Below, piece after piece: positions 1 to 64,000 of a stretch of DNA of 64,000 nucleotides. The DNA is from Allokutzneria sp. A3M-2-11 16 (lineage in GTDB: Bacteria; Actinomycetota; Actinomycetes; Mycobacteriales; Pseudonocardiaceae), in NCBI RefSeq assembly GCF_024213555.1, contig NZ_JANAVO010000002.1:418269-482268 (forward strand). The letters run 5' to 3'. The translations under genes were made by a program, and so were the position numbers. How positions within the stretch are numbered: the first letter of the stretch is position 1; each line of letters starts with the position of its first letter. The notes beneath the pieces are model-generated. The model had not been told where the DNA came from. It made no database searches and saw only the letters and a list, made by a program, of their open reading frames with translations.

Positions 1-173
1 CCGACGAGATCGTGGACCGCTTCTGCCTCATCGGCCCGCCCGAGCGCCACATCGAGAAGCTGGAACACCTGCGCTCGCTCGGCGTCGACCAGTTCGCCGT
101 CTACAACATGCACGACGCCAAGGAGGCCACCATCGCCGCCTACGGCACCAAGATCATCCCCGCTCTCTCCTGA
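1..173 (+). CDS. LLM-class F420-dependent oxidoreductase, C-terminal end (partial)
   Basis: Only the last 56 residues are present, read in frame from base 3 to a TGA at 171-173; the gene begins before the window. The tail carries a segment (CLIGPPERHIEKLEHL) followed by a short strand and a final helix, which looks like the C-terminus of luciferase-like (LLM) flavin/F420 monooxygenases, where a 'G-P-E' turn precedes the helix that closes the TIM barrel. The exact substrate cannot be told from this fragment. A palindromic repeat begins 18 bases after the stop codon. Family assignment is by resemblance to the C-terminal signature only. Confidence 0.65.
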   Translation, partial: DEIVDRFCLIGPPERHIEKLEHLRSLGVDQFAVYNMHDAKEATIAAYGTKIIPALS

Positions 174-191
174 CCCAGCGCGGGTTGGGCG

Positions 192-312
192 GTCTTCAAG
201 TACCACGCACCCCCGCCCCACCCACCTATAACGACAGCTAACCCCCGTGCCTCGGCTGGGGGTTAGCTGCCGTTAGAGACCGTTTCAGGTGGGGTCTGCC
301 GTACTTGAAGAC
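192..312. repeat. GTCTTCAAGTAC-type palindromic element, copy 1
   Basis: Ends are the perfect 12-bp inverted repeats GTCTTCAAGTAC (192-203) and GTACTTGAAGAC (301-312). An inner perfect 12-bp stem CAGCTAACCCCC / GGGGGTTAGCTG (235-246 / 258-269) has an 11-nt loop, so the whole element can fold into one long imperfect hairpin. It starts 18 bp after the stop codon of the preceding oxidoreductase. Four other full copies occur in the window at similar positions relative to stop codons. Confidence 0.85.
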
Positions 313-331
313 GCCCCTTCTCGGCGGGCTT

Positions 332-388
332 ACGTACCCAATGCGGCATTCGTTACGTCTGACGTAACCGATGCCACATTGGGTACGT
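332..388. repeat. 57-bp near-perfect palindrome
   Basis: Two 28-nt arms (332-359 and 361-388) are reverse complements with three mismatches and are separated by a single base. The arms begin ACGTACCCAATG and end CGTTACGTC or equivalent. With a one-base centre it would be a cruciform or a very long hairpin. It is the only copy in the window and lies between two other palindrome families. Confidence 0.8.
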
Positions 389-448
389 CAACGGGGGCGG
401 AGATCGCTCGGATGTGCGCGCTTTCCTTGGCTGAGCCCGGGTTCGCCG

Positions 449-510
449 GTCTTCAAGTCCTCCGAACCCCACCTCCACGCGTCTCAAACCGCCCCCAACC
501 CCGCGCTCCG
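449..510. repeat. half copy of the GTCTTCAAGTAC-type element
   Basis: The left arm GTCTTCAAGTCC and the characteristic inner segment (CTCAAACCGCCCCCAACC) are present, but no right arm follows; instead the sequence runs into a CCCTGAACGG-type element at 538. It looks like a truncated element or the result of recombination between two repeat families. Confidence 0.65.
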
Positions 511-537
511 CCAACGCCGCCTTTGGGGCGTTGGGTT

Positions 538-588
538 CCCTGAACGGGTCGTTCGGGGCGTTCAGTGCCCTCAACGACCCGTTCAGGG
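538..588. repeat. 51-bp CCCTGAACGGGTCGTT palindrome, copy 1
   Basis: Perfect 16-bp arms CCCTGAACGGGTCGTT (538-553) and AACGACCCGTTCAGGG (573-588) flank a 19-nt loop. Two further copies at 16450 and 16577 have exactly the same arm and loop lengths. A small AACGCC...GGCGTT pair lies just upstream (512-531). Confidence 0.85.
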
Positions 589-670
589 CATAACCCCACG
601 CGGTGGCGGGAGCGCGGGCGCGGAATGGAACAGTGGTGTACCGTTTTGGGCTGTGGGGGTTCCTGGGAGG

Positions 671-1918
671 GTGAAGGGCACCGAGCGCGGGCGTGCGGCG
701 GTGTGGTGCCTGCTCGGCGCGACCGGGTTGTCGGTGATGGGCAACTCGGTGGTGGCGATGGCGCTGCCGTGGCTGATCCTGCAACGCACGGGCAGCGCGA
801 CGGCGGCGGGGCTCGTGGCCTCCGCGGCGGTGCTGCCGGGCGTGCTGTCGGCGATGTTCGGCAGCGCGTTGATCGACCGCGTCGGCCGCAAGCTGATCAG
901 CAACGGGGCGGATGTGCTCAGCGCGCTGGCGGTGGCGGCGGTGCCGATCGTCGACGCGCTGTTCGGGCTGAACGCGGCGATCGTGGCGTTGTTGGTGGCG
1001 ATCGGCGCGACCTTCGACGGCCCGGGCATGGCCGCGCGCGAGTCACTGCGCCCGGACGTGGCCAAGCACTGCGGCGTCCCGCTGGTGAAGCTCAACGCGT
1101 GGGGCGAGACGATCGACAGCCTCGGCGCGTTCGGCGGCCCCGCGGTCGCGGGCGTGCTGATCGGCTTCGTCGGACCGGCGAACACGCTGTGGGTGACGGT
1201 CGGCATGTTCCTGGTGGCCGTCGCGCTGGTGTGGTTCGGCGTGCCGAGGGTGCCGCCGCGCCCGCAGGCCCGCGAGGAGTCCTACCTCCGGTCGGTGCGC
1301 ACCGGGCTGGTGTTCGTGCTGCGCGATCCCGTGCTGCGCTCGGTCACCGTGATGTCGGTGATCGCGATGATCTTCCTGAGCTCGATCGACCCGGTGTTCT
1401 TCCCGGCCTACCTCCAGGGCGAGGCGGTCCCGCCCGCGCTGGCCGGGCTCGTGCTGGCGGCGTTCCCGATCGGCACGGTGATCGGCGCGCTGGGCTACGG
1501 CATGGTCGCGGAGCGGCTGAACATGCGGCTCACCCTGACCGGCGGGCTGCTGCTGGCCGGGGTCGGACTCTCGCTGTACGTGTTCACGCCGCCGGTCTAC
1601 GGCATGATCGCGCTCGCCGTGGCGATCGGGATCGTGGCGGGCCCGCTGAACCCGATCGTCGCGACGGCGCACCAGCAGCGCACGCCGGACCACCTGCGCG
1701 GGCGCGTGATCGGCACGGTCGTCGCGCTGAGCACGGCGCTCACCCCGGTCGGCCTGCTCGCCGCGGGCCCGGTGGTCGACGGGTTCGGCGCGCCGTTCGG
1801 CTTCGTGGTGATCGGGGCCGGATGCGCCCTCACCGCCCTGTACTGCTTCTTCAGCAAGGGAATCCGGGCGATCGACTCCCCTCAGCCCAGCCCCGCCTTG
1901 CCGTCGGCGACCGTGTAG
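671..1918 (+). CDS. MFS transporter (drug/metabolite exporter type)
   Basis: About 415 residues with the alternating hydrophobic segments of a 12-helix major facilitator, starting with a helix at about residues 10-35 (LLGATGLSVMGNSVVAMALP). A conserved DRVGRK-type loop between helices 2 and 3 is the MFS motif A, and a second RGRVIG loop opens the C-terminal half. It is a secondary transporter of the inner membrane; the substrate is unknown. The start is uncertain: the GTG at 671 directly follows GGGAGG, which is too close for an ideal ribosome site, while a GTG at 653 is the alternative. The reading frame extends much further upstream but only through repeats. Its last 37 bases overlap the end of the convergent PhoD gene. 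Confidence 0.85.
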   Translation: MKGTERGRAAVWCLLGATGLSVMGNSVVAMALPWLILQRTGSATAAGLVASAAVLPGVLSAMFGSALIDRVGRKLISNGADVLSALAVAAVPIVDALFGLNAAIVALLVAIGATFDGPGMAARESLRPDVAKHCGVPLVKLNAWGETIDSLGAFGGPAVAGVLIGFVGPANTLWVTVGMFLVAVALVWFGVPRVPPRPQAREESYLRSVRTGLVFVLRDPVLRSVTVMSVIAMIFLSSIDPVFFPAYLQGEAVPPALAGLVLAAFPIGTVIGALGYGMVAERLNMRLTLTGGLLLAGVGLSLYVFTPPVYGMIALAVAIGIVAGPLNPIVATAHQQRTPDHLRGRVIGTVVALSTALTPVGLLAAGPVVDGFGAPFGFVVIGAGCALTALYCFFSKGIRAIDSPQPSPALPSATV

Positions 1919-3387
1919 GTCTTCGCCACGCTCCTGGTGACCTTGGCCGGATTGGGTTCCAGGGCGTTGGAAATGGTGAAGTACTGCGTCGTCAGCTTCT
2001 CCGGTGTGACGGTGGTGTGCGCGTAGCCGCGGCGCTGGCTGACGAAGCGCAGGTGCGGGTTGGCTTTCAGGTACGCCGCGCTCGGCACCCCGTCGTTGGG
2101 CGAGGTGATCGAGCCGACCACGAACTCGGTGCCGACGACGGGAGCGTTGGCGGCGAAGTAGTCCTGCTTGATGTTGGCCGCCCAGTGCCGGTGCACGTCA
2201 CCGGTCAGCACGACGGGATTGCGCACCTGGCGGTCCAGCCAGCCCTGGACGATCCGGTCGCGGGAGTGCGGGTAGCCGTCCCACGCATCGGTGCTGACGT
2301 CGCAGGTCGCGGGTTTGCCGTCGTCGTCGCGCTGCGCGAAGAACACTTGCTGCCCAAGGAAATCCCACCGCGCCGAGCGCTCGGCGAGCCCGTCGAGCAG
2401 CCACTTCTCCTGCACGTCCCCGGTCAGCGTGCGGCGGGGGTCGCGGATCACTCCGCAGTCCTTCTCCGGCGCCTGCTTCCACCGGTACTGGCGCGTGTCG
2501 AGCATGTGGAACCGCGCCAGCCCACCCCAGGAAACCCTGCGGTACAAGGGAATCGCGGTCCCATTGGGACGCTGTGCTGCACGCAGCGGCATGTTCTCGT
2601 AGAACGCCCGCAGCGCGGCGGTCTTGCGCACCTTGAAGTCCCCGGCGGGGCTGTTGTCGTTGCGCTGGTCGGCGGCCCAGTTGTTCTCCACCTCGTGGTC
2701 GTCGAACACCACGAGCCACGGAGCCGCCGCGTGCGCGGCCTGGAGGTTGGGGTCCATCCGATGCTGGGCGTAGCGCAGGCGGTACTCAGCGAGCGTCGTG
2801 ACTTCCTTGCGTGGCGCGTACTTCCGCGGCGGACTGGCCACTTTGGACGGTGACTCGTAGATGTAGTCGCCGAGGAAGAGCACGAGGTCGGGCTTGTCCT
2901 GCGCCATGTACCGGTAGGCGTGGAAGAAGCCGTGCTCGTAGTGCGCGCACGAGCCGAACGCGAAGGTCAGCTTCGCCGCCAAACCGGAAGGAGCGGTTCC
3001 GGCGGTCCCATGTGGAGACTCGTGGCCATCGGAGAGGAAGCGGTAGAAGTACTTCGCCCCGGCCTTCAACCCGCCGACCTCCACGTGCACGGTGTGCGCG
3101 TCGGCGGGGCGGGCGAGCACGGCGCCGGAAGCGGCGAGCGGGACGAAGGACTCGTTTTCCGAGACCTCCCAACGGACTTCGACGTCGCGGTTGGGCATGC
3201 CGCCGAGCCCGTCACCGTTCAAGGGCGCGACCGCGAGCCGTGTCCACAGCACGAATCCGTCCGTGCTCGGTTCTCCGGACGCGACGCCGAGGGTGAACGG
3301 CGAAGCGCTGAGGTGCCGGGCGGGCGCGGCGCCGGTCGCGGCCACGAGGCCACCGAGCAGGAAGATGCGGCGGTTCAGCTGGGCCAT
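1882..3387 (-). CDS. phoD: PhoD-type alkaline phosphatase, Tat-exported
   Basis: 501 residues. The N-terminus carries a twin-arginine signal (NRRIFLLGG, R6-R7), so it should be exported folded by Tat. Residues 30-130 form the PhoD N-terminal beta domain and 138-480 the calcium/iron-dependent metallophosphatase domain. Metal and active-site motifs are visible: GSC at 145-147, GDY at 173-175, DDHEVENNW at 229-237 and TGDVHRHW at 395-402. It hydrolyses phosphomonoesters or diesters outside the cell, for phosphate supply or wall teichoic acid turnover. ATG start is one base after the stop of the small I36-type gene upstream, so the two are probably co-transcribed. No PHO box was identified. It ends inside the 3' end of the convergent MFS gene. 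Confidence 0.93.
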   Translation of the reverse strand: MAQLNRRIFLLGGLVAATGAAPARHLSASPFTLGVASGEPSTDGFVLWTRLAVAPLNGDGLGGMPNRDVEVRWEVSENESFVPLAASGAVLARPADAHTVHVEVGGLKAGAKYFYRFLSDGHESPHGTAGTAPSGLAAKLTFAFGSCAHYEHGFFHAYRYMAQDKPDLVLFLGDYIYESPSKVASPPRKYAPRKEVTTLAEYRLRYAQHRMDPNLQAAHAAAPWLVVFDDHEVENNWAADQRNDNSPAGDFKVRKTAALRAFYENMPLRAAQRPNGTAIPLYRRVSWGGLARFHMLDTRQYRWKQAPEKDCGVIRDPRRTLTGDVQEKWLLDGLAERSARWDFLGQQVFFAQRDDDGKPATCDVSTDAWDGYPHSRDRIVQGWLDRQVRNPVVLTGDVHRHWAANIKQDYFAANAPVVGTEFVVGSITSPNDGVPSAAYLKANPHLRFVSQRRGYAHTTVTPEKLTTQYFTISNALEPNPAKVTRSVAKTYTVADGKAGLG

Positions 3388-3388
3388 G

Positions 3389-3772
3389 TCAGCACGCCGT
3401 CCACTTGTGCGAGCTGGCCAGGTTGTCCAGCAGCCGCAGGTTCGACACGGCCGACCGCGGGCCGATGGTGATCATCGGCTTGGCGTGGCTGATGTCCTGG
3501 TACAGCGTCACGCAGCGCGCCGGATCGTTGTTGACCACCGAGGTGGCCCGGTTGTCGAGCGTGTAGGTCGTCCCGTGGAAGACGTCGCCGTTGGTGTAGT
3601 TCGCGTCGTCACCCACGAAGTCCAGAAGTCCGCCGGTGTAGTTGGCCAGCCGGTACACGCACAGCTCGCCTGACTCGCACTTGCCGTTCTTGCTCGCCGC
3701 CGACGCCGTCCCTCCGGTCGCCAGCACGAGCAGCAAGGCGCTCGCCAACACCGCCACAGTTCGCCTGACCAT
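3389..3772 (-). CDS. peptidase inhibitor I36-like secreted protein
   Basis: 127 residues with a Sec signal peptide (about 1-26, cleavage near ASA-A). The mature part has four cysteines and a crystallin-like pattern (CVYRLANYTGG, then YTNGDVF, then CVTLYQD), resembling the small Streptomyces metalloproteinase inhibitor family I36. Expected role is an extracellular small beta protein, possibly a protease inhibitor; activity is not shown by the sequence. ATG at 3770-3772 follows a GGGGGACGC ribosome site. It is the first gene of a two-gene unit with phoD, separated by one base. Confidence 0.75.
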   Translation of the reverse strand: MVRRTVAVLASALLLVLATGGTASAASKNGKCESGELCVYRLANYTGGLLDFVGDDANYTNGDVFHGTTYTLDNRATSVVNNDPARCVTLYQDISHAKPMITIGPRSAVSNLRLLDNLASSHKWTAC

Positions 3773-3850
3773 GCGTCCCCCAGTCAGTCTCTGACGTGCA
3801 ACGCGAAGACCTTGTCAGGATCTGTCAGGCTGTCGTACCGCCGAATGCCG

Positions 3851-3877
3851 AAAAACCCCGGCACCTGGCCGGGGTTT
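3851..3877 (-). terminator. intrinsic terminator of the M23 peptidase gene
   Basis: A 9-bp stem AAACCCCGG / CCGGGGTTT (3853-3861 / 3869-3877) with a 7-nt loop. On the minus strand the hairpin is followed by a run of T (GGGGTTTTT), the classic rho-independent form. It begins 16 bases past the M23 stop codon. Confidence 0.8.
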
Positions 3878-3892
3878 CGGGAACGGGCGGAA

Positions 3893-4759
3893 TCAGACGA
3901 AGATGCCGCGCTGGGCGAGCCACGCCTTCGGGTCGACGTCGCGACCGCCGGGCAGCTGCACCTCGAAGTGCAGGTGCGGGCCGGTGGACTGGCCGCGGTT
4001 GCCGATGGTGGCGATCTGGTCGCCCGCCTTCACCTGCGCGCCGAGGCGGGTGAGGATCTTGTCCATGTGGCCGTAGGTGGTGATGGTGCCGTCCGCGTGC
4101 TGGACGCGCACCCACAGGCCGAAGCCGCTGGCCGGACCGGCGTCGATGACCACGCCCGCCGCGGCGGCCCGGATCGGGGTGCCGATGGCGTTGGCGATGT
4201 CGATGCCGCGGTGGCTGCCGCCCCAGCGGGCGCCGAAGCCGGACGTGAGCCTGCCCTCGGCGGGCTTGGCGAAGGCTCCGCGCACGGAGCTCTTCTTGTC
4301 CTCGGCGGCCTTGCGGACGTCCTCGGCGGCCTTCACGGCCTTCTTGGCGGCCTCCTCGGCCGCGGTGCGCGCCTGGTTCTCGGCGGCGGAGCGCTCGTCC
4401 TGCGCCCGCAGGCCCAGGCTCAGCTTGGTGAGCTCCGCGGAGGGGTCGCTCTGCGCCAGGTTCGGCAGCATCTCCACTGCCTTGGGCGGCGCGGCGTAGC
4501 GGGCCTTGAAGAGGTTGGCCTCGGCCGCGGAGGAATCGGTGCTGCCCGCGGCGGATGCTCCCTGGTAACCGATGACGATCAGGGCGCCCGCCGCGACCGC
4601 TGCGACCGCCGCTTTACCGGCGGGAGCGGGCTTGGTTCCGGAGGGGCGGCGGACCCGCTTGGGGCCGGCGATCCTGCCTGCGCGTTGTAAAGCTTCTTCC
4701 AGAGCCGGGGAGGTTGCCCCACCCGGAGAACGATGTCGAGCCACTACCAGCCCTTTCAC
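3893..4759 (-). CDS. M23 family peptidoglycan metallopeptidase
   Basis: 288 residues. A single membrane segment lies at about 50-71, then an Ala/Lys/Glu-rich helical stretch (115-160) likely forms a coiled coil, then the lysostaphin-type domain (168-285). Zinc ligands and catalytic residues are visible: H183-x3-D187 (HRGID), H231 in GHMD, and H262-x-H264 in HLHFE. It would cleave peptide cross-links or stem peptides of peptidoglycan at the cell surface, from a membrane anchor. All active-site residues are intact. The gene stands alone and has an intrinsic terminator; a perfect palindrome lies ~140 bp upstream. Actinobacterial M23 genes are sometimes under a cyclic-di-AMP riboswitch, but I could not match that motif here. 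Confidence 0.9.
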   Translation of the reverse strand: MKGLVVARHRSPGGATSPALEEALQRAGRIAGPKRVRRPSGTKPAPAGKAAVAAVAAGALIVIGYQGASAAGSTDSSAAEANLFKARYAAPPKAVEMLPNLAQSDPSAELTKLSLGLRAQDERSAAENQARTAAEEAAKKAVKAAEDVRKAAEDKKSSVRGAFAKPAEGRLTSGFGARWGGSHRGIDIANAIGTPIRAAAAGVVIDAGPASGFGLWVRVQHADGTITTYGHMDKILTRLGAQVKAGDQIATIGNRGQSTGPHLHFEVQLPGGRDVDPKAWLAQRGIFV

Positions 4760-4899
4760 TCACGTCGGGGAGTCCGGACAGGACGCCCGGCGGGGGATCC
4801 GGGTGACACCGGCTGGGCCGCCGCTGTCGTGTCCGTGCTGCTGTTCGGACCGTGATGTGCAGCGGCGAAGCTAACGGGGGGTTACCAGTAGGGGCAACC

Positions 4900-4920
4900 C
4901 TCACCCGCCTGGCGGGTGAG
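4900..4920. promoter_or_regulatory. perfect 21-bp palindrome upstream of the M23 gene
   Basis: CTCACCCGCC / GGCGGGTGAG are perfect 10-bp arms around one base, in the 285-bp gap between the M23 peptidase start and the end of the histidine kinase gene. Nearby on the same strand is a second short palindrome AACTA-CGTT-TAGTT (about 4933-4946). Either could be an operator for the M23 promoter or a terminator of the kinase operon. No binding protein can be named. Confidence 0.45.
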
Positions 4921-5044
4921 CTATCCCACAAACAACTACGTTTAGTTAACGCAACCTTGAGCTGGTCCGCAGCTCGCCGACCGCGGACCTGGACACTCGA
5001 CCACATGCGCCGAATCCGGAAAGTCACCACGCAGATGGCGGCGG

Positions 5045-6034
5045 TCATTGCTGCGAACGCGCGCTTGACCGCGCCGCGCGCGGCACGGTAACCCGGAACC
5101 GGCAACCGGTTCCGTGGTTCGACACGGCGATGGCGCCGCCGAGCGCCTTGATCAATCCCTGCGCGATCGGCAGCCCGAGACCGGCCCCCGACTCCCCCGG
5201 CGTCCGCGCGGAACCACCCCGGAAAGCGACGTCGAACACGCGCTCAAGGTCCTCCGCCGGGATGCCGCCGCATTCGTCATCAACCGTCACCCAGGCGTGG
5301 CTGTCGGTCACACCCGCGCGAACCGTGACCGTCCCGCCCCTAGGGGTGTGCCGGAGCGCGTTGTCGAGCAGGTTCCGCAGTGCTCGGCCGAGCTCACGCT
5401 CCCCGCCGAGCACCACCGGCCACTCCGTCACCTCCACGCGCACAGAAGAGGAGCCGACCGCGTCCTCTACAACGTCGCGCAGCGGCACCGGCTCGCGTCG
5501 AGGCCGCACTTCGCCCGCGTTGATCCGAGACAGCTCGAAGAGGTCGTCGACCATCCCGGACAGGCGGTCGGTCTCGCCGCGAACGCGGAGGGCGTACTCG
5601 CGCGCCTCCGCGGGATCGGACACGACCCCGTCCGCGAGGGCCTCGGTCATGACCCGGATGCCCGCGAGCGGAGTGCGCAGGTCGTGGCTGATCCAGGAGA
5701 CGAGTTCGCGGCGGGCGCGTTCGGCCTCGCGCTCCCACACGCTGTGCCTGCTGATCGAGCGGCCGAGGAGCAGCGCCACCGGCACGGTGATCAGCGTGAC
5801 GAGCCCGCACACCACGAGCGCGGCCTGCGTCTGCTGGGTGTACATGAAGCCGCAGATGCCGATGATCCCGGCCAGCGTGGCGGCGAGCGGGACCAGGACG
5901 AGCACCCCCATCGACACGGTCAGCGAGCCGCGCCGCAGGCGGTGCAGTAATACAGTGCCGAGCGCCGCGACCGGCACCGCGCAGGCGAGCCCGATCAGCG
6001 CCATCTTCGGCAGGTCGGCGAGCACCGGGCTCAC
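5045..6034 (-). CDS. sensor histidine kinase
   Basis: 329 residues from a GTG that overlaps the TGA of the response regulator (GTGA), so the two are translationally coupled; a longer open frame upstream lies inside the regulator gene and is rejected. Three membrane helices fill about residues 11-92, with almost no extracellular domain, so the signal is probably sensed in the membrane. The HisKA box [13 protein letters not shown] places the phosphorylated His at about 117. The N-box ([13 protein letters not shown]) and G-box (GAGLGLPIA) of the ATPase domain follow. It autophosphorylates and passes phosphate to the regulator encoded just before it. No terminator is obvious downstream. Confidence 0.92.
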
Positions 6035-6762
6035 CCTGACGGGTCGTAGCGGTAGCCGACGCCCCACACGGTCGCGATCCGCACCGGGTTCGCCGGGTCG
6101 GACTCGACCTTTTCCCGCAGCCGCCGCACGTGCACCGTGACCGTGGACTGGTCGCCGAACTCCCAGCCCCACACCTCCGACAGCAGGTCGGCGCGGCTGA
6201 ACGCGCGGCCGGGGTGCTCCATGAAGAAGGCGAGCAGGTCGAACTCGCGGCCGGTCAAGGTCAGCTCGCGGCCGTCGCGCTCGGCGCGCCGCGCGGTCAG
6301 GTCGAGCCGGAGCGAGCCGTCGCTGAGGCCAGCGGCGGCGGCGACCGGGCGGGGCCCGACCCGCCGCAGCACCGAGGAGACCCGCAGCGCGAGCTCGCGG
6401 GCGCTGAACGGCTTGCTGACGTAGTCGTCGGCGCCGAGGGACAGGCCGAGGACGCGGTCCTCCTCGTCACCGCGCGCGGTGAGCATGATGACCGGGACAG
6501 CGCTGTGCTCGCGCAGGCGACGGCACACCTCCAGGCCGTCGAGGCCGGGCAGCATGAGGTCGAGCACGACGAGGTCCGGCTCGCGCGCGGCGGCCATGCG
6601 CAACGCCTGCTCACCGTCACCTGCCAGCTCCACCTGGTGCCCGGCGAGTTCGAGGTAGCGGCGGACCACGTCGCGCACGGTGAGGTCGTCGTCGACGACC
6701 AGCACCCGGCCGGTGACCTCGGCCTTCGGCAGTTCCTCCATCGACGTGGTGTAACAGATCAA
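6031..6762 (-). CDS. OmpR/PhoB-family response regulator
   Basis: 243 residues: receiver domain at about 18-130 with the acidic pocket D24-D25-D26, phosphoacceptor D68 (VLDLMLPG) and K117 (SKPFSA), then a winged-helix DNA-binding domain (about 150-240). It pairs with the adjacent histidine kinase through a 4-base GTGA overlap. The likely start is a TTG (6760-6762), because GGGAG lies 5 bases upstream, whereas the downstream ATG at 6741 has no ribosome site. The ribosome site is part of an inverted repeat (6770-6804), so translation may be controlled by RNA folding. Target genes are unknown; the neighbouring cell-wall peptidases are plausible. Confidence 0.92.
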
Positions 6763-6769
6763 CGCCGCT

Positions 6770-6804
6770 CCCTGGAAGTCAGGACACCTGTCTGGCTTCC
6801 AGGG
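6770..6804 (-). promoter_or_regulatory. hairpin sequestering the response-regulator ribosome site
   Basis: Arms CCCTGGAAG (6770-6778) and CTTCCAGGG (6796-6804) are perfect reverse complements, with an additional CAG/CTG pair inside. On the minus strand the proximal arm ends in AGGG of the Shine-Dalgarno AGGGAG, so folding would hide it from the ribosome. It could alternatively be a weak terminator of the upstream peptidase gene or an operator. Confidence 0.5.
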
Positions 6805-6849
6805 AACGGCATGCAGGGGATCTGTGGTCTTACGAAGTGCTTACGGGAC

Positions 6850-7413
6850 TCAGCGCGGCCACGCGCAGTGGATGTGCCCGCTGTGCCCGGCGTTGCCCGG
6901 ACCGAGCACCTCGGTCGCCCCGTACGCGCGGCACTTGTTCATGAACGCCCGGTAGCTCGGGTGACTGGAGCTGACGCCGCGCCCGTTGATCTGGTCGACG
7001 TCGAAGGCCAGCCCCGCGTAGTGCCGGGAGTTGCTGCTGTGGTCGCCGCCGACGATCGTGGTCACCCGGAACTTGTAGCCGGCCGTGCGCATTTTCAGCA
7101 TGCCGTTGAGCATGCGGGTGGTCAGGGTGACCTTCTTGACTCCGACGTCGCTCCACGGGCTGGTGCTGGCTTTGCGGCCCGCCGCGGCGTCGGCGATGTT
7201 CGTGCGCGCGGTAGACGCCGGGTGGTGCCTGCCGCTGACGTGGGAGTTGAGCAGGTTGATGCCCGCGTTGTCCCTGATCTTCTTCGCGGTGTCCGCGCTG
7301 GCCAGCTCGGCGTCCGGGGCCGCTTCAGGTGTCGCCGAAGCGGTCCCCGAAGCACCGAGCACGACGGCCATCGCGCAGACTGCGCCACTCAACACAAGTT
7401 TTGTTCGCGTCAT
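6850..7413 (-). CDS. secreted M15-like D-Ala-D-Ala carboxypeptidase/endopeptidase
   Basis: 187 residues with a signal peptide (about 1-27, ASA-T). The C-terminal half has the zinc-binding pattern of the M15/VanY-like fold: H131 and D138 in HYAGLAFD, then H180/H182 in GHSGHIHCAW, plus an upstream VVGGDHSSNSR loop. It probably trims or cross-cuts peptidoglycan outside the membrane. It lies 23 bases after the PIG-L deacetylase gene on the same strand and ahead of the two-component genes. There is no clear ribosome site; a short GCCAGC/GCTGGC palindrome sits immediately before the ATG. Assignment rests on the zinc motif and the small size. Confidence 0.75.
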   Translation of the reverse strand: MTRTKLVLSGAVCAMAVVLGASGTASATPEAAPDAELASADTAKKIRDNAGINLLNSHVSGRHHPASTARTNIADAAAGRKASTSPWSDVGVKKVTLTTRMLNGMLKMRTAGYKFRVTTIVGGDHSSNSRHYAGLAFDVDQINGRGVSSSHPSYRAFMNKCRAYGATEVLGPGNAGHSGHIHCAWPR

Positions 7414-7436
7414 GCCAGCAGGCTGGCAGCGGACGG

Positions 7437-10061
7437 TTAAGGCTCGCTTTCGATCCGCCCAACGGCGGCCGCGGTGGCGCCCCGTTGGTCTTCAAGACCC
7501 ACGAACACCTTCACCGGGGTTCCGCTCAGCTCGAAACGCAGGCGTGGTGCGCCCGGCCGCACGTCCTGTACCTGTTTGCCCACAACGCGTCCAACCGCGT
7601 CGACCGCGAACACGTGCACCTTGCCCGGCCCGGTCACCGCCAATCGAACGTCCACAGTGGACTCCTTGGCCGTCGCGCGGAGCACGTGCACCGCGGACCG
7701 CGACTTCGCCGAGCCGCCGAGCGGGACGCCGATGCGCACTGACTGCTCGATCGACTGCGGAGAGTCCACGGAGGACAGTGCGATCAGCGGCAGCACCGGC
7801 GGCGTGACAGGAGGGCATTCAGAGGACGGCGAAAGCCTGTGCTGATGCTCGACCCCGCAAGCGGGTCTTCGGTCAAGCGTCGCTCGCCCCCATCGGTACG
7901 GATCGCCCTGCACACCGCCCCAGGTCGACCAGCCGATGCGGGTCTGCCCGGTCTTGTTCTGCGTGTCCGAGTCGTAGACCAGCACGTTCAGCCCGAGGTT
8001 GGCCGGATCGACGGCGGCGGGCAGTGCGGCCAACGGGATCGCGACCTCGACGGTGTAGCCGGACTGCTCGATCTTGCTGGCCACCTTCACGCTCGGCGCT
8101 GCACCCTGGTGGTTGTCGGCGTCCCGGAACGCGCACGCGGGCCCCTCCGTCGTCCTGGGGAACACGGCGAGCTTGAACGTGTCGGACGTGTTCTCCGAAC
8201 GCCCGCGCGGGTCCAGGGTGATCTCCACGGAGTCGGTTCGCCAGTGCCGCTTGCAATCCGAGGCTGGCAGCGTGCTGCCCGGCTTGTCATCGGTGACCTT
8301 GACCAGGGCGTAGAGCGTGTCTCCGTGCCAGTTCAGCCGCGCCGTGGCGGAACAGTCCGCTTTGGACTCGCAGTTGTCTCCTTCCCAGCGCGCCGAAACG
8401 TCCAGTTCAGGCCCGGAGTACTCGTTCGGACCCGCCGTTCCGTCCACAGTGGGTGGTGCCGCAGCCTTCTCGATCGTGGTCGCCGGGACCAGCTCCAGCG
8501 CCTGCTTTGAAGTGCTGGTCGGACCGTTCTGCGGGCGCACGGTGAGGGTGTACGCGTAGTCGCCGCCCTTCATGCCGGTCGGCAGGGCGGGATCGGTGTT
8601 GCGAACGGTGAAGCGGACCGTCTTACTCTCCGCGGTGAACGGCTTGCTCGGCGCGTCAGCTGTGAATCCCTTGGGCAGAGCCATGTCGACGGTTCCCGAC
8701 TGAGCGGTGCCACCGTGGTTGACGATCTGGACGTCGATGTCGCGGGCTCCACCGGAAGGCAGGGTCAGCACCGGTGGCACCATGTCGGCCAGGGCCGGAG
8801 TGCCCGCTTTGCGCGCCCACTCCTGGAACTCCGCGACCTGTGGCAGCGCCTGCTGTGCGGCCCGCACCGGCTCCGTCACCTCGACCACCGTCGCTCCGAA
8901 ACCACGTTTGTCCACACTGGACAGTTCGACCGGTAGCCGGAATCTTCCTACCTCGGCGCCGACCTTGACGGTGAACTCCGCCGTGCCTGGGCGTCCGGCG
9001 ACGACGGTGCCCAGCTCGCCGCGTCCGGTGACAGTCCAGCCCTGCGGCACCTTCAGCGCGACCTTCGCGTCCGGCAGCACGCGATCCGTGGTCGCCGTGA
9101 CGCGCACCTTCACGGAGGCGCCGGGCACCACGGCGAAACGGTCCAGCTCCACGGAGAGACCAGTCCGCAGCGGCAGTGCGCCTTGCAGCACCGCACCTTC
9201 GAGCATGCTCGCGGTGCCGGGAACGCGGCTGGCCACCTCGGTGAAGTAGTCACATCCGAGCTTGGCCGGATCAGTTGGCACATCAGGGAAACCGGCCCAG
9301 CCCTGGCTGATGTACTCGCGTTGTGCCTTGCGCTCAACCTGCGCCCACGTGGTGCCGGTGCCCGGCGCGGGAACACCGCTCCACACGCCGTACTGACCGG
9401 CCGGTAGACCGTCCACACAGGACGGACCGAGCTTGCGCTCCCCGGTGGTCCCGGTGATGAAGACCTTCGCGACCGACCACGGCCGCAGTCCTTCCTCGCT
9501 GAGCTGCTTGGGATAGGCGCCCGGATCGGCCGCGGCCCGGTATGCCTCGACCGCGAGCCGCGCGGAGTACTGGTGGTTGCCGTGGTTCCCCGGCGTGGGC
9601 GCGGGATCCATGGTCACCACGACCTCGGGCCTGGTCTGCCGGATCAGCCGCACCAGGCGACCGAGCGTGTCCTCCTGGCCCCACGCCTGGCGGGTCAGCG
9701 GCGAGCTGACCGAGTAGTAGAAGTCGGCCTTGTCCAGGTTGAAGACCTCGGTGATCCCGGCGGCGGCGACCGCGCGCCGCTCCTCGGCCTCCCGGATGCG
9801 GCCCAGGTCCGGTCCTTCCTCCGGCCCGGCCGCGTTGCCGCCGCCCTCGCCCCTGGTGATCGTGACGACCCCGGTGCGCACACCGTGCTCGGCCTTCCAC
9901 CTGCCGAAGGTCGACAGCGCGCCGGACTCGTCATCAGGGTGCGCGCCAACGAAAAGCGCGCCGAGGTCGACGGGGCCGGATTGTTCGGCGGTCACGGGAT
10001 CGTCCATCCCGAACACCACCGCGGCAGCGGCCGCTAACGGTAACAACGCAGTGATTCGCAA
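7437..10061 (-). CDS. secreted PIG-L family deacetylase with NEW3 and CBM9-like domains
   Basis: 874 residues with a hydrophobic N-terminal export signal (about 1-24). The PIG-L/LmbE catalytic domain occupies about 32-290, with the metal motif A40-HPDDE-45 and a later HGNHQ motif. The middle holds immunoglobulin-like segments including an alpha-galactosidase NEW3-type domain (roughly 430-530), and the C-terminus a carbohydrate-binding CBM9/DOMON-like domain (about 545-740). It likely removes N-acetyl groups from an extracellular amino sugar. The start is a TTG 8 bases after the upstream permease stop, preceded by GAAGGGG. Being last in a sugar ABC operon, it may prepare the imported glycan. 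The acceptor sugar cannot be read from the sequence. Confidence 0.85.
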   Translation of the reverse strand: MRITALLPLAAAAAVVFGMDDPVTAEQSGPVDLGALFVGAHPDDESGALSTFGRWKAEHGVRTGVVTITRGEGGGNAAGPEEGPDLGRIREAEERRAVAAAGITEVFNLDKADFYYSVSSPLTRQAWGQEDTLGRLVRLIRQTRPEVVVTMDPAPTPGNHGNHQYSARLAVEAYRAAADPGAYPKQLSEEGLRPWSVAKVFITGTTGERKLGPSCVDGLPAGQYGVWSGVPAPGTGTTWAQVERKAQREYISQGWAGFPDVPTDPAKLGCDYFTEVASRVPGTASMLEGAVLQGALPLRTGLSVELDRFAVVPGASVKVRVTATTDRVLPDAKVALKVPQGWTVTGRGELGTVVAGRPGTAEFTVKVGAEVGRFRLPVELSSVDKRGFGATVVEVTEPVRAAQQALPQVAEFQEWARKAGTPALADMVPPVLTLPSGGARDIDVQIVNHGGTAQSGTVDMALPKGFTADAPSKPFTAESKTVRFTVRNTDPALPTGMKGGDYAYTLTVRPQNGPTSTSKQALELVPATTIEKAAAPPTVDGTAGPNEYSGPELDVSARWEGDNCESKADCSATARLNWHGDTLYALVKVTDDKPGSTLPASDCKRHWRTDSVEITLDPRGRSENTSDTFKLAVFPRTTEGPACAFRDADNHQGAAPSVKVASKIEQSGYTVEVAIPLAALPAAVDPANLGLNVLVYDSDTQNKTGQTRIGWSTWGGVQGDPYRWGRATLDRRPACGVEHQHRLSPSSECPPVTPPVLPLIALSSVDSPQSIEQSVRIGVPLGGSAKSRSAVHVLRATAKESTVDVRLAVTGPGKVHVFAVDAVGRVVGKQVQDVRPGAPRLRFELSGTPVKVFVGLEDQRGATAAAVGRIESEP

Positions 10062-10068
10062 GGCGAAC

Positions 10069-10875
10069 TCACCCCTTCACAGCACCGTCAAGCATTCCTC
10101 GAATGAAGTGTCGTTGCAGGAACAGGTAAACCAGCACCACCGGCAGCGCGACGAGCACCGACGCGGCGGCGAGCAGGGGAACGCTGGTCACCGCGCGCCC
10201 GGAGAAGAACCGCAGCCCGAGCGGGGCGGTGCGCAGCGCTTCGTCGGTCACCATGACCAACGCGAGCAGGAACTCGTTCCAGGTCCACATGAAGACCATG
10301 ACGATCAGCGTGACCAGCGCGGGACGGCCCATCGGCAGCAGCACGCGCCACAGCGTCTGCCAGTGCCCCGCGCCGTCGAGCCGGGCCGCCTCCACCACCG
10401 ACCGCGAGGCCGAGCTGAAGTAGGTGCGCATCCAGAACGCGCCGAACGCGACCGACTGCGCGACCTGAGGCCCGATGAGCGCGAGGTAGGAGTTGGTCAG
10501 CCCGAGGTCGCGCAGGTCGAAGTACAGCGGGACGACGATCGCTTCCGCGGGCACCATGATTCCGAGCAGCATCAGGTAGAACAGCGCCTGGTGCCCGCGG
10601 AACCGCATGGTGCCGAAGGCGTATCCGGCGAGCACGGACAGCACCACGGAGATGGCCACGACGCTGCCGCTGACGATCGCGCTGGTGCCGAGGTAGCTGC
10701 CGAAGTTGCCTTCGTGCCAAGCCTTGGCGAAGTTCTCCCAGTGCACTCCGCCCTGCCCGACGACCTCCGGCCGCAGCGCGGTGAACAGGATCGCCAGCAC
10801 CGGGTAGAGCGCGTAGGCGGTGAAAACGGCCAACACCGCGTACGTGCCAACGCGTTCCAGTCGGGAAGCCCTCAT
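10069..10875 (-). CDS. sugar ABC transporter permease (MalG type)
   Basis: 268 residues, six membrane helices. The EAA loop typical of binding-protein-dependent permeases is present (VVEAARLDGAGHWQTLWRVLLP, about two thirds along), where the ATPase docks. The ATG overlaps the TGA of the upstream permease (ATGA), so translation is coupled; a longer open frame that runs through the upstream gene is not real. It forms a heterodimer channel with the partner permease for an oligosaccharide or glycoside. No ATPase gene is in the cluster, so a shared MsiK-type ATPase encoded elsewhere is probably used, as is common in actinomycetes. Confidence 0.92.
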   Translation of the reverse strand: MRASRLERVGTYAVLAVFTAYALYPVLAILFTALRPEVVGQGGVHWENFAKAWHEGNFGSYLGTSAIVSGSVVAISVVLSVLAGYAFGTMRFRGHQALFYLMLLGIMVPAEAIVVPLYFDLRDLGLTNSYLALIGPQVAQSVAFGAFWMRTYFSSASRSVVEAARLDGAGHWQTLWRVLLPMGRPALVTLIVMVFMWTWNEFLLALVMVTDEALRTAPLGLRFFSGRAVTSVPLLAAASVLVALPVVLVYLFLQRHFIRGMLDGAVKG

Positions 10876-11747
10876 CAGCGATCCCTCCCGGTGACCTTCG
10901 TGATGCCGAAGGTGATCAAAAACGCGAGCGCGGTCAGCGTGATCCCGATGGCCGCGGCGGAGCCGACCTGTCCACTGTGGAACGCGCGGTGGTAGATCTC
11001 GTAGGACGGCACGGTCGTCGACCCGCCGGGGCCGCCCTGCGGTGTCATCACGTAAACCAGGTCGAACGTGCGCAGCGCCGCGATGACGGTCAGCGTCAGC
11101 GCCACCCCGATCTCGGCGCGCAGCGCGGGCAGCACGACGGTGCGGAACTCCCGGACCACGCCGCCCCCGTCGAGGCGCACGGCGTCGAACAGCTCGCCGG
11201 AGATCTTGCCGATACCGCCGAGGAAAAGCACCACCGCGAGGCCGGTCTGCACCCAAGTCCCCACGAGCCCGACCGCGATCAGCGCGGTGCCCGATTCGCC
11301 GAGCCACGCGGTGACCAGGCCGTCGAGCCCGACGAGGCGCAGCAGGTCGTTGAGCGCGCCGTCCGGGGCGAAGATCCGCTGCCACGCGATCGCGACGACG
11401 ACCATCGCCACGACCTGCGGCAGGAACAAGGCCGTCCGGAAGAACGCCATACCGCGAATCCTGGTGCGGGACAACGCGGTCGCGAGCACGAGACCGATGC
11501 TCACCGGCAGCACCGCGAAGAACACCAGCAGCACCGCGACGTGCCCGAAGGCGGCGAGGAACCCGACGTCCGCGGCCAGCGCCGCGTAGTTGTCCAGCCC
11601 GACGAACGTGCCGACGGTCAACCCGTCCCAGGAGAACAGCGAGATCCATCCGCTGTGCAGCAAGGGGAACAGCAGGAACAGCCCGTAGACCAGCAGCGCC
11701 GGGAGGATGTAGAGGTAACCGACGCGCCTCGGCTCAGCGACCGCCAC
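10875..11747 (-). CDS. sugar ABC transporter permease (MalF type)
   Basis: 290 residues, six membrane helices, with the EAA motif (LFDAVRLDGGGVVREFRTVVLP) and the MalF-type loop QGGPGGST near the C-terminus. The GTG start lies 14 bases inside the end of the binding-protein gene, and its stop overlaps the next permease by 4 bases, so the three are one translationally linked unit. It should import the same saccharide as its partner permease. Confidence 0.92.
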   Translation of the reverse strand: MAVAEPRRVGYLYILPALLVYGLFLLFPLLHSGWISLFSWDGLTVGTFVGLDNYAALAADVGFLAAFGHVAVLLVFFAVLPVSIGLVLATALSRTRIRGMAFFRTALFLPQVVAMVVVAIAWQRIFAPDGALNDLLRLVGLDGLVTAWLGESGTALIAVGLVGTWVQTGLAVVLFLGGIGKISGELFDAVRLDGGGVVREFRTVVLPALRAEIGVALTLTVIAALRTFDLVYVMTPQGGPGGSTTVPSYEIYHRAFHSGQVGSAAAIGITLTALAFLITFGITKVTGRDR

Positions 11748-13062
11748 GACCCTTGTCCAGGTCGTCCTGCAACACCGTCAGGAACTGGTCGACGGTGTGC
11801 CGCTTGGCCAGCAGCTGTTCGATCGCGCCGGTCACCGTGTCGTAGGCGGTCACCGTCGCGTAGTCCAGGTACGGCACCAGCTGCGTCGAGCGCGAGGCGG
11901 TCTGCCACGCGGTGAAAACATCCTTGGTGAGACCGGTCGCCGCCTGCTTGTCAGCCTCGGTCGCGGGCAGGTTCCCGTTGTCCGCCAACACCTTCATCGC
12001 ATCGGCGTTGCTGATGAAGTCGATGTAGGCGGCCGCGGCGTCCGGGTTCTTGCTGCGCCCGCTGACCGCGAACGGCAGCCCGGTCCCGCCGGTGACCGTC
12101 TGGCCGGGAGGCAGCTGGAATCCGACCTTGTCGCCCATGGCCGCCTGGATGTCCGCGGTCAGCCACGTGCCGCTGATGTGGAACAGGCCCTCGCCACGGG
12201 CGAACGCCGCCCACGAGTCGTCGGACTTGATGCCCGCGTAGCCCTGCGGGAAGTAGCCGTTGTCCGCCCAGGACAACAACAATCGCGCGGCCTGCTTGTT
12301 GGCCTCGGTGTTCCACGAGACGCCGTCGCGGCCGGTGGCGAGCCGCGTCTCCTCCTCCGCCTTGCCGTAGCGGTGCATGGCGAGGCTGAACAGGTAGTTG
12401 CCGCTGCTCTTCTCCAGGTTGCCGAACTGGATCGGCAGCTCGCCCGCGCGCTTGGCCGCGGCCAGCGCCTTGTCGAAGTCCTCCCAGGTCGTCGGCGGCT
12501 GGATGCCGAGCCTGGCGAGCTTCTCCTTGTTGTAGAACAGGCCGACCAGCTCACCGGTCTGCGGGACGCCGTAGAGCTTGCCCTCACCGAGCACCGCGCC
12601 GCTGTCCGGGTACTTCGCCAGCCGCAGCACGGACTCGGGCATGCGCTCGGTCCACTTGTGCGCCGTCGCGTAGCCGTCGAGTGGTTGCAGCAGACCGGCT
12701 TTCACGAACGAGCCCATGTCCTGCTTGCCGTTGTTGACCTGCACCACATCGGGTGCCTCGGCACCGGTCAGGCCGAGCTTCACGGTGCTGCGCAGGTCGT
12801 CGAAGGACCGGGCGACGCGCTTGATCGTGATGTTGGGGTACTTGCGCTGGAAGGCGTCGTTCAGCGCGGAGATCTGCTTCTCCTGGCCACCGCGGACCTC
12901 CTGGTCCCAGACGGTCAGCGTCACCTTGCCCATGGTGGCCGGATCGGTGCGCACCTCCCCGGCCGGACGATCGGTGGGCCGTTCGCCCACCGAACCCGAC
13001 CCCGGGGCGCACGCCCCCAGCGTCACAGCTATCAGAGACAGAACCGCCAGGCGCGAGAGCAC
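11734..13062 (-). CDS. sugar ABC transporter substrate-binding lipoprotein
   Basis: 442 residues, family 1 extracellular solute-binding protein. A lipoprotein signal ends at LGAC with C18 as the lipidated cysteine. The mature protein has the two-lobe pattern with LTVWDQE near residue 50, and the DVVQVNNG and GLFYNKEKL segments seen in carbohydrate binders. The start is a GTG with a strong AGGAGG site 8 bases upstream. It follows the PfkB kinase gene by 14 bases and overlaps the first permease. The sugar is unknown; the linked deacetylase, kinase and GH4 enzyme point to a glycoside of a modified sugar. Confidence 0.92.
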   Translation of the reverse strand: MLSRLAVLSLIAVTLGACAPGSGSVGERPTDRPAGEVRTDPATMGKVTLTVWDQEVRGGQEKQISALNDAFQRKYPNITIKRVARSFDDLRSTVKLGLTGAEAPDVVQVNNGKQDMGSFVKAGLLQPLDGYATAHKWTERMPESVLRLAKYPDSGAVLGEGKLYGVPQTGELVGLFYNKEKLARLGIQPPTTWEDFDKALAAAKRAGELPIQFGNLEKSSGNYLFSLAMHRYGKAEEETRLATGRDGVSWNTEANKQAARLLLSWADNGYFPQGYAGIKSDDSWAAFARGEGLFHISGTWLTADIQAAMGDKVGFQLPPGQTVTGGTGLPFAVSGRSKNPDAAAAYIDFISNADAMKVLADNGNLPATEADKQAATGLTKDVFTAWQTASRSTQLVPYLDYATVTAYDTVTGAIEQLLAKRHTVDQFLTVLQDDLDKGRGGR

Positions 13063-13076
13063 AGGGAACTCCTCCT

Positions 13077-14204
13077 CTAGGGATTACCGCGCAGTCCGAT
13101 GGTGGGGCTGGCCCTGCGCACGGTGGCGCACCCGTGGCTGGGCAGCAGGTCGTCGAGGAAGTGGTAGCCGCGCAGGCAGTCGTCGGGGCGGCAGCTCAGC
13201 GCCCGCCACCACATGGCGATGTCGCACCAGCCCGGCGCCGACAGCGACCCGCCGAAGTGCTGCACGGACAACGCCGCGCAGAGGTTGGCGAAGTGCACCC
13301 GGTCGGCCAGCGGCCACCCGGCCAGCGTGCCGAACACGAAGCCCGCGCCGAAGACGTCGCCCGCGCCGGTCGGGTCGAGCGCGTTCACGTTGAGCCCGAC
13401 GACCTCGGCCTCCTCGCCGGTGCGCGAGTCCACCGCGACCGCGCCGTCCCCGCCGCGGGTCACCACGACGACCGGGACGATCTCGGCGAGGGCGCGCGCC
13501 GCCGCCTTCGGGTCCTCGGTGCGGGTGTAGCGGGTGGCCTCGACGGAGTTGGGCAGGAACACGTCGTAGCCGTCGAGCAGTTCGCGCAGCATCGACGGCG
13601 CCCACTTCTCGCTCGGGTCCCAGCCGACGTCGGCGAACAGCAGCGAACCGTCCTGCTTGGCCTGCTTGACCCAGTTGTCGCTGTGCAGGTCCACGTGCAC
13701 GAAGCAGGCCCGCGTCCGCGGCGGCGGGCTGAGCAGCTCGTCCGCGCCGGTCGGTGCGGGGTGCCCGTGGGTGACCATGCTGCGGTCCTTGTTGACCGCC
13801 ATGGAAACCGTCAGCGGTGAGTGCCAGCCGTAGAAGCGGCGGGAGTGCGCGAGGTCGACCTTCTCCTGGTTGGCCAGCACGTCCCAGCAGAAGTCGCCGT
13901 AGACGTCCTCGCCGAAGGCGGCGGCCAGCCCGGTGTTGAGCTGGAGCCTGCTCAGCGCGACCGCGAGGTTGGCGATCCCGCCGGGGCTGGAGCCCAGGCC
14001 GCTCGACCAGATCTCCGTTCCCGTCCTGGGCAGGTGCGGCAGGCCGGTGAAGATGATGTCGAGGAACACCGTGCCGGAGAGCAGCACGTCCAGGGCCGGG
14101 GGTTCACCGGGGAACTTCGCGCCCGCGCCGAGGTCCACCTCGATCTCGACGTGATCATGATCGTGGCGCTCGTCGTGTGGGCCATGGGGCGGCTGATGAT
14201 CCAC
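13077..14204 (-). CDS. PfkB-family carbohydrate kinase
   Basis: 375 residues from the GTG at 14204, chosen because GGGGAGGA lies 6 bases before it; the frame continues upstream but only through the promoter region. The ribokinase-fold domain runs from about 35 to 340. The Gly-rich substrate motif SSPGGIANLAVALSR and the signature DPTGAGD (277-283, D283 as catalytic base) are intact. The first 20 residues are unusually His-rich (eight His in residues 3-18), as in metal-binding tails, and the C-terminus adds about 40 residues beyond the normal fold. It would phosphorylate the sugar taken up by the adjacent transporter, and it heads the transport operon. Confidence 0.88.
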   Translation of the reverse strand: MDHQPPHGPHDERHDHDHVEIEVDLGAGAKFPGEPPALDVLLSGTVFLDIIFTGLPHLPRTGTEIWSSGLGSSPGGIANLAVALSRLQLNTGLAAAFGEDVYGDFCWDVLANQEKVDLAHSRRFYGWHSPLTVSMAVNKDRSMVTHGHPAPTGADELLSPPPRTRACFVHVDLHSDNWVKQAKQDGSLLFADVGWDPSEKWAPSMLRELLDGYDVFLPNSVEATRYTRTEDPKAAARALAEIVPVVVVTRGGDGAVAVDSRTGEEAEVVGLNVNALDPTGAGDVFGAGFVFGTLAGWPLADRVHFANLCAALSVQHFGGSLSAPGWCDIAMWWRALSCRPDDCLRGYHFLDDLLPSHGCATVRRASPTIGLRGNP

Positions 14205-14274
14205 CGACACTCCTCCCCTGCGAATTCGTGGAGTCTGCACCTGCGTGCAGATATGTGACAAGACATGAGCATGC

Positions 14275-14308
14275 CATTTGACGTGGACTGGACATACCAC
14301 GCCAAATG
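14275..14308. promoter_or_regulatory. candidate operator between the kinase and DeoR genes
   Basis: Arms CATTTGACGTGG (14275-14286) and CCACGCCAAATG (14297-14308) are reverse complements at 11 of 12 positions, around a 10-nt spacer. It sits in the 144-bp gap between the divergent kinase operon and the DeoR/GH4 operon, 40 bases from the DeoR start and 70 from the kinase start. A smaller CTGCAC/GTGCAG palindrome lies at 14235-14250. By position it is the best candidate for the DeoR binding site. Confidence 0.6.
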
Positions 14309-14348
14309 ATCACCGTCGTGCGCACTTTTGACTGATAGTGTTCGGATC

Positions 14349-15101
14349 GTGCTCCCTCAGCGGCGACACTCGGAGATCCTGCGCTGCCTGTCGCGGGACG
14401 GTTCGGCCACCGTCACCACCCTCGCGGAGCTGCTCGACGCCAGCCCGGCCACCATCCGCCGCGACCTGATCTGCCTGGAGCGCGACGGCGTGCTGACCAG
14501 GGTGCACGGCGGCGCGATGATCAGCCCGGACGCCGAGCCGCCCTTCGACTACGCCGCGGGCGAGGACCTGGCGGACAAGGACGCCGTCGCCAAGGCGGCC
14601 GCGGCCCTGGTCACCGACGGCGAGGTGCTGCTGCTGGACATCGGCACCACCACCCACCGCCTCGCCGCGCACCTGCACGGACGGGCGGTCACCGTCATGA
14701 CGAGCAACCTCGCCGTCTACGAGGAACTGGCCGGTGACCACGCGGTGCAGCTGATCCTGCTCGGCGGTGTGGTGCGGCGGAACTACCGGTCGATGGTCGG
14801 ATTCCTGACCGAGGACGCGCTGCGCCAGGTGCGCGCGAACCGTCTGTTCATGGGCACCGCGGGGGTGCGCCCGGACGGCTCCGTCATGGACGACACCGTC
14901 GTCGAGGTGCCGCAGAAGCGCGCCATGCTCGCCGCGGCGGACCAGGTGGTGCTGCTCGCCGACTCGGCGAAGTTCCCGGGTGCGGGGCTGGCCAGGATCT
15001 GCGGGCCTGACGAGGTGAACGTCCTGGTCACCAACGCCGGGGCGGACGAGCGGACGCTGAGCACGATGGGCGAGGCCGGGGTGGAGGTAGTGCGGGCATG
15101 A
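14349..15101 (+). CDS. DeoR/GlpR-family transcriptional regulator
   Basis: 250 residues. The N-terminal DeoR helix-turn-helix (about 5-60, SPATIRRDL recognition helix) precedes the DeoRC sugar-phosphate sensor domain (75-235) with its GTTTHRLA phosphate-binding segment. I place the start at the GTG 14349, which gives the usual N-terminus; a TAGTGT hexamer 7 bases upstream could serve as -10 for a leaderless transcript. A TTG at 14328 is possible. It probably represses both divergent operons and releases DNA when the phosphorylated sugar accumulates. The stop overlaps the GH4 start (ATGA). Confidence 0.88.
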   Translation: MLPQRRHSEILRCLSRDGSATVTTLAELLDASPATIRRDLICLERDGVLTRVHGGAMISPDAEPPFDYAAGEDLADKDAVAKAAAALVTDGEVLLLDIGTTTHRLAAHLHGRAVTVMTSNLAVYEELAGDHAVQLILLGGVVRRNYRSMVGFLTEDALRQVRANRLFMGTAGVRPDGSVMDDTVVEVPQKRAMLAAADQVVLLADSAKFPGAGLARICGPDEVNVLVTNAGADERTLSTMGEAGVEVVRA

Positions 15102-16435
15102 GACTGGTCGTGCTGGGCGGGGGCGGGTTCCGGGTCCCACTGGTGCATTCGAGCCTGCTGGGCGATCCGGCCCGGCTCGTCGACGAACTGGTGCTCTACG
15201 ACGTCGATCCCTTGCGGCTCAAGGGAATTTCGGCGGTGCTCGATCGTCAGGCGGCCGCGTTCGACTGGCGGCCCCGGCTGCGGACCACCACCTCGTTGGA
15301 GGACGCGGTGCGCGGGGCCGACGTGGTGTTCTCCGCGATCCGGGTCGGCGGGCTGCGCGGGCGCACCCTGGACGAACGGGTGGCGCTCGGCGAAGGGCTG
15401 CTCGGCCAGGAGACCGTTGGCGCGGGCGGGATCTGCTACGCGCTGCGGACGATCCCGGTCGCCATGGAGATCGCGTCCACTGTGGACAGACTGGCCCCGG
15501 ACGCGTGGTTGATCAACTTCACCAATCCGGCGGGCATGGTCACCGAGGCCATGTCGGCCGTGCTCGGCGACCGCGTCGTGGGCATCTGCGACTCCCCCGT
15601 CGGCCTGTGCCGCCGCGTGGCCCACGCCCTGGACGTTCCCTTTGACCGCGCGGGATTCGACTACGTCGGCCTGAACCACCTCGGGTGGCTGCGCGCCGTG
15701 CGGGTCAACGGCCACGACCGCCTGCCCGCGCTGTTCGACGATCCGGTTGCGCTGACGTCCTTCGAGGAGGGCAAGCTCTTCGGCGCTTCATGGCTGCGGA
15801 CGCTGCGCGCGATCCCCAACGAGTACCTGCACTACTACTACTTCGCCCGCGAGACCCTGGCCGAGGTCGCTTCCTCGGCCACGACTCGCGGCGAATTCCT
15901 TCTCTCCCAACAGGATCAGTTCTACTCGCAGGTGTTGTCGGCACCCGATGCCCTCGCGTTGTGGGAAACCGTGCGCCTGGAGCGCGAGAGCACGTACATG
16001 GCCGAGGGTCGCGCCGTCGCCGACGTCGGTGAGCGCGATGCGTGTGACATGGACGGCGGCGGCTACGAGCAGGTCGCGCTCCGGCTGATGGCGTCGATCG
16101 GCGGCAACCACCCCGCGTCGCTGATCCTCAACGTGCGCAATCGCGGCGCCGTCCCCGGGCTGCCCTCCGACGCCGTCGTCGAGGTGCCGTGCGTCGTCGA
16201 CGGCAACGGCCCCCGCCCCATCGCCACCGATCCGTTGCCCGAGCACGCCATCGGCTTGATGCGCCGCGTGAAGTCCTGCGAGCGCGCCGCCATCACCGCA
16301 GCGGTCGACCGCAGCCGCGACCACGCCCTGCTGGCCCTCGGCTCGCATCCCTTGGTCGACTCCGTAGCCGCCGCCGAACGCACCCTCGACGCCTACATCA
16401 CCGCCTTCCCCACCCTCTCCGACCTCAAGCCTTAA
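15098..16435 (+). CDS. glycoside hydrolase family 4 (6-phospho-beta-glucosidase-like)
   Basis: 445 residues. An N-terminal NAD-binding motif (LGGGGFRVP), the FTNPAGMVTEA loop, the CDSPVG metal-binding Cys segment near residue 170 and the NHLGW motif near 200 are those of GH4 enzymes, which cleave glycosides by an NAD+- and metal-dependent oxidation-elimination route in the cytoplasm. Characterised relatives act mostly on 6-phospho sugars delivered by a PTS; here the neighbour is an ABC importer and a PfkB kinase, so the substrate may be phosphorylated by the kinase or not at all. It is translated with the DeoR gene through a 4-base overlap and is followed by repeat hairpins. Confidence 0.9.
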   Translation: MRLVVLGGGGFRVPLVHSSLLGDPARLVDELVLYDVDPLRLKGISAVLDRQAAAFDWRPRLRTTTSLEDAVRGADVVFSAIRVGGLRGRTLDERVALGEGLLGQETVGAGGICYALRTIPVAMEIASTVDRLAPDAWLINFTNPAGMVTEAMSAVLGDRVVGICDSPVGLCRRVAHALDVPFDRAGFDYVGLNHLGWLRAVRVNGHDRLPALFDDPVALTSFEEGKLFGASWLRTLRAIPNEYLHYYYFARETLAEVASSATTRGEFLLSQQDQFYSQVLSAPDALALWETVRLERESTYMAEGRAVADVGERDACDMDGGGYEQVALRLMASIGGNHPASLILNVRNRGAVPGLPSDAVVEVPCVVDGNGPRPIATDPLPEHAIGLMRRVKSCERAAITAAVDRSRDHALLALGSHPLVDSVAAAERTLDAYITAFPTLSDLKP

Positions 16436-16449
16436 CCCACGCCGTTGTG

Positions 16450-16500
16450 CCCTGAACGGGTCGTTGAGGGCGTTAGATTCCCCGAACGACCCGTTCAGGG
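16450..16500. repeat. 51-bp CCCTGAACGGGTCGTT palindrome, copy 2
   Basis: Perfect 16-bp arms (16450-16465 and 16485-16500) with a 19-nt loop. A second perfect 15-bp inverted repeat, GGGCGTTAGATTCCC against GGGAATCTAACGCCC (16468-16482 / 16498-16512), overlaps the first, so the two hairpins exclude each other. It lies 15 bp after the GH4 stop codon. Confidence 0.87.
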
Positions 16501-16576
16501 AATCTAACGCCCCAAACGCGGCGTTGGGTTCGCACGCTCATCCTGCCAACGCCTGCTGCCGCGCGCTCGGAGTACG

Positions 16577-16627
16577 CCCTGAACGGATCGTTTGGGGCGT
16601 TGGGTTCCCCGAACGACCCGTTCAGGG
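16577..16627. repeat. 51-bp CCCTGAACGGGTCGTT palindrome, copy 3
   Basis: Arms CCCTGAACGGATCGTT (16577-16592) and AACGACCCGTTCAGGG (16612-16627) match at 15 of 16 positions and flank the same 19-nt loop length as the other two copies. The loop again contains GGGGCGTTGGGTTCCC-like sequence. Confidence 0.87.
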
Positions 16628-16633
16628 CAAAAA

Positions 16634-16666
16634 CGGCCCCCCGACCGCGCTGGGGTCGGGGGGCCG
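16634..16666. terminator. strong GC hairpin between convergent GH4 and FadB genes
   Basis: Perfect 13-bp arms CGGCCCCCCGACC (16634-16646) and GGTCGGGGGGCCG (16654-16666) with a 7-nt loop, 14 bp beyond the FadB stop codon. On the minus strand it is followed by TTTTTGCC, giving a normal rho-independent terminator for fadB; it may also stop transcription from the other side. Confidence 0.8.
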
Positions 16667-16680
16667 TGTGCGGAGTCGGG

Positions 16681-18843
16681 CTAGTCGAACAGTGCGCCGG
16701 TGTCGGCCTTGGTGCGGAGCAGCGCGGGCGGGGTGAAGCGGTCCCCGTAGCGCTCCGCCAGCTCCTCGGCACGGGCCAGGAAGCCCTTCGGGCCACCCTC
16801 GTAGCCGTTGATGTACTGGAGCACGCCACCGGTCCACGGCGGGAAGCCGATGCCCATGATCGAGCCGATGTTCGCGTCCGGGACCGAGGTGATCACGCCT
16901 TCTTCGACGCAGCGCACGGTCTCCAGCGCCTCGATGAACAGCAGGCGCTCCACGAGGTCCTGGAACGGCACGTCCTCGGTGTGCAGCACCGGGAACGCGT
17001 CCTTGAGGCCCGCCCACAGACCGGCGCGCTTACCGTCCACATAGGAGTAGAAGCCCGCTCCGGCGGCACGGCCCTCGCGACCGAACTCCTCGACCATGCG
17101 GTCGATGACGGTCTCGGCGGGGTGCGAGGTCCAGGTCCCACCGGCGTCGATGACGGCCTGCTTCGCCTCGTTGCGGATCTTGCGCCCCAGGGTCAGCGTC
17201 AGCTCGTCCATCAGCTGCAGCACCGGCGCCGGGTAGCCCGCCTGCGAGGAGACCTGCTCGATCGTGGAGGCGCTGTAGCCCTCCGCGAGCATCGCGACAC
17301 CCTCGTTGAGGAAGGTGCCGATGACCCGGCTGGTGAAGAAGCCCCGGCTGTCGTTGACCACGATCGGCGTCTTGCGGATCTGCCGGACCACGTCCACCGC
17401 GCGGGCCAGCGCCTCGTCGGAGGTCTGCTCGCCGACCACGATCTCCACCAGCGGCATCTTGTCCACCGGGGAGAAGAAGTGCAGGCCGACGAAGTCCTTG
17501 CGGCGCTTGACGCCCTCGGCCAGGCCGGTGATCGGCAGCGTCGAGGTGTTGGAGGCCAGCAGCGCGTGCGGCGCGACGACGTCCTGGATCTCGCTGAAGA
17601 CCTTGTGCTTCAACGAGGTGTTCTCGAAGACGGCCTCGATCACCAGGTCGCAGCCGTCGAGGTCGGCGGCGTCGGCGGTGGGCCTGATCCGGGCCAGCAC
17701 CTCGTCGCGAGCCGCAGGAGTGGACCGTCCACGCGCGACGGCCTTGTCGAGGATCTTCTGCGAGTACGCCTTGCCCTTCTCTGCGCTCTCCGCGGAGACG
17801 TCCTTGAGCACGACCTCCATGCCGGACTTGGCGCACACGTAAGCGATTCCGGCGCCCATCATGCCCGCGCCGAGCACCGCGACCTTGGTCGCCTGCCACG
17901 CGGGCACGTCCTTCGGCCTGCTGCCGCCGGAGTTGGCGTGCTGGAGGTCGAAGAAGAACGCCTTGATCATGTTCTTCGCCACCTGGCCGGTCGCCAGGTC
18001 GACGAAGTAGCGGGTCTCGATCCGCAGCGCGGTGTCGAAGTCGACCTGCGCGCCCTCCACCGCCGCGGCGAGGATGTTGCGCGGCGCCGGCATCGGGGCG
18101 CCCTTGAGCTGCTTGCGCAGGTTGGCCGGGAACGCGGGCAGGTTCGCCGCGAACTTCGGGTTGGACGGGGTGCCGCCGGGGATCTTGAAGCCCTTGACGT
18201 CCCAGGGCTGCACGGCCTCCGGGTTCGCCTTGATCCACTCGCGGGCCCGCGCCAGCATCTCCTCCGGCGTGGCCACGATCTCGTCGATGAGACCGGCTTC
18301 CTTGGCCTCCTGCGCGCGCATCTGCTTGCCCTGCAACAGGACCTTCATCAGCGCGTCGACGATGCCGAGCAGCCGCACGGTGCGCACGACGCCGCCACCA
18401 CCGGGCAGCAGGCCCAGGGTGACCTCGGGCAGACCGAAGCGCGCCTTGGGGTTGTCCAGCGCGATGCGGTGGTGCGTGGCCAGCGCGATCTCCAGGCCAC
18501 CGCCGAGCGCGGCGCCGTTGAGCGCGGCCACGACGGGACGGCCCAGCGTCTCCAGCTTGCGCAGCGCGTCCTTCACGCCCTGCGAGGCGTCGAACGCCTG
18601 CTGCGCGTTCTCCGGCTGGATGCGGCCGAGGTCCTTGAGGTCGCCGCCCGCGAAGAAGGTCTTCTTGGCGGAGGTCAGGATGACGCCGGTGATGTTCTCG
18701 CGCTCGGCGTAGAGCCGCTCGACGGTCTGGGCCATGGAGCGCTGGTAGCGCTCGTTCATGGTGTTGGCCTGCTGCTCCGGGTCGTCGAGGGTGAGGACGA
18801 CGATGCCGTCCTCGCCTGACTCCCAGCGAATGGTCTCAGTCAT
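16681..18843 (-). CDS. fadB: multifunctional fatty-acid oxidation protein: enoyl-CoA hydratase / 3-hydroxyacyl-CoA dehydrogenase
   Basis: 720 residues. The crotonase domain (about 5-190) has the oxyanion loop AALNGAALGGGLE and the two glutamates expected for hydratase (E118, E140). The dehydrogenase domain starts with the NAD-binding GAGMMGAG (325-332), with the HFFSPVDKMPLVEI segment carrying the catalytic His. It catalyses the second and third steps of beta-oxidation in the cytoplasm. The ATG at 18843 has GGGAG upstream; the frame continues 27 codons further but overlaps the end of fadA. It follows fadA by 22 bases in one operon, together forming the trifunctional complex. Confidence 0.93.
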   Translation of the reverse strand: MTETIRWESGEDGIVVLTLDDPEQQANTMNERYQRSMAQTVERLYAERENITGVILTSAKKTFFAGGDLKDLGRIQPENAQQAFDASQGVKDALRKLETLGRPVVAALNGAALGGGLEIALATHHRIALDNPKARFGLPEVTLGLLPGGGGVVRTVRLLGIVDALMKVLLQGKQMRAQEAKEAGLIDEIVATPEEMLARAREWIKANPEAVQPWDVKGFKIPGGTPSNPKFAANLPAFPANLRKQLKGAPMPAPRNILAAAVEGAQVDFDTALRIETRYFVDLATGQVAKNMIKAFFFDLQHANSGGSRPKDVPAWQATKVAVLGAGMMGAGIAYVCAKSGMEVVLKDVSAESAEKGKAYSQKILDKAVARGRSTPAARDEVLARIRPTADAADLDGCDLVIEAVFENTSLKHKVFSEIQDVVAPHALLASNTSTLPITGLAEGVKRRKDFVGLHFFSPVDKMPLVEIVVGEQTSDEALARAVDVVRQIRKTPIVVNDSRGFFTSRVIGTFLNEGVAMLAEGYSASTIEQVSSQAGYPAPVLQLMDELTLTLGRKIRNEAKQAVIDAGGTWTSHPAETVIDRMVEEFGREGRAAGAGFYSYVDGKRAGLWAGLKDAFPVLHTEDVPFQDLVERLLFIEALETVRCVEEGVITSVPDANIGSIMGIGFPPWTGGVLQYINGYEGGPKGFLARAEELAERYGDRFTPPALLRTKADTGALFD

Positions 18844-18865
18844 TGTCCGTCTCGCTCCCGGGAAT

Positions 18866-20077
<1,212 letters not shown>

Positions 20078-20132
20078 ATCGGCCGTGCCCTTCAGCCTCG
20101 AATCGCTACCGGCGCGTAACAAGCTCACCGCA

Positions 20133-20163
20133 AGTGTTACACCAGCGCTGTCACATGGGTCAA
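20133..20163 (-). promoter_or_regulatory. fadAB promoter with MerR-type operator in the spacer
   Basis: On the minus strand: -35 TTGACC, an 18-nt spacer, then -10 TAACAC. The spacer and -10 contain TGTGACA and TGTAACA separated by six bases, each a small TGTNACA palindrome. The site lies 56-86 bases upstream of the fadA ATG. The promoter at 23691-23721 has the same layout, with the same -10 and nearly the same -35 and operator. Confidence 0.7.
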
Positions 20164-20194
20164 ACTTGTGGCCCCAGCCACAGCGGGTTCGCCG

Positions 20195-20302
20195 GTCTTC
20201 AAGTACACCCAACCCCACCCCCACCGGTCTCAAACAACAGCGAACCCCGGGGTTCCCCACCGTTTCCGGTGATCATCCGCGGGGTTCGCGGTACTTGAAG
20301 AC
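20195..20302. repeat. GTCTTCAAGTAC-type palindromic element, copy 2
   Basis: Perfect end arms GTCTTCAAGTAC (20195-20206) and GTACTTGAAGAC (20291-20302); 108 bp in total, the shortest full copy. It begins 9 bp after the stop codon of the MpaB-like gene and ends before the fadA promoter. Confidence 0.85.
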
Positions 20303-20311
20303 CGCGGAAAG

Positions 20312-21154
20312 TCACGGGAGCAGAGCGGGGCGCGGGGTGGCGGAGCGCCCGAGGCGGGCGATCGCGTCGAGCAGGTGGCGGGACGGAACCGACCAGCGCA
20401 GCCGCTTCGGGATCGCCGACAACGCCAGCCGGAACGCCTGGGCCCCAGAGGTCGCGCCCGCCTCCGGGTACGCGGGACGGCCGTAGAGCCGGATCGCCCA
20501 GTCCGGCAGCAACGAGTACGACAGGTGCCCGAGCGGCCGATAACCCACCCGCATCGGCAGGCGCAGCCAGGGCGGCATCGGTGGGGCGTGCAGGAACTCG
20601 TAGACCAGGTCCGCGTCCGGGGTGCGCCGCAGCTGTGGCTTCATCGCGGAGAAGTAGTCCGCCATCTCCCCCACCGAGCCCGGAACGTCGTCCGCCGACA
20701 GGCCGACCAGCTCCGCCGACCGCCGCTGCTCGTGGAAGTACTGGTCCAAGTGCGCTCGGGTGGCAGGGAATCCGGCCCGCACGGTCGCCGACGCGAAGGA
20801 CGCGACCTCGGCGCAGTGCACCCACAACAGCAGTTCCGGGTCGTCCACCGGGAACTTCTCCCCGGTGTCCTGGTCGCGCCCCTTCAGCGCCTGGTGGATC
20901 CGGCGCACGCGCGCCGCCGCCTCGTGCACATCGTCACGCGTGCCATAGGTCGAGAGCCCGACGAAGCTCGCGGTGCGCGACAGTCGGCCGAACGGGTCCT
21001 TGAGGAAGATCGAGTTCTGCACGACTCCGGCGACGGCACGGGGATGCAGCGCTTGCAGGTACAGGCTGCACACCCCGCCGAGCCACATCGCCGGGTCGCC
21101 GTGCAGGTTCCACGTCACCGAGTTCGGGCCGAACAGGCCGGGATCAACCGCCAT
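20312..21154 (-). CDS. MpaB-like (DUF2236) oxygenase family protein
   Basis: 280 residues from the ATG at 21154 (GGAGGA 10 bases upstream). The N-terminal part has the pattern AMWLGGVCSLYLQALHPRAVAGV, with a conserved His after the 'QALHP' helix, and a later LLLWVHCAEVAS helix with a second His, as in the DUF2236/rubber-oxygenase-like (LCP, MpaB) family, which binds heme or another metal. Relatives oxidatively cleave hydrophobic substrates, but most actinobacterial members have no known substrate. It lies between the two acyl-CoA operons, flanked on both sides by GTCTTCAAGTAC elements, so it is a unit of its own. Confidence 0.78.
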   Translation of the reverse strand: MAVDPGLFGPNSVTWNLHGDPAMWLGGVCSLYLQALHPRAVAGVVQNSIFLKDPFGRLSRTASFVGLSTYGTRDDVHEAAARVRRIHQALKGRDQDTGEKFPVDDPELLLWVHCAEVASFASATVRAGFPATRAHLDQYFHEQRRSAELVGLSADDVPGSVGEMADYFSAMKPQLRRTPDADLVYEFLHAPPMPPWLRLPMRVGYRPLGHLSYSLLPDWAIRLYGRPAYPEAGATSGAQAFRLALSAIPKRLRWSVPSRHLLDAIARLGRSATPRPALLP

Positions 21155-21203
21155 GCGCGCCGACGTCCTCCATCCGCAAACGACCCCCACCCGAGGTGCG
21201 CAC

Positions 21204-21331
21204 GTCTTCAAGTCCCCCAACCCCGCGCCTGATCACCGCCAACCGCAGCACACCCCGGCGGGGCGTCGACTCGGCCGGAGGTTGGGGGCGGTTTGAGACT
21301 TTGGCAGGGGTGGTTGGGGGTACTTGAAGAC
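21204..21331. repeat. GTCTTCAAGTAC-type palindromic element, copy 3
   Basis: Ends GTCTTCAAGTCC (21204-21215) and GTACTTGAAGAC (21320-21331); 128 bp, the longest copy. It has the inner GGTTGGGGGCGGTTTGAGAC segment shared with copies 4 and 5 and the half copy. It starts 33 bp past the acyl-CoA dehydrogenase stop codon. Confidence 0.83.
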
Positions 21332-21364
21332 TGCCCGACCACGGTACGGGACGGGACCGCGGCG

Positions 21365-22507
21365 TCAGAGGCCCATCGAGCGGCCGACGATCTCCTTCAT
21401 GATCTCAGTGGTGCCGCCGTAGATCGTCTGCACGCGGGAGTCCAGGTACGCCTTCGCGATCGGGTACTCCATCATGTAGCCGTAGCCGCCGTGCAGCTGC
21501 AGGCACCGGTCGACGACCTTCACCTGGAGCTCGGTGGTCCACCACTTCGCCATCGCGGCGTGCTCGACGGTGAGCTGCTCCGAGAGGTGCTCGGTGATGC
21601 AGCGGTCGACGAAGACCCGCGCGATCTGCACCTCCGTGGCCATCTCCGCCAGCTCGAACCGGGTGTTCTGGAACTTGCCGATGGGGCGGCCGAAAGCCTT
21701 GCGCTCCAAGCAGTACTGCTTCGTCTGCTCCAGGATGTGCTCAGCGGCGGCGACCGCGGCCACGGCGATGGACAGCCGCTCCCGGGGCAGGTTCTGCATG
21801 AGGTAGATGAACCCCATTCCCTCCTGCCCCAACAGGTTCGTGGCCGGAACGCGCACGTCGGAGAAGAACAGCTCGGCGGTGTCCTGGGCCTTCAGGCCGA
21901 TCTTGTCCAGGTTGCGGCCCCGCTCGAAGCCCGGGGTGCCGCGCTCCACCACGAGCAGGCTGATGCCCTGGTGCCCGGCGTCCCGGTCGGTGCGCGCGAC
22001 CACGATCACCAGGTCCGCGTGGATACCGTTGGAAATGAAGGTCTTCGAGCCGTTGATCACGTACTCGTCGCCGTCGCGCACGGCCGTGGTGGTGATCCCC
22101 TGGAGGTCCGAGCCGACCCCGGGCTCGGTCATCGCGATCGCCGCGATCAGCTCACCCGAGCAGAAACCCGGCAGCCACCGGCGTTTCTGCTCATCGGTGC
22201 CGAGCTTGAGCAGGTAGGGCGCGATGATGTCGTTGTGCACGGGGAAACCGACACCGCTCGCCCCGACCCGGACCAGCTCTTCGTCCAGGATCGCCTGGTA
22301 GCGGTAGTCATCCACGCCACCGCCGCCGAACTCCTCCGGCACGTCCATGCCGAGCAGGCCCTGTGCGCCCGCCTTCGTCCACACCTCGCGGCTGACGATG
22401 CCGTCGGCCTCCCACTGCGCGTGGTAGGGCTCGATCTCCTTGGCCACAAAGGTTCTCGCGGCATCGCGGAACGCGTCGTGGTCGGCGGTGAACAACTCAC
22501 GCCGCAT
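21365..22507 (-). CDS. acyl-CoA dehydrogenase
   Basis: 380 residues with the full family architecture: N-terminal helical domain (1-115), middle beta domain with AMTEPGVGSDLQGI and INGSKTFISNG motifs for FAD and acyl-CoA binding, and C-terminal helical domain. QLHGGYGYMMEYP and YGGTTEIMKEIVGR carry the conserved FAD contact and a Glu in the position used as catalytic base by many members. It introduces the alpha-beta double bond in acyl-CoA in the cytoplasm. The ATG at 22507 is one base after the racemase stop codon, so the two form an operon driven by the promoter at 23691. Confidence 0.93.
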   Translation of the reverse strand: MRRELFTADHDAFRDAARTFVAKEIEPYHAQWEADGIVSREVWTKAGAQGLLGMDVPEEFGGGGVDDYRYQAILDEELVRVGASGVGFPVHNDIIAPYLLKLGTDEQKRRWLPGFCSGELIAAIAMTEPGVGSDLQGITTTAVRDGDEYVINGSKTFISNGIHADLVIVVARTDRDAGHQGISLLVVERGTPGFERGRNLDKIGLKAQDTAELFFSDVRVPATNLLGQEGMGFIYLMQNLPRERLSIAVAAVAAAEHILEQTKQYCLERKAFGRPIGKFQNTRFELAEMATEVQIARVFVDRCITEHLSEQLTVEHAAMAKWWTTELQVKVVDRCLQLHGGYGYMMEYPIAKAYLDSRVQTIYGGTTEIMKEIVGRSMGL

Positions 22508-22508
22508 C

Positions 22509-23651
22509 TCAGTCCTCGTTTCTCTGGTGCGCAGCACCGGAATCGATGAGTTCGTCTACATCGGACAGACCCCACTCGGAGAGCACGGCCCTGGTGTGGC
22601 TGCCCGGCGCGGCCGGAACGCCGACCTGGGGAGCCGGAGTGGCGGAGAAGCGCGGCGCGGGCGCGGGTTGCACCACACCGCCCGGCGCCACGAAGACTCC
22701 ACGAGCCTTGTTGTGCGGGTGTTCCGCGGCCTCGGTCATGCCGAGCACCGGGGAAACGCACGCGTCGGTGCCCTCGAAGACCTTTGCCCACTCGTCGCGG
22801 GTGCGGCTCGCGAAGATCTCCGCGATGCGCCGCCGCAGCTCCGGCCAGTTGGCGGGATCGTTGCGATCTGGAAGCCCTTCGGGTGCCAGCAACCGCACGA
22901 ACTCGGCGTAGAACTGCGGCTCCAGCGCACCAACGGCCATGTGTCCGCCGTCCGCCGTCTCGTACACGTCGTAGAACGGGGCGCCGGTGTCGAGGAGGTT
23001 CACGCCGCGCCGGTCCTGCCAGCCACCCGCGGCGACCATCCCGTAGATCAGCGAGCTGAGGTGCGCGGTGCCGTCCACGATCGCGGCGTCCACGACCTGG
23101 CCCTGTCCGGTGCGCCCCGCCTGGATCACCGCGGAGAGCACGCCCACCGCGAGGTACATCGCCCCGCCGCCGAAGTCGCCGACGAGGTTCATCGGCACCT
23201 GCGGCGGTCCGCCCGCGCGCCCGAACGCGTGCAGCGCACCGGTGATCGCGATGTAGCCGATGTCGTGCCCGGCGGACGCGGCGAGCGGGCCGTCCTGGCC
23301 CCACCCCGTCATCCGGCCGTAGACGAGCCGGGGGTTGCGCGCCATGCACGGCTCCGGGCCGATGCCCAGCCGCTCCGCGACGCCCGGCCGGAAGCCCTCG
23401 ATGAGCACGTCCGCCTTCTCCGCCAAGCGAAGCACGACCTCGGCGCCGCGCTCGTGCTTGAGGTCGACGACCACCTCGCGGCGGCCCCGGCCGAGCACGT
23501 CGTTGGCATCCCTCGGCAGCAGGCCGCCGCCACCGGGCCGGTCGACGCGGACGACCTCCGCGCCGAGGTCGGCCAGCAGCATGCCGCAGAACGGCGCGGG
23601 CCCGAGCCCCGCCAGCTCGACGACCCTGACTCCGGCAAGCGGACCGGACAT
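22509..23651 (-). CDS. alpha-methylacyl-CoA racemase (CaiB/BaiF family)
   Basis: 380 residues from the ATG at 23651, which gives the standard MSGPLAGVRVVEL start; a GTG two codons earlier is possible. The family III CoA-transferase fold is evident, but the residues match the racemase branch: H129 in AGHDIGY, D159 in NLVGDFGGG and E244 in GALEPQFY correspond by spacing to the catalytic H126, D156 and E241 of the mycobacterial racemase. It inverts the 2-methyl stereocentre of branched acyl-CoA so beta-oxidation can proceed. It is the first gene of the operon with acyl-CoA dehydrogenase and is divergent from the MerR regulator. Confidence 0.9.
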   Translation of the reverse strand: MSGPLAGVRVVELAGLGPAPFCGMLLADLGAEVVRVDRPGGGGLLPRDANDVLGRGRREVVVDLKHERGAEVVLRLAEKADVLIEGFRPGVAERLGIGPEPCMARNPRLVYGRMTGWGQDGPLAASAGHDIGYIAITGALHAFGRAGGPPQVPMNLVGDFGGGAMYLAVGVLSAVIQAGRTGQGQVVDAAIVDGTAHLSSLIYGMVAAGGWQDRRGVNLLDTGAPFYDVYETADGGHMAVGALEPQFYAEFVRLLAPEGLPDRNDPANWPELRRRIAEIFASRTRDEWAKVFEGTDACVSPVLGMTEAAEHPHNKARGVFVAPGGVVQPAPAPRFSATPAPQVGVPAAPGSHTRAVLSEWGLSDVDELIDSGAAHQRNED

Positions 23652-23690
23652 GCGCACCGCCTTCGCACAGCAGACAACCTGAACGTGGCT

Positions 23691-23721
23691 AGTGTTACAG
23701 TCCTGGTGTCACATCAGTCAA
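23691..23721 (-). promoter_or_regulatory. racemase/acyl-CoA dehydrogenase promoter with MerR-type operator
   Basis: On the minus strand: -35 TTGACT, an 18-nt spacer, -10 TAACAC, about 40 bases before the racemase start. TGTGACA and TGTAACA boxes, six bases apart, overlap spacer and -10 exactly as at 20133-20163. The same site lies 10-40 bases upstream of the MerR gene on the other strand, so it can control both directions. Confidence 0.72.
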
Positions 23722-23730
23722 GGAGAGATG

Positions 23731-24450
23731 ATGACTGAGCCGGATGCCGAGTACACCGTGGACGAGCTGGCCGTACGGGCCGGGGTCACGGTGCGCACCG
23801 TGCGCTTCTACGCGGGCCGCTCCCTCCTGCCGCCGCCCAGGTTGCGCGGGCGCGTCGGCCTCTACGGCCCCGTGCACCTGGCCCGGCTGGAGCTGATCCG
23901 CGAGCTGCAGGCGCTCGGTTTCACCCTCGCCGCGGTCGAACGGCACCTCCAGCGCATCCCCGACGACGCCTCCGCCGAGGACCTGGCGTTGCAGCGCGCG
24001 CTGCTCACCCCGTGGGTGGCCGAGACGCGCGAGGAGGTCGAGCTGCACGAGCTGAGCCGCCGCGCGGGCCGCCAGCTCGACGAGGAGACGATCGAACAGC
24101 TGGTCTCCCTCGGCGTGCTGGAACGCACCGACGGCGCCGGGTTCACGTTGCTCAACCCGACGTTGCTGGCCAACGGACTGGAGATCATCGACCTCGGCAT
24201 GCCGCCGGAAATGCTGCACGCGGCGAAGAAGATCGTCGAGCGGCACGTGGTGGCGATGGCCGCCGAACTCCAGGAACTGTTCGCGGACAACGTTTTGCGC
24301 CCCTACGTGGAGCAGGGCCGCCCCGCCGGGGAACGCGAGCGCGTCCGGCAGATCACCGACAAGCTCAAGCCGGTGACGATCCAGGCGTTGGTCAGCGGCT
24401 TCGAACGCGCCGTCAACCACACCCTGCGTCGCAAGGTCTCCGGCTCCTAA
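23731..24450 (+). CDS. MerR-family transcriptional regulator of the acyl-CoA genes
   Basis: 239 residues. The N-terminal MerR winged helix (about 7-80) has the VDELAVRAGVTVRTVRFY signature, followed by a helical dimerisation stretch and a larger C-terminal region (120-239) without the cysteines of metal-sensing members, so it probably senses an organic ligand such as an acyl-CoA. The ATG at 23731 is preferred over 23728 because AGGAG lies 5 bases before it. It is divergent from the racemase operon and its start is next to the shared operator. Its stop codon overlaps that of the convergent membrane protein by two bases. Confidence 0.88.
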   Translation: MTEPDAEYTVDELAVRAGVTVRTVRFYAGRSLLPPPRLRGRVGLYGPVHLARLELIRELQALGFTLAAVERHLQRIPDDASAEDLALQRALLTPWVAETREEVELHELSRRAGRQLDEETIEQLVSLGVLERTDGAGFTLLNPTLLANGLEIIDLGMPPEMLHAAKKIVERHVVAMAAELQELFADNVLRPYVEQGRPAGERERVRQITDKLKPVTIQALVSGFERAVNHTLRRKVSGS

Positions 24451-25067
24451 CCGGCGTACCGCGCTCCGGCGCGCTTGCTGTACCAGGTCGTCCACATGAG
24501 CGTCGCGGCGATGATGACCGCGGGCATCACCGATGACACGCCGATCGCGACGTCCAGCGGCAGCAGGTAGGCCACCGGGATGCGCAGCGCCGCCTCACCG
24601 ATCAGCGAGAGCGCCCACACGAGCGTGATCACCGTGAAGATCCGGCGGAATCCCGGCTCCTCGGCGTAGAGGGTGTCCCACCGCCGCATCAGCTCCACCT
24701 CACCGGCCCTGATCCGCTTGGCCGCGGTGAAAACCGCTGGCACACCGAACAAGCAGGTGCCGAGCAGGAACAACCCGAGCGCCGCGGTGGTCCCGGACTG
24801 GAGCACCAGCAGCATGCGCTCCTCACCGGTCACGAAGGACAGCCCGAGGCCGACACCGAACATCACCAGCATCACCATGGAGATGGCGTCGAAAGACTTG
24901 CGCCGCCAAGCCACGTAGCCGAGCCGAGCCCCCGCGACGAGCGTGGCGGCGAGCAACGCGTAGTACTCGGCCAGCCCGAACGCCCGCGCGCCGTAGTAGG
25001 CGCCGAGCGGCATCCCGACGTCGAGCAGCAACACCGGCACGATGGACTTCTTCGCTGCGTTGGGCAC
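24447..25067 (-). CDS. VC0807-like integral membrane protein
   Basis: 206 residues, about six membrane helices in three pairs, with a charged loop KRIRAGEVELMRRWDTLYAEEPGFRRIF between helices 4 and 5. The pattern (DVGMPLGAYYGAR near the N-terminus, repeated 'GARLGYVAWRRK' turn) resembles the VC0807 family of unknown function. The GTG at 25067 has GGGGGAGG 5 bases upstream; the longer open frame upstream overlaps the divergent secreted-protein gene. Nothing in the neighbourhood explains a role. Its stop codon shares bases with the MerR stop. Confidence 0.75.
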   Translation of the reverse strand: MPNAAKKSIVPVLLLDVGMPLGAYYGARAFGLAEYYALLAATLVAGARLGYVAWRRKSFDAISMVMLVMFGVGLGLSFVTGEERMLLVLQSGTTAALGLFLLGTCLFGVPAVFTAAKRIRAGEVELMRRWDTLYAEEPGFRRIFTVITLVWALSLIGEAALRIPVAYLLPLDVAIGVSSVMPAVIIAATLMWTTWYSKRAGARYAG

Positions 25068-25178
25068 CTTCGCCTCCCCCTGCTTTCCCTGCACGGCAAG
25101 TAAACGCGGCTCACTCAGAGGTGTGCAATCGGCGCGGTCGACACTGCGGTGGCCGGAGCGCGGTGCGAGGGTCGCACC

Positions 25179-25640
25179 ATGTATCGCCGCATGCCACCGC
25201 TGTTCCTCCTCGCCGCGCTCCTCACCACGACAGAGGCCACGAAGCCGGTCACCTACCGCGGCTACGAGATCGACGTGCCCGCCTCCTGGGAGGTGATCGA
25301 CCTGGAGCACTCCCCCGACACGTGCGTCCGCTTCGACAGGCACGCGGTCTACCTCGGACACCCCAAGCCCGACCAGGACTGCCCGGCGCAGGAGACCGGC
25401 CGGACCGAGGCGCTCGTGCTGGAGCCGGTGGAGAACGCCAAGCCCACCACGGACATCGTCACCCGGCTGCCGTCCTACGTCGCCAAGCCGACGCAACTGC
25501 CGAACGCGCCCGAGTTCGCCATGGTGGTCAGCGCGGCGGGCGTGCTGGTCACCGTGAGCCGCGGCGAGGACAAGGCACCGATCGCCCGCGTCCTGAACAG
25601 CGGCCGCATCACCCCGGCCGACTCTCCCCAGAACCCCTGA
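25179..25640 (+). CDS. small secreted protein of unknown function
   Basis: 153 residues from the ATG at 25179. A short hydrophobic leader (MPPLFLLAALLTTTEA) suggests export, followed by a compact domain beginning VTYRGYEIDVPASWEV and containing CVRFDRHAVYLG and a second Cys (QDCPAQ), which may form a disulfide. From memory this resembles the N-terminal region that precedes DUF1906 glycoside-hydrolase-like domains in other actinomycetes, but the enzyme domain is absent here. It overlaps the end of the convergent LacI gene by 32 bases. I cannot assign a function. Confidence 0.6.
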   Translation: MYRRMPPLFLLAALLTTTEATKPVTYRGYEIDVPASWEVIDLEHSPDTCVRFDRHAVYLGHPKPDQDCPAQETGRTEALVLEPVENAKPTTDIVTRLPSYVAKPTQLPNAPEFAMVVSAAGVLVTVSRGEDKAPIARVLNSGRITPADSPQNP

Positions 25641-26607
25641 CGACGAGCGTGGCGGGCAGCAGCACCTCCCGGCTCGGCGAGTCGTCCCCGTCGAGCCGGG
25701 CGAAGAGCAGCCGCGCCGCCGTCGTCCCGATCTCCACCGGGTCCTGCGCGAGGACGGTCAGCGGCGGGGAGAGCCGGTCCGCGAGCACGATGTCGTCGAA
25801 GCCCACCACCGCCGTGCCCTCGCCGCACGCCGCCACCGCCCGCACCGCGCCGATGGTGATCAAGTCGTTCGCCGCGAACAACGCGGTCGGCGGGCGCGCC
25901 GAGCCCAGCAGCTCCACGGCGGCCTGCTCCGCCGACGCCGCATCACGCAGACCTTGCCGGACCAGCTCCGGGTCGAACGCCTCGCCCATCGCGTCGCGAT
26001 AGCCCTGAAGTCGTTGCCGCGCAGTCCAAATCGAGGCGAGGTCGCCGAGGTAACCGATCCGGGAGTGGCCGTGCTCCAGCAGGTGCCGCACTCCGCGCGC
26101 CGCCGCGGTGCGGCCGTCGACGAGCACCGCGTCCACCGGCAGCCCGTTGGCGGGCCGGTCCACGAAAACGACCGCGACGCCGGTCAGCGCGTCCCGCCAC
26201 ATCTCCGTGTCGGTCGGCACCGCGATCAGCCCGTCCACGCGGTGCGCGGTGAACGCCGCGACCAGCTCCCGTTCCCGCAGCCGGTCTTCCTTGGCGCTGC
26301 CGAAGAGCACCGTGAAGCCGTGCCCGCGGGCCTCTTCCTCGACCGCCCCGGCGAGCGCCGCGTAGAACGGGTTCGCGATGTCGTCCACCAGCAACGCGAT
26401 CACCATCGACCCGTGGTTGCGCCTGCGCAGCGTGCTGGCGGCGTGGTTGAGCTGGTAGCCGAGGCGGGTGATCGCCTCCCGCACCCGTTCCGCGGTGCTC
26501 GGCCGGACCCCGACGGCCCCGTTGATCACGCGGGACACCGTCATCACCCCGACCCCGGCGGCGTCGGCGACGTCCCGCATGGTCGGCCGGGACTTGCTTC
26601 GTGCCAC
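25609..26607 (-). CDS. LacI-family transcriptional regulator
   Basis: 332 residues from the GTG at 26607 (GGGAG 6 bases upstream; a start 9 codons earlier is possible). The N-terminal helix-turn-helix MRDVADAAGVGVMTVSRVIN and hinge helix (HAASTLRRR) are classic, followed by the periplasmic-binding-protein-like sensor domain (65-330) with FVDRPANG and the GFDDIVLAD motif. It follows the FGGY kinase gene by 62 bases on the same strand and probably controls the kinase operon, sensing its sugar substrate. The palindrome TTCATG-N6-CATGAA lies just before its start. Confidence 0.9.
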   Translation of the reverse strand: MARSKSRPTMRDVADAAGVGVMTVSRVINGAVGVRPSTAERVREAITRLGYQLNHAASTLRRRNHGSMVIALLVDDIANPFYAALAGAVEEEARGHGFTVLFGSAKEDRLRERELVAAFTAHRVDGLIAVPTDTEMWRDALTGVAVVFVDRPANGLPVDAVLVDGRTAAARGVRHLLEHGHSRIGYLGDLASIWTARQRLQGYRDAMGEAFDPELVRQGLRDAASAEQAAVELLGSARPPTALFAANDLITIGAVRAVAACGEGTAVVGFDDIVLADRLSPPLTVLAQDPVEIGTTAARLLFARLDGDDSPSREVLLPATLVVRGSGESRPG

Positions 26608-26619
26608 GCTGGCTCCCGG

Positions 26620-26637
26620 TTCATGCACAATCATGAA
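26620..26637. promoter_or_regulatory. palindrome upstream of the LacI gene
   Basis: TTCATG (26620-26625) and CATGAA (26632-26637) are perfect arms around six bases, 12 bp before the LacI GTG and between it and the FGGY kinase stop. It could be an autoregulatory operator; it lacks the central CG usual for LacI-family operators. Confidence 0.35.
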
Positions 26638-26669
26638 TCACGTCAGCCGGACGCTACCAAGCCCGCGGA

Positions 26670-28157
26670 TCAGCGCCGCGCGGGGAACTGCTCACCGGTG
26701 GGCGGCAGGAATCTCCTGCGGTACAGCGCCTCGTAGCGGGCGGAGACCACCGGTCCCGAGGTGATCTCGGTCCGCTGCACGCCCGGGTCGACCGAGGCCA
26801 GCCCGGCGGCGGGCGCGGCCAGCAGCGCGGCGCCGACCAGCGTGGGGTCCCCGTTGACCGTGGTGGTCGGCCACGGGTTGACCGCGGCCTTGATCTGCGT
26901 CCAGCCGGGCAGCCGTTCCCCGCCGAGCACCGTGACCCGCGCGGGCAGCACGTTGGTGATCGCGGCGATCTCCTCCGACACCCAGCGCGCGTGGAACGCG
27001 GTGCCCTCCAGCACGGCGGCGGCCAGGTCGGCGAGGCTGTGCCGCTCGGTCACCCCGCGCAGCGCCAGCCTCCGGTGCGGGCGCGGCTGCGGCGCCGCGC
27101 AGCCGTGCAGGTACGGCTCGACCACGACCCCGGTCGGCCGCTCCGTGCTCTCGGCGACCAGGTCGAGGAACCGCTTCACCGCGTCCTTGCCGCCGTCCGG
27201 CTCGGCCAGCATCCGGCGCACGAACCACTCGGCCAGCCCGCTGCTGCTGGGCAGCTCGCCGATCATGCACCAGCGCGCGCCGTCCACGTAGCGCCCGGCG
27301 CTGGTCCCGGTGGCCACCAGCGCGGACGGGTCGGCGAGCCGGTCGGCGACGGCGATCACCGCCTCGGTCGAGCCCGCCGAGTCGGCCAGCTGGCCCGGTG
27401 CCCGCACCCCGGCCGCGTACGCGCCGACGAGGTGGTCGTGCCCGGCGATGACAACGGGCGTGCCCGCGTACAGGCCGGTGCCGACCGCGACGGACTCGGT
27501 GACCTGACCGGTGACCTCACCGCGGGCCAGCACCGGGGGCAGCTGGGAGCGGCGCAGTCCGGCGAGCGCCAGCAGGTCGGCGTCGAACTCGCCGTTGCGC
27601 ACGTCGAAGGCCATCGTGCGCTGGGCGAGGGTGACGTTGGTGCTCAGTTCCCCGGTCAGTGCCAGGGCGACCAGGTCGGCGACGCTGACCCAGCACCGAG
27701 TCTTCCGCAGCACCCCGGCCGCGTGCTCGCGCAGCCACAACCACTTCGGCAGCGGGTGCCGCGCGTGCACGGGCAGCCCGGTGGTCGCGGCCAGCGACAC
27801 CGCGCCGAGTTCCCGGTCCAGCCACGCCGTCTGCGCGGCGGCCCGCCCGTCGGCCCAGGAAAGCATGGGGTGCAACGGTTTCAGGTCCGCGTCGAGCGCG
27901 ACCCCGGTCTCGGCCATGCTGGCGACGCCGATGGCCTCCGGGGCGGTGCCCGCCACGCTGACGCACTCCGCGAGGCAGTCCAGCACCACCTGGACGATCC
28001 GGTCGGCGTCGTAGTGCTGGCCGCCCTGCCCGCGCGGGGTGGGCCGGACCAGCCGCACGACCGGGACCCCGTCCACCCCGAACAGGCCGACCTTGATGTT
28101 GCCGCTGCCGACGTCGACCCCGGCGAGCAGGCGACGGGGAGCCGCCGCGCTGCTCAT
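26670..28157 (-). CDS. FGGY-family carbohydrate kinase
   Basis: 495 residues with the two-domain actin-like fold: the phosphate-1 loop GVDVGSGNIKVGLF near the N-terminus, the substrate segment PMLSWADGRAA at about 95-105, and the second domain with AGHDHLVGAYAAG and the C-terminal VLGGERLPGWTQIKA adenosine motif. It would phosphorylate a sugar or polyol. The ATG overlaps the TGA of the DUF1537 gene (ATGA). Pairing with a four-carbon acid-sugar kinase and a LacI regulator suggests an aldonic or tetronic acid pathway; the aldolase, epimerase and transporter genes are not in this cluster. Confidence 0.9.
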   Translation of the reverse strand: MSSAAAPRRLLAGVDVGSGNIKVGLFGVDGVPVVRLVRPTPRGQGGQHYDADRIVQVVLDCLAECVSVAGTAPEAIGVASMAETGVALDADLKPLHPMLSWADGRAAAQTAWLDRELGAVSLAATTGLPVHARHPLPKWLWLREHAAGVLRKTRCWVSVADLVALALTGELSTNVTLAQRTMAFDVRNGEFDADLLALAGLRRSQLPPVLARGEVTGQVTESVAVGTGLYAGTPVVIAGHDHLVGAYAAGVRAPGQLADSAGSTEAVIAVADRLADPSALVATGTSAGRYVDGARWCMIGELPSSSGLAEWFVRRMLAEPDGGKDAVKRFLDLVAESTERPTGVVVEPYLHGCAAPQPRPHRRLALRGVTERHSLADLAAAVLEGTAFHARWVSEEIAAITNVLPARVTVLGGERLPGWTQIKAAVNPWPTTTVNGDPTLVGAALLAAPAAGLASVDPGVQRTEITSGPVVSARYEALYRRRFLPPTGEQFPARR

Positions 28158-29428
28158 CCCGCGAACGCGCTGACGAGCCTGCGCAGCGCGTCGTCCTCGC
28201 CGACCGAGCCCGGCACCACCACGAAAGGCCGGTTCTCCAGCAGCCACAGGGGAACCCCGGGCATCAGCTGCCCGGCGACGGTGGCCGTCCGGGCCCGGAA
28301 CCCGTCGGTGGCCACCCGGGAGGAGGTGATCCCGCCCTTGACGATCACGCTGTCCACGGTCGGTGCCACCACCGCGACGATCTCGGCGATCGAGTCCAGC
28401 AGCATCGCGGGCGTGTCCTGCCCGGTGTGCGCGGAGCGCTCCGTGCTGAGCACCGCGACCCCGTGCTCGGCCAGTTCGGCGGAGATCCGCGCGGTCAGCT
28501 CGCCCACCATGTCCGGGCAGCCGCCGATCGCGGCCGCCGTGGACATCTCGATCCTCCGGTTCGCGAGTTCGCCGAGCGCGGCGACCTGCCGGGTGCTGGT
28601 CTCGGTGACCGAACCGCACACCACCAGCAGCCTGCCCCGCCCCTTGAGCTTGGACTCGTCGATGGTCCGGGAGCGCAGGCAGGCGCGCACCGTCGCGAAG
28701 GAGACACCGGAGCGGACGACGACGGACTTGCCGGAGCGCTCGGCGGCGATCAGGCCCGCGGAGATCGTCTCCAGGTCGGAGTACTCGGTGGCGTCCGGCA
28801 CGACGACCTCGTGCGGCCCCGCGTCGAAGAGCGCGTCCCGCACCGCGGTGGGACCGGCCTCGCGCAGCGCGTCCAGGCTGACCGTGCGGGCCTTCCACCG
28901 GCCCTGGGTGACCTCGTCGACCCAGTCGGCGATGGCGTGGCTGCGGTAGCCGAACACGCGGTCGCGGGCGAACTCGGTCTCGGCGGCGGGCACCGCCTGA
29001 CCGTCCACGCTGATGTGGTGCACGCCGTCCCTGGTGAACCGGCCGCGCTCCAGGAACGCCGGGACGAACAGCCCCGAGGTGTTCTGCGAGACGGCTTCCA
29101 TCTCCGGGAAGACGTGCCCGCGCAGCGCGGAGTCTCCGCGTAACAGGAAGGCGATCTCCTGGCCCGCGGCCTTCGCGGCCGTCCTGGCCTGCTCCGCGAT
29201 CCCCGACACCATGGCGGCGGCGGTGGACCGGGGCAGTCCCCGGGTGTTGGACAACGCGAACACGGCCTTGCGGTGGCCGCGCAGGAACGCGTCGAAGGCG
29301 GCGGTGTCCGGGCGCAGGACGACGTCGATGTCGGAAGCCGTATGGGTTCCGGTGGGGTCGTCGTCGATGATGACGACCCTGCGGTGGTCGTCGGCGGCGG
29401 CGAACACCTCATGGGTGGCAGCAGTCAA
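28154..29428 (-). CDS. DUF1537 four-carbon acid sugar kinase (OtnK/DtnK-like)
   Basis: 424 residues. The N-terminal domain begins with VVIIDDDPTGTHTASD and contains FALSNTRGLP and FLLRGDSALRGH, the sugar-binding signature of this family; the C-terminal domain with VIVKGGITSSRVA and VVVPGSVG is the nucleotide-binding half. Relatives phosphorylate D-threonate, D-erythronate or 3-oxo-tetronate. The start is TTG (29426-29428) with AGGA 6 bases upstream; no ATG is available at the right place. It is the first gene of a kinase-kinase-LacI operon. Confidence 0.9.
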   Translation of the reverse strand: MTAATHEVFAAADDHRRVVIIDDDPTGTHTASDIDVVLRPDTAAFDAFLRGHRKAVFALSNTRGLPRSTAAAMVSGIAEQARTAAKAAGQEIAFLLRGDSALRGHVFPEMEAVSQNTSGLFVPAFLERGRFTRDGVHHISVDGQAVPAAETEFARDRVFGYRSHAIADWVDEVTQGRWKARTVSLDALREAGPTAVRDALFDAGPHEVVVPDATEYSDLETISAGLIAAERSGKSVVVRSGVSFATVRACLRSRTIDESKLKGRGRLLVVCGSVTETSTRQVAALGELANRRIEMSTAAAIGGCPDMVGELTARISAELAEHGVAVLSTERSAHTGQDTPAMLLDSIAEIVAVVAPTVDSVIVKGGITSSRVATDGFRARTATVAGQLMPGVPLWLLENRPFVVVPGSVGEDDALRRLVSAFAG

Positions 29429-29782
29429 GACCGGTCCTGCCGATGAGCGGTGAGCGGTGTGATGCAGGGCACTGCCGAACCTCTCGCATCGGGGCCTGGG
29501 CTGTCAACAATCTGACGACCCTTCGGGAATATTCGGGTGCATCGGTGGAGAACCACCGAAGAGGATCTTCGGTGGTCGACCTCGATTTCGGCGGCAGCCA
29601 CGCCGGAGGGGACGAGACGGGCCTGGCCCGGTGGTGACTGGAGAAGGTCACCACCGGGCCAGGTCCCCACCGGCGCCACTCCGGCTGGTCGCCCAGCCGG
29701 TGCAGGGTCGTGGGCCGGATCGCCCCGACTGGCAGGTCTGGGCCGACCCCCGAAGCCGGCCCAGGCGATGCCGTGCGGCTGG
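29429..29782. other. 354-bp gap between the DUF1537 operon and the LuxR-type regulator
   Basis: No convincing gene is present. On the minus strand TTGACA (29507-29502) is a possible -35 for the DUF1537 operon, within the small palindrome GTCA-ACAATC-TGAC, but no good -10 follows at the right distance. The far half holds a long perfect hairpin (29622-29663) that I read as the terminator of the LuxR-type gene. Confidence 0.5.
29622..29663 (-). terminator. 17-bp perfect hairpin downstream of the LuxR-type regulator
   Basis: Arms CCTGGCCCGGTGGTGAC (29622-29638) and GTCACCACCGGGCCAGG (29647-29663) are perfect complements around an 8-nt loop. It lies about 120 bases beyond the response-regulator stop and has no T-run, like many actinobacterial terminators. 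Confidence 0.65.
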
Positions 29783-30568
29783 CTAGCTCGCCGACCGGCG
29801 GGCGCCGGTCATCACGGGCTCGGCGTCCAGGACGCGCAGGCCCCCGCCGAAGCCCTCGGGCCCCGGCACGAGCAGCCCGTTGGACAGGGCGTTGGCCACG
29901 GCCGCCGCCCGGTCGCTGACGTGCAGCTTGGAGAAGACCCGCTGCAGGTGGGTCTTCACGGTGGTCTCGGCGACGAAGAGCCTGCGGCCGATCTCGGCGT
30001 TGGTCAGCCCCTCGGCGACCAGGCGGAGCACGTCCAGCTCGCGGCCGGAGAGCACCGAACGGCTCTCCTGCCTGCGCAGCCGCGGCATCCGGCCGGGGAC
30101 GGGCAGCAGCTGCGACGGCATGGCCGCGACGCCGCTGCGGGCCTGGCGGACCGCGGAGATCAGCTCCTCCGGCGCGGCGGTCTTGAGCACGAAGCCCATC
30201 GCGCCCGCCTCCAGCGCCGCCCCGGCCCGCGCCTGGTTGTCGGAGAAGACGACGACCACGACGGGCAGGCGGGTGCGCAGGACGGCCTTGATGACCTCGA
30301 TGCCGTCGACCTCGCCGAGGTCGATGTCCACCAGGACCACGTCCGGGCGCGCCGCGCAGACCTGGTCCACGACGCGGGCGCCACCACCGACGGCACCGAC
30401 GAAGGCGAAGTCGGGGTGCCTGCCGAAACAGGCCCGCAACCCTTCAGCCACGACCGGGTGACGGTCGACGGCGAGCACGCGCAGCCTGGTGTCCTGCGGT
30501 TCCTCGCGCGAGCAGGTGCACGAAAGTTCGCGTGGCCGCAGGTCAGGCGGCGGAGTGTGCAGCGACAT
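29783..30568 (-). CDS. NarL/LuxR-family response regulator (orphan)
   Basis: 261 residues from the ATG at 30568 (GGAAAGG 8 bases upstream). After a 30-residue extension, the receiver domain (about 30-150) shows VLAVDRHPVV for the acidic pocket, LVDIDLGEVDG with the phosphoacceptor Asp, and VLKTAAP with the conserved Lys. A LuxR-type HTH (185-250) contains LSGRELDVLRLVAEGLTNAEIGRRL. No histidine kinase is adjacent, so the partner is elsewhere. A clear promoter lies upstream (30655-30684). The neighbour upstream is the XRE-TPR/peptide pair; any functional link is speculative. Confidence 0.9.
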   Translation of the reverse strand: MSLHTPPPDLRPRELSCTCSREEPQDTRLRVLAVDRHPVVAEGLRACFGRHPDFAFVGAVGGGARVVDQVCAARPDVVLVDIDLGEVDGIEVIKAVLRTRLPVVVVVFSDNQARAGAALEAGAMGFVLKTAAPEELISAVRQARSGVAAMPSQLLPVPGRMPRLRRQESRSVLSGRELDVLRLVAEGLTNAEIGRRLFVAETTVKTHLQRVFSKLHVSDRAAAVANALSNGLLVPGPEGFGGGLRVLDAEPVMTGARRSAS

Positions 30569-30654
30569 GACAGACCTTTCCACTGGCCCCCGGGACAGAG
30601 CTGACAACGTGGAATCGCAACTTGCCGCGAGTGTTGACAACTTCTGACAACCCG

Positions 30655-30684
30655 ATCCTACTTAAGTAGGCCTCCGTCAGTCAA
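30655..30684 (-). promoter_or_regulatory. promoter of the LuxR-type regulator with palindromic -10
   Basis: Minus strand: -35 TTGACT (30684-30679), an 18-nt spacer, and -10 TAGGAT (30660-30655). The perfect 14-bp palindrome CCTACTTAAGTAGG (30657-30670) covers the -10, so a bound protein would block it. The leader of about 80 nt contains two TTGTCAG/TTGTCAAC boxes. Confidence 0.65.
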
Positions 30685-30805
30685 CACGTGTGTCATCGGG
30701 ATGGGCAGCGTCTTCCGCCCCGGCAACGCGCCGTTAACCTGCAAGTAGGTACGGCCGGAGTAGCCCGGACGCGTGTCGTTCGGCCAGAGTACGCCGCGGC
30801 GCCGC

Positions 30806-30823
30806 TTGTCAAACTGTTGACAA
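30806..30823. promoter_or_regulatory. TTGTCAA-N4-TTGACAA palindrome
   Basis: Perfect 7-bp arms around ACTG in the gap between the XRE and LuxR-type genes. The half site recurs as TTGACAAC at 30634 and TCTGACAAC at 30643 closer to the LuxR-type gene, so it may be a set of operator sites for one regulator, possibly the response regulator itself. Confidence 0.45.
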
Positions 30824-30877
30824 CCCGTCCCGTACCACCGAGTCACGTTGACGGGCCCGGCTCGCCCTTTTACCCTT

Positions 30878-30920
30878 CTGCCCGTGAACACAGTGGGTGA
30901 GCACCACTGTGAACGGGCAG
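30878..30920. terminator. bulged hairpin downstream of the XRE gene
   Basis: CTGCCCGT (30878-30885) pairs with ACGGGCAG (30913-30920) and CACAGTGG (30889-30896) with CCACTGTG (30904-30911), leaving a small internal loop. It is 125 bases beyond the XRE stop and has no T-run. Confidence 0.4.
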
Positions 30921-31045
30921 CACCATGGCGCGATGGACCTACCTTCGTAGCCACTCAGTCAGGGCCAACCATGACAGTGTGTGACAGGCGAGCGGGCGGC
31001 TCGCGGGACGGCGAGCCGGTCTCCCCAGGGGCAGGGGAGCGCCGG

Positions 31046-32374
31046 CTACGCGCGTGCGCGCTGATCGCGCAGGGTCTGCACGGACAACGAGGCCACCTCT
31101 TTGAGCAGCGCCGGGCGCACCTCGTCCGGATCGGCCGAGTCCAGGTGCTGCAGCAGCTCGTCCAGCGCGCTGAGCCGCCGCTCCTCCCGCCCCAGCTGGG
31201 CACTGAGCCGCACGATGGTCATCAGCGCCCGCATCTGGTCTGCGGTGTCCAGGGGTCCGGTCAGCGCGCTCTCCGCATGATCGAGAGCGCTTTCCAGCTG
31301 CCCCGAGCGAACCGCGACGGCCGCGCGCATCAGCGCGACCTGCGAGTCGACCTGGCTGTTGGCGGCCCGGCGCAGCTCGGTGACCTCTTCGAGCAGGGAC
31401 TCGGGGGAGACCGGCAGCGGCAGCTCGAAGTTCAGCACCATGTAGACGGCGGTGAGCCGGACCCGGCACCACAGGTCGGTGCCGATGGCTCCCGCCGGGT
31501 GCGCCAGGGCGGCCTGGATCTGCTCGGCGGCCTGGTCCAGGAAGCCCGCCCGGGTCAGGGCGCCCGCGTAGGTCCAGTGCATGGTGACCGCGGCCTCGGT
31601 GAACGTGGAGCGGCCGCGCCAGTCCGGGACGTCCGGCGGTCCGGCGTTGACCAGCTCGATGCCCCGGGCGCACACCTGGAGCGCCTCGTCGATCCGGCGG
31701 GCCTCCGCCAGCGAGGACGCCAGCGAGACCGACGCGCGCAGGCGCAGCGGCCACGCCTGGCCCGGGGGGAATCCGGCGTTGGCCAGGCCCTCCGCCTCCA
31801 GCAACGCCTTCTGCGCCAGCTCGGCGGCCTCGCGGAAACGACCGAGGTTGCGCAGCGCGGCGGCGTTGAGCGTTTCGGTGACGACCTTGGCGGACGCGGG
31901 CAGACCCCGGTACATCGGCTCGATCGCCTCGAGCCGGTCCGCGACCTCCTGGGTGCGGCCGAGCTTGCTGGCGCACGCGGCGGCGACGTACTCGCAGAAC
32001 CACCGGTCCTGCGGGTCGCGGACGTTCTCCCGCAGGGCGTCGAGCACCTCCAGCGCCGCGTCCGGCCTGCCCTCCAGGAGCAGGTCCATCACGCGGGCGC
32101 CGCCCACCATGAACTCACCACCGCTGACGCGGGTGCCGTTGTCGAGCCCGGCGAAGGACTCGGTCGGCACCCCCAGCCGCGCGGCGAGCTGTTCCACCAC
32201 CTTGGGAGTCGGCGTGCGTTGCCCGGACTCCAGACGGGACAGGTAGCTGCTCGACAGCCCTTCACCGGCGAGGTCGCGTTGGGTCAGACCTCGGGAAACA
32301 CGAAGAGCACGCAGTCGGTCACCGAACGTGGCAGGCAGCTCGCGTTCGGCGCTGACTCGATCGGCAGATGTCAT
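31046..32374 (-). CDS. XRE-family regulator with TPR-like sensor domain
   Basis: 442 residues. An N-terminal lambda-repressor-type HTH (about 15-75) contains LRALRVSRGLTQRDLAGEGLSSSYLSRLESG. The rest (90-440) is a series of paired helices with TPR character (AAALRNLGRFREAAELAQKAL; ARRIDEALQVCARGIEL), the layout of peptide-responsive RRNPP-type regulators and of many actinobacterial XRE regulators. The ATG at 32374 has no ribosome site; TAGCTA six bases upstream could be a -10 for a leaderless mRNA. The start lies inside a perfect TGTCATGACA palindrome. A gene for a short, possibly secreted peptide starts 27 bases away on the other strand. Peptide sensing is inference. Confidence 0.87.
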   Translation of the reverse strand: MTSADRVSAERELPATFGDRLRALRVSRGLTQRDLAGEGLSSSYLSRLESGQRTPTPKVVEQLAARLGVPTESFAGLDNGTRVSGGEFMVGGARVMDLLLEGRPDAALEVLDALRENVRDPQDRWFCEYVAAACASKLGRTQEVADRLEAIEPMYRGLPASAKVVTETLNAAALRNLGRFREAAELAQKALLEAEGLANAGFPPGQAWPLRLRASVSLASSLAEARRIDEALQVCARGIELVNAGPPDVPDWRGRSTFTEAAVTMHWTYAGALTRAGFLDQAAEQIQAALAHPAGAIGTDLWCRVRLTAVYMVLNFELPLPVSPESLLEEVTELRRAANSQVDSQVALMRAAVAVRSGQLESALDHAESALTGPLDTADQMRALMTIVRLSAQLGREERRLSALDELLQHLDSADPDEVRPALLKEVASLSVQTLRDQRARA

Positions 32375-32378
32375 GACA
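32369..32378. promoter_or_regulatory. TGTCATGACA palindrome over the XRE start codon
   Basis: A perfect 10-bp palindrome that includes the XRE ATG, within the 27-bp gap separating it from the divergent peptide gene. ATGACA half sites recur at the LuxR-type gene start (30566) and in the terminator stem beyond the peptide gene (32744). It is a candidate autoregulatory operator acting on both genes. Confidence 0.4.
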
Positions 32379-32401
32379 GGTAGCTACTCAAGGAGGCAGG
32401 C

Positions 32402-32719
32402 ATGCTTGTTGCCTTTCTGATGACACTGTACGCGGGAATTCTTTCACCGCTAGACAGTGGCGTTCAATCCACCGATACCACTTCGACACTCAGCGCGCCG
32501 ATGCAGCAGGTCCAGGCGCCTCCGAGTCACAAGCCATGCGACATCGCATGGCCGTTCTGCCAGCCTCCGAACCCGAAGTCCGCCGTCGCCGAACTTGCCA
32601 TGGACCCGGGTGGCATCGGTAACCCCGGCGGGATCGAGTGGCCGGACTCACTCGGCACCACCCTCGCCAGCAGCAGGCCGCCGAAGACGGGGCCAGGCGT
32701 CGAGTGGCCGAACTCCTGA
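32402..32719 (+). CDS. 105-residue peptide precursor with repeated WP motifs
   Basis: ATG at 32402 with a near-ideal AAGGAGG site five bases upstream, so it is very likely translated. Residues 2-17 are hydrophobic (LVAFLMTLYAGILSPL), like a short export signal, although no basic residue precedes them. The rest is Pro/Gly/Ser-rich and low in structure, with three repeats of one core: DIAWPF (47-52, between C46 and C53), GIEWPDS (77-83) and GVEWPNS (99-105, the exact C-terminus). I recognise no family. Divergent pairing with an XRE-TPR regulator suggests a signal-peptide precursor, the repeats being candidate mature peptides. A hairpin terminator follows. Confidence 0.7.
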   Translation: MLVAFLMTLYAGILSPLDSGVQSTDTTSTLSAPMQQVQAPPSHKPCDIAWPFCQPPNPKSAVAELAMDPGGIGNPGGIEWPDSLGTTLASSRPPKTGPGVEWPNS

Positions 32720-32743
32720 CCGCCGGGGTCGAATAGCGCCGAC

Positions 32744-32794
32744 ATGACATGAGGGACGGGGTGCCAGCGAGGGCAGCATCCCGTCCCTTGTCAT
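32744..32794. terminator. long hairpin between the peptide and DedA genes
   Basis: ATGACA and AGGGACGGG (32744-32760, two-base bulge) pair with CCCGTCCCT and TGTCAT (32780-32794), giving a 15-bp stem. It lies 25 bp after the peptide stop and 37 bp before the end of the convergent DedA gene, so it can act as a bidirectional terminator. Confidence 0.7.
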
Positions 32795-32830
32795 ATCCGG
32801 GTCATGCCCGGGGACTGAAGAGCAGCGCGG

Positions 32831-33496
32831 TCAGTGCGCCTCCTCCAGCTGCTTCTCCTCCTCCGGAGGCGTCGCGGCGGCGGCCTTCTTGGCCTTGCTC
32901 TTGCGGACCAGCAGGAACACCGCGGCGGCGAGGACGACGGCGCCGAGCACGACGAAGCCGGCGGTGCTGAGCTTGTCCTCGATCTGCTTGGCGGCCTCAC
33001 CGGCCATGGCGGCGATGCTGACGTGCAACGCGGCCCACGGTGCCGCGCCGCAGATCGAGGCGATCAGCAGCTTCGGGTAGGCCAGGCCCGCGGTACCGGC
33101 GGCGGCCGGGGTCAGCGAGCGGACGACGGGCAGCCACCTGGCGAAGAACACCGCCCACGCGCCGCGGCGGCGGATCAGCGCGGTGGCCTTGTCCCAGTTG
33201 TCCTGGCCCATCTTCTTGATGATCCGGGTCTCCCTGAGCTTGCCGCCGAAGCGCCTGCCGATCAGGTAACCGGTGGAGTCACCGGCGACGGCGGCCAGCG
33301 TGACGACGGCCCACATCACGATGCCGGTGCCGAGCGACTTGACGGTGCTCGCGGCGACCAGCAGCCCCACCTCGCCGGGCACGAAGATGCCGAGGCCGAC
33401 GGTGGTCTCGCCGAAGGTGAAGGCCGCGGCGGCGGCGAGTACCAGCGGCTGCGGCAGCCCGGCGATGGACTCCAGGCCGTCAGTGATCAGTCCCAC
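32831..33496 (-). CDS. DedA family membrane protein
   Basis: 221 residues from the GTG at 33496 (GGGGGAAG upstream). The membrane-embedded SNARE-associated/DedA core has the ends GIFVPGEVGLLVAAS and FFARWLPVVRSLTPAAAG, the latter carrying the conserved arginines of the family, followed by a last helix and a Lys/Glu-rich cytoplasmic tail (KSKAKKAAAATPPEEEKQ). DedA proteins act as lipid scramblases or flippases, including undecaprenyl-phosphate recycling. It is a single-gene unit, convergent with the peptide gene. Confidence 0.9.
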   Translation of the reverse strand: MGLITDGLESIAGLPQPLVLAAAAAFTFGETTVGLGIFVPGEVGLLVAASTVKSLGTGIVMWAVVTLAAVAGDSTGYLIGRRFGGKLRETRIIKKMGQDNWDKATALIRRRGAWAVFFARWLPVVRSLTPAAAGTAGLAYPKLLIASICGAAPWAALHVSIAAMAGEAAKQIEDKLSTAGFVVLGAVVLAAAVFLLVRKSKAKKAAAATPPEEEKQLEEAH

Positions 33497-33842
33497 GGAT
33501 CTACTTCCCCCAGATGCGGTGTGCGGGATCGGGTGCACGGGCCGTGATCGGCGTCCCCCGGCGGCCCAGCGGCCTACCCTATCCGGGCGATCATGGCCGC
33601 GAATCGGTATTGGGGGGTAATGTCCGTTCCGTCCGAAGATCGACGATCGGGGGGATCGGGACGGGGCAGGATCGGCAGTGCCGCTCGCGACCTACTCCCC
33701 TGACCGGCTGAATTCAAGTTCCCGGAGGTGGGAACTTGCTCCCCGTAGATCGTTTTCGGTACTGATGATGGGGACGCAGGTCACACCTGGGACCTCGCAC
33801 GACAACTGACTCCCGACGCGGGTAGGGCCTGGAGGAGCCGTC
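33497..33842. other. 346-bp gap upstream of the small ORF and SulP gene
   Basis: No gene is supported in this stretch. It contains a perfect hairpin CAAGTTCCC-GGAGGT-GGGAACTTG (33715-33738), whose loop is a Shine-Dalgarno-like GGAGGT. The promoters of the DedA gene and of the SulP operon should lie here but I see no confident hexamers. Confidence 0.5.
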
Positions 33843-34010
33843 ATGGCAACGACCCGGTACCGCGCCGAAGCCGAGCCAGTGCTCGACGCCTTCTGCGCCG
33901 ACCATGCCGATACGACGAACGACGCACGCCTGTGGCCGCCGGAGCCCGGCCGGACGCCCCGTTCGTTAACCGCGTGCCCCTCCCGGGCCGCCTTCACCCA
34001 CTTCGGGTAA
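33843..34010 (+). CDS. small leader ORF upstream of the SulP-carbonic anhydrase gene
   Basis: 55 codons from ATG 33843 to TAA 34010, with a strong GGAGGAG site about six bases upstream, better than that of the large gene which follows. The product (start MATTRYRAEAEPVLDAFCAD) is soluble and not recognisable; the second half is Pro/Arg-rich and may simply reflect GC-rich sequence. It ends 141 bases before the SulP start. It may be a leader peptide controlling the transporter or a small protein of its own; coding is plausible but unproven. Confidence 0.4.
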   Translation: MATTRYRAEAEPVLDAFCADHADTTNDARLWPPEPGRTPRSLTACPSRAAFTHFG

Positions 34011-34151
34011 CCCCCACACACCGCGCCCGGCCCCGAGTCCGGGTACCCCGCGGGCGGGACCCGCCGCACGAACCGCGGCGAGGCCCGCCGGCTTTGCTCA
34101 CCCCAGCTCCGGGCAGCCCGCCCGGGGCACCGTCCTGGAGGCACGACAACC

Positions 34152-36458
34152 ATGATCAACAGCCGCCGCGCGCGCACCTCGGCCGGGGAGCACGCCAGCA
34201 CCGGACCGCCCGGCCCCGAGGCGGCCCAGCGGCAGTCCACGTTCGCCACCGTGCTCCGGCACGACCTGCCCGCCTCGCTGGTGGTGCTGCTGATCGCGAT
34301 CCCGCTGTCGCTGGGCATCGCCGCCGCCTCCGGCGCCCCGATGATCTCCGGCCTGATCGCCGCGGTGGTCGGCGGTGTGGTCGCCGGAGCGCTGAGCGGG
34401 GCTCCGCTGCAGGTCAGCGGCCCGGCCGCCGGTCTGACAGTGATCGTCGCCGGGATGATCGCCCAGTACGGCTGGGCGGCGACGGCGTTCATCACCGTGT
34501 GCGGCGGTGCCGTGCAGCTCGTCCTGGGCATCACCCGGATGGGCAGGGCCGCCCTGTCCCTGTCCCCCGCCGTGGTGCACGGCATGCTCGCGGGCATCGG
34601 CGCGGTGATCGCGCTGAGCCAGATCCACGTCGTGCTCGGCGGTCAGGCGCAGAGCTCGGTGATCGCCAACCTGCGCGACCTGCCCGGCCAGATCGTCGGC
34701 CACCACGACGCGGCGTTCGGGATCGGCATCGTGACCTTCGCGGTGCTGCTGGTGTGGCCGAGGATTCCCAAGGTGTCGCTGATCCCCGCGCCCCTGGTCG
34801 CGGTCGCGGTCGCCACCGCGGTGTCCATCGGCTTCGGGCTCACCGTGCCCAGGGTGGACCTGCCGGACAACCCCCTCACCGGCCTGGCCCTGCCCACGCT
34901 GCCCGTGGGTGACCTCGGCGGCATCATCATCGCGATCTTCACCATCGCCGCCGTCGCCAGCGTCGAGTCGCTGCTGTCCGCGGTCGCGGTGGACAAGCTG
35001 CACTCCGGGGCGCGGGCGAACCTGGACAAGGAGCTCGTCGCGCAGGGCGCGGCCAACATGGCCTCCGGCGCGCTGGGCGGCCTGCCGGTCACCGGCGTCA
35101 TCGTCCGCAGCTCCACCAACGTGGCCGCGGGCGCGCGGACCCGGGCGTCGGCGATCCTGCACGGCGTCTGGATCGCGCTGTTCGTGCTGTTCCTGGGCAG
35201 CACGCTGGAGCTGATCCCGATGGCCGCGCTGGCCTCGGTGCTGGTGCTCACCGGTATCCGCCTGGTCAGCCTCGCGCACATGCGGGAGCTGTGGCGGCAC
35301 CGCGAGTTCCCGGTGTACGTGGTCACCTTCGCCGGTGTGGTGTTCTTGGACCTGGTCAAGGGCGTGCTGCTGGGCATCGCGGTGGCGCTGCTGCTGGCGC
35401 TGTGGCGGCTGACCAGGGCGACCGTGGAGGTCGTCGAGGACTCGGCCGAGGAATGGCGCGTCGTCGTGCGCGGGTCGCTGATCTTCCTGGGGGTCGCGAA
35501 CCTGATCAACGAGCTGCGTCGGGTCCCGGAGGGCAGGAACGTCGTGCTGGAGCTGCACGTGGACTTCATGGACCACGCGGGCTACGAGGCGATCCACGAC
35601 TGGCGCTCCGGCTACGAGCGGACCGGCGGCGCGGTTCGCGTCGACGAGGTGCACGACACCTGGTACCAGCGGGCCCGCCAGGGCAAGCCGGAGCAGCACA
35701 AGAGCCTGCCCGGCCAGCTGCCGAGGTGGTTCGCGCCGTGGTCGTACTGGCAGAACATGCACTCCGACGGCGGCGAACCGGACGCGGGCACGATCGTTCC
35801 GGAGCCGCGTCCCGGTGCCGACCCGATGATGCTCGGCATGCACGAGTTCCAGCGCAGCGCGGCGCCGCTGGTGCGGCCGTTCCTGTCGGAGCTGGCCGAG
35901 CGGGGGCAGAAGCCCAGCCAGTTCTTCATCAGCTGCGCCGACTCGCGCGTGGTGCCGAACATGATCACCAGCAGCGGTCCCGGTGACCTGTTCACCACTC
36001 GCAACGTCGGGAACCTGGTGCCGCGCAACGACATCCCGAGCATCGGCTCCTCGGTGGGCGCGTCGATCGAGTTCGCCGTCGAGGCGCTGGAGGTGCCCAA
36101 CATCGTGGTCTGCGGGCACTCGCACTGCGGTGCCATGAAAGCCTCGTTGCACGGCGGGGTCCGCGAGGGCACGCACCTCGCGTCCTGGTTGCGGCACGCG
36201 GAGCCGAGCCTGGAGCGCTACCACGCCCGCGAGGACGACGGCCACGACGCCGACATGACCCCGGCGGACCGGCTGAGCGTGCTCAACGTGGTGCAGCAGC
36301 TGGAGAACCTGATGACCTACCCCTCGGTGCGCGAGGCGGTGGAGGAGGGCCGGCTGACCCTGGTCGGGCTGTACTTCGACATCTCCGACGCTCGTGTCCA
36401 CGTGGTGGACCCGGAGACCGGGCGACTGTCCCCTGTGGACCCCGCGACCGTGCTCTGA
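34152..36458 (+). CDS. SulP anion transporter fused to beta-carbonic anhydrase
   Basis: 768 residues. Residues 35-440 form the SulP membrane domain (start HDLPASLVVLLIAIPLSLGIA; SLC26-type helices), 450-530 a STAS-like cytoplasmic domain (VVLELHVDFMDHAGYEAIHDW), and about 575-768 a beta-carbonic anhydrase. The anhydrase zinc site is complete: C595 with D597-R599 in SCADSRVVP, then H656 and C659 in CGHSHCGA. Such fusions are thought to couple bicarbonate or sulfate uptake to CO2/bicarbonate interconversion at the inner face of the membrane. ATG 34152 has GGAGG 11 bases upstream. A textbook terminator follows. Confidence 0.93.
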   Translation: MINSRRARTSAGEHASTGPPGPEAAQRQSTFATVLRHDLPASLVVLLIAIPLSLGIAAASGAPMISGLIAAVVGGVVAGALSGAPLQVSGPAAGLTVIVAGMIAQYGWAATAFITVCGGAVQLVLGITRMGRAALSLSPAVVHGMLAGIGAVIALSQIHVVLGGQAQSSVIANLRDLPGQIVGHHDAAFGIGIVTFAVLLVWPRIPKVSLIPAPLVAVAVATAVSIGFGLTVPRVDLPDNPLTGLALPTLPVGDLGGIIIAIFTIAAVASVESLLSAVAVDKLHSGARANLDKELVAQGAANMASGALGGLPVTGVIVRSSTNVAAGARTRASAILHGVWIALFVLFLGSTLELIPMAALASVLVLTGIRLVSLAHMRELWRHREFPVYVVTFAGVVFLDLVKGVLLGIAVALLLALWRLTRATVEVVEDSAEEWRVVVRGSLIFLGVANLINELRRVPEGRNVVLELHVDFMDHAGYEAIHDWRSGYERTGGAVRVDEVHDTWYQRARQGKPEQHKSLPGQLPRWFAPWSYWQNMHSDGGEPDAGTIVPEPRPGADPMMLGMHEFQRSAAPLVRPFLSELAERGQKPSQFFISCADSRVVPNMITSSGPGDLFTTRNVGNLVPRNDIPSIGSSVGASIEFAVEALEVPNIVVCGHSHCGAMKASLHGGVREGTHLASWLRHAEPSLERYHAREDDGHDADMTPADRLSVLNVVQQLENLMTYPSVREAVEEGRLTLVGLYFDISDARVHVVDPETGRLSPVDPATVL

Positions 36459-36472
36459 CCGTCCGGCAATCC

Positions 36473-36502
36473 GGCCCCCTTCTTCGCGAAGGGGGCCGTT
36501 TT
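36473..36502 (+). terminator. rho-independent terminator of the SulP gene
   Basis: Arms GGCCCCCTTC (36473-36482) and GAAGGGGGCC (36488-36497) with a 5-nt loop, followed by GTTTT. It starts 14 bases after the stop and lies just before the end of the convergent hydrolase gene. Confidence 0.88.
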
Positions 36503-36504
36503 GC

Positions 36505-37377
36505 TTACCTGGAAAGAAAATCCTGAATCCGGGCGGCCAGTTCGTCGGGCGCGTCCTCGGCGAGGTGGTGCCCGCTGGTGATCGGGGCGCCCTCGACGTC
36601 CTCGGCCCAGTCCCGCCACGCTTCGACCACGTCGCCGTAGAGCTCCGGCAGGTCGTCGCCGTCCGCCCAGAGCACGAGGGCCGGGCAGCGCACGCGCCTG
36701 CGCGCCGCGCGGTCGGCGTCGTCGGCGATCCGGTCGACGCCGAGCCCCGCGCGGTAGTCCTCGCACATCGCGTGCACGGTCTCCGGATCGTTGATCGCGA
36801 GTTGGAAGTCCGCGAAGTTGGCTTCCCCCATGGCTTCCGCGCGATCGTTGTAACGGGCGCGGTACCACGAGACCGGATCGGCGTTGATCACCCGCTCCGG
36901 CAGGTCCGTCTCCTGGCCGAGGAAGAACCAGTGCCACCAGCTCGCGGCGAAGCGCGCGTCGCAGCGGGCAAGAGCCTCGCCGATGGGGACCACGTCGAGC
37001 GCGACCAGCGCCGTCACGCGATCCGGGTGGTCGACGGCGAGGCGATGCGCGACGTAGCCACCCCGGTCGTGACCGACCACCGCAAACTGCTTGTGGCCCA
37101 ACGCTTCCATCAGCTTCACGCAGTCGTTGGCCACGGCGCGCTTCGACTGCTGGGAGTGATCCGGCTCGGTCTGCGGCTTCGAGGACTGGCCGTACCCACG
37201 CATGTCCGGGCACACCACCGAATACCGCCGTGCCAGCAGTGGCGCGACCCTGTGCCACGTGGTGTGCGTCCTGGGATGCCCGTGCAGCAACAGGATCGGC
37301 GGCCCCGAGCCGCCGCGCCGGACGCTCAGCCGCACTTCGCCGACGTCGATCTGCTCCAGCGCGAAGCCCTCGAACAT
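36505..37377 (-). CDS. alpha/beta hydrolase, haloacetate-dehalogenase-like
   Basis: 290 residues. The alpha/beta-hydrolase core has the oxyanion motif LLHGHPRTHTTWH and the nucleophile elbow VGHDRGGYVAHRLA with Asp (D104), not Ser, as nucleophile; H149-W150 (WHWFFLGQ) match the fluoride-pocket residues of fluoroacetate dehalogenase, and a late GHHLAEDAP supplies the His. Compared from memory with that enzyme, one carboxylate-binding Arg (in DRGAR) is Tyr here, so the substrate may differ, for example another halo-acid or an epoxide. The ATG overlaps the metallophosphoesterase stop (ATGA). Last gene of a six-gene operon. Confidence 0.83.
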   Translation of the reverse strand: MFEGFALEQIDVGEVRLSVRRGGSGPPILLLHGHPRTHTTWHRVAPLLARRYSVVCPDMRGYGQSSKPQTEPDHSQQSKRAVANDCVKLMEALGHKQFAVVGHDRGGYVAHRLAVDHPDRVTALVALDVVPIGEALARCDARFAASWWHWFFLGQETDLPERVINADPVSWYRARYNDRAEAMGEANFADFQLAINDPETVHAMCEDYRAGLGVDRIADDADRAARRRVRCPALVLWADGDDLPELYGDVVEAWRDWAEDVEGAPITSGHHLAEDAPDELAARIQDFLSR

Positions 37378-38114
37378 CAGCTGGCGGCCTGTTCCAGCTC
37401 GGCGGGCTCCAGGCAGTAGACCTTGTAGGCGGACCGGATGACCGGCTGCGCGACGTTGCGCACGCGCACGCCACCCGCGGTCATGCCGTGCTCGGTTCCC
37501 GCGTGGGCGTGGCCGTGGAAGGCGATGTCGGCGCGCGCCTTGTCGATCGCCTCCGCCAACAGGTAGGAACCGAGGAACGGGTAGATCTCCAGCGGTTCTC
37601 CGCGCAGGGTCTCCTTCACCGGCGAGTAGTGGGTCAGGGCCACGCGGACGTCCGCGTCGAGTTCTTCGAGCGCCTTGCCCAACTGATCCGAGACCTCGGC
37701 GGTGTGGTTGATGAACGCCTTCATCTCCTGCTCGCCGAACGCGCTCGCGCACTTGCCCGCGAAGCCGCCGCCGAAGCCCTTCACCCCGGCGATGCCGACC
37801 CGCCTGCCGTTGACGTCGAGCACGATCCCGTCGCCCTCCAGCACGGTGATCCCGGCTTCTCCGAGCACAGTGGACAGTTCTTCGCCCTGATCGCTGTGGT
37901 GGTCGTGGTTTCCGAGCACGGCGACGACCGGCACGTCCAGGCCGCCGAACTCGCGCGCCACGACCTCGGCCTCCTCCACCGTGCCGTGCTTGGTGAGGTC
38001 CCCGGCGAGCAGCAGCACGTCCGAGCAGTCGCCCAGCTCCTCCAGCGCGGGGCGGAGGTGGCCGCTGGCGTCCGGCGCGAGGTGCACGTCCCCGACCGCG
38101 GCGATCCTGATCAT
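37377..38114 (-). CDS. calcineurin-like metallophosphoesterase
   Basis: 245 residues with all metal-binding motifs: GDVH near residue 8, GDL at about 39, GNHD at about 69, ALTHYSP with a His in the middle, and GHAHAG near 200. The small single-domain form resembles cytosolic phosphodiesterases of undefined substrate. It overlaps both neighbours by four bases (ATGA on each side), so translation of BON, phosphoesterase and hydrolase is coupled. Confidence 0.9.
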   Translation of the reverse strand: MIRIAAVGDVHLAPDASGHLRPALEELGDCSDVLLLAGDLTKHGTVEEAEVVAREFGGLDVPVVAVLGNHDHHSDQGEELSTVLGEAGITVLEGDGIVLDVNGRRVGIAGVKGFGGGFAGKCASAFGEQEMKAFINHTAEVSDQLGKALEELDADVRVALTHYSPVKETLRGEPLEIYPFLGSYLLAEAIDKARADIAFHGHAHAGTEHGMTAGGVRVRNVAQPVIRSAYKVYCLEPAELEQAAS

Positions 38115-38371
38115 CGCAGCTCCTCCTGTCCGACCGGCGCCTTCGCCTCGACCACGCGGACATCGTTGTGCACCTTGAGGTTCGCGGCGATGTCGTGCAC
38201 GACCTGGTCGAGCGTGCGCTTGCGCTCCTCGCTCGCCACGTCGCCGCTGAGGTAGACCTGCTCACCGCGCAGGTCCACGCGCACGCCCTGTTCGGCGGTC
38301 CGGGGATCCTCAGCCAGCGCGCGACGCAGGCGGGCCACCGCGTACTGCGGCGGCTCCTGATCGGTTGTCAT
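38111..38371 (-). CDS. BON-domain protein
   Basis: 86 residues consisting of one BON domain: an alpha-beta-beta-alpha-beta pattern with VDLRGEQVYLSGDVASEERKR and HDIAANLKVHNDVRVVE, including the conserved central Gly. No signal peptide, so it is cytoplasmic, unlike OsmY-type members. BON domains bind membranes, lipids or peptidoglycan. It overlaps the nucleotidyltransferase end by 62 bases and the phosphoesterase start by 4. Confidence 0.82.
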   Translation of the reverse strand: MTTDQEPPQYAVARLRRALAEDPRTAEQGVRVDLRGEQVYLSGDVASEERKRTLDQVVHDIAANLKVHNDVRVVEAKAPVGQEELR

Positions 38372-38945
38372 GGGCTTGCCTCCCTGATTGCTGTGCGAGT
38401 TCGGCGATGCCGAGGCGGTGCGCCAACAACAGCAACGCCTCCGCGTACGGCGAGCCCGCCGTCCGGCGCGCCGCCTCGCCCCAGTCGATCTGTTCTCTCA
38501 GCGCGCGCAGGATCGGCAGCAGCACCGCGAAGTCGCAGCGGTGCTCGTCCAGCACGAGCATCTTGTCCACCACCAGATCCGTCGCGGGCGCGACCGGGGC
38601 CTTCACCGAGCCGACCCGCATCCATTCCGCGCGGGCCAGGGTCTCTTCCGTCACCGGGGACTCGACCGGCTCGTGGATGAGGTCCACCAGGTGACTTCGG
38701 TCGTAGACCTTGGTGAGCCACTGTTCCGGGGGTTCCGCGGCGCGCATCCCCGCGGCCACGAGCACGCGCACGGCGTTCGCGCTGTCCTCCGCGCGCACGA
38801 GCACGTCGACGTCGTGTTCGGACTCGGGACCGCCACGCGCCCACACCGCAATGCCTCCGGTCAGCGCGAACGGGACCTCTGCCTCGCGCAGCGCACTGAC
38901 CACCCGCACCGTGGTGCGGACGAGTTCGTCGAAGTCGTCAGCCAT
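38310..38945 (-). CDS. nucleotidyltransferase-fold protein
   Basis: 211 residues. The N-terminal half has the NTase pattern: a helix, then FALTGGIAVWARGG and, after a short gap, HDVDVLVRAED, giving the GG...DxD metal site; HLVDLIHEP could supply a third carboxylate. It resembles minimal nucleotidyltransferases and AbiEii/toxin-type proteins, but no antitoxin-like partner is next to it. The tail is Ala/Gly-rich and overlaps the BON gene by 62 bases, unusually long for an operon, so the true end or the BON start deserves checking. Confidence 0.72.
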   Translation of the reverse strand: MADDFDELVRTTVRVVSALREAEVPFALTGGIAVWARGGPESEHDVDVLVRAEDSANAVRVLVAAGMRAAEPPEQWLTKVYDRSHLVDLIHEPVESPVTEETLARAEWMRVGSVKAPVAPATDLVVDKMLVLDEHRCDFAVLLPILRALREQIDWGEAARRTAGSPYAEALLLLAHRLGIAELAQQSGRQAHDNRSGAAAVRGGPPASRAG

Positions 38946-38955
38946 TCGGTCACCA

Positions 38956-39348
38956 TCACCAGCGCTCGACGCGTTCAGCGCGTTCTTCCGGCGCCTGCGA
39001 ACCGTAGGAAGCCACCTGGCCGTCCGTGTGGTTGTCGCTCACCAGGACGGGATTCTCTTGTGGCGCAGGCTCTTCGTCGGCTGGAGGTTCGTCGTCGATC
39101 GTCTCGTCCAGCTCGCTGTCCGGGGTCGCCGCGCGCGGGCGCTCGGGAACCTCGTCCGGCTCGACGTCGGGACGCTCCTCCGCGAGGCGCTCGTCCAGGG
39201 GCTCGCCCTCGCGCTGCTCGTTGGGGGTCGTGCCGTGCTGGTCGACGCCGCTCCAGTGCTCCGGCGGCTCCATGCCCTCCTCCAGCGGGTCGACGCCGAT
39301 GCGGTCCTCGTCCAGCTGTTCGGAGACATCTTCCCTGGGTGTGCTCAT
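38956..39348 (-). CDS. DUF5709-like acidic small protein
   Basis: 130 residues, strongly acidic and probably disordered. The segment DPLEEGMEPPEHWSGVDQHG followed by TTPNEQREGEPLDERLAEE is that of DUF5709 proteins, common in actinomycetes and of unknown function. The ATG overlaps the stop of the LLM oxidoreductase (ATGA), and the nucleotidyltransferase starts 10 bases after its end. Confidence 0.75.
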   Translation of the reverse strand: MSTPREDVSEQLDEDRIGVDPLEEGMEPPEHWSGVDQHGTTPNEQREGEPLDERLAEERPDVEPDEVPERPRAATPDSELDETIDDEPPADEEPAPQENPVLVSDNHTDGQVASYGSQAPEERAERVERW

Positions 39349-40319
39349 GACCTCTCGCTCCCCGCGTGCTCGAACCGGGGCAGCACGTGCGCCGCCCACG
39401 CCTTGAAGAACGCGTCCTGGTTCGGCCCGATCTGCTGCACGTAAACCTCGTCGTACCCGGCGTCGACGTATTTCCTCAGCGCGGCAACGTGTTTCTCCGG
39501 GTCCGGTCCACAGGGGACCGCCTCCCGCACGGTGTCCTCGGTGACCAGCTCCGAAGCCTGCTCGAAGTGCCGCGGCGTCGGCAGGACCTGCGCCAGCTCG
39601 CCGGGGAGGTGCTCGTTGGGCCAGAGCCGGTGCGCGGTGCGCGCGCCCTCGATCTCGGTGTCCGCCCAGCACACCTTGAACCCCGCCTGCGCGGGCAGGT
39701 CTCCGCCGCCGGACTCGCGGAAGGTGGAGATCAGCTCGCTGTCCGGGATGGTGCTCATGAAGCCGTCGCCGATGCGCCCGGCCAGTTTCGCCGATTTGGG
39801 GCCGAAAGCGGAGACGTAGATCGGAACCGGCTGCTCCGGCAACGTGTAGATGCGTGCGTTCTCCACTGTGTAGTGCTCGCCGTGGTAGCTGACCTCGTCG
39901 CCGCGGTGCAGGGCGCGGATGAGCTCGACGGACTCCTCCAGCATGCTCAGGCGGACCCCGGCGGGCGGCCAGTGGTCGCCGAGCACGTGCTCGTTGAGCG
40001 CCTCCCCGCTGCCGACGCCGAGGGTGAACCCGCCGCGGCACTGCACTGCGGCGGTCGCGGCGGCCTGGGCGACGATCGCCGGGTGCATGCGCACGGTCGG
40101 GCAGGTCACCGCAGTGGTGACGGGCAGGCTCGTGACCTCCGACAGCGCGCCGATGACCGACCACACGAACGGGCTGTGCCCCTGCTGGCCGTTCCACGGG
40201 TGGAAGTGGTCGGAGATCCACAACCGCTCGAACCCCGCGTCCTCGGCCAGCCGGGCCTGCCGGACCAGCTCGCGCGGACCGAACTCCTCGCAGGACAGGA
40301 AGTATCCGATGCTGACCAT
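39345..40319 (-). CDS. LLM-class F420-dependent oxidoreductase (Fgd-like subfamily)
   Basis: 324 residues, TIM-barrel luciferase-like fold. SIGYFLSCEEFGPRELVRQARLAEDAGFERLWISDHFHPW at the N-terminus gives the conserved SDHFHPW cofactor strand; TAVTCPTVRMHPAIVAQAAAT and LGVGSGEALNEHV are characteristic of the branch related to F420-dependent glucose-6-phosphate dehydrogenase (TIGR03557-type). The gene heads the six-gene minus-strand operon and is divergent from the eRF1-family gene, with an 87-bp promoter region. The physiological substrate is not known. Confidence 0.9.
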   Translation of the reverse strand: MVSIGYFLSCEEFGPRELVRQARLAEDAGFERLWISDHFHPWNGQQGHSPFVWSVIGALSEVTSLPVTTAVTCPTVRMHPAIVAQAAATAAVQCRGGFTLGVGSGEALNEHVLGDHWPPAGVRLSMLEESVELIRALHRGDEVSYHGEHYTVENARIYTLPEQPVPIYVSAFGPKSAKLAGRIGDGFMSTIPDSELISTFRESGGGDLPAQAGFKVCWADTEIEGARTAHRLWPNEHLPGELAQVLPTPRHFEQASELVTEDTVREAVPCGPDPEKHVAALRKYVDAGYDEVYVQQIGPNQDAFFKAWAAHVLPRFEHAGSERS

Positions 40320-40406
40320 GCACTCCGGCTACCCACCTGCCGGGCGGCCAATCCCCGGTTGACCGGGGCCGGACCGGGTAGCCCGGCGGGGAGGAGGTGG
40401 GCGGAG

Positions 40407-41342
40407 ATGGATCTGACGCAGCTGCGCGGGCTCGTCGCCGCGTCGGGCCCGTTCGCGTCCGTGTACCTGGACGACTCGCCCGTGCGCTGGCGCGAGGTGC
40501 GGGCGACGCTGGCCGAGGCGGGCGCCGACGAGGCCACGCTGTCCAGTGTGGACAGAGCGGTCGAGGACGGTCGCACCGGGCGCGCGCTGATCGCGGCGGG
40601 TGGACGGGTGCTGCTGGACCGGAGCCTGCCGGAGCCACCCGCGCAGCCGCTCGCGCGCTGGTCGGCGCTGCCGTACCTGACGCCGCTGCTGGAGCACACC
40701 GAGGCCGACCTGTCGCACGTCGTCGTGTTGGGCGAAGAGATTCTGGGATACGACGGCGGCGGCAGGTTGGTGGAGAACACCAAGCAGGACAACGCGATCG
40801 CGCTCGCCGAGACCGCGGATCGGATGGTGCGGCGGCTCGGCGCGGGGCTGCTCGTGCTCGCCGGGGAGGTCCAGGCCAGGACGGCGGTGCGCGCGGCGCT
40901 CCCGGAGCACTCGGCCGCCATCACCGAGGAGATCCCCGGCACCGATCGGTCCACTGTGGACGAAGCAGTGCACAAGCTGATGGAGCAGCGGGCGGATGCG
41001 TTGGGGCACAACGCGGTGGACCGCTTCCGGGTCGAGCTGAACCGGAAGGGCGCTGCGGCGCAGGGGCTGCACGCCGTCGCCGCGGCGCTGCGCGAGGGCC
41101 GGGTCGACACCCTGCTGCTCGACGTCGCCGCCATGGCGGACCACACGATCTGGATCGGTTCGGAGCCGACCCAGATCGCTGTCGACGAGGCGGAGCTGCG
41201 CTCGCTGGGCGTGCCCCACCTCGCCCGCGAGCGCGCCGACTCCGCGCTGGTCATGGCCGCCGTGGCGACCGGGGCACGGCTGCACCTCGTCGCCGGTGAA
41301 CCGGAGCTGGCCGACGGCGTCGGCGCGCTGCTGCGGGGCTAG
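40407..41342 (+). CDS. Rv2629-like bacterial eRF1-family (baeRF2) protein
   Basis: 311 residues from the ATG at 40407 (GGAG and GGGGAGGAGG upstream). Three parts are visible: an N-terminal domain with FASVYLDDSPVRWREVRATL, a middle RNase-H-like domain with GLLVLAGEVQART and a VDEAVHKLMEQRADALGHNAVDRF helix, and a C-terminal L7Ae-like domain (GRVDTLLLD...). This is the layout of Rv2629 and relatives, which belong to the archaeo-eukaryotic release-factor 1 family; relatives of Rv2629 have been described as ribosome hibernation factors. The gene faces a stress-like operon. It overlaps the HisRS stop codon by 4 bases. Confidence 0.82.
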   Translation: MDLTQLRGLVAASGPFASVYLDDSPVRWREVRATLAEAGADEATLSSVDRAVEDGRTGRALIAAGGRVLLDRSLPEPPAQPLARWSALPYLTPLLEHTEADLSHVVVLGEEILGYDGGGRLVENTKQDNAIALAETADRMVRRLGAGLLVLAGEVQARTAVRAALPEHSAAITEEIPGTDRSTVDEAVHKLMEQRADALGHNAVDRFRVELNRKGAAAQGLHAVAAALREGRVDTLLLDVAAMADHTIWIGSEPTQIAVDEAELRSLGVPHLARERADSALVMAAVATGARLHLVAGEPELADGVGALLRG

Positions 41343-42607
41343 CGGGCGCCCAGCGGGCGCTCCTCCAGCGGGGCACCCGGCTCGGCGTCGGCGCGGAGGT
41401 GGACGAAGGAGGTGAAGCCCCACTCCTCCAGCCTGCCGAGCTGCGCGCCGAACTTGCCGCGCCGCCCGAGAACGGTGGCGGTGCGGCCCTCCTGGCGCAG
41501 CTCGCGGGCCGCCGCCATGGCCCGCGCCGTCGGCACGTCCTTCTCGAACAGCACCGCGACCGAGTCCTGGGCCGGGGCGTCGCCGAGCAGGTCCACGATC
41601 CGCTCGAAGCCGATGCTGAACCCGCAGGCCGGGACGTCCTTGCCGAGGCTGCGGCCGATGAGCTTGTCGTAGCGGCCGCCACCGGCGATGGAGGAGTTCA
41701 TGCCGGGGTGCACGACCTCGAAGATCTGGCCGGTGTAGTAGCCCATGCCCCTGACCAGCGTCGGGTCGAACTCCCAGCTCACCGCGCTGGCCTCGGCCAG
41801 GCTCGCGGTGGTGGTGGCGAGGTCGGCGATGACGTCCTCGGCCAGCGTGGGCACGGCGTCGGCGAGAGCGTCGGCGATGGAGCTCGCGGGCAGCTCGCGC
41901 AGCTTCTGGATGCGCTCCAGGGCGTCGCCGACCTTGTCAGCGGGCAGGCCCTTGGCCTCCAGCTCGGTGCGGACGCCGTCCCAACCGATCTTGTCGAGCT
42001 TGTCCAGGCCGATGAAGAACGCGGGCCAGACCGCCTCGTTCAAACCGGCAGCCTGCGCGAGCGCGGCGACGAAGCGGCGGTCGGAGACGCGGACGGTGGC
42101 CCCGGTCAGCCCCACGGCGGCCAGCGCCTGGGTGGTGGCCTCGATCAGCTCGGCCTCGGCGAGCACCGACTCCTCGCCGATCATGTCGATGTCGCACTGG
42201 ACGAACTGGCGGTAGCGCCCCTTCTGCGGCCGCTCCGCGCGCCACACCGGGCCGTACTGGAGGCTGCGGAACGGCGAGGGCAGCGTGGCGTGGTTGGCGC
42301 CGTAGAACCGGGTCAGCGGCACGGTGAGGTCGTAGCGCAGCGCCAGGTCGGCGAGGTCGCTGACGCGCGTACCCGGCTCGGCCTCCTCCGGAAGGCCCCT
42401 GCGCATGATCTTGAAGAGCAGCTTCTCGTTCTCGCCGCCCTGGCCGGAGGTGAGCCGGTCCAGGTTCTCCAGCGCGGGCGTCTCGATCCGCCGGTAACCG
42501 AACCGGTGGTAGACCTCGACAATCGCCGCGAGTACATGATCGCGCCGGGCGACGGTCGCCGGGAGCAGGTCGCGGGTGCCCCTCGCGGGGCTGTTGTCGA
42601 TCTTCAC
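41339..42607 (-). CDS. hisS: histidine--tRNA ligase (HisRS)
   Basis: 422 residues from the GTG at 42607, chosen because GAGGA lies 5 bases before it and the product then starts at the usual place (KIDNSPARGTRDLLP). Class II motif 1 is followed by motif 2 with RAERPQKGRYRQF, the HisA loop is RGMGYYTGQIFEV, motif 3 is GFSIGFERI, and the anticodon domain occupies the last ~95 residues. It charges tRNA-His in the cytoplasm. The sequence differs from the usual actinobacterial HisRS start and from the standard GLGVERL form of motif 3, so it may be the second HisRS type. No T-box is seen upstream. Confidence 0.9.
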   Translation of the reverse strand: MKIDNSPARGTRDLLPATVARRDHVLAAIVEVYHRFGYRRIETPALENLDRLTSGQGGENEKLLFKIMRRGLPEEAEPGTRVSDLADLALRYDLTVPLTRFYGANHATLPSPFRSLQYGPVWRAERPQKGRYRQFVQCDIDMIGEESVLAEAELIEATTQALAAVGLTGATVRVSDRRFVAALAQAAGLNEAVWPAFFIGLDKLDKIGWDGVRTELEAKGLPADKVGDALERIQKLRELPASSIADALADAVPTLAEDVIADLATTTASLAEASAVSWEFDPTLVRGMGYYTGQIFEVVHPGMNSSIAGGGRYDKLIGRSLGKDVPACGFSIGFERIVDLLGDAPAQDSVAVLFEKDVPTARAMAAARELRQEGRTATVLGRRGKFGAQLGRLEEWGFTSFVHLRADAEPGAPLEERPLGAR

Positions 42608-42677
42608 CGTGGTCCTCTTGTAGGCGGGCTTTGACCGGCCCAAACTACCCGTCACCCGATCACGCCCGCGATCCGGT

Positions 42678-42713
42678 TTATTCGCTGGGCGCGCGGATTA
42701 TTCGCTGGGCGCG
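42678..42713. repeat. 16-bp direct repeat between hisS and the GNAT gene
   Basis: TTATTCGCTGGGCGCG occurs at 42678-42693 and again at 42698-42713, a period of 20 bp or two helical turns, in the divergent promoter region. It might be a tandem binding site or a small duplication. Confidence 0.5.
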
Positions 42714-42741
42714 TAGAGAAGCCGCCTGGTAGGAACCAGGC

Positions 42742-43269
42742 ATGCCCACTGGTGAGCTGGTCCGCCTGCGCGCGTTCGAACCGTCCGAGGCCGAGGCGTT
42801 GTGGCGGTGGAACCACGACGCGGAGGTCATGCGCTGGATGGATGACGGTTACCCCGACTCCCTCGCGCAGGTGACGAAGCGGATGTCGGAGTGGAAGGCC
42901 AACTCCTACGAGAAGGTCGTGCTGGCCGTGGAGACGCTGGCCGACGCACAGCTGATCGGCGTGGTGGTGCTGCGCGACGTGCAGCCGGAGACCGGGCACG
43001 CGGAGCTGGACATCTACATCGGCGAGAAGGACCACTGGGGCTCGGGCTACGCCACCGACGCCATGCGCACGGCCTGCCGGTTCGGCTTCGAGAAGATGCG
43101 CCTGCACCGGATCACGTTGTGGGTGGTCGCGGACAACGTGGCGGCGCGGCGCGTCTACGAGAAGGCCGGCTTCGTCGAGGAGGGCCGCCAGCGCGAGTCC
43201 TTCCGCCGCGACGGGCGGTGGCACGACATGGTCATGATGGGCCTTTTGGAGGGCGAGCTACGCGGCTGA
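42742..43269 (+). CDS. GNAT-family N-acetyltransferase (RimJ/RimL-like)
   Basis: 175 residues. VRLRAFEPSEAEALWRWNHD at the N-terminus, the central ELDIYIGEKDHWGSGYATDAM with the acetyl-CoA pyrophosphate loop (WGSGYATDA), and LWVVADNVAARRVYEKAGFVEEG near the C-terminus are diagnostic of RimJ/L-type GNATs, which acetylate an N-terminal or side-chain amine. Target unknown. AGGA precedes the ATG. The gene is followed closely (15 bp) by a lipoprotein gene on the same strand. Confidence 0.9.
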   Translation: MPTGELVRLRAFEPSEAEALWRWNHDAEVMRWMDDGYPDSLAQVTKRMSEWKANSYEKVVLAVETLADAQLIGVVVLRDVQPETGHAELDIYIGEKDHWGSGYATDAMRTACRFGFEKMRLHRITLWVVADNVAARRVYEKAGFVEEGRQRESFRRDGRWHDMVMMGLLEGELRG

Positions 43270-43284
43270 ACGGGTGATGCCAGG

Positions 43285-43710
43285 ATGACCGGCGTGTTCA
43301 ACCGACTCCTCTTCATCCTGCCCGTGGCCGCGCTCCTGCTCAGCGGCTGCGGCGACAAGACCCAGCCCCCCGCCGGGGCGGCTCCTGAGACCACGAGCGC
43401 CGCGGCGCCCACGTCGAAGGCCAAGCCCGGCGTCGACGTCAAGGCCGACGTGAAGATCACCTCGTGCGCGGCGAACGCGTGGACGCAGGACGTGGTCATC
43501 GAGGTCACCAACAGCTCGGCCGAGCCGGCCAAGTACGTGGTGGGCGTCGACATCAGCGGCCCGGACGGCAAGCCGTCCAGCGAGGCTCGCTTCGTGGAGA
43601 ACCGCATCGAGGCGGGCAAGACCCACACCGAGAAGATCCCCGGCGACACCCCGATCAAGGGCGCCGTCACCTGCGCGGTCGGCGAAGCTCGCCGCCTCCC
43701 CGCCCAGTAG
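43285..43710 (+). CDS. small lipoprotein
   Basis: 141 residues. A lipoprotein signal peptide ends in LLSGC, then comes a Pro/Ala/Thr-rich linker (30-50) and a small beta domain with two cysteines (TSCAANAW and VTCAVG) that may form a disulfide. The pattern VVIEVTNSSAEPAKYVVGVDI resembles FxLYD-like domains. It is probably anchored on the outer face of the membrane; function unknown. It may share a transcript with the GNAT gene. Confidence 0.78.
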   Translation: MTGVFNRLLFILPVAALLLSGCGDKTQPPAGAAPETTSAAAPTSKAKPGVDVKADVKITSCAANAWTQDVVIEVTNSSAEPAKYVVGVDISGPDGKPSSEARFVENRIEAGKTHTEKIPGDTPIKGAVTCAVGEARRLPAQ

Positions 43711-43720
43711 CACGCCACTA

Positions 43721-43785
43721 CCCCGTTTCGTACTCTTGCCGGGAAAGAGAGCGCTCCCAAATCCCGTTATGAGTACGAAACGGGG
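43721..43785. terminator. 15-bp perfect hairpin between convergent genes
   Basis: CCCCGTTTCGTACTC (43721-43735) and GAGTACGAAACGGGG (43771-43785) are perfect complements around a 35-nt loop, which itself contains CGGGA...TCCCG pairs. It lies 10 bp after the lipoprotein stop and 23 bp before the end of the convergent DUF3039 gene. Confidence 0.65.
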
Positions 43786-43808
43786 AAAGCCGGGCCGGAG
43801 TGGGCCGG

Positions 43809-44075
43809 TCAGTCGTTGTCGTCGCCGCCGGGGCGGAGCGACTCGTAGACCTTCTTGCACTCCGGGCACACGGGGGCGCCGGGCTTCGGGGAGCGCGTGA
43901 CAGGGAACACCTCTCCGCACAGCGCCACCACGTGCGTGCCCATGACCGCGCTCTCGGCGATCTTGGATTTCCGCACGTAGTGGAACATCTTCGGGTCGTC
44001 GTCACCCGACTGGTCGGTGCTCTCGGGGCGCGTTCCGGTGTCCGGCAGCGTCTGCGTCAAGCTCACGTACACCAT
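43809..44075 (-). CDS. DUF3039 domain zinc-ribbon-like protein
   Basis: 88 residues. The core FHYVRKSKIAESAVMGTHVVALCGEVFPV, with a later CPECKKVYESL, gives Cys residues of a single zinc-ribbon-like site and matches the DUF3039 family of actinomycetes, whose function is unknown. The acidic tail GGDDND is also typical. ATG at 44075 with a GAGG upstream. It is divergent from psuG with a 62-bp gap. Confidence 0.85.
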   Translation of the reverse strand: MVYVSLTQTLPDTGTRPESTDQSGDDDPKMFHYVRKSKIAESAVMGTHVVALCGEVFPVTRSPKPGAPVCPECKKVYESLRPGGDDND

Positions 44076-44137
44076 GATGCCTCACGGATGATGCCAACCG
44101 GACAGCAAGTTCGGATGCGCGAAGCGAGGAGGATCGG

Positions 44138-45058
44138 GTGGCTGACAGGCTGCGACTGGGCGACGAGGTGGCGAACGCCCTCTCCGAGGGGCGAGCGGTG
44201 GTCGCACTGGAGAGCACGCTGCTGTCGCACGGCCTGCCCGCCCCGTCCAACCTGGCGGTGGGGCGGGAGCTGGAGCGCATCGTGCGCGAGCAGGGCGCGG
44301 TCCCGGCCACGATCGCGGTCCTGGACGGCTCGGCCGTCGTCGGGCTGACCGACGCGGAGCTGCAACGCGTGTGCGACCCGGTGAACAACCTGGTCAAGCT
44401 GTCCCGGCGGGACCTGGGCCCGGCGTTCGCGCTGGGTGTGGCCGGTGCGACCACGGTCGCGAGCACCGCGGCGATCGCACACGCCGCGGGCATCGGCATG
44501 TTCGGCACGGGCGGCCTCGGCGGCGTGCACCGGGGCGCACGGGACTCCTGGGACGTCTCCGCGGACCTCGCGGTGCTGGCGGAGACACCGGTGGCGGTGG
44601 TGTGCTCCGGCGTGAAGTCGATCTTGGACATCCCGGCCACCCTGGAGCTGCTGGAGACCAGCTCGGTTCCGGTGCTCGGTTACGGAACGGACCGGTTCCC
44701 CGCCTTCTACCTGCGCGATTCCGGGCTGGACGTGCCGTGGCGGGTGGACAGCGCCAAGGACGCCGCCGCCGCGATCGACACCCACCGCGCGCACGTGCCC
44801 GGCCGCGCGGGCGTGCTGCTGGTGAACCCGATCCCGGTCGAGCACGAGATGGACCGCAACCTGCACGACCGCCTGCTCGCGGGCGGCCTGGCGAAGCTGG
44901 AGCGCGAGGACATCCGCGGCAAGGACGTCACGCCCGCGCTGCTGGAGTACTTCCACACCGCGAGCGAGGGCGTCAGCCTCACCGCCAACACCGAACTCGT
45001 GAAGTCCAACGTGCGCGTCGCCTCGGAGGTCGCCGTCGCGCTGGCGGACCGGGCATGA
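44138..45058 (+). CDS. psuG: pseudouridine-5'-phosphate glycosidase
   Basis: 306 residues. Catalytic residues known from the E. coli enzyme are all present at a constant offset of six: E25 (VALESTLLSHG), K87 (NNLVKLSRRD), D143 (VSADLAVLAE) and K160 (CSGVKS). The enzyme cleaves the C-C glycosidic bond of pseudouridine 5'-phosphate to uracil and ribose 5-phosphate. GTG start with AGGAGG five bases upstream. Its stop overlaps the start of the adjacent PfkB kinase (ATGA), which would supply the substrate. Confidence 0.95.
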   Translation: MADRLRLGDEVANALSEGRAVVALESTLLSHGLPAPSNLAVGRELERIVREQGAVPATIAVLDGSAVVGLTDAELQRVCDPVNNLVKLSRRDLGPAFALGVAGATTVASTAAIAHAAGIGMFGTGGLGGVHRGARDSWDVSADLAVLAETPVAVVCSGVKSILDIPATLELLETSSVPVLGYGTDRFPAFYLRDSGLDVPWRVDSAKDAAAAIDTHRAHVPGRAGVLLVNPIPVEHEMDRNLHDRLLAGGLAKLEREDIRGKDVTPALLEYFHTASEGVSLTANTELVKSNVRVASEVAVALADRA

Positions 45059-45942
45059 GACCGCGGGTGCTCGTCGTCGGCGACGCCGGGCTCGACGTGG
45101 TCGCCCGGCACCACGGGCCAGTGGTGCACGGCGGTGACGTGCGGGCCACGGTCACTCTGCAGCCGGGCGGCGCCGGGGCGAACACGTCCGCGTGGCTCGC
45201 GCACTGCGGGGCCGAGGTGGTGCTCGTCGGCCGGGTCGGCGCGGACGCGGCCGGGCGGCAGGTGACAGCCGAGCTGAACGCGGTGGGCGTGCGCTGCGCG
45301 TTCACCCTGGACCCGGTGGCGAACACGTGCTGCGTCGTGGTGCTCGTCGACGACGAGGGCCAGCGGACGATGCTGCCCGACCGCGGCGCCAACGCGCGGC
45401 TGTCGCCCGACGACCTCGACCCCGCGCTGCTCGCCGAAGTGGATCACCTGCACCTGTCCGGCTACGTGCTGCTCGACCCGTCGTCGCGGGCGGCGGGCCT
45501 GGCCGCGCTGCGCGTCGCCCGCGAGGCGGGGAAGACCACGTCGGTCGACCCCCAGGCGGCCGCGCTGATCGTCGCGGGCGGTGTTGAGTCCTTTGTGGAC
45601 GACATCCGCGGGGTGGACCTGTTGCTGCCCAACACAGAAGAGCTCGTGGCGCTCACCGGTTCGAAGGAGCCGGAGGCGGCGCGCGAGCTGCTCGGCGTCG
45701 TCGGCGCGGTCGCGGTGACCGCCGGGGGCGGCGGGGCGTCGTGGGTGGACGCGGAGCGGGTCGTCTCGGTGGAGTCGCCGCGCGTGGAGTGCGTGGACTC
45801 CACCGGGGCCGGAGACGCCTTCGACGCGGGCCTGCTCAACGGCTGGCTCTCCGGACTCCCACCCGAGGAGTTCCTGCTCTCCGGCGTCCGCGCGGGAGCC
45901 ACCGCCGTGCAGCACATCGGCGCCCAACCGCTCCGCCCCTGA
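45055..45942 (+). CDS. PfkB-family kinase, probable pseudouridine kinase
   Basis: 295 residues, ribokinase fold. The N-terminal signature GGAGANTSAWLAHCGAEVVLVG and the C-terminal VDSTGAGDAFDAGLLNGWL with its catalytic Asp are complete. Translational coupling to psuG (ATGA overlap) supports the role of phosphorylating pseudouridine from RNA turnover; in other bacteria the pair is PsuK-PsuG. Substrate specificity is inferred from context only. A GTCTTCAAGTAC-type palindrome follows 18 bp after the stop. Confidence 0.88.
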   Translation: MRPRVLVVGDAGLDVVARHHGPVVHGGDVRATVTLQPGGAGANTSAWLAHCGAEVVLVGRVGADAAGRQVTAELNAVGVRCAFTLDPVANTCCVVVLVDDEGQRTMLPDRGANARLSPDDLDPALLAEVDHLHLSGYVLLDPSSRAAGLAALRVAREAGKTTSVDPQAAALIVAGGVESFVDDIRGVDLLLPNTEELVALTGSKEPEAARELLGVVGAVAVTAGGGGASWVDAERVVSVESPRVECVDSTGAGDAFDAGLLNGWLSGLPPEEFLLSGVRAGATAVQHIGAQPLRP

Positions 45943-45959
45943 CGCGCGGTGGTCGGGGT

Positions 45960-46070
45960 GTCTTCAAGTACGCCCCGCCCCCTCCCCAGAGGTCTTAAAC
46001 CGCCCCCAACCTCAGCGGGGTTGGGTGCGGTTAAAGACCTTCGCAAGGGGGGTCGGGGGGACTTGAAGAC
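45960..46070. repeat. GTCTTCAAGTAC-type palindromic element, copy 4
   Basis: Ends GTCTTCAAGTAC (45960-45971) and GGACTTGAAGAC (46059-46070); 111 bp. The inner arms GAGGTCTTAAACCGCCCCCAACC and GGTTGGGTGCGGTTAAAGACCTT pair as well. It fills the gap between the kinase and the convergent DUF3099 gene, 17 bases after one stop and 25 before the other. Confidence 0.84.
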
Positions 46071-46095
46071 GCCCCAACCGACGCTGGGAGCGAGG

Positions 46096-46416
46096 TCAGC
46101 CGTCGATGACGGGGTGCTCGCGGGACTCGATGCGTCGGGTCGTCGACGGCGCCTGGTAGCGGTTGGCCTCCTCGGCCTTGCGCGGCGGGCGGTCGTTGGC
46201 GATGAGCACGGCCATCCACGGCAGCGGCACGGAGATCGCCACGAAGGCGAGCGCCAGCCACCACGTCTGGTAGAACACCCCGGCCAGGATCAGGCACGGG
46301 ATGCGCATGGACATCATCAGCAGGTACCTGCGCTTGCGCGCGGCGAACTGATCTTCGTACGACGGAGCGGCCTCGGTGATCAGGACCGGGGTGTCGTCCC
46401 GTTGGGAACCGTTCAC
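46096..46416 (-). CDS. DUF3099 domain membrane protein
   Basis: 106 residues from the GTG at 46416 (GGAGGTGG upstream; the frame extends 16 codons further without support). PVLITEAAPSYEDQFAARKRRYLLMMSMRI precedes two membrane helices (RIPCLILAGVFYQTWWLALAF and a second after it) and a short basic tail, the standard DUF3099 layout found in actinomycetes. Function unknown. It is divergent from the PucR regulator. Confidence 0.85.
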   Translation of the reverse strand: MNGSQRDDTPVLITEAAPSYEDQFAARKRRYLLMMSMRIPCLILAGVFYQTWWLALAFVAISVPLPWMAVLIANDRPPRKAEEANRYQAPSTTRRIESREHPVIDG

Positions 46417-46478
46417 GTCCCACCTCCACACCCCATACTTCCACCGTCGGAGTGCGGTGAACACAACGAGGGGTCGTG

Positions 46479-48014
46479 ATGGTCGCCTTGGATCGCCTCG
46501 TCGACGTGCTCGGCGGAGTCGGAGCGGTGTTGTGCGCGGCGCCCCGGGGCCGGGACGTCGACCTGCGCGGGGTCGCGCTGCACGACCCCACCGAGGAGTA
46601 CCCCACCGCGCCCAGTGACGTGCTGCTCGGTTTGGGTACGAAAACCGTCGCGGCGGCGGTGCGGCTGATCGGCACGACCAACGCCGCGGTGCTCGTGCTG
46701 CACGGCCGCCAGCCGCTGGACGAGCGGATCTCCGCCGCCGCGCGCAAGGCCGGGGTCGCGGTACTGCTGGTGGACCCCGAGGTGCCGTGGAGCCACCTCG
46801 CGGGCGTCGTGCACACCCTCGTGCTCGGCGGGACCTCGGCGAGCCGTGAACATCCCGGCGACCTGTTCGCGGTGGCCGACGCGATCGCGGCGGTGGTCGG
46901 CGGGCCGGTGACGATCGAGGACCAGCAGTCGCGCGTGCTGGCGTACTCCGGCCGCCAGGAAGCGGTTGACGCGGCGCGGGTGCAGACGATCCTCGGCCGC
47001 AGGGTTCCGCCCGACGTCCTCAAAGCCCTGGAGGAACGGGGTGTGTTCAAGCACCTCTCGGTCTCCGATGAGCCGCTTGTGGTGCCGTCGCTGATCCCCA
47101 GCCTCGGCGCCCGGCTGGTCGTGGCGATCCGCGCCGGGCGCGAGCTGCTGGGGTCGGTGTGGGTGGAGGCGGAGCCGCCGATCTCGCCGCAGCGCTTGGC
47201 GGGGTTGGTGGACGGCGCCCGGACCGCGGCGCTGCACCTGCTGCGGGCGCGGGCCAGCTCCGACCTGGAGCGGCGCGGGGAGAGCGATCTGGTGCTGCGC
47301 CTGGTGGAGGGCGATGCCGACGCCCCCGCGGTGCTCGCCCGCCTCGGCCTGCCCACGACCGGGCTGCGGGTGATCGCGCTGCGCGCCGACGCCGGGGACG
47401 CCGAGCACGGGGCCGCCTTGCTGGCGTTCGAGCGCGCCACGGCCGGGTTCGGCTGGTCCCGTCCTGGCCGGAGTGCGTTGCTGGGCAACGTTCTCTACAC
47501 CGTGCTGCCCTGTGGCGAGAACACCGATACGGCGCGGGATTGGGTGCGCGCGCTGTCCACGGAGCTGCCGTCCGAGGTCGTGCTGCACGCGGGCATCGGC
47601 GGTGCGGCAACGACCGCGGAGCTGCCTTCGAGTCGTCACGAAGCCGATGAATGCCTTGCGGTGTCAGCGGTTCTGCCATCGGCAGGCACCACGGTCTCCT
47701 ACGACGAGGCGTGGTCGCAGGTGCTGTTGCTGCGCTTGGCCGCGGTGGCGGAGTCGGGGCGCCTGCCGTCGCGCGGCCCGGTCGCGGAACTGCTGCGGCA
47801 GGACGAGGAGAACGGCACCGCCTACGCGGAGACGCTGCGCGCGTGGCTGGCCGCCCAGGGTGATGTGCGGGCGGCGGCGCAGCGCCTCGCCGTGCACCCG
47901 AACACCCTGCGCTACCGGCTCCGCAAGATCGAACAGCTGACCCCGGTGCGGCTGGACGACCCCGAGCAGCGGCTCGCGCTGGCCATCGCGCTGACCGCGA
48001 CGACGTTGTTCTGA
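46479..48014 (+). CDS. PucR/CdaR-family transcriptional regulator
   Basis: 511 residues. The N-terminal PucR sensor domain (about 20-130) leads into a GGDEF-like central domain (270-390) and a C-terminal PucR-type HTH with WLAAQGDVRAAAQRLAVHPNTLRYRLRKIEQL. Such proteins usually control catabolic genes for purines, amino acids or sugars in response to the substrate. The ATG at 46479 has GAGGGG five bases upstream. It precedes, on the same strand, a D-amino-acid-dehydrogenase-like gene 102 bp away, the likely target. TTGTCCG and CGGACAA boxes (48038-48044, 48092-48098) lie in that gap. Confidence 0.87.
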   Translation: MVALDRLVDVLGGVGAVLCAAPRGRDVDLRGVALHDPTEEYPTAPSDVLLGLGTKTVAAAVRLIGTTNAAVLVLHGRQPLDERISAAARKAGVAVLLVDPEVPWSHLAGVVHTLVLGGTSASREHPGDLFAVADAIAAVVGGPVTIEDQQSRVLAYSGRQEAVDAARVQTILGRRVPPDVLKALEERGVFKHLSVSDEPLVVPSLIPSLGARLVVAIRAGRELLGSVWVEAEPPISPQRLAGLVDGARTAALHLLRARASSDLERRGESDLVLRLVEGDADAPAVLARLGLPTTGLRVIALRADAGDAEHGAALLAFERATAGFGWSRPGRSALLGNVLYTVLPCGENTDTARDWVRALSTELPSEVVLHAGIGGAATTAELPSSRHEADECLAVSAVLPSAGTTVSYDEAWSQVLLLRLAAVAESGRLPSRGPVAELLRQDEENGTAYAETLRAWLAAQGDVRAAAQRLAVHPNTLRYRLRKIEQLTPVRLDDPEQRLALAIALTATTLF

Positions 48015-48116
48015 GCGAACAAACCGGTCCGCGATATTTGTCCGGAACTGCCAGTGCCTTCGGTGTTTTCCCAGCTCATAGTTCCTCACATCGGACAACA
48101 CGTGAGGGAGGCCACC

Positions 48117-49400
48117 GTGACCGCAGCTGGACAGCCGCGCACCGCCGTCGTCGTCGGCGGGGGCATCGTCGGCCTCTCCGTCGCCTGGTTCCTCCAGGAG
48201 CACGGCGTCGAGGTGACCGTGGTCGAGCGGGCCGAGATCGGCGCGGGCGCGTCGTGGGGCAACGCGGGCTGGATCTCCCCCGGCCTGGCGATCCCGCTGC
48301 CGGAGCCGAGCGTGCTCCGCTACGGCTTCCGCTCGCTGATGGACCCGGACGCGCCGCTGTACGTGCCGACCAAGCCGGACCCGAAGCTGTGGGCGTTCCT
48401 CACCCGCTTCGCCGCGCACTGCACGATGCCCCAGTGGCGCAAGGCGATGCGGCACTACCTGCCGGTCAACGCGGGCGCGCTGGACGCCTTCGACCTGCTC
48501 ACCAGCAACGGTGTCTCCGCCAAGACGATCGACGCCCCGATCATGGCCGCCTTCGAGCGCGCCGAGCAGGCCGCCGACCTCCGGCACGAGCTGGAGCTGA
48601 TCAACCAGGCGGGCCAGGAGATCAAGTTCACCGAGCTCTCCGGCGCCGAGGTGCGCAAGGCGGTGCCGCAGGTCAGCGGCAACGTGGAGCTGGCGCTGCG
48701 GCTGGACGGCCAGCGCTACATCGACCCGGGCGCCTTCACCCAGGCGCTGGCCGACGCGGTGCGCGAGCGCGGGGCTGAGATCCGCACCGGCTTCACCGCC
48801 CGCACCCTGCGCCACGGCCCGAAGGGCGTCACCGTGGAGGCGTTCGCCGGTGACCCCGTGCACGCCGACACCGTGGTGCTGGCCACCGGTTCCTGGCTGG
48901 ACGAGCTGGCCAGGCCGCTCGGCGTGAAGATGCCGGTGCGCGCGGGCCGCGGCTACTCCTTCAGCGTGCCGGTGGCCGAGGACGTGCCGTGCCCGGTGTA
49001 CTTCCCGGCCGTGCGCGTGGCGTGCACGCCGTACCAGGGGCGGCTGCGGGTGGCCGGGACCATGGAGTTCCGCCACGCCGACGCCCCGCTGGACCCGCGC
49101 CGGGTGACCTCGATCGTCAACTCCGCGCGCAAGCTGCTCACCGGCGTCGACTGGACCGAGCGCGCGGAGACCTGGGTCGGCCCGCGCCCGGTCACCCCGG
49201 ACGGCCTGCCGCTGATCGGTGAGACCAAGGTGCCCGGCGTGTACGTCGCGGGTGGGCACGGCATGTGGGGCGTGACCCTGGGCCCGCTGACCGGTCAGCT
49301 GCTCGCCGAGCAGATGGTGACCGGCAAGGCCCCGGCCGCGCTGCACCCCTTCGACCCGCACCGAGGTGGCCTTCGCAACCTCGTGCGTCGTTCGGCCTGA
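48117..49400 (+). CDS. FAD-dependent D-amino-acid dehydrogenase-like oxidoreductase
   Basis: 427 residues from the GTG at 48117, with GGGAGG five bases upstream. The FAD-binding dinucleotide motif VVVGGGIVGLSVAWFLQEHG is followed by GAGASWGNAGWISPG, and the C-terminus has GPRPVTPDGLPLIGE and AGGHGMWGVTLGP, all typical of DadA and related DAO-family flavoenzymes that oxidise D-amino acids, sarcosine or hydroxyproline at the membrane. The substrate probably is also the PucR ligand. Two strong hairpins follow. Confidence 0.88.
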   Translation: MTAAGQPRTAVVVGGGIVGLSVAWFLQEHGVEVTVVERAEIGAGASWGNAGWISPGLAIPLPEPSVLRYGFRSLMDPDAPLYVPTKPDPKLWAFLTRFAAHCTMPQWRKAMRHYLPVNAGALDAFDLLTSNGVSAKTIDAPIMAAFERAEQAADLRHELELINQAGQEIKFTELSGAEVRKAVPQVSGNVELALRLDGQRYIDPGAFTQALADAVRERGAEIRTGFTARTLRHGPKGVTVEAFAGDPVHADTVVLATGSWLDELARPLGVKMPVRAGRGYSFSVPVAEDVPCPVYFPAVRVACTPYQGRLRVAGTMEFRHADAPLDPRRVTSIVNSARKLLTGVDWTERAETWVGPRPVTPDGLPLIGETKVPGVYVAGGHGMWGVTLGPLTGQLLAEQMVTGKAPAALHPFDPHRGGLRNLVRRSA

Positions 49401-49425
49401 CGGCAGGGGTCAGACCGAACGGAGC

Positions 49426-49455
49426 GAGGTGACCGGCGGGTTCGCCGGTCACCTC
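49426..49455. terminator. 13-bp hairpin downstream of the oxidoreductase
   Basis: GAGGTGACCGGCG (49426-49438) and CGCCGGTCACCTC (49443-49455) pair perfectly around a 4-nt loop, 25 bp after the stop codon. It precedes a second, T-tailed hairpin and could act with it as a tandem terminator. Confidence 0.7.
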
Positions 49456-49463
49456 TTCCGTCT

Positions 49464-49505
49464 CGTCACCCCGGGGGCGCTGCCTTCCCCCGGGGTGACG
49501 TTTTT
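49464..49505 (+). terminator. rho-independent terminator with 14-bp stem
   Basis: CGTCACCCCGGGGG (49464-49477) pairs with CCCCCGGGGTGACG (49487-49500) around 9 bases and is followed by TTTTT. It stops the oxidoreductase transcript, and the stem can also serve the convergent C45-family gene. Confidence 0.88.
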
Positions 49506-49515
49506 CGCACCCGGG

Positions 49516-50580
49516 TCAGGGGCCGGTGAGCAGGCGGTCGACGGAGACGGTGACCGGAGTTCCGCCGCGCAGAGCGATCGTGACCTCGCGGGTGCTCAGG
49601 TCGGCGACGAAGGAGCACAGGGTGGCCGACTGGTCGCCGGGCACCGGGTCGCGGTAGACCCCGCGCGGCGTCGGCCGGGTGAGGACGTCGAGGAACCACT
49701 CCGCGTCGGGATCGGTCTTCGGCAGCGGAAGTCGGGTGAGTGCCTGAGCCCTGGCCACGCTCGACGCGCTGGCCCGGTCCGGCTGCTCGGTCAGGTACCT
49801 CAGGTGGTTGGTGTGCCAGGCCCACGGTTTGGTGGCGTCCGGCTCGTGCATCGCGATGTCGCCGCTGCCGCTCTCCACCTGGAGCAGCCGCCCGGTCTCC
49901 AGATCGCCCACGTTGTAGGCGAAACCACCCGCGCTCGGGTTCCGGCCCAGGAAGCGCACCACGTCCTCGACCCCGCGCACGCCGTGCAGGGCGCGGGCGA
50001 CGAAGTGCCTGCCGATCCCGGGCTTCGGCCGCACCAGCGGGATGTGGTCGAGCCCCAGCACCATGCCGAGACCGGTCACCACGAACGCGTTGCCTGGCAG
50101 GAAACCCGGGTACCACAGGGCGGTGACGGCGGGCTCGTCCTCCAGGAGCAGGGTGAGCAGCACCAACTGCTCCTCCTGGCCCGCGGCGCCGTCCTCGTTG
50201 TGGGCGAGCACCGAACGCCGCCCCCGCCACAGCACGTCCGAGCACCCCGCGGTGATGACCTCGTTGGGCACATCACCGCGCAGGTTGGCCAATAAGAGGG
50301 TGCGCAGCGGTATGTCCGCGCCCTTGGCCAGCTCGGTCAGCTCCGCGTACTCCCGTGGCGTTCCGCGCTCGGTCAGCCGGATGAGCTCGCTCAGCTCCTG
50401 GGCCCCCGCCCTGGTCGCCTCGTAGCGGCGCATCCCGGCCAGTTCGGCCATGCCGAGCACGAGCGCCCGCACCCGATCCGCGAACTCCGCGCCCAGCGCC
50501 CTGAAGGCCGCATGCCGTTCGCCTCGCACCACCACCCACGGCATGCCGCCCAGCTCGTGGTGGTCGATCCGCACCGTCAT
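49516..50580 (-). CDS. C45-family autoproteolytic acyltransferase/hydrolase
   Basis: 354 residues from the ATG at 50580 (GAGGGGGC upstream); an upstream extension is rejected as it runs into the divergent dtd promoter. The pattern NEVITAGCSDVLW places a Cys (C113) after which the chain would cleave itself to expose the nucleophile, followed by VLAHNEDG and GLNHIP-like FVVTGLGMVLGLDHIPL, as in isopenicillin-N acyltransferase and related C45 enzymes. The reaction is amide cleavage or acyl transfer on an unknown substrate. Not near any beta-lactam gene here. Confidence 0.8.
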   Translation of the reverse strand: MTVRIDHHELGGMPWVVVRGERHAAFRALGAEFADRVRALVLGMAELAGMRRYEATRAGAQELSELIRLTERGTPREYAELTELAKGADIPLRTLLLANLRGDVPNEVITAGCSDVLWRGRRSVLAHNEDGAAGQEEQLVLLTLLLEDEPAVTALWYPGFLPGNAFVVTGLGMVLGLDHIPLVRPKPGIGRHFVARALHGVRGVEDVVRFLGRNPSAGGFAYNVGDLETGRLLQVESGSGDIAMHEPDATKPWAWHTNHLRYLTEQPDRASASSVARAQALTRLPLPKTDPDAEWFLDVLTRPTPRGVYRDPVPGDQSATLCSFVADLSTREVTIALRGGTPVTVSVDRLLTGP

Positions 50581-50664
50581 GCGTGTTGCCCCCTCGTGTC
50601 GGTTGAGCCCCGTCTCCCCTGTCGTCGCGGAGGGCTCCGTTGTAACCATGAAAAGATCGGCGGA

Positions 50665-51090
50665 ATGAGAGCTGTGGTGACCCGGGTCACTCGGGCACGC
50701 GTGACGGTAGGCGATGAGGTGGTCGGCGCGATCGACGAGCCGGGACTGCTGGTGCTACTGGGAGTCACGCACACCGACGGTGCGCGACAGGCGGCGACCA
50801 TGGCGCGCAAGCTGTTCGAGCTGAGGATTCTGCGTGACGAGCAGTCGTGCGCGACCACCGGGGCGCCACTGCTGGTGGTGAGTCAGTTCACGCTCTACGG
50901 CGACACGCGCAAAGGCCGCCGTCCTTCGTGGACCGCGGCCGCGCGTCCGGAACACGCGGAACCCTTGGTACAGGCCGTAACTGAGGATCTTCTCAGCCGC
51001 GGCGCGCGCGTGGCGACCGGGCGTTTCCGCGCCGCCATGGCCGTGGAGAGCGTGAATGACGGCCCGTTCACCGTCACGGTCGAGGTCTGA
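50665..51090 (+). CDS. dtd: D-aminoacyl-tRNA deacylase
   Basis: 141 residues, the normal size. The invariant active-site motifs SQFTLYGDTRKGRRPSW (middle) and NDGPFTVTVEV (C-terminus, cross-subunit Gly-Pro) are intact, as is RVTRARVTVGDEVVG at the N-terminus. The dimer frees tRNA from mischarged D-amino acids and glycine. ATG at 50665; the longer frame upstream lies in the divergent promoter gap. It is followed by the sigma factor gene on the same strand after 275 bp. Confidence 0.94.
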   Translation: MRAVVTRVTRARVTVGDEVVGAIDEPGLLVLLGVTHTDGARQAATMARKLFELRILRDEQSCATTGAPLLVVSQFTLYGDTRKGRRPSWTAAARPEHAEPLVQAVTEDLLSRGARVATGRFRAAMAVESVNDGPFTVTVEV

Positions 51091-51188
51091 GCGCGTCCTG
51101 AGAAAGGCGCGACGTTCTCTCAGACAATCCTCAGGGTCGGCTGGGCAACCGCGTGACTCCATGTGACGTCTTGCTAATTGTGAGACAC

Positions 51189-51215
51189 GGGAACGAAAAC
51201 GAGTTCGTGCTCGTT
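51189..51215 (+). promoter_or_regulatory. SigH/SigR-type promoter of the sigma factor gene
   Basis: GGGAAC (51189-51194), an 18-nt spacer and GTT (51213-51215) match the actinobacterial oxidative/heat-stress ECF consensus GGAAY-N18/19-GTT. The transcript would start near 51222 and have a leader of about 145 nt. In mycobacteria the sigB gene is driven by SigH and SigE through such sites. Confidence 0.68.
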
Positions 51216-51365
51216 CTGAAAGTGTCCAGCCGAGACAGCGCGGATACCCCAGGGGGGACCCGACCTGCCGAGGCTCGCCGCGCAAGGGAGCGCAGGCGCT
51301 GCGTCACGCCGCGCAGTGCACAACGGCGTTTCACGCCAGCAGCCACCGACCGGGGAGGAAGCCCG

Positions 51366-52340
51366 ATGACCGTCCCGCAGACCGTAACCGAACTGAACGC
51401 GCCCGCCGAGATCGACCTCGACGCGCAGGGACCGGCAGCCGACCTGGTCCGGGTCTACCTCAACGGTATCGGCAAGACCGCGCTGCTCACCGCCGCCGAC
51501 GAGGTCGAGCTGGCCAAGCGGATCGAGGCGGGCGTCTTCGCCCAGAACCTGCTGGAGACCGCGAAGTCCCTTGCGCCGCAGCGCAAGGCGGACCTCAAGG
51601 CGCTCGTCCGGGACGGCCACCGCGCCAAGAACCACCTGCTGGAGGCCAACCTCCGCCTGGTGGTCTCGCTGGCCAAGCGCTACACCGGCCGCGGCATGCC
51701 GCTGCTGGACCTCATCCAGGAGGGCAACCTCGGGCTGATCCGCGCGGTGGAGAAGTTCGACTACACCAAGGGTTTCAAGTTCTCCACCTACGCCACGTGG
51801 TGGATCCGCCAGGCGATCACCAGGGGCATGGCGGACCAGGGCCGCACCATCCGGCTCCCGGTCCACCTGGTGGAGCAGGTGAACAAGCTCGCCAGGATCA
51901 AGCGCGACCTGCACCAGCAGCTCGGCCGGGAGGCCACGCACGAGGAGCTGGCCGCCGAGTCCGGCCTGCCGGAGGGCAAGATCTCCGACCTGCTCGACCA
52001 CGCGCGCGACCCGGTGAGCCTGGACATGCCGGTGGGCACCGAGGAGGACGCCCCGCTCGGCGACTTCATCGAGGACTCCGAGGCCACCGACGCGGAGAGC
52101 GCGGTCATCTCCACGCTGCTGCAGGCCGACCTGCGCCGCGTTCTGTCCACTTTGGACGATCGCGAGCAGCACGTGATCCGGTTGCGCTACGGCCTCGACG
52201 ACGGTCAGCCCAAGACCCTGGACCAGATCGGCAGGCTGTTCGGCCTGTCCCGGGAGCGGGTCCGGCAGATCGAGCGCGAGGTCATGTCGAAGCTGCGCCA
52301 GGGCGAGCGCGCCGAGAAGCTGCGCGCGTACGCCAGCTAG
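51366..52340 (+). CDS. sigB: SigB/HrdD-like group 2 sigma factor
   Basis: 324 residues from the ATG at 51366 (GGGGAGGA upstream). Region 1.2 ([29 protein letters not shown]), region 2 with [39 protein letters not shown] and [14 protein letters not shown], region 3, and region 4.2 with [20 protein letters not shown] are all complete. The short N-terminus (no region 1.1) marks it as a group 2 factor like mycobacterial SigB rather than the housekeeping factor. A SigH-type promoter lies upstream, so it should be induced by stress. A GTCTTCAAGTAC-type element begins 40 bp after the stop. Confidence 0.92.
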
Positions 52341-52380
52341 CCCCTCTCTTCCGCCACCTCATCGCCGACCGGGTAGGGCA

Positions 52381-52499
52381 GTCTTCAAGTACCCCCAACC
52401 CCGGTCCCCGCGACCGCCAACCGCCCCCAACCCGGCCCGCACGCCGAGGTTGGTGGCGGTTGGCGACGGTATTGGTGGGGGTCGGAGGTACTTGAAGAC
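52381..52499. repeat. GTCTTCAAGTAC-type palindromic element, copy 5
   Basis: Ends GTCTTCAAGTAC (52381-52392) and GTACTTGAAGAC (52488-52499); 119 bp. Inner segments GCGACCGCCAACCGCCCCC and TTGGTGGCGGTTGGCGACGG pair. It follows the sigma factor gene by 40 bp. Confidence 0.85.
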
Positions 52500-52830
52500 G
52501 CACCAACTCCACCCCAACGGCAGCGTTGACGTGTGATGTGAATCACGGCAAAGTCAACGATTGCCCCGACGGCAAGCTCAGCGGACGAACGCGCTGCGGT
52601 TCGGGCGTTCGCACACCCCGGGAGGTCGGACCCGTCGGGGGCGGGTCCGGCCTTCCGACTCGGCGACGCGTGCTCGCAAAAAGCGCTCACCCGCGTCGGT
52701 CGTGATGACTTCGGGGAGCGACTCCCCCGAGCCCCCTACGGTGCGAACTCCTCTCGAACCAGCCTGGTCGCGGTTCGGTGATGACCGGCGTTCGGTCGGT
52801 TTCGTGCTCTTGGTGGTCCTGCTCGGCACC
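52500..52830. other. 331-bp gap before the tyrosine phosphatase gene end
   Basis: No gene is supported; the open frames here are short and arginine/serine-rich with no ribosome site. CGGACCCGTCGGGGGCGGGTCCG (52626-52648) contains a clear GC-rich inverted repeat, GGACCCG/CGGGTCC, a possible terminator. The DNA is slightly less GC-biased near the start (GTGATGTGAATCACG, a small palindrome at 52533-52547). Confidence 0.45.
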
Positions 52831-53547
52831 TCAGCCGAGGAGGCGGGTGGTCAGGCGGGTGATGGTGATGGGGCTCAGGCCGTGCTCGTCCAGCCAGCCG
52901 CGGGCGCCGTCGGGATGTGCGTCCAAGCGGTCGAGGACCGCCTCCATGGCGCGGGCCGGGGCCTCGAAGAGATGCCTGATGGGCTCGAAGTCCACGCCCT
53001 CGGGCAGCAGCACGCCGCCGGTCATCCGCGCGATGACGCGCTCCATGTTGGCCTGCGTGCGCACGTAGTCCGCGACGATCGCCTCGCGGGTCACGCCGAC
53101 CGCAGACAGGGCGAGCGCGACGGCCACGCCGGTGCGGTCCTTGCCGGCGGCGCAGTGCACGAGCGCCGGACCGTCTGCCACCGCCACCAGCCGCAGCACC
53201 TCGACGAACTCGGCCGACGACGCCTTGAGCATGCCGACGTAGACCGCCGCGAGGTCCTTGTCCGCGGGCGCGGCCGGGGTCGAGGGCTCGTTCAGCTCCG
53301 CGACGACCGCTTCGAGCAGCGGGATGCGGCGGACGACGGTGTCCGGTCCGGCAAGGGGGTGCGCGGCGCCGGAATGCTCCGCGGTAGCCCTGAGATCGAT
53401 CACCAGAGCCGGTGGCCAGCTCGGCAGGTCCGGGCCCCTGTCGCCCTCGTGCGGCGCGTCGGAGCGGTAGAGCACGCCCGCTCGCGTGGTGCGTCCGTCC
53501 GCAGTCGGCAGACCACCCACGTCCCTGGCGTTCGCCAGCTCAGTCAT
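52831..53547 (-). CDS. protein tyrosine phosphatase (PtpB-like)
   Basis: 238 residues. The phosphate-binding loop HCAAGKDRTGV places C132 as nucleophile and R138 as phosphate ligand, and the KDRT form is that of the bacterial PtpB/Y-phosphatase-3 family, which can also attack phosphoinositides. NARDVGGLPTADGR at the start and LVIDLRATAE are conserved. Cytoplasmic or secreted without signal peptide. The ATG at 53547 follows GGGTGAG and lies four bases after the stop of a truncated LacI reading frame, so it was probably once the second gene of that operon. Confidence 0.9.
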   Translation of the reverse strand: MTELANARDVGGLPTADGRTTRAGVLYRSDAPHEGDRGPDLPSWPPALVIDLRATAEHSGAAHPLAGPDTVVRRIPLLEAVVAELNEPSTPAAPADKDLAAVYVGMLKASSAEFVEVLRLVAVADGPALVHCAAGKDRTGVAVALALSAVGVTREAIVADYVRTQANMERVIARMTGGVLLPEGVDFEPIRHLFEAPARAMEAVLDRLDAHPDGARGWLDEHGLSPITITRLTTRLLG

Positions 53548-53551
53548 CCAC

Positions 53552-53632
53552 TCACCCTTTCCCGCTGGAGGCGCGGACGATCAGCTTCGCAGGGACGCGC
53601 GCCCGGCGCGGGCGCTCCCCGTGCTGATCCAT
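53552..53632 (-). pseudogene. C-terminal remnant of a LacI-family regulator
   Basis: About 26 codons read MDQHGERPRRARVPAKLIVRASSGKG and stop at 53552. ERPRRxRVPxxLIVRASS is the usual last strand and tail of LacI-family regulators. No HTH or sensor domain precedes it; upstream the DNA belongs to the remnant of another gene on the opposite strand. The segment still serves as leader and ribosome site for the tyrosine phosphatase gene. Confidence 0.6.
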
Positions 53633-53679
53633 GACAGCAGCGACCGGCCCGCCAGCTCCCCCGCACTTCGCCCGGCGAA

Positions 53680-54466
53680 GCGAGCGCGAACGGTTTCGAG
53701 GTCGCCGCAATCGCCGCCCGCGACCACACGCGTGCGCAGGACTATGCGCGAAAGCACGGAATTGCCAAGGCGCACAAGGACTACGCGGCATTGGTCGAGG
53801 ACGGTTCGCTCGACCCGGTGTACATCGCACGGCCGCCCTCCGCGCACGCCGAGTGGTCCATCGCCGCACTGCGCGCAGGCCGGAACGTGTTGGTGGAGAA
53901 GCCTTTCGCCGCCAACACGGACCAAGTTGAAGCGATGGTGGCCGCGGCCGGGGACCCGTGTGCTGATCGACCTCGTCGCGGGGCTCGGCACGATCCACAC
54001 CATCGAGGCCGTGTCGAACGTGCCGATCCCCGACCGCACCGACATCCGACACCTGATCCGCACGCTGACCGGTACCGAGCCGGATGTGGTGCGGGCTGAG
54101 GCGGTTCAGGAGGTGCCCGGCGTGGATCTTGCCATGGCGGCAACACTCACCCTGCCGAGTGGAACGACCGAAGTCCGGTGCTCGATGGCGGCGGGACCGG
54201 AGATCACCCTGACCGTCGTCGGCGAGCGCGGGCGGCTGCGCGTCACCAACCCGACGATGCCCCACGCAGGTGCGCTGATCAGGCTCAACGGCGCCGATCC
54301 GGAGCCGGTGGACCGGCTGCCGACGACCTTCGACCGCCAGCTCGCCGCCTTCGCCGAAACCGTGCGCGGGGGCGCCGCTTCGGTCACCGGCGGGGCCGAC
54401 GCCGTGGCCAACATGCGGGTCATCGACCGGATCTACCAGGTCAGCGGGATGGCACCGCGAGGCTGA
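53680..54466 (+). pseudogene. decayed Gfo/Idh/MocA-family oxidoreductase
   Basis: Recognisable blocks are spread over two frames. In frame 1, GFEVAAIAARDHTRAQDYA...SLDPVYIARPPSAHAEWSIAALRAGRNVLVEKPFAAN is the second half of the NAD-binding domain with the EKP motif; in frame 2, from about 53960, LGTIHTIEAVSNVPIPDRTDIR...[20 protein letters not shown] is the C-terminal domain. The N-terminal GxGxxG strand is missing, two internal stretches expected in the family (around the RYHP and DLGGGALMDLGCY segments) are absent, and the frames disagree, so it cannot make a working enzyme. It faces the LacI remnant. Confidence 0.72.
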
Positions 54467-54555
54467 GAAGGATCACACCCCGGTCACGACGGGGCTGTCG
54501 GCCCGTAGAGGTAACGTCCCTCGCGTACCCGAAGCGCGCAAGGGAGCACGCCCAC

Positions 54556-56232
54556 GTGAGCGCCACCGTGACCGCCACCACCACGACCGAGTTCCAGTAC
54601 ACCGACCTGCTGCCACTGGGGCCGGACAACACGGAGTACCGCCTGCTGACCAGCGAGGGCGTCCGTGTCGTCGAGGCTGCGGGCAGGCGGTTCCTGGAGA
54701 TCGCGCCCGAGGCGCTGACCCTGCTCGCCCGCGAGGCGATCAAGGACATCCAGCACCTGCTGCGGCCGACCCACCTGGCCCAGCTGCGCGCGATCGTGGA
54801 CGACCCCGAAGCCAGCGGCAACGACCGCTTCGTCGCGATGGACCTGCTGCGCAACGCCTGCATCTCCGCGGGCGGGGTGCTGCCGATGTGCCAGGACACC
54901 GGCACCGCGATCGTGATGGGCAAGCGCACCGAGAGCGTGCTCACCGGTGGCGCGGACGAGAAGGCCCTGTCCAAGGGCATCTTCGACGCCTACCAGGAGC
55001 TCAACCTGCGGTACTCGCAGCTGGCCCCGGTGACCTTCTGGGACGAACGCAACACCGGGACGAACCTGCCCGCGCAGATCGAGCTGTTCAGCAAGCCCGG
55101 AACCGACCCGTACTACGAGTTCCTGTTCATGGCCAAGGGCGGCGGCAGCGCCAACAAGACCTTCCTCTACCAGGAGACGAAGGCGCTGCTGAACCCCTCA
55201 CGGCTGGCCAAGTTCCTCGACGAGAAGCTGCGCGGCCTGGGCACGGCCGCGTGTCCGCCGTACCACCTGGCGATCGTCGTCGGCGGAACCTCGGCCGAGT
55301 ACAACCTGAAGGTCGCCAAGCTGGCGTCCGCGCGCTACCTGGACACGCTGCCCACCGAGGGCTCGGCGACCGGGCACGCCTTCCGCGACGTCGACCTCGA
55401 ACAGCAGGTCCTGGAGATGACCAGGCAGTTCGGCATCGGCGCGCAGTTCGGCGGCAAGTACTTCTGCCACGACGTGCGGGTGATCCGGCTGCCGAGGCAC
55501 GGCGCGTCCTGCCCGGTGGGTGTCGCGGTGTCCTGCTCCGCCGACCGTCAGGCAAAAGCCAAGATCACCCCGGACGGCGTCTTCTTGGAGCAGCTGGAGC
55601 GCGACCCCGCGCGGTTCCTGCCCGAGGTGGCGGGCGAGCAGCTTTCCGACGAGGTCGTGCGCATCGACCTCACGCGGCCGATGAGCGAGATCCGCGCGAC
55701 CCTGTCCGCGTTGCCGGTGAAAACCCGCCTTTCGCTCACCGGGCCGCTGGTCGTTGCGCGCGACATCGCGCACGCGAAAATCAAGGAACGCCTCGACGCG
55801 GGCGAGGAAATGCCGCAGTACCTGCGTGATCACCCCGTTTACTACGCCGGTCCGGCCAAGACGCCGGAGGGCTACGCGTCCGGTTCGTTCGGGCCCACCA
55901 CCGCCGGGCGGATGGACTCCTACGTCGAGCAGTTCCAGGCCGCGGGCGGCTCGCTGGTGATGCTGGCCAAGGGCAACCGATCCCAGCAGGTCACCGACGC
56001 ATGCCGGTCGCACGGTGGCTTCTACCTGGGCTCCATCGGCGGTCCGGCCGCGCGGCTGGCCCAGGACTGCATCCGCAAGGTCGAGGTCCTGGAGTACCCG
56101 GAGCTCGGCATGGAAGCCGTCTGGAAGATCGAGGTGGAGGACTTCCCCGCGTTCATCGTCGTCGACGACAAGGGCGAGGACTTCTTCGCGGGCACCTCGC
56201 AGCCGACGCTGCAGATCTCCTTTCGAAAATAG
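54556..56232 (+). CDS. fumA: class I (iron-sulfur) fumarate hydratase
   Basis: 558 residues from the GTG at 54556 (AGGGAG ten bases upstream); the much longer frame upstream belongs to a pseudogene. The three cysteines that ligate the 4Fe-4S cluster are visible: C112 in [10 protein letters not shown], one in [11 protein letters not shown] and one in SCSADRQ. The alpha and beta halves of class I fumarases are fused as in E. coli FumA. It interconverts fumarate and malate in the TCA cycle. The gene has its own promoter region of ~90 bp, in which I see no clear hexamers. Confidence 0.93.
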
Positions 56233-56277
56233 GACTTTGAGGAGGCGGGTTGAGCGAGAGCGCTGATACTGATCAGC

Positions 56278-57504
56278 ATGAGTGCTCGACCTGTTTCGTC
56301 CTGGCTGAGCTTTCCCTGGTTGCCAGGAGAAGCGGTGTTGTTGCACCACCGGCGAGTCAGTGTCCTGCCGCTGATCAGGTTCACCCTGCTGGGGATCATC
56401 GCGCTGGTGGGCGCCTTCGCCGAGCCGCGCGTCCTCGGCGTGGAGCCGCCGCGGTGGGTGCTGCCCGCGGTCGCGGTGGCGCTCGCGGTCCTGTCGGTGC
56501 TCGGCCGCCGCAACGGCCGGGTGCCCGAAGGGGTGACGTGGGCGGTCCGGGACGGGCGCCGGGTCGGCCTGCTGGCCACCGGCTACCCGGTGCCGGGCGA
56601 TCCCAGGATCGGTTCGCTGACCTGGTTCGGCCCGGAGATGACCGCCGTGCTCAGCGGATCGCGCGCCCGGCCGGTCAGCGAGACGGCCGTCCGGCTGCTG
56701 CGCTGCACCGGCCGCGACGCCGAGGAGGAGCAGTTCCTGGCGCTCGCCCAGGCGCACCCCGCCGAGCTGGTGCTGGCCGATCGGGACGGCGCCGGGCAGG
56801 TGCTCGCGCCGCGGATCGGGCTCAGCGGCGGGATCACCCGGTTCAGCCGGGGTGGGCAGCGGGTCCTGAGCTGGTTCTCCGACTCCTCGCCGCAGTGGAC
56901 GGGCGGGCGGATCACCCTGGAGGACGTGCGCACCATCGCCGCCACCGGGATCGCCCCCGGGCACCGGCTGGAGGAGCTGCTCGGCGGCTTCGCCGCGCCG
57001 GTGGAGACCGACGAGCGGCTGGGGCTGGGCTACCCGCGCTGCTGGCCGTCCAGAGTGGACGGACACCCGGACCTGGAGCCCTCGGTGCGGGTCAGCTCAC
57101 TGCGCGCGGACCTGGCGTTGCAGGTGGAGCTGGACGAGAAGCGCGCGGCCGACGACCCGGAGGAGCAGGTGCGGGTCGAGCACTGGACGCGGCGCTGGCA
57201 GGACCGGCTGGACTCGATCGCCTACGAACGAGGACTGGACCGGGTGCCGCCCGCCGAGGTGTCCACGACGCGGCGGGAACTCTCGGACTCGGCGGCGGTG
57301 GCCGTGCGGCTGCTGGCGTCGGAGACCGATGTGAGCCCGGTTCCCTTGCGCCCCAAGCTGGTCACGATCGGCGTGCCGGAGCAGCCGTCCACGGTGGCCG
57401 TGCTGCGGCCCTCGTCGGCGCGGCACTGGCGGCTGCTGGACAACGCGCTGCTGGTGCTGACCGGAGCGCTACTCGTTGTCGCGGGCTCGGCAATCCTGCC
57501 CTGA
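56278..57504 (+). CDS. membrane protein of unknown function
   Basis: 408 residues. Two N-terminal membrane helices (about 28-48 and 60-77), a large soluble middle region and one C-terminal helix (LLVLTGALLVVAGSAIL, 390-406). The soluble part has no motif I recognise; it is rich in Arg and Asp/Glu with a YERGLDRVPPAEVSTTRREL segment. It starts 45 bp after fumarase and precedes the small genes and EccC-like pair on the same strand, so it could belong to that cluster, but I cannot name a function. Confidence 0.55.
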   Translation: MSARPVSSWLSFPWLPGEAVLLHHRRVSVLPLIRFTLLGIIALVGAFAEPRVLGVEPPRWVLPAVAVALAVLSVLGRRNGRVPEGVTWAVRDGRRVGLLATGYPVPGDPRIGSLTWFGPEMTAVLSGSRARPVSETAVRLLRCTGRDAEEEQFLALAQAHPAELVLADRDGAGQVLAPRIGLSGGITRFSRGGQRVLSWFSDSSPQWTGGRITLEDVRTIAATGIAPGHRLEELLGGFAAPVETDERLGLGYPRCWPSRVDGHPDLEPSVRVSSLRADLALQVELDEKRAADDPEEQVRVEHWTRRWQDRLDSIAYERGLDRVPPAEVSTTRRELSDSAAVAVRLLASETDVSPVPLRPKLVTIGVPEQPSTVAVLRPSSARHWRLLDNALLVLTGALLVVAGSAILP

Positions 57505-57564
57505 TCCGGTTCCACCACGGCAAAACAGGCGACGGATCGGGGCCACACGGCAATACTCCACGCC

Positions 57565-57642
57565 ATGAGGGCACTGCTCGGCGCGTCGGCGGTGTGCGCG
57601 GTACTCGCGTACTTCACCCGCCGCAAGGGAATCACACCTTGA
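57565..57642 (+). CDS. possible 25-residue membrane peptide
   Basis: ATG 57565 to TGA 57642 encodes a hydrophobic stretch (ALLGASAVCAVLAYF) followed by a basic tail (TRRKGITP), the layout of a single-pass small protein. No ribosome site is seen before the ATG, so it may be chance. It lies 60 bp after the 408-residue membrane protein. Confidence 0.22.
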   Translation: MRALLGASAVCAVLAYFTRRKGITP

Positions 57643-57654
57643 GACGACAGTTGG

Positions 57655-57834
57655 TTGGCACGTCACGACAACCGCGTCGGCCGCGATACGGAGCCGAGTG
57701 CGGCGGAATGGCCTCCACTGTCCACTGTGGCCAGAGCCGCGCTGCTGCTGCGCGCTTCCGGCACGGACGCGCTGGTCAACGCCCTGACGGTGCTGATCGT
57801 CATGGGCGCGCTGACCGCGCTGTTCGGCCGGTGA
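57655..57834 (+). CDS. possible 59-residue single-pass membrane protein
   Basis: TTG 57655 to TGA 57834. A hydrophilic start (ARHDNRVGRDTEPSAAEW) is followed by an amphipathic part and a clear membrane helix (ALVNALTVLIVMGALTALF) ending in GR. The domain-like composition argues for coding, but the start codon is TTG and no strong ribosome site precedes it. It lies between the 408-residue membrane protein and a lipoprotein on the opposite strand. Confidence 0.38.
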   Translation: MARHDNRVGRDTEPSAAEWPPLSTVARAALLLRASGTDALVNALTVLIVMGALTALFGR

Positions 57835-57896
57835 ACGAGGTGCGGAGGGCGGCGCTTCCGGCCCCTGCTGCCATCGGCGCCGCCCTCAACGCGGGA

Positions 57897-58376
57897 TTAC
57901 CTCTTCTCGACCTTCTGCTCGACCGACACCGTGCGCTCGCCAAGCGGCTTGGTCAGCTTGACCTCGACCGGTGGGTAGCGCATGTCCATCGTGCAAGCCT
58001 GGGGTTTGGCCGGAACCTTCTCGGTCAGCACCAGTTTGATGCTCTTGTCCGTCTGCTCGACGGCCTCACCGGTGACCTTGCTGCACCCGCCCTCGCGGCC
58101 GTAGGTGCCCAGCGTGGCACCGTTGTCCTTCGTCCAGACCAGGCGCTTGTAGCCGTCCATGTCCTGGCTGGCCGGGTCCAGCTGCTTGTCCGGGACCGCG
58201 GTGCCGCCCTCGGGCGGCTTCGGGATGGCGATGTTCGGGTCGGACGTCGGCTGACCGGGCGTACTGGACGCGGGCGGGTTGTTCGACGGCTGGCCGCCGA
58301 AGCCCACCTCCGAGCCACACGCCGCCATGGCGAGCAACAGCGCTCCGGTGCCGACTACGGTTGCTATGCGTCTCAT
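57897..58376 (-). CDS. secreted lipoprotein
   Basis: 159 residues. Lipoprotein signal with MAAC as lipobox, then a Pro/Ser/Thr-rich linker (28-60) and a small domain with two cysteines (GGCSKVTGE and PQACTMDMRYP). It resembles small DUF3558-type surface lipoproteins of actinomycetes, but the match is too weak to assign. It is divergent from the first EccC-like gene (146-bp gap). Confidence 0.75.
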   Translation of the reverse strand: MRRIATVVGTGALLLAMAACGSEVGFGGQPSNNPPASSTPGQPTSDPNIAIPKPPEGGTAVPDKQLDPASQDMDGYKRLVWTKDNGATLGTYGREGGCSKVTGEAVEQTDKSIKLVLTEKVPAKPQACTMDMRYPPVEVKLTKPLGERTVSVEQKVEKR

Positions 58377-58522
58377 GCCCTAGAGACGGAAGCTCCCCGG
58401 CCCCGGGTTGCTCGGAACCGACATTCATTGAAATGCCAAGGAAAGCTGAACCGGGCGGGTGGTCGTGTGACCACTGTGGATAATGCCCGGCAGCGCAGGT
58501 GCCCTTCCCCCGGAGGACAGTG

Positions 58523-61156
58523 ATGACCGGCGCAGCAGAGGCAGACCTCCCGCGCCAGCAGGGCGTGGTCAGCGTGGACCAGCTCGACCCGGAACGGTGC
58601 TGGGCGGTCCGCCCGCCCGAGCGGATGCTGCGGGTGCCGATCGGTTTCGACGGCACCGGCGTCCCGGTGACCCTGGACCTCAACCCCAGCCACCACGGCG
58701 GCAACGGGCCGCACGCGCTGCTGGTCGGCGCGGCGGGAGCGGGCAAGACGGAGCTGCTGCGCTCGCTGGTGCTCGGCCTGGCCGTGCACCACCACCCCGC
58801 GCAGCTGGAGCTGCTGCTCGTCGACCACCTCGGCGGCACGTTCCGCGGGCTGGAACGGCTGCCGCAGGTGCTCGGCGTCGTCGGCCAGTACCCGCCGCAC
58901 CCCGCGCGCTTCGACATCGACCCGAGCCTGTTCGCCAGGCTGGGCCGGTTCCTGCACTGGCTGGCCGACGAGCGCCTGGGCTGGATGGGGGCGCTGGGCG
59001 CGCGCAGCATGGAGGAGTACAACCAGGCCCGCAAGGCCGCCCAGCAGCAGCCGATGCGGCCGATGGTGATCGCCGTCGACCACTACGACGTGCTGGTGGG
59101 CCAGTCACTGGAGGTGCGCGACGCGCTGCTGCGGCTGGCCGAGCAGGGCGAGGCGCTGGGCATGCACCTGCTGGTCTCCGGCGAACGGCTGGACCCCGGG
59201 GCGCTCGGCGGCCTGGAGCGCAGCCTGTCCTGCCGGATCGTGCTCGGCGCGGGTTCCCCGGCCGAATCGCGGATGCTGCTGGGCACCGAGGACGCCTACG
59301 GCCTGCCGCCCGGTGCTGGCTTCCTGACCGGCCCGGTGGGCGGGACCGTGCTGTTCCAGGCCCCTGACCAGGCCGGACTCGTGCAGCCGGTGGCCGACCG
59401 GGTGGCTTCCTGGGCCCCGCCCCGGCCGAGGGCGCTGTGGCCGCCGCCGTTGCGGCCGATGCCGCTGGCCGAGGTGCTGGGCTGGCTGTCCATCGACCCG
59501 GAGCGCGGGCTGTCCACCGACCAGTGGCAGCCGGGGCGGATGACCGTGCCGCTGGGCAGGCTGGACCACCACGTCAGCGGTCCGGACGGGGAGCTGCCCC
59601 GGCTGGAGCTGGACCTGGGCCGCGGCGGCGGGCACGTCGCCGTCTGCGGGCGGCCGGGCTCGGGCGGCACCACCGCGCTGCTGACCCTGCTGACCACGCT
59701 CGCGGTCACCCACACCCCGCGCGAGGCCGGGTTCTACTGCCTGGACTTCGACGACAGCGGCAGGCCCGGCCTGGCCGAACTGGACGGGCTGCCGCACACC
59801 GCGACCGTGTCCGGGCCCGCCGATCCCGGCCAGGTGCGCCGGGTGCTCGGCGAGCTGACCAGGATCGCCCGCGCCCGCACCGAGCTGTGCCGGGCGAACG
59901 GGGTGAGCTCGCCGACCGGGTTCCGGCAGCTGCTGGACGCCTCCGAGCCCGGCCCGCTGCCCCGCGAGGTCTTCCTGGTGGTCGACAACCTGCCGCGGCT
60001 GCTGCGCGAGCACCCGGGGGCCGAGGCGGCGTTGCTGGAGATCGCCGCGCGGGGGCCGCTGGTCGGCGTGCACCTGGTGATCACCACCGACCGCTGGGCA
60101 GCCCTGCCGCCGCAGCTGGTCGAGCTGGTGCCGACCCGCCTGGAGCTGCGCCTCGCGGAACCGCAGAGCTCCCTGGTGGAGGCGCGGTTGGCCGAGCAGG
60201 TCCCGCTGGACGTGCCGGGCCGGGGCATCCTGCTCGACCCCAGGCCGGACGGGGCGGCGGGGGTGCCGAGGCACTTCCAGCTGGCCGCGCCGGTGCTGCC
60301 GAGGACGGCGACGCCCGCCGAGGTGTCCGCGCTGATCACCCAGTTCGGCACCGGGATGGGCGTGCCGAGGCTGGAGCCGATGCCCACGATGGTGCGCCCG
60401 GAGCAGCTGCCGCCCGCGCCGGGCTCGGCGTTCCCGATCGGCGTGGACGAGGCGCTGGCCCCGGTCTCGCTTGACCCGTTCGGCACGGCGCACATGCTGA
60501 TCTACGGCGAGCCGGGCAGCGGGCGGACCAACCTGTTGCGCCTGCTCCTGACGGGCATCGCGGAGAACTGCGATCCCGGGGCGGCGCGGATCGTGCTGAC
60601 CGACCACCGCGGCGGGCTGGCCGACCTGCCGACGCGGCTGGGCAACCACCTGGCGGGCTTCGCGCCCAATCCGGAGTCGCTGCAGCCGATCGTCGAGGAC
60701 CTGTGCACCGCGATGAGCGCCCGGCTGGCCGCCGCCGACGCCGCGGCGGCCGAGGGCACCGGGCAGGGCTGGGCCGGACCGGAGATCTTCCTGATCGTCG
60801 ACGACTACGACCACCTCAGCGGCCCGACGCACGATCCCCTGCTGCCCCTGCTGCCGCTGCTGCCCGCGGGCGGGCGGATCGGCCTGCACGTGGTGCTCGC
60901 GCGGTCCACCGCCGGGGCGGCCAAGGCGCACTCCGGCCCGATCCTCATGGCCGTGCGCGCCGCGGGGGCGACCGGGGTGCTGCTGTCCGGCGACCCGCAG
61001 GAGGGACCGCTGTTCGGTCCGGTCGCGCCGAGCCCGCTGCCGCCCGGCCGTGCGGTGCTGGTCGGCCCGGACGGCAGCTCGACGCTGGTGCAGACGACGT
61101 GTCACACCGACGCGGTCTGGCAACCGCCGCTCGCGGAGGAGGACGCACTGCGATGA
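58523..61156 (+). CDS. FtsK/SpoIIIE-type ATPase, EccC-like, with one intact ATPase site
   Basis: 877 residues, no membrane helix. Three ATPase domains are stacked, as in EccC/EssC of type VII secretion. Only the first Walker A is intact: GAAGAGKT (69-76). The second is GRPGSGGT (376-383, Lys lost) and the third GEPGSGRT (662-669, Lys to Arg). Walker B-like strands (LELLLVDH; FLVVDNLP; IFLIVDDYD) accompany them. In T7SS the later domains are regulatory. The ATG at 58523 has GGAGGA six bases upstream, and the stop overlaps the next gene. Without a membrane part it resembles EccCb; no EccB/D/E or WXG100 genes are in view. Proposed role: soluble motor of a T7SS-like apparatus. Confidence 0.75.
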   Translation: MTGAAEADLPRQQGVVSVDQLDPERCWAVRPPERMLRVPIGFDGTGVPVTLDLNPSHHGGNGPHALLVGAAGAGKTELLRSLVLGLAVHHHPAQLELLLVDHLGGTFRGLERLPQVLGVVGQYPPHPARFDIDPSLFARLGRFLHWLADERLGWMGALGARSMEEYNQARKAAQQQPMRPMVIAVDHYDVLVGQSLEVRDALLRLAEQGEALGMHLLVSGERLDPGALGGLERSLSCRIVLGAGSPAESRMLLGTEDAYGLPPGAGFLTGPVGGTVLFQAPDQAGLVQPVADRVASWAPPRPRALWPPPLRPMPLAEVLGWLSIDPERGLSTDQWQPGRMTVPLGRLDHHVSGPDGELPRLELDLGRGGGHVAVCGRPGSGGTTALLTLLTTLAVTHTPREAGFYCLDFDDSGRPGLAELDGLPHTATVSGPADPGQVRRVLGELTRIARARTELCRANGVSSPTGFRQLLDASEPGPLPREVFLVVDNLPRLLREHPGAEAALLEIAARGPLVGVHLVITTDRWAALPPQLVELVPTRLELRLAEPQSSLVEARLAEQVPLDVPGRGILLDPRPDGAAGVPRHFQLAAPVLPRTATPAEVSALITQFGTGMGVPRLEPMPTMVRPEQLPPAPGSAFPIGVDEALAPVSLDPFGTAHMLIYGEPGSGRTNLLRLLLTGIAENCDPGAARIVLTDHRGGLADLPTRLGNHLAGFAPNPESLQPIVEDLCTAMSARLAAADAAAAEGTGQGWAGPEIFLIVDDYDHLSGPTHDPLLPLLPLLPAGGRIGLHVVLARSTAGAAKAHSGPILMAVRAAGATGVLLSGDPQEGPLFGPVAPSPLPPGRAVLVGPDGSSTLVQTTCHTDAVWQPPLAEEDALR

Positions 61157-63603
61157 ACCCCGAAACCGTGCCCATGGCCGACCCCGCGGGCGCTCCTCAG
61201 CACTGGGAGCCCGCCGCCGAGGCGCCCCCCGCCGCCCCGGACCTGCTGCGCCTGCTCGGCGTACCGGGGATCGAGGCGCTGCACCCGCAGCCCGCGTGGC
61301 CGCCGCGCCCCTACGACCGCAGGCTGCGCGCGCCGATCGGGCTCGACCCGGCCGGGGCGCCGGTGGTGCTGGACCTCAAGCAGGTGGAGGCCGGGGGTTT
61401 CGGCCCGCACGGCCTGATCGTCGGTGCCGACGGCAGCGGCCGCGACGAGCTGCTGCGCGACGTGCTGCTCGGGTTGGCGCTGACGCACCCGCCGGAGGCG
61501 GTGAACTTCGTGCTGCTCGGGCACCGGGACGCGCCGGAGCTGGAGGAGGTGGCCGGGCTGCCGCACGTGCTCGGCACGGCGCTGGACCTGGCGCACTGCC
61601 CGCGCCAGCGGCGCCGGATGACCGAGCAGCTGCAGGGCGAGGTGGACCGCAGGCACCAGCTCCAGCTCGACGGCGGGCACCCGAGGTTCCTGGAGTACCA
61701 GGAGGCGATCCAGTCCGGGGACAACCTGCCGCAGCTGCCCGCGATCGTCTGCGCGGTCGCGGGCTACGACGTGCTCGCGGCGGACCCGGCGCTGCGGGAG
61801 ACCCTGCTGTGGGCGGCCAAGGCCGGTCCGCGCGGCGGGCTGCACCTGCTGCTGACCACCAACGAGATCGACACCGAGCAGTTCCGCGGTCTCTACAGCC
61901 ACCTGGCGTGGCGGATCGCGTTGCGCACCAACGACGAGGAGACCTCGCGGATCGCGCTGGGCACCCCGGACGCGGCGCGGCTGCCGGTCCAGAACCCCGG
62001 CACCGGTTTCCTGCGCACCGGGATGACCGGGATGACCGAGTTCCAGGCGGTCACCAGCGGGAGCTCGGCCTCGCGGCTGGTCAGGACGCTGGCCGGGTGG
62101 AGCCCGCCGCCGCCGACCGCGTGGCTGCCCGCGCCGGCCCCGCACGACCTGGACACCGTGCTGTACCCGCTGGTGATCACCGACGACGGGCGGCTGCTGG
62201 CCAAGCACACGCACTTCTCCCCGCAGGAGCGGTTGTCCACGCCGATCGGCGTGCTCGACGACCCGGGGGCGCTCGCGCACTACTCGCTGCTGTTCGACTT
62301 CGCCGGGCCGCACGGGCACCTGGCCGCCTACGGCCAGCCGGGTTCGGGCACCTCGACGGCGCTGTGCACGCTGCTGGCCTCGCTGGCGCTGCGGCACCCG
62401 GCCGACCAGGTCGGCTGCCTGCTGGTGGACCTCGACCCCGGGGGCCGTCCGCTGAGCGCGCTGCGCGAGCTGGGCAACGTCCTGGGCAGCGCGGGCGCCG
62501 ACGAGCCCGAGCAGATCACCGAGCTGGTGTACCGGGCAGGGCAGGTGGTCCGCTCGCGGGAGGCGCTGTTCTCCTCGCTGGGCATCGAGTCGATCGAGGT
62601 GCTGCGGCAGCGCAGGCTGCACGGTGAGCCGCTGGACGAATGGCCGTCGGACGTGTTCCTGCTCATCGACGGCTGGCCCCGGCTGCGCGAGCGGTTCCCG
62701 GACCTGGTGCCGCTGGTGGAGCACCTGGTCGACTCCGGGCCGCTCTACGGCGTGCACCTGGCGCTGGCCACCGACAGCTGGCAGGCGATCGACCGGCAGA
62801 TGCGGTCCAAGCTGGGCACGACGCTGGAGCTGCACGAGGCGGGCCGGGGTGTCGAGGCGGGCGGCCACGACATCCAGGTGGCCCGGCCGCGCATCCAGGG
62901 CTGCCCGGACCTGCCGACGCTCGCGGCGACCCTGGCGCGGTTCAGCGCGGTCTCCCCGCAGCCCGCTCCCGTGCTCGAAGAGCCGGTCGCCGAGGTGCTG
63001 CCCGAGCCCGAGCCAGAGCCGGAAACCCGCGGACCGGAAATCGTTGCGCCGCAAGCACCTCCGCCTCCGCCGCAGAGCACGGTGACCTGGGACCCGGTGG
63101 CCAACCCGCACTTCGCGGTGTTCGGCGAGGCGGGCCCCGAACGGACCGGGCTGCTGCGCGCGCTGATGCGCGAGGTCACGCAGCGGCACCCGGCCACGCA
63201 GAGCAAGGTGCTGCTCTTCGACTACCGCAGCGAGCTGCGCGACGCCGCGGAGGAGCTGGGCGACCACCTGGTGGGCTACGCCGACGACCCGGAGACGGGC
63301 GCGGAGATGCTGCGCGACCTGCACGCCTTGCTGCGCAACAGGTTGCCGCCGGTGGAGGTGCCCGCCGAGGCGGTGCGCGACCGCAACTGGTGGAACGGGC
63401 CCGACCTGTACCTGGTCGTCGACGACTACGACGGCGTCAGCGCGGGTCCGATCGGCCTGTCCTGGCTGAGCCCGTTGCTGCCGATCGCCGACGACCTCGG
63501 CTTCCACCTGCTGCTCTCGTGCGCGCCGCGGGTGCCGGAGGACCTCGCCGACGATCCGCTGCTGGACCGGCTGTGCGCGCTGTACACGCCGCGCGAGGGC
63601 TGA
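61153..63603 (+). CDS. EccC-like FtsK/SpoIIIE protein with all Walker A motifs degenerate
   Basis: 816 residues, paralogous to the preceding protein, again three domains and no membrane helix. All three P-loops have lost the catalytic Lys: GADGSGRDE (91-99), GQPGSGTST (394-402) and GEAGPERTG (658-666). A Pro/Glu-rich linker (about 620-645) separates the second and third domains. It still has VFLLIDGWP and LYLVVDDYDG strands. A protein of this kind can hardly hydrolyse ATP and may act as a structural or regulatory partner. ATG overlaps the previous stop (ATGA), so the two are made together. Substrate-binding surfaces may remain. Confidence 0.72.
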   Translation: MNPETVPMADPAGAPQHWEPAAEAPPAAPDLLRLLGVPGIEALHPQPAWPPRPYDRRLRAPIGLDPAGAPVVLDLKQVEAGGFGPHGLIVGADGSGRDELLRDVLLGLALTHPPEAVNFVLLGHRDAPELEEVAGLPHVLGTALDLAHCPRQRRRMTEQLQGEVDRRHQLQLDGGHPRFLEYQEAIQSGDNLPQLPAIVCAVAGYDVLAADPALRETLLWAAKAGPRGGLHLLLTTNEIDTEQFRGLYSHLAWRIALRTNDEETSRIALGTPDAARLPVQNPGTGFLRTGMTGMTEFQAVTSGSSASRLVRTLAGWSPPPPTAWLPAPAPHDLDTVLYPLVITDDGRLLAKHTHFSPQERLSTPIGVLDDPGALAHYSLLFDFAGPHGHLAAYGQPGSGTSTALCTLLASLALRHPADQVGCLLVDLDPGGRPLSALRELGNVLGSAGADEPEQITELVYRAGQVVRSREALFSSLGIESIEVLRQRRLHGEPLDEWPSDVFLLIDGWPRLRERFPDLVPLVEHLVDSGPLYGVHLALATDSWQAIDRQMRSKLGTTLELHEAGRGVEAGGHDIQVARPRIQGCPDLPTLAATLARFSAVSPQPAPVLEEPVAEVLPEPEPEPETRGPEIVAPQAPPPPPQSTVTWDPVANPHFAVFGEAGPERTGLLRALMREVTQRHPATQSKVLLFDYRSELRDAAEELGDHLVGYADDPETGAEMLRDLHALLRNRLPPVEVPAEAVRDRNWWNGPDLYLVVDDYDGVSAGPIGLSWLSPLLPIADDLGFHLLLSCAPRVPEDLADDPLLDRLCALYTPREG

Positions 63604-64000
63604 TCAGCCCGCCACGCTGAGCGGGCTCCGGGTCTCGGGCGGTAGCACCTTCGCCGCCTGGGCCCGGAGCCACAGCCCCAGCACCACCAGCGCGACGAAC
63701 TCGCTGACCTCGAAGGCGATCCACGACGGCGCTCGGTAGGCGTCGGGGAGGATCTCCGCCAGCCGGACGGACTTCTCGAACGCCAACAACCCGCAGATCA
63801 CGGCGACGGCCCGCAACCACGCGACGGGGGCTCGCCACAGCCTCCGGTAGTGCGCAACCAGGTACGCCACCGCGGCGAGCGGCACGTACACGTGGAAGCC
63901 CAGCCACATCGTCCAGCTGAGGCTCACGAACGCCGCGACGAAGCCGACCAGCGCCACGAGCCACCACCGCGCCCTGACGGGCGGCGTATCGGAGTGGAAC
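63604..64000 (-). CDS. integral membrane protein (partial at window end)
   Basis: The reading frame is open from the window end to the TGA at 63604-63606, about 132 codons. Three to four membrane helices are visible, the first at WLVALVGFVAAFVSLSWTMWLGF, preceded by the basic turn VRARW, and others near AVIAVAVICGLLAF and FVALVVLGLWLRA. A GTG at 63957 is a possible start, but the frame remains open beyond 64000, so the true start probably lies outside. It overlaps no gene and its stop follows the EccC-like pair convergently. No family recognised. Confidence 0.5.
   Translation of the reverse strand, partial: FHSDTPPVRARWWLVALVGFVAAFVSLSWTMWLGFHVYVPLAAVAYLVAHYRRLWRAPVAWLRAVAVICGLLAFEKSVRLAEILPDAYRAPSWIAFEVSEFVALVVLGLWLRAQAAKVLPPETRSPLSVAG

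Follow-up and report, generated by a model that had tools for sequence, protein, structure and literature searches.

A putative peptide-pheromone gene pair with a multi-copy propeptide and an XRE-TPR receptor in Allokutzneria and Crossiella

A regulator gene and a peptide gene at one locus

The DNA analysed here is a stretch of 64,000 nucleotides (the window) from the 8.8-Mb genome of Allokutzneria sp. A3M-2-11 16, in which a regulator gene and a short peptide gene are transcribed divergently from start codons 27 bp apart (Table 1). This arrangement had been reported in the initial annotation together with a near-ideal AAGGAGG ribosome-binding site for the peptide gene, and both were confirmed: the AAGGAGG lies at 32390-32396, 5 nt upstream of the ATG, which is the sole start codon past an in-frame TAG. 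The regulator, hereafter called the receptor, was correctly described as an HTH joined to TPR-like helices. The HTH was detected at residues ~16-71 (HTH_31, E 2.8e-13; HTH_3, E 4.9e-13) with TPR-like matches after it, and this domain order, an N-terminal XRE-type HTH and then TPR-like helices, is that of the RRNPPA receptors. The length of the peptide and its hydrophobic N-terminus were also as first noted, the former by the reading frame and the latter by the hydropathy values given below, and its assignment to no described family agrees with the database searches, in which it had no match in Pfam or NCBIfam (both at E<=1). All three of the WP repeats noted earlier, of the form [IV][EA]WP, are found at I48-P51, I78-P81 and V100-P103, and the first is placed between C46 and C53 as stated. 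The third had been taken as the exact C-terminus, but N104-S105 follow it, and it is therefore near the end and not at it. The cores are not identical to one another.

Table 1. Positions of the genes and sequence elements of the locus in the window
Feature	Position	Strand	Remarks
LuxR-type response regulator, syntenic neighbour, candidate target	29783..30640	-	
XRE HTH + TPR regulator, proposed cytoplasmic pheromone receptor/transcription factor	31046..32374	-	442 aa
TGTCATGACA palindrome spanning the start codon of the receptor (candidate operator)	32369..32378	.	
27-bp intergenic region with AAGGAGG ribosome-binding site	32375..32401	.	same spacing in 8 orthologous loci
Proposed pheromone propeptide gene	32402..32719	+	105 aa, hydrophobic N-terminus, three [DG][IV][EA]WP cores
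Second TGTCAT box, candidate operator/promoter element	32420..32425	-	in peptide codons 7-8
Core copy 1, DIAWP	32540..32554	+	residues 47-51, bracketed by Cys46 and Cys53
Core copy 2, GIEWP	32630..32644	+	residues 77-81, then DS
Core copy 3, GVEWP	32696..32710	+	residues 99-103, then NS and stop
Terminator-like stable hairpin 3' of the peptide gene	32749..32788	+	MFE -37.3 kcal/mol for 32735-32800, z -5.1

Cysteine-bracketed WP cores were seen as CDIAWPFC in the window (32537-32560), CGNVAWPDAC in locus L032 and CGDVAWPGFC in locus L033. A disulfide loop could close around these cores, which would possibly give a cyclic signal in addition to the linear one of the G[IV]EWP copies.

A search of the 390 genomes of the family, in which 4 candidates per genome were scored, yielded close receptor orthologues (E<=1e-40) in 8: 3 of 3 from the genus of the window and 5 from another genus, which we infer from sequence to be Crossiella. 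The divergent peptide gene is present in all of these eight loci, the window included, and the two starts are separated by 27 bp each time. The nearest named relative of the receptor is from Allokutzneria sp. NRRL B-24872 (93% identical), followed by those of two Crossiella strains (56% and 54%), whose peptides equal the ones of genomes G236 and G235. The first 25 residues of the peptide are nearly constant across the loci (M-x-VA-[FL]-LMTLYAGI...QSTD), and beyond residue 25 the peptides differ in both length (93 to 133 aa for the whole protein) and sequence. The mean hydropathy of residues 1-14 was 2.0-2.3 in the seven genes scored, and the eighth gene, from L042, does not differ from that of L041 in residues 1-25. 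The N-terminus in both genera is hydrophobic but contains no Lys or Arg, and because of this it is not a textbook Sec leader. When the window peptide was used as a query against 60 relatives, strong matches were obtained only within the genus and in G018 (E 8.5e-7). A match in G038 (E 4.2e-4) and weaker ones (E 0.0077 and up) were rejected as noise; many of the weaker ones contain in-frame stops and some do not, and most of them were judged without inspection.

The TGTCAT box at the receptor start recurs in the 6 other loci examined, and the full TGTCATGACA palindrome is not present in all of them. The box in peptide codons 7-8 has the same position in the 6 other loci examined, and a further one is found at the start of the response-regulator gene in the window and in 6 other loci. 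TGTCAT has 14 matches in the 64-kb window, 8 of which fall within 30567-32794 (two of them being the two strands of one palindrome). Since the motif was picked after the region had been seen and the loci are related, it is regarded as a candidate operator only. The four-fold sites of peptide codons 1-25 were the same in 7-8 of 9 in three between-genus pairs, and those of receptor codons 81-446 in 59-64 of 125-130; for the pair L031/L040, the values were 8/9 in the peptide against 59/125 in the receptor body. From this unusual conservation, peptide codons 1-25 may double as regulatory DNA, perhaps as the receptor promoter.

The response-regulator family is found beside the receptor, and a DedA-type family up to about 5 kb from it, in all six Allokutzneria and Crossiella loci compared. 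Because the neighbour family is kept in 6/6 loci, the response regulator is the first guess for a target. Upstream of this gene, on the - strand at 30560-31045 of the window, lie GGGTTGTCAACAGTTTGACAA and GGGTTGTCAGAAGTTGTCAACAC, which are partly conserved in Crossiella and are perhaps the response regulator's own candidate binding sites. The window also contains a SulP-type anion transporter fused to a carbonic anhydrase (34152-36458). In one Crossiella locus (L045:986-5515), a nitric-oxide synthase oxygenase gene (4154-5515) is next after the peptide gene in the same direction, and an AfsR/SARP-like BTAD-NB-ARC-TPR regulator gene (986-4099) lies beyond it. The NO synthase and SARP families are present in the four Crossiella loci compared and are not at this place in the window.

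Lineage-specific cores and repeat statistics

The cores differ by lineage and agree within genes. In Allokutzneria they have the form [DGN][IV][EA]WP, with four copies in each of the two other genes. In Crossiella, the gene of G018 has six cores (DVVYP, DVTYP, DAVYP and DVIYP), that of G234 has five (DIGHP and DLGHP), those of G236 and G237 have DLTHP four times each, and that of G235 has DITNP six times. The final copy is the exact C-terminus of the protein in 5/5 Crossiella genes. In 21 Crossiella copies (four genes, excluding the near-duplicate of G237), Asp1 and Pro5 do not vary, 3-4 different residues are seen at each of positions 2-4, and the core is flanked on both sides by four variable positions. 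The initial annotation had named as a check whether the WP core is conserved while the rest varies, and had counted peptide homologues with a changed WP as evidence against its reading. WP is kept in Allokutzneria; in Crossiella, D-[ILVA]-x-[YHN]-P stands in its place, and so, formally, such homologues exist.

Identical copies within a gene are written in different codons: four codon strings encode the four DLTHP of G236, four encode the four DIGHP of G234, and three encode the three DVVYP of G018, and only three are used for the six DITNP of G235. Since copies identical in amino acids use different synonymous codons, selection acts on the peptide. As judged from these codons, it is as peptides that the cores are kept alike, and some genes have had more recent duplication. 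Like copies, varying flanks and differing synonymous codons fit a diverging pheromone and not a meaningless repeat, and the pattern reads as a concerted turnover of putative pheromone copies in each gene.

The repeats were compared with shuffled sequences. Three [IV][EA]WP in residues 26-105 of the window peptide were reached in 0 of 100,000 residue shuffles, for a motif that was picked after being seen. By repeat counts that leave the motif unnamed, the window gene taken by itself is ordinary: its best 3-mer count was equalled in 3387, its best 4-mer in 365, its best 5-mer in 5000 and its masked 5-mer in 4370 of 5000 shuffles. The best exact 5-mer of the two other Allokutzneria genes is present in two copies, which was equalled in 75 and 45 of 5000 shuffles, respectively. 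In the Crossiella genes (four distinct and one near-duplicate), an exact 5-mer is present 3-6 times, and 0 of 5000 shuffles reached that count for each gene. Because the motif-free counts of the window gene are unremarkable, the relatives carry more of the case than the window gene does.

Receptor fold and the sister receptor clade

An AlphaFold model of the receptor built from 4 sequences (mean pLDDT 83.1, pTM 0.72) has a helical-repeat TPR part. In a Foldseek search with this model, the PlcR-PapR-DNA complex ranked first (E 4.5e-06), NprR had the highest TM-scores among the 50 matches listed (0.56 by query and 0.68 by target), and Rap-pheromone structures were also among the matches. Many TPR proteins that are not pheromone receptors, LGN included, scored nearly equally, and for this reason the similarity is consistent with an RRNPP fold and not decisive. 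The fold predicted by the model is PlcR/NprR-like. By sequence, its HTH matched the chains of PlcR and ComR among other XRE proteins, and a profile of the TPR part only gave no PDB sequence match up to E 10. The Pfam families RNPP_C and RapH_N had no match in the genome of the window at E<=1. Conserved asparagines in the peptide groove are typical of RRNPP receptors, and no invariant Asn was found in the alignment of 8 receptor sequences. Between Crossiella and the window, the HTH part (alignment columns 1-80) is 79-89% identical and the TPR part 48-51%. As far as these identities indicate, the receptor keeps its DNA contact while the putative ligand part moves with the peptide.

A sister clade of receptors was found in 28 of the 390 family genomes, in 6 genera, and the five measured are 31-36% identical to the window receptor. 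A leader-bearing short peptide is encoded nearby in 27 of the 28 genomes, and in 24 its gene is divergent, a count that takes in L059, missed by the leader-peptide pattern. Among these 24 peptides, 23 (22 from one genus and 1 from another) end in an F-x-PP-[YF]-type sequence and one holds IDWP twice. The leaders of this clade contain Lys/Arg, a hydrophobic stretch and AxA-type sites. Loci L048-L051 have no divergent peptide, and three of the four have one on the other side of the receptor. In three sister genomes, a convergent leader peptide ending in GIEWPDP lies 432, 1089 and 1111 bp downstream of the stop codon of the receptor; one of these peptides carries five copies (GIEWPDS four times and GIEWPDP), and in the other two loci a predicted gene lies between receptor and peptide. 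The single exception is G031 (L050/L078), in which no peptide was counted. A leader-like ORF of 49 aa in this genome (L078:7691-7840, - strand), which reaches the receptor stop, has no known core and was left uncounted, could be its missing peptide. Regulators lacking a nearby peptide, which the initial annotation had named as evidence against a signalling pair, are thus met with in at most 1 of 28 sister genomes. At one F-x-PP-Y-type locus, two genes for bPH_2 (bacterial PH-domain) proteins follow the peptide gene (L076:3877-5936), and by eye similar-looking genes lie upstream of the receptors of L035 and L036.

The heptapeptide GIEWPDS is common, letter for letter, to the window peptide and that of G012, which belongs to the distant receptor clade. 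The genome of the window contains one match to a degenerate DNA pattern for G[IV]EWPD, inside the peptide gene. Across 296 genomes of the class, the pattern matched 9 times, singly in each case and once in the window gene, and its reversed control 22 times; since the count is no higher than that of the control, no spread outside the family was detected. A sister receptor used as a query against 396 genomes across the phylum (4 candidates each) found only the window's own receptor at E<=1e-25. The receptor tree (36 sequences) has a separate branch for each Crossiella core type and groups the three receptors with GIEWPDP peptides. WP-type cores occur in both halves of the tree and do not form one clade; from this scatter, WP is either old or has arisen more than once.

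A proposed signalling circuit and its relation to known systems

Taken together, the sequence comparisons make it probable that the two genes form a peptide-pheromone pair, with RRNPP-like signalling in Actinomycetota, for which export, cleavage, import and binding are all postulated steps. The small gene would encode a propeptide with several copies of a short signal of about 5-7 residues, in Allokutzneria [DGN][IV][EA]WP, extended by two residues in the linear copies. It would be exported and cut around each core, at cleavage points that we infer, and the mature peptides would re-enter the cell, probably through an oligopeptide permease, where the TPR groove of the adjacent XRE-TPR protein would bind them. 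Binding would then alter what the receptor does at the 27-bp region between the two genes, the direction of regulation being likewise presumed, and the response-regulator gene beside the receptor would probably be a second target. The proposal of the initial annotation, that the WP repeats are a signal sensed by the adjacent regulator, gains support at the sequence level from the pairing in 8/8 orthologues and from the peptides near 27 of 28 sister receptors. The weak link of the pheromone circuit is export in Allokutzneria and Crossiella, because their leaders have no positive charge.

The same missing charge favours the main rival, a cell-internal loop, in which the propeptide or its fragments would bind the divergent regulator without secretion, as a cell-autonomous timer or feedback loop, and the hydrophobic N-terminus would be a mere by-product of overlapping promoter DNA. 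The four-fold sites of the first 25 codons, more conserved than those of the receptor body, also suggest that the leader may be constrained as DNA. However, the leader is hydrophobic in all 7 genes scored, and the leaders of the sister clade have the Lys/Arg, hydrophobic stretch and AxA-type sites described above; we consider self-sensing unlikely. It is highly improbable that the gene encodes a multi-core RiPP precursor under XRE-TPR control, whose WP cores would become a bioactive compound on maturation. The repetition of the cores and the copies set between cysteines do resemble multi-core precursors, but no modifying-enzyme family was found among the scanned neighbours, which are DedA-type, response-regulator and SulP-carbonic anhydrase genes in the window, and NO synthase, SARP and hydrolase genes in Crossiella. 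Slightly less credible still is a regulatory leader, in which translation of the repeat and not the peptide matters, by attenuation or RNA structure: strong DNA conservation at the 5' end and the terminator-like hairpin would suit it, but the amino acids of the copies are kept although their synonymous codons differ, Rfam has no match at gathering scores in 30400-33000, and the next recognised gene past the peptide gene in the window, the DedA-type gene, has the opposite direction. There is equally little to be said for the view that the repeats are low-complexity linkers of a small secreted protein that has nothing to do with the regulator, which the Pro-rich spacers and the motif-free tests of the window gene would allow, against the pair kept in 8/8 loci, the exact 5-mer repeats of Crossiella (0/5000 shuffles each) and the GIEWPDS-type core (GIEWPD) common to the sister clade.

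On the pheromone reading, a wider view is on balance favoured, with less assurance than the pair itself: a family of gene-encoded peptide quorum-sensing systems of Actinomycetota, with an intracellular TPR receptor that is not RRNPP by TPR sequence and is possibly of independent origin, in which the copies change together and give genus- or species-specific dialects (EWP, VYP, GHP, THP, TNP, TPPY). If this is true, short synthetic peptides would be a simple chemical handle on actinomycete gene regulation, and the loci would offer a natural series for studying the joint divergence of signal and receptor.

Peptide pheromones with TPR receptors are documented for Bacillota, and we did not find this arrangement described for Actinomycetota. 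Among the matches listed from titles and abstracts of open-licence PMC articles, a set that subscription papers and preprints lie outside, there was no RRNPP-like receptor-peptide pair from Actinobacteria. In excerpts of the respective sources, a survey of RRNPPA systems asks about and reports Firmicutes (PMC9765709), RRNPP_detector was run on complete Firmicutes and viral genomes only, with actinobacterial signals said to be typically enzyme-made small molecules (PMC10075063), and a 2026 review gives RRNPP for Gram-positives/Firmicutes and butyrolactones for Streptomyces (PMC13220807). Known actinobacterial quorum sensing resembles the proposed system as cell-density signalling in the same phylum. 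Its signals are gamma-butyrolactones and 'cyclic or modified peptides' according to the part of a 2016 review drawn on here (PMC4748050), in which, by contrast, neither a TPR receptor nor a linear propeptide with several copies is described; butyrolactones are enzyme-made.

The RRNPPA systems of Bacillota consist of a TPR receptor, mostly with an HTH, and an adjoining short gene for a propeptide with a signal of 5-10 residues, usually C-terminal (PMC11343458, in part), and propeptides with up to six signal copies are known (PMC9765709, in part). With these systems (Rap-Phr, NprR-NprX, PlcR-PapR, Rgg-SHP, PrgX, AimR) the window pair shares a TPR receptor and an adjacent short propeptide gene. 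Unlike Rap, which has no HTH, the window receptor has one. The short C-terminal, possibly repeated signal of RRNPPA would have its counterpart in the conserved cores. The window system differs in belonging to another phylum, in a TPR part without a PDB sequence match, in the absence of RNPP_C and RapH_N, in the uncharged hydrophobic leader of Allokutzneria and Crossiella, and in the core form x-[ILVA]-x-x-P. Its mode of action would be that of RRNPP, but the known RRNPP profiles do not match, and by sequence it therefore cannot be placed in that group. Some Bacillus phages have Phr propeptides in tandem duplication, Phr3T and Phr105, from each of which several mature signals arise by way of internal cuts (PMC11343458, in part), as proposed here. 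Rap receptors act on protein targets, whereas the window receptor has an XRE DNA-binding domain, and the like copies of the present system form a different set in each lineage.
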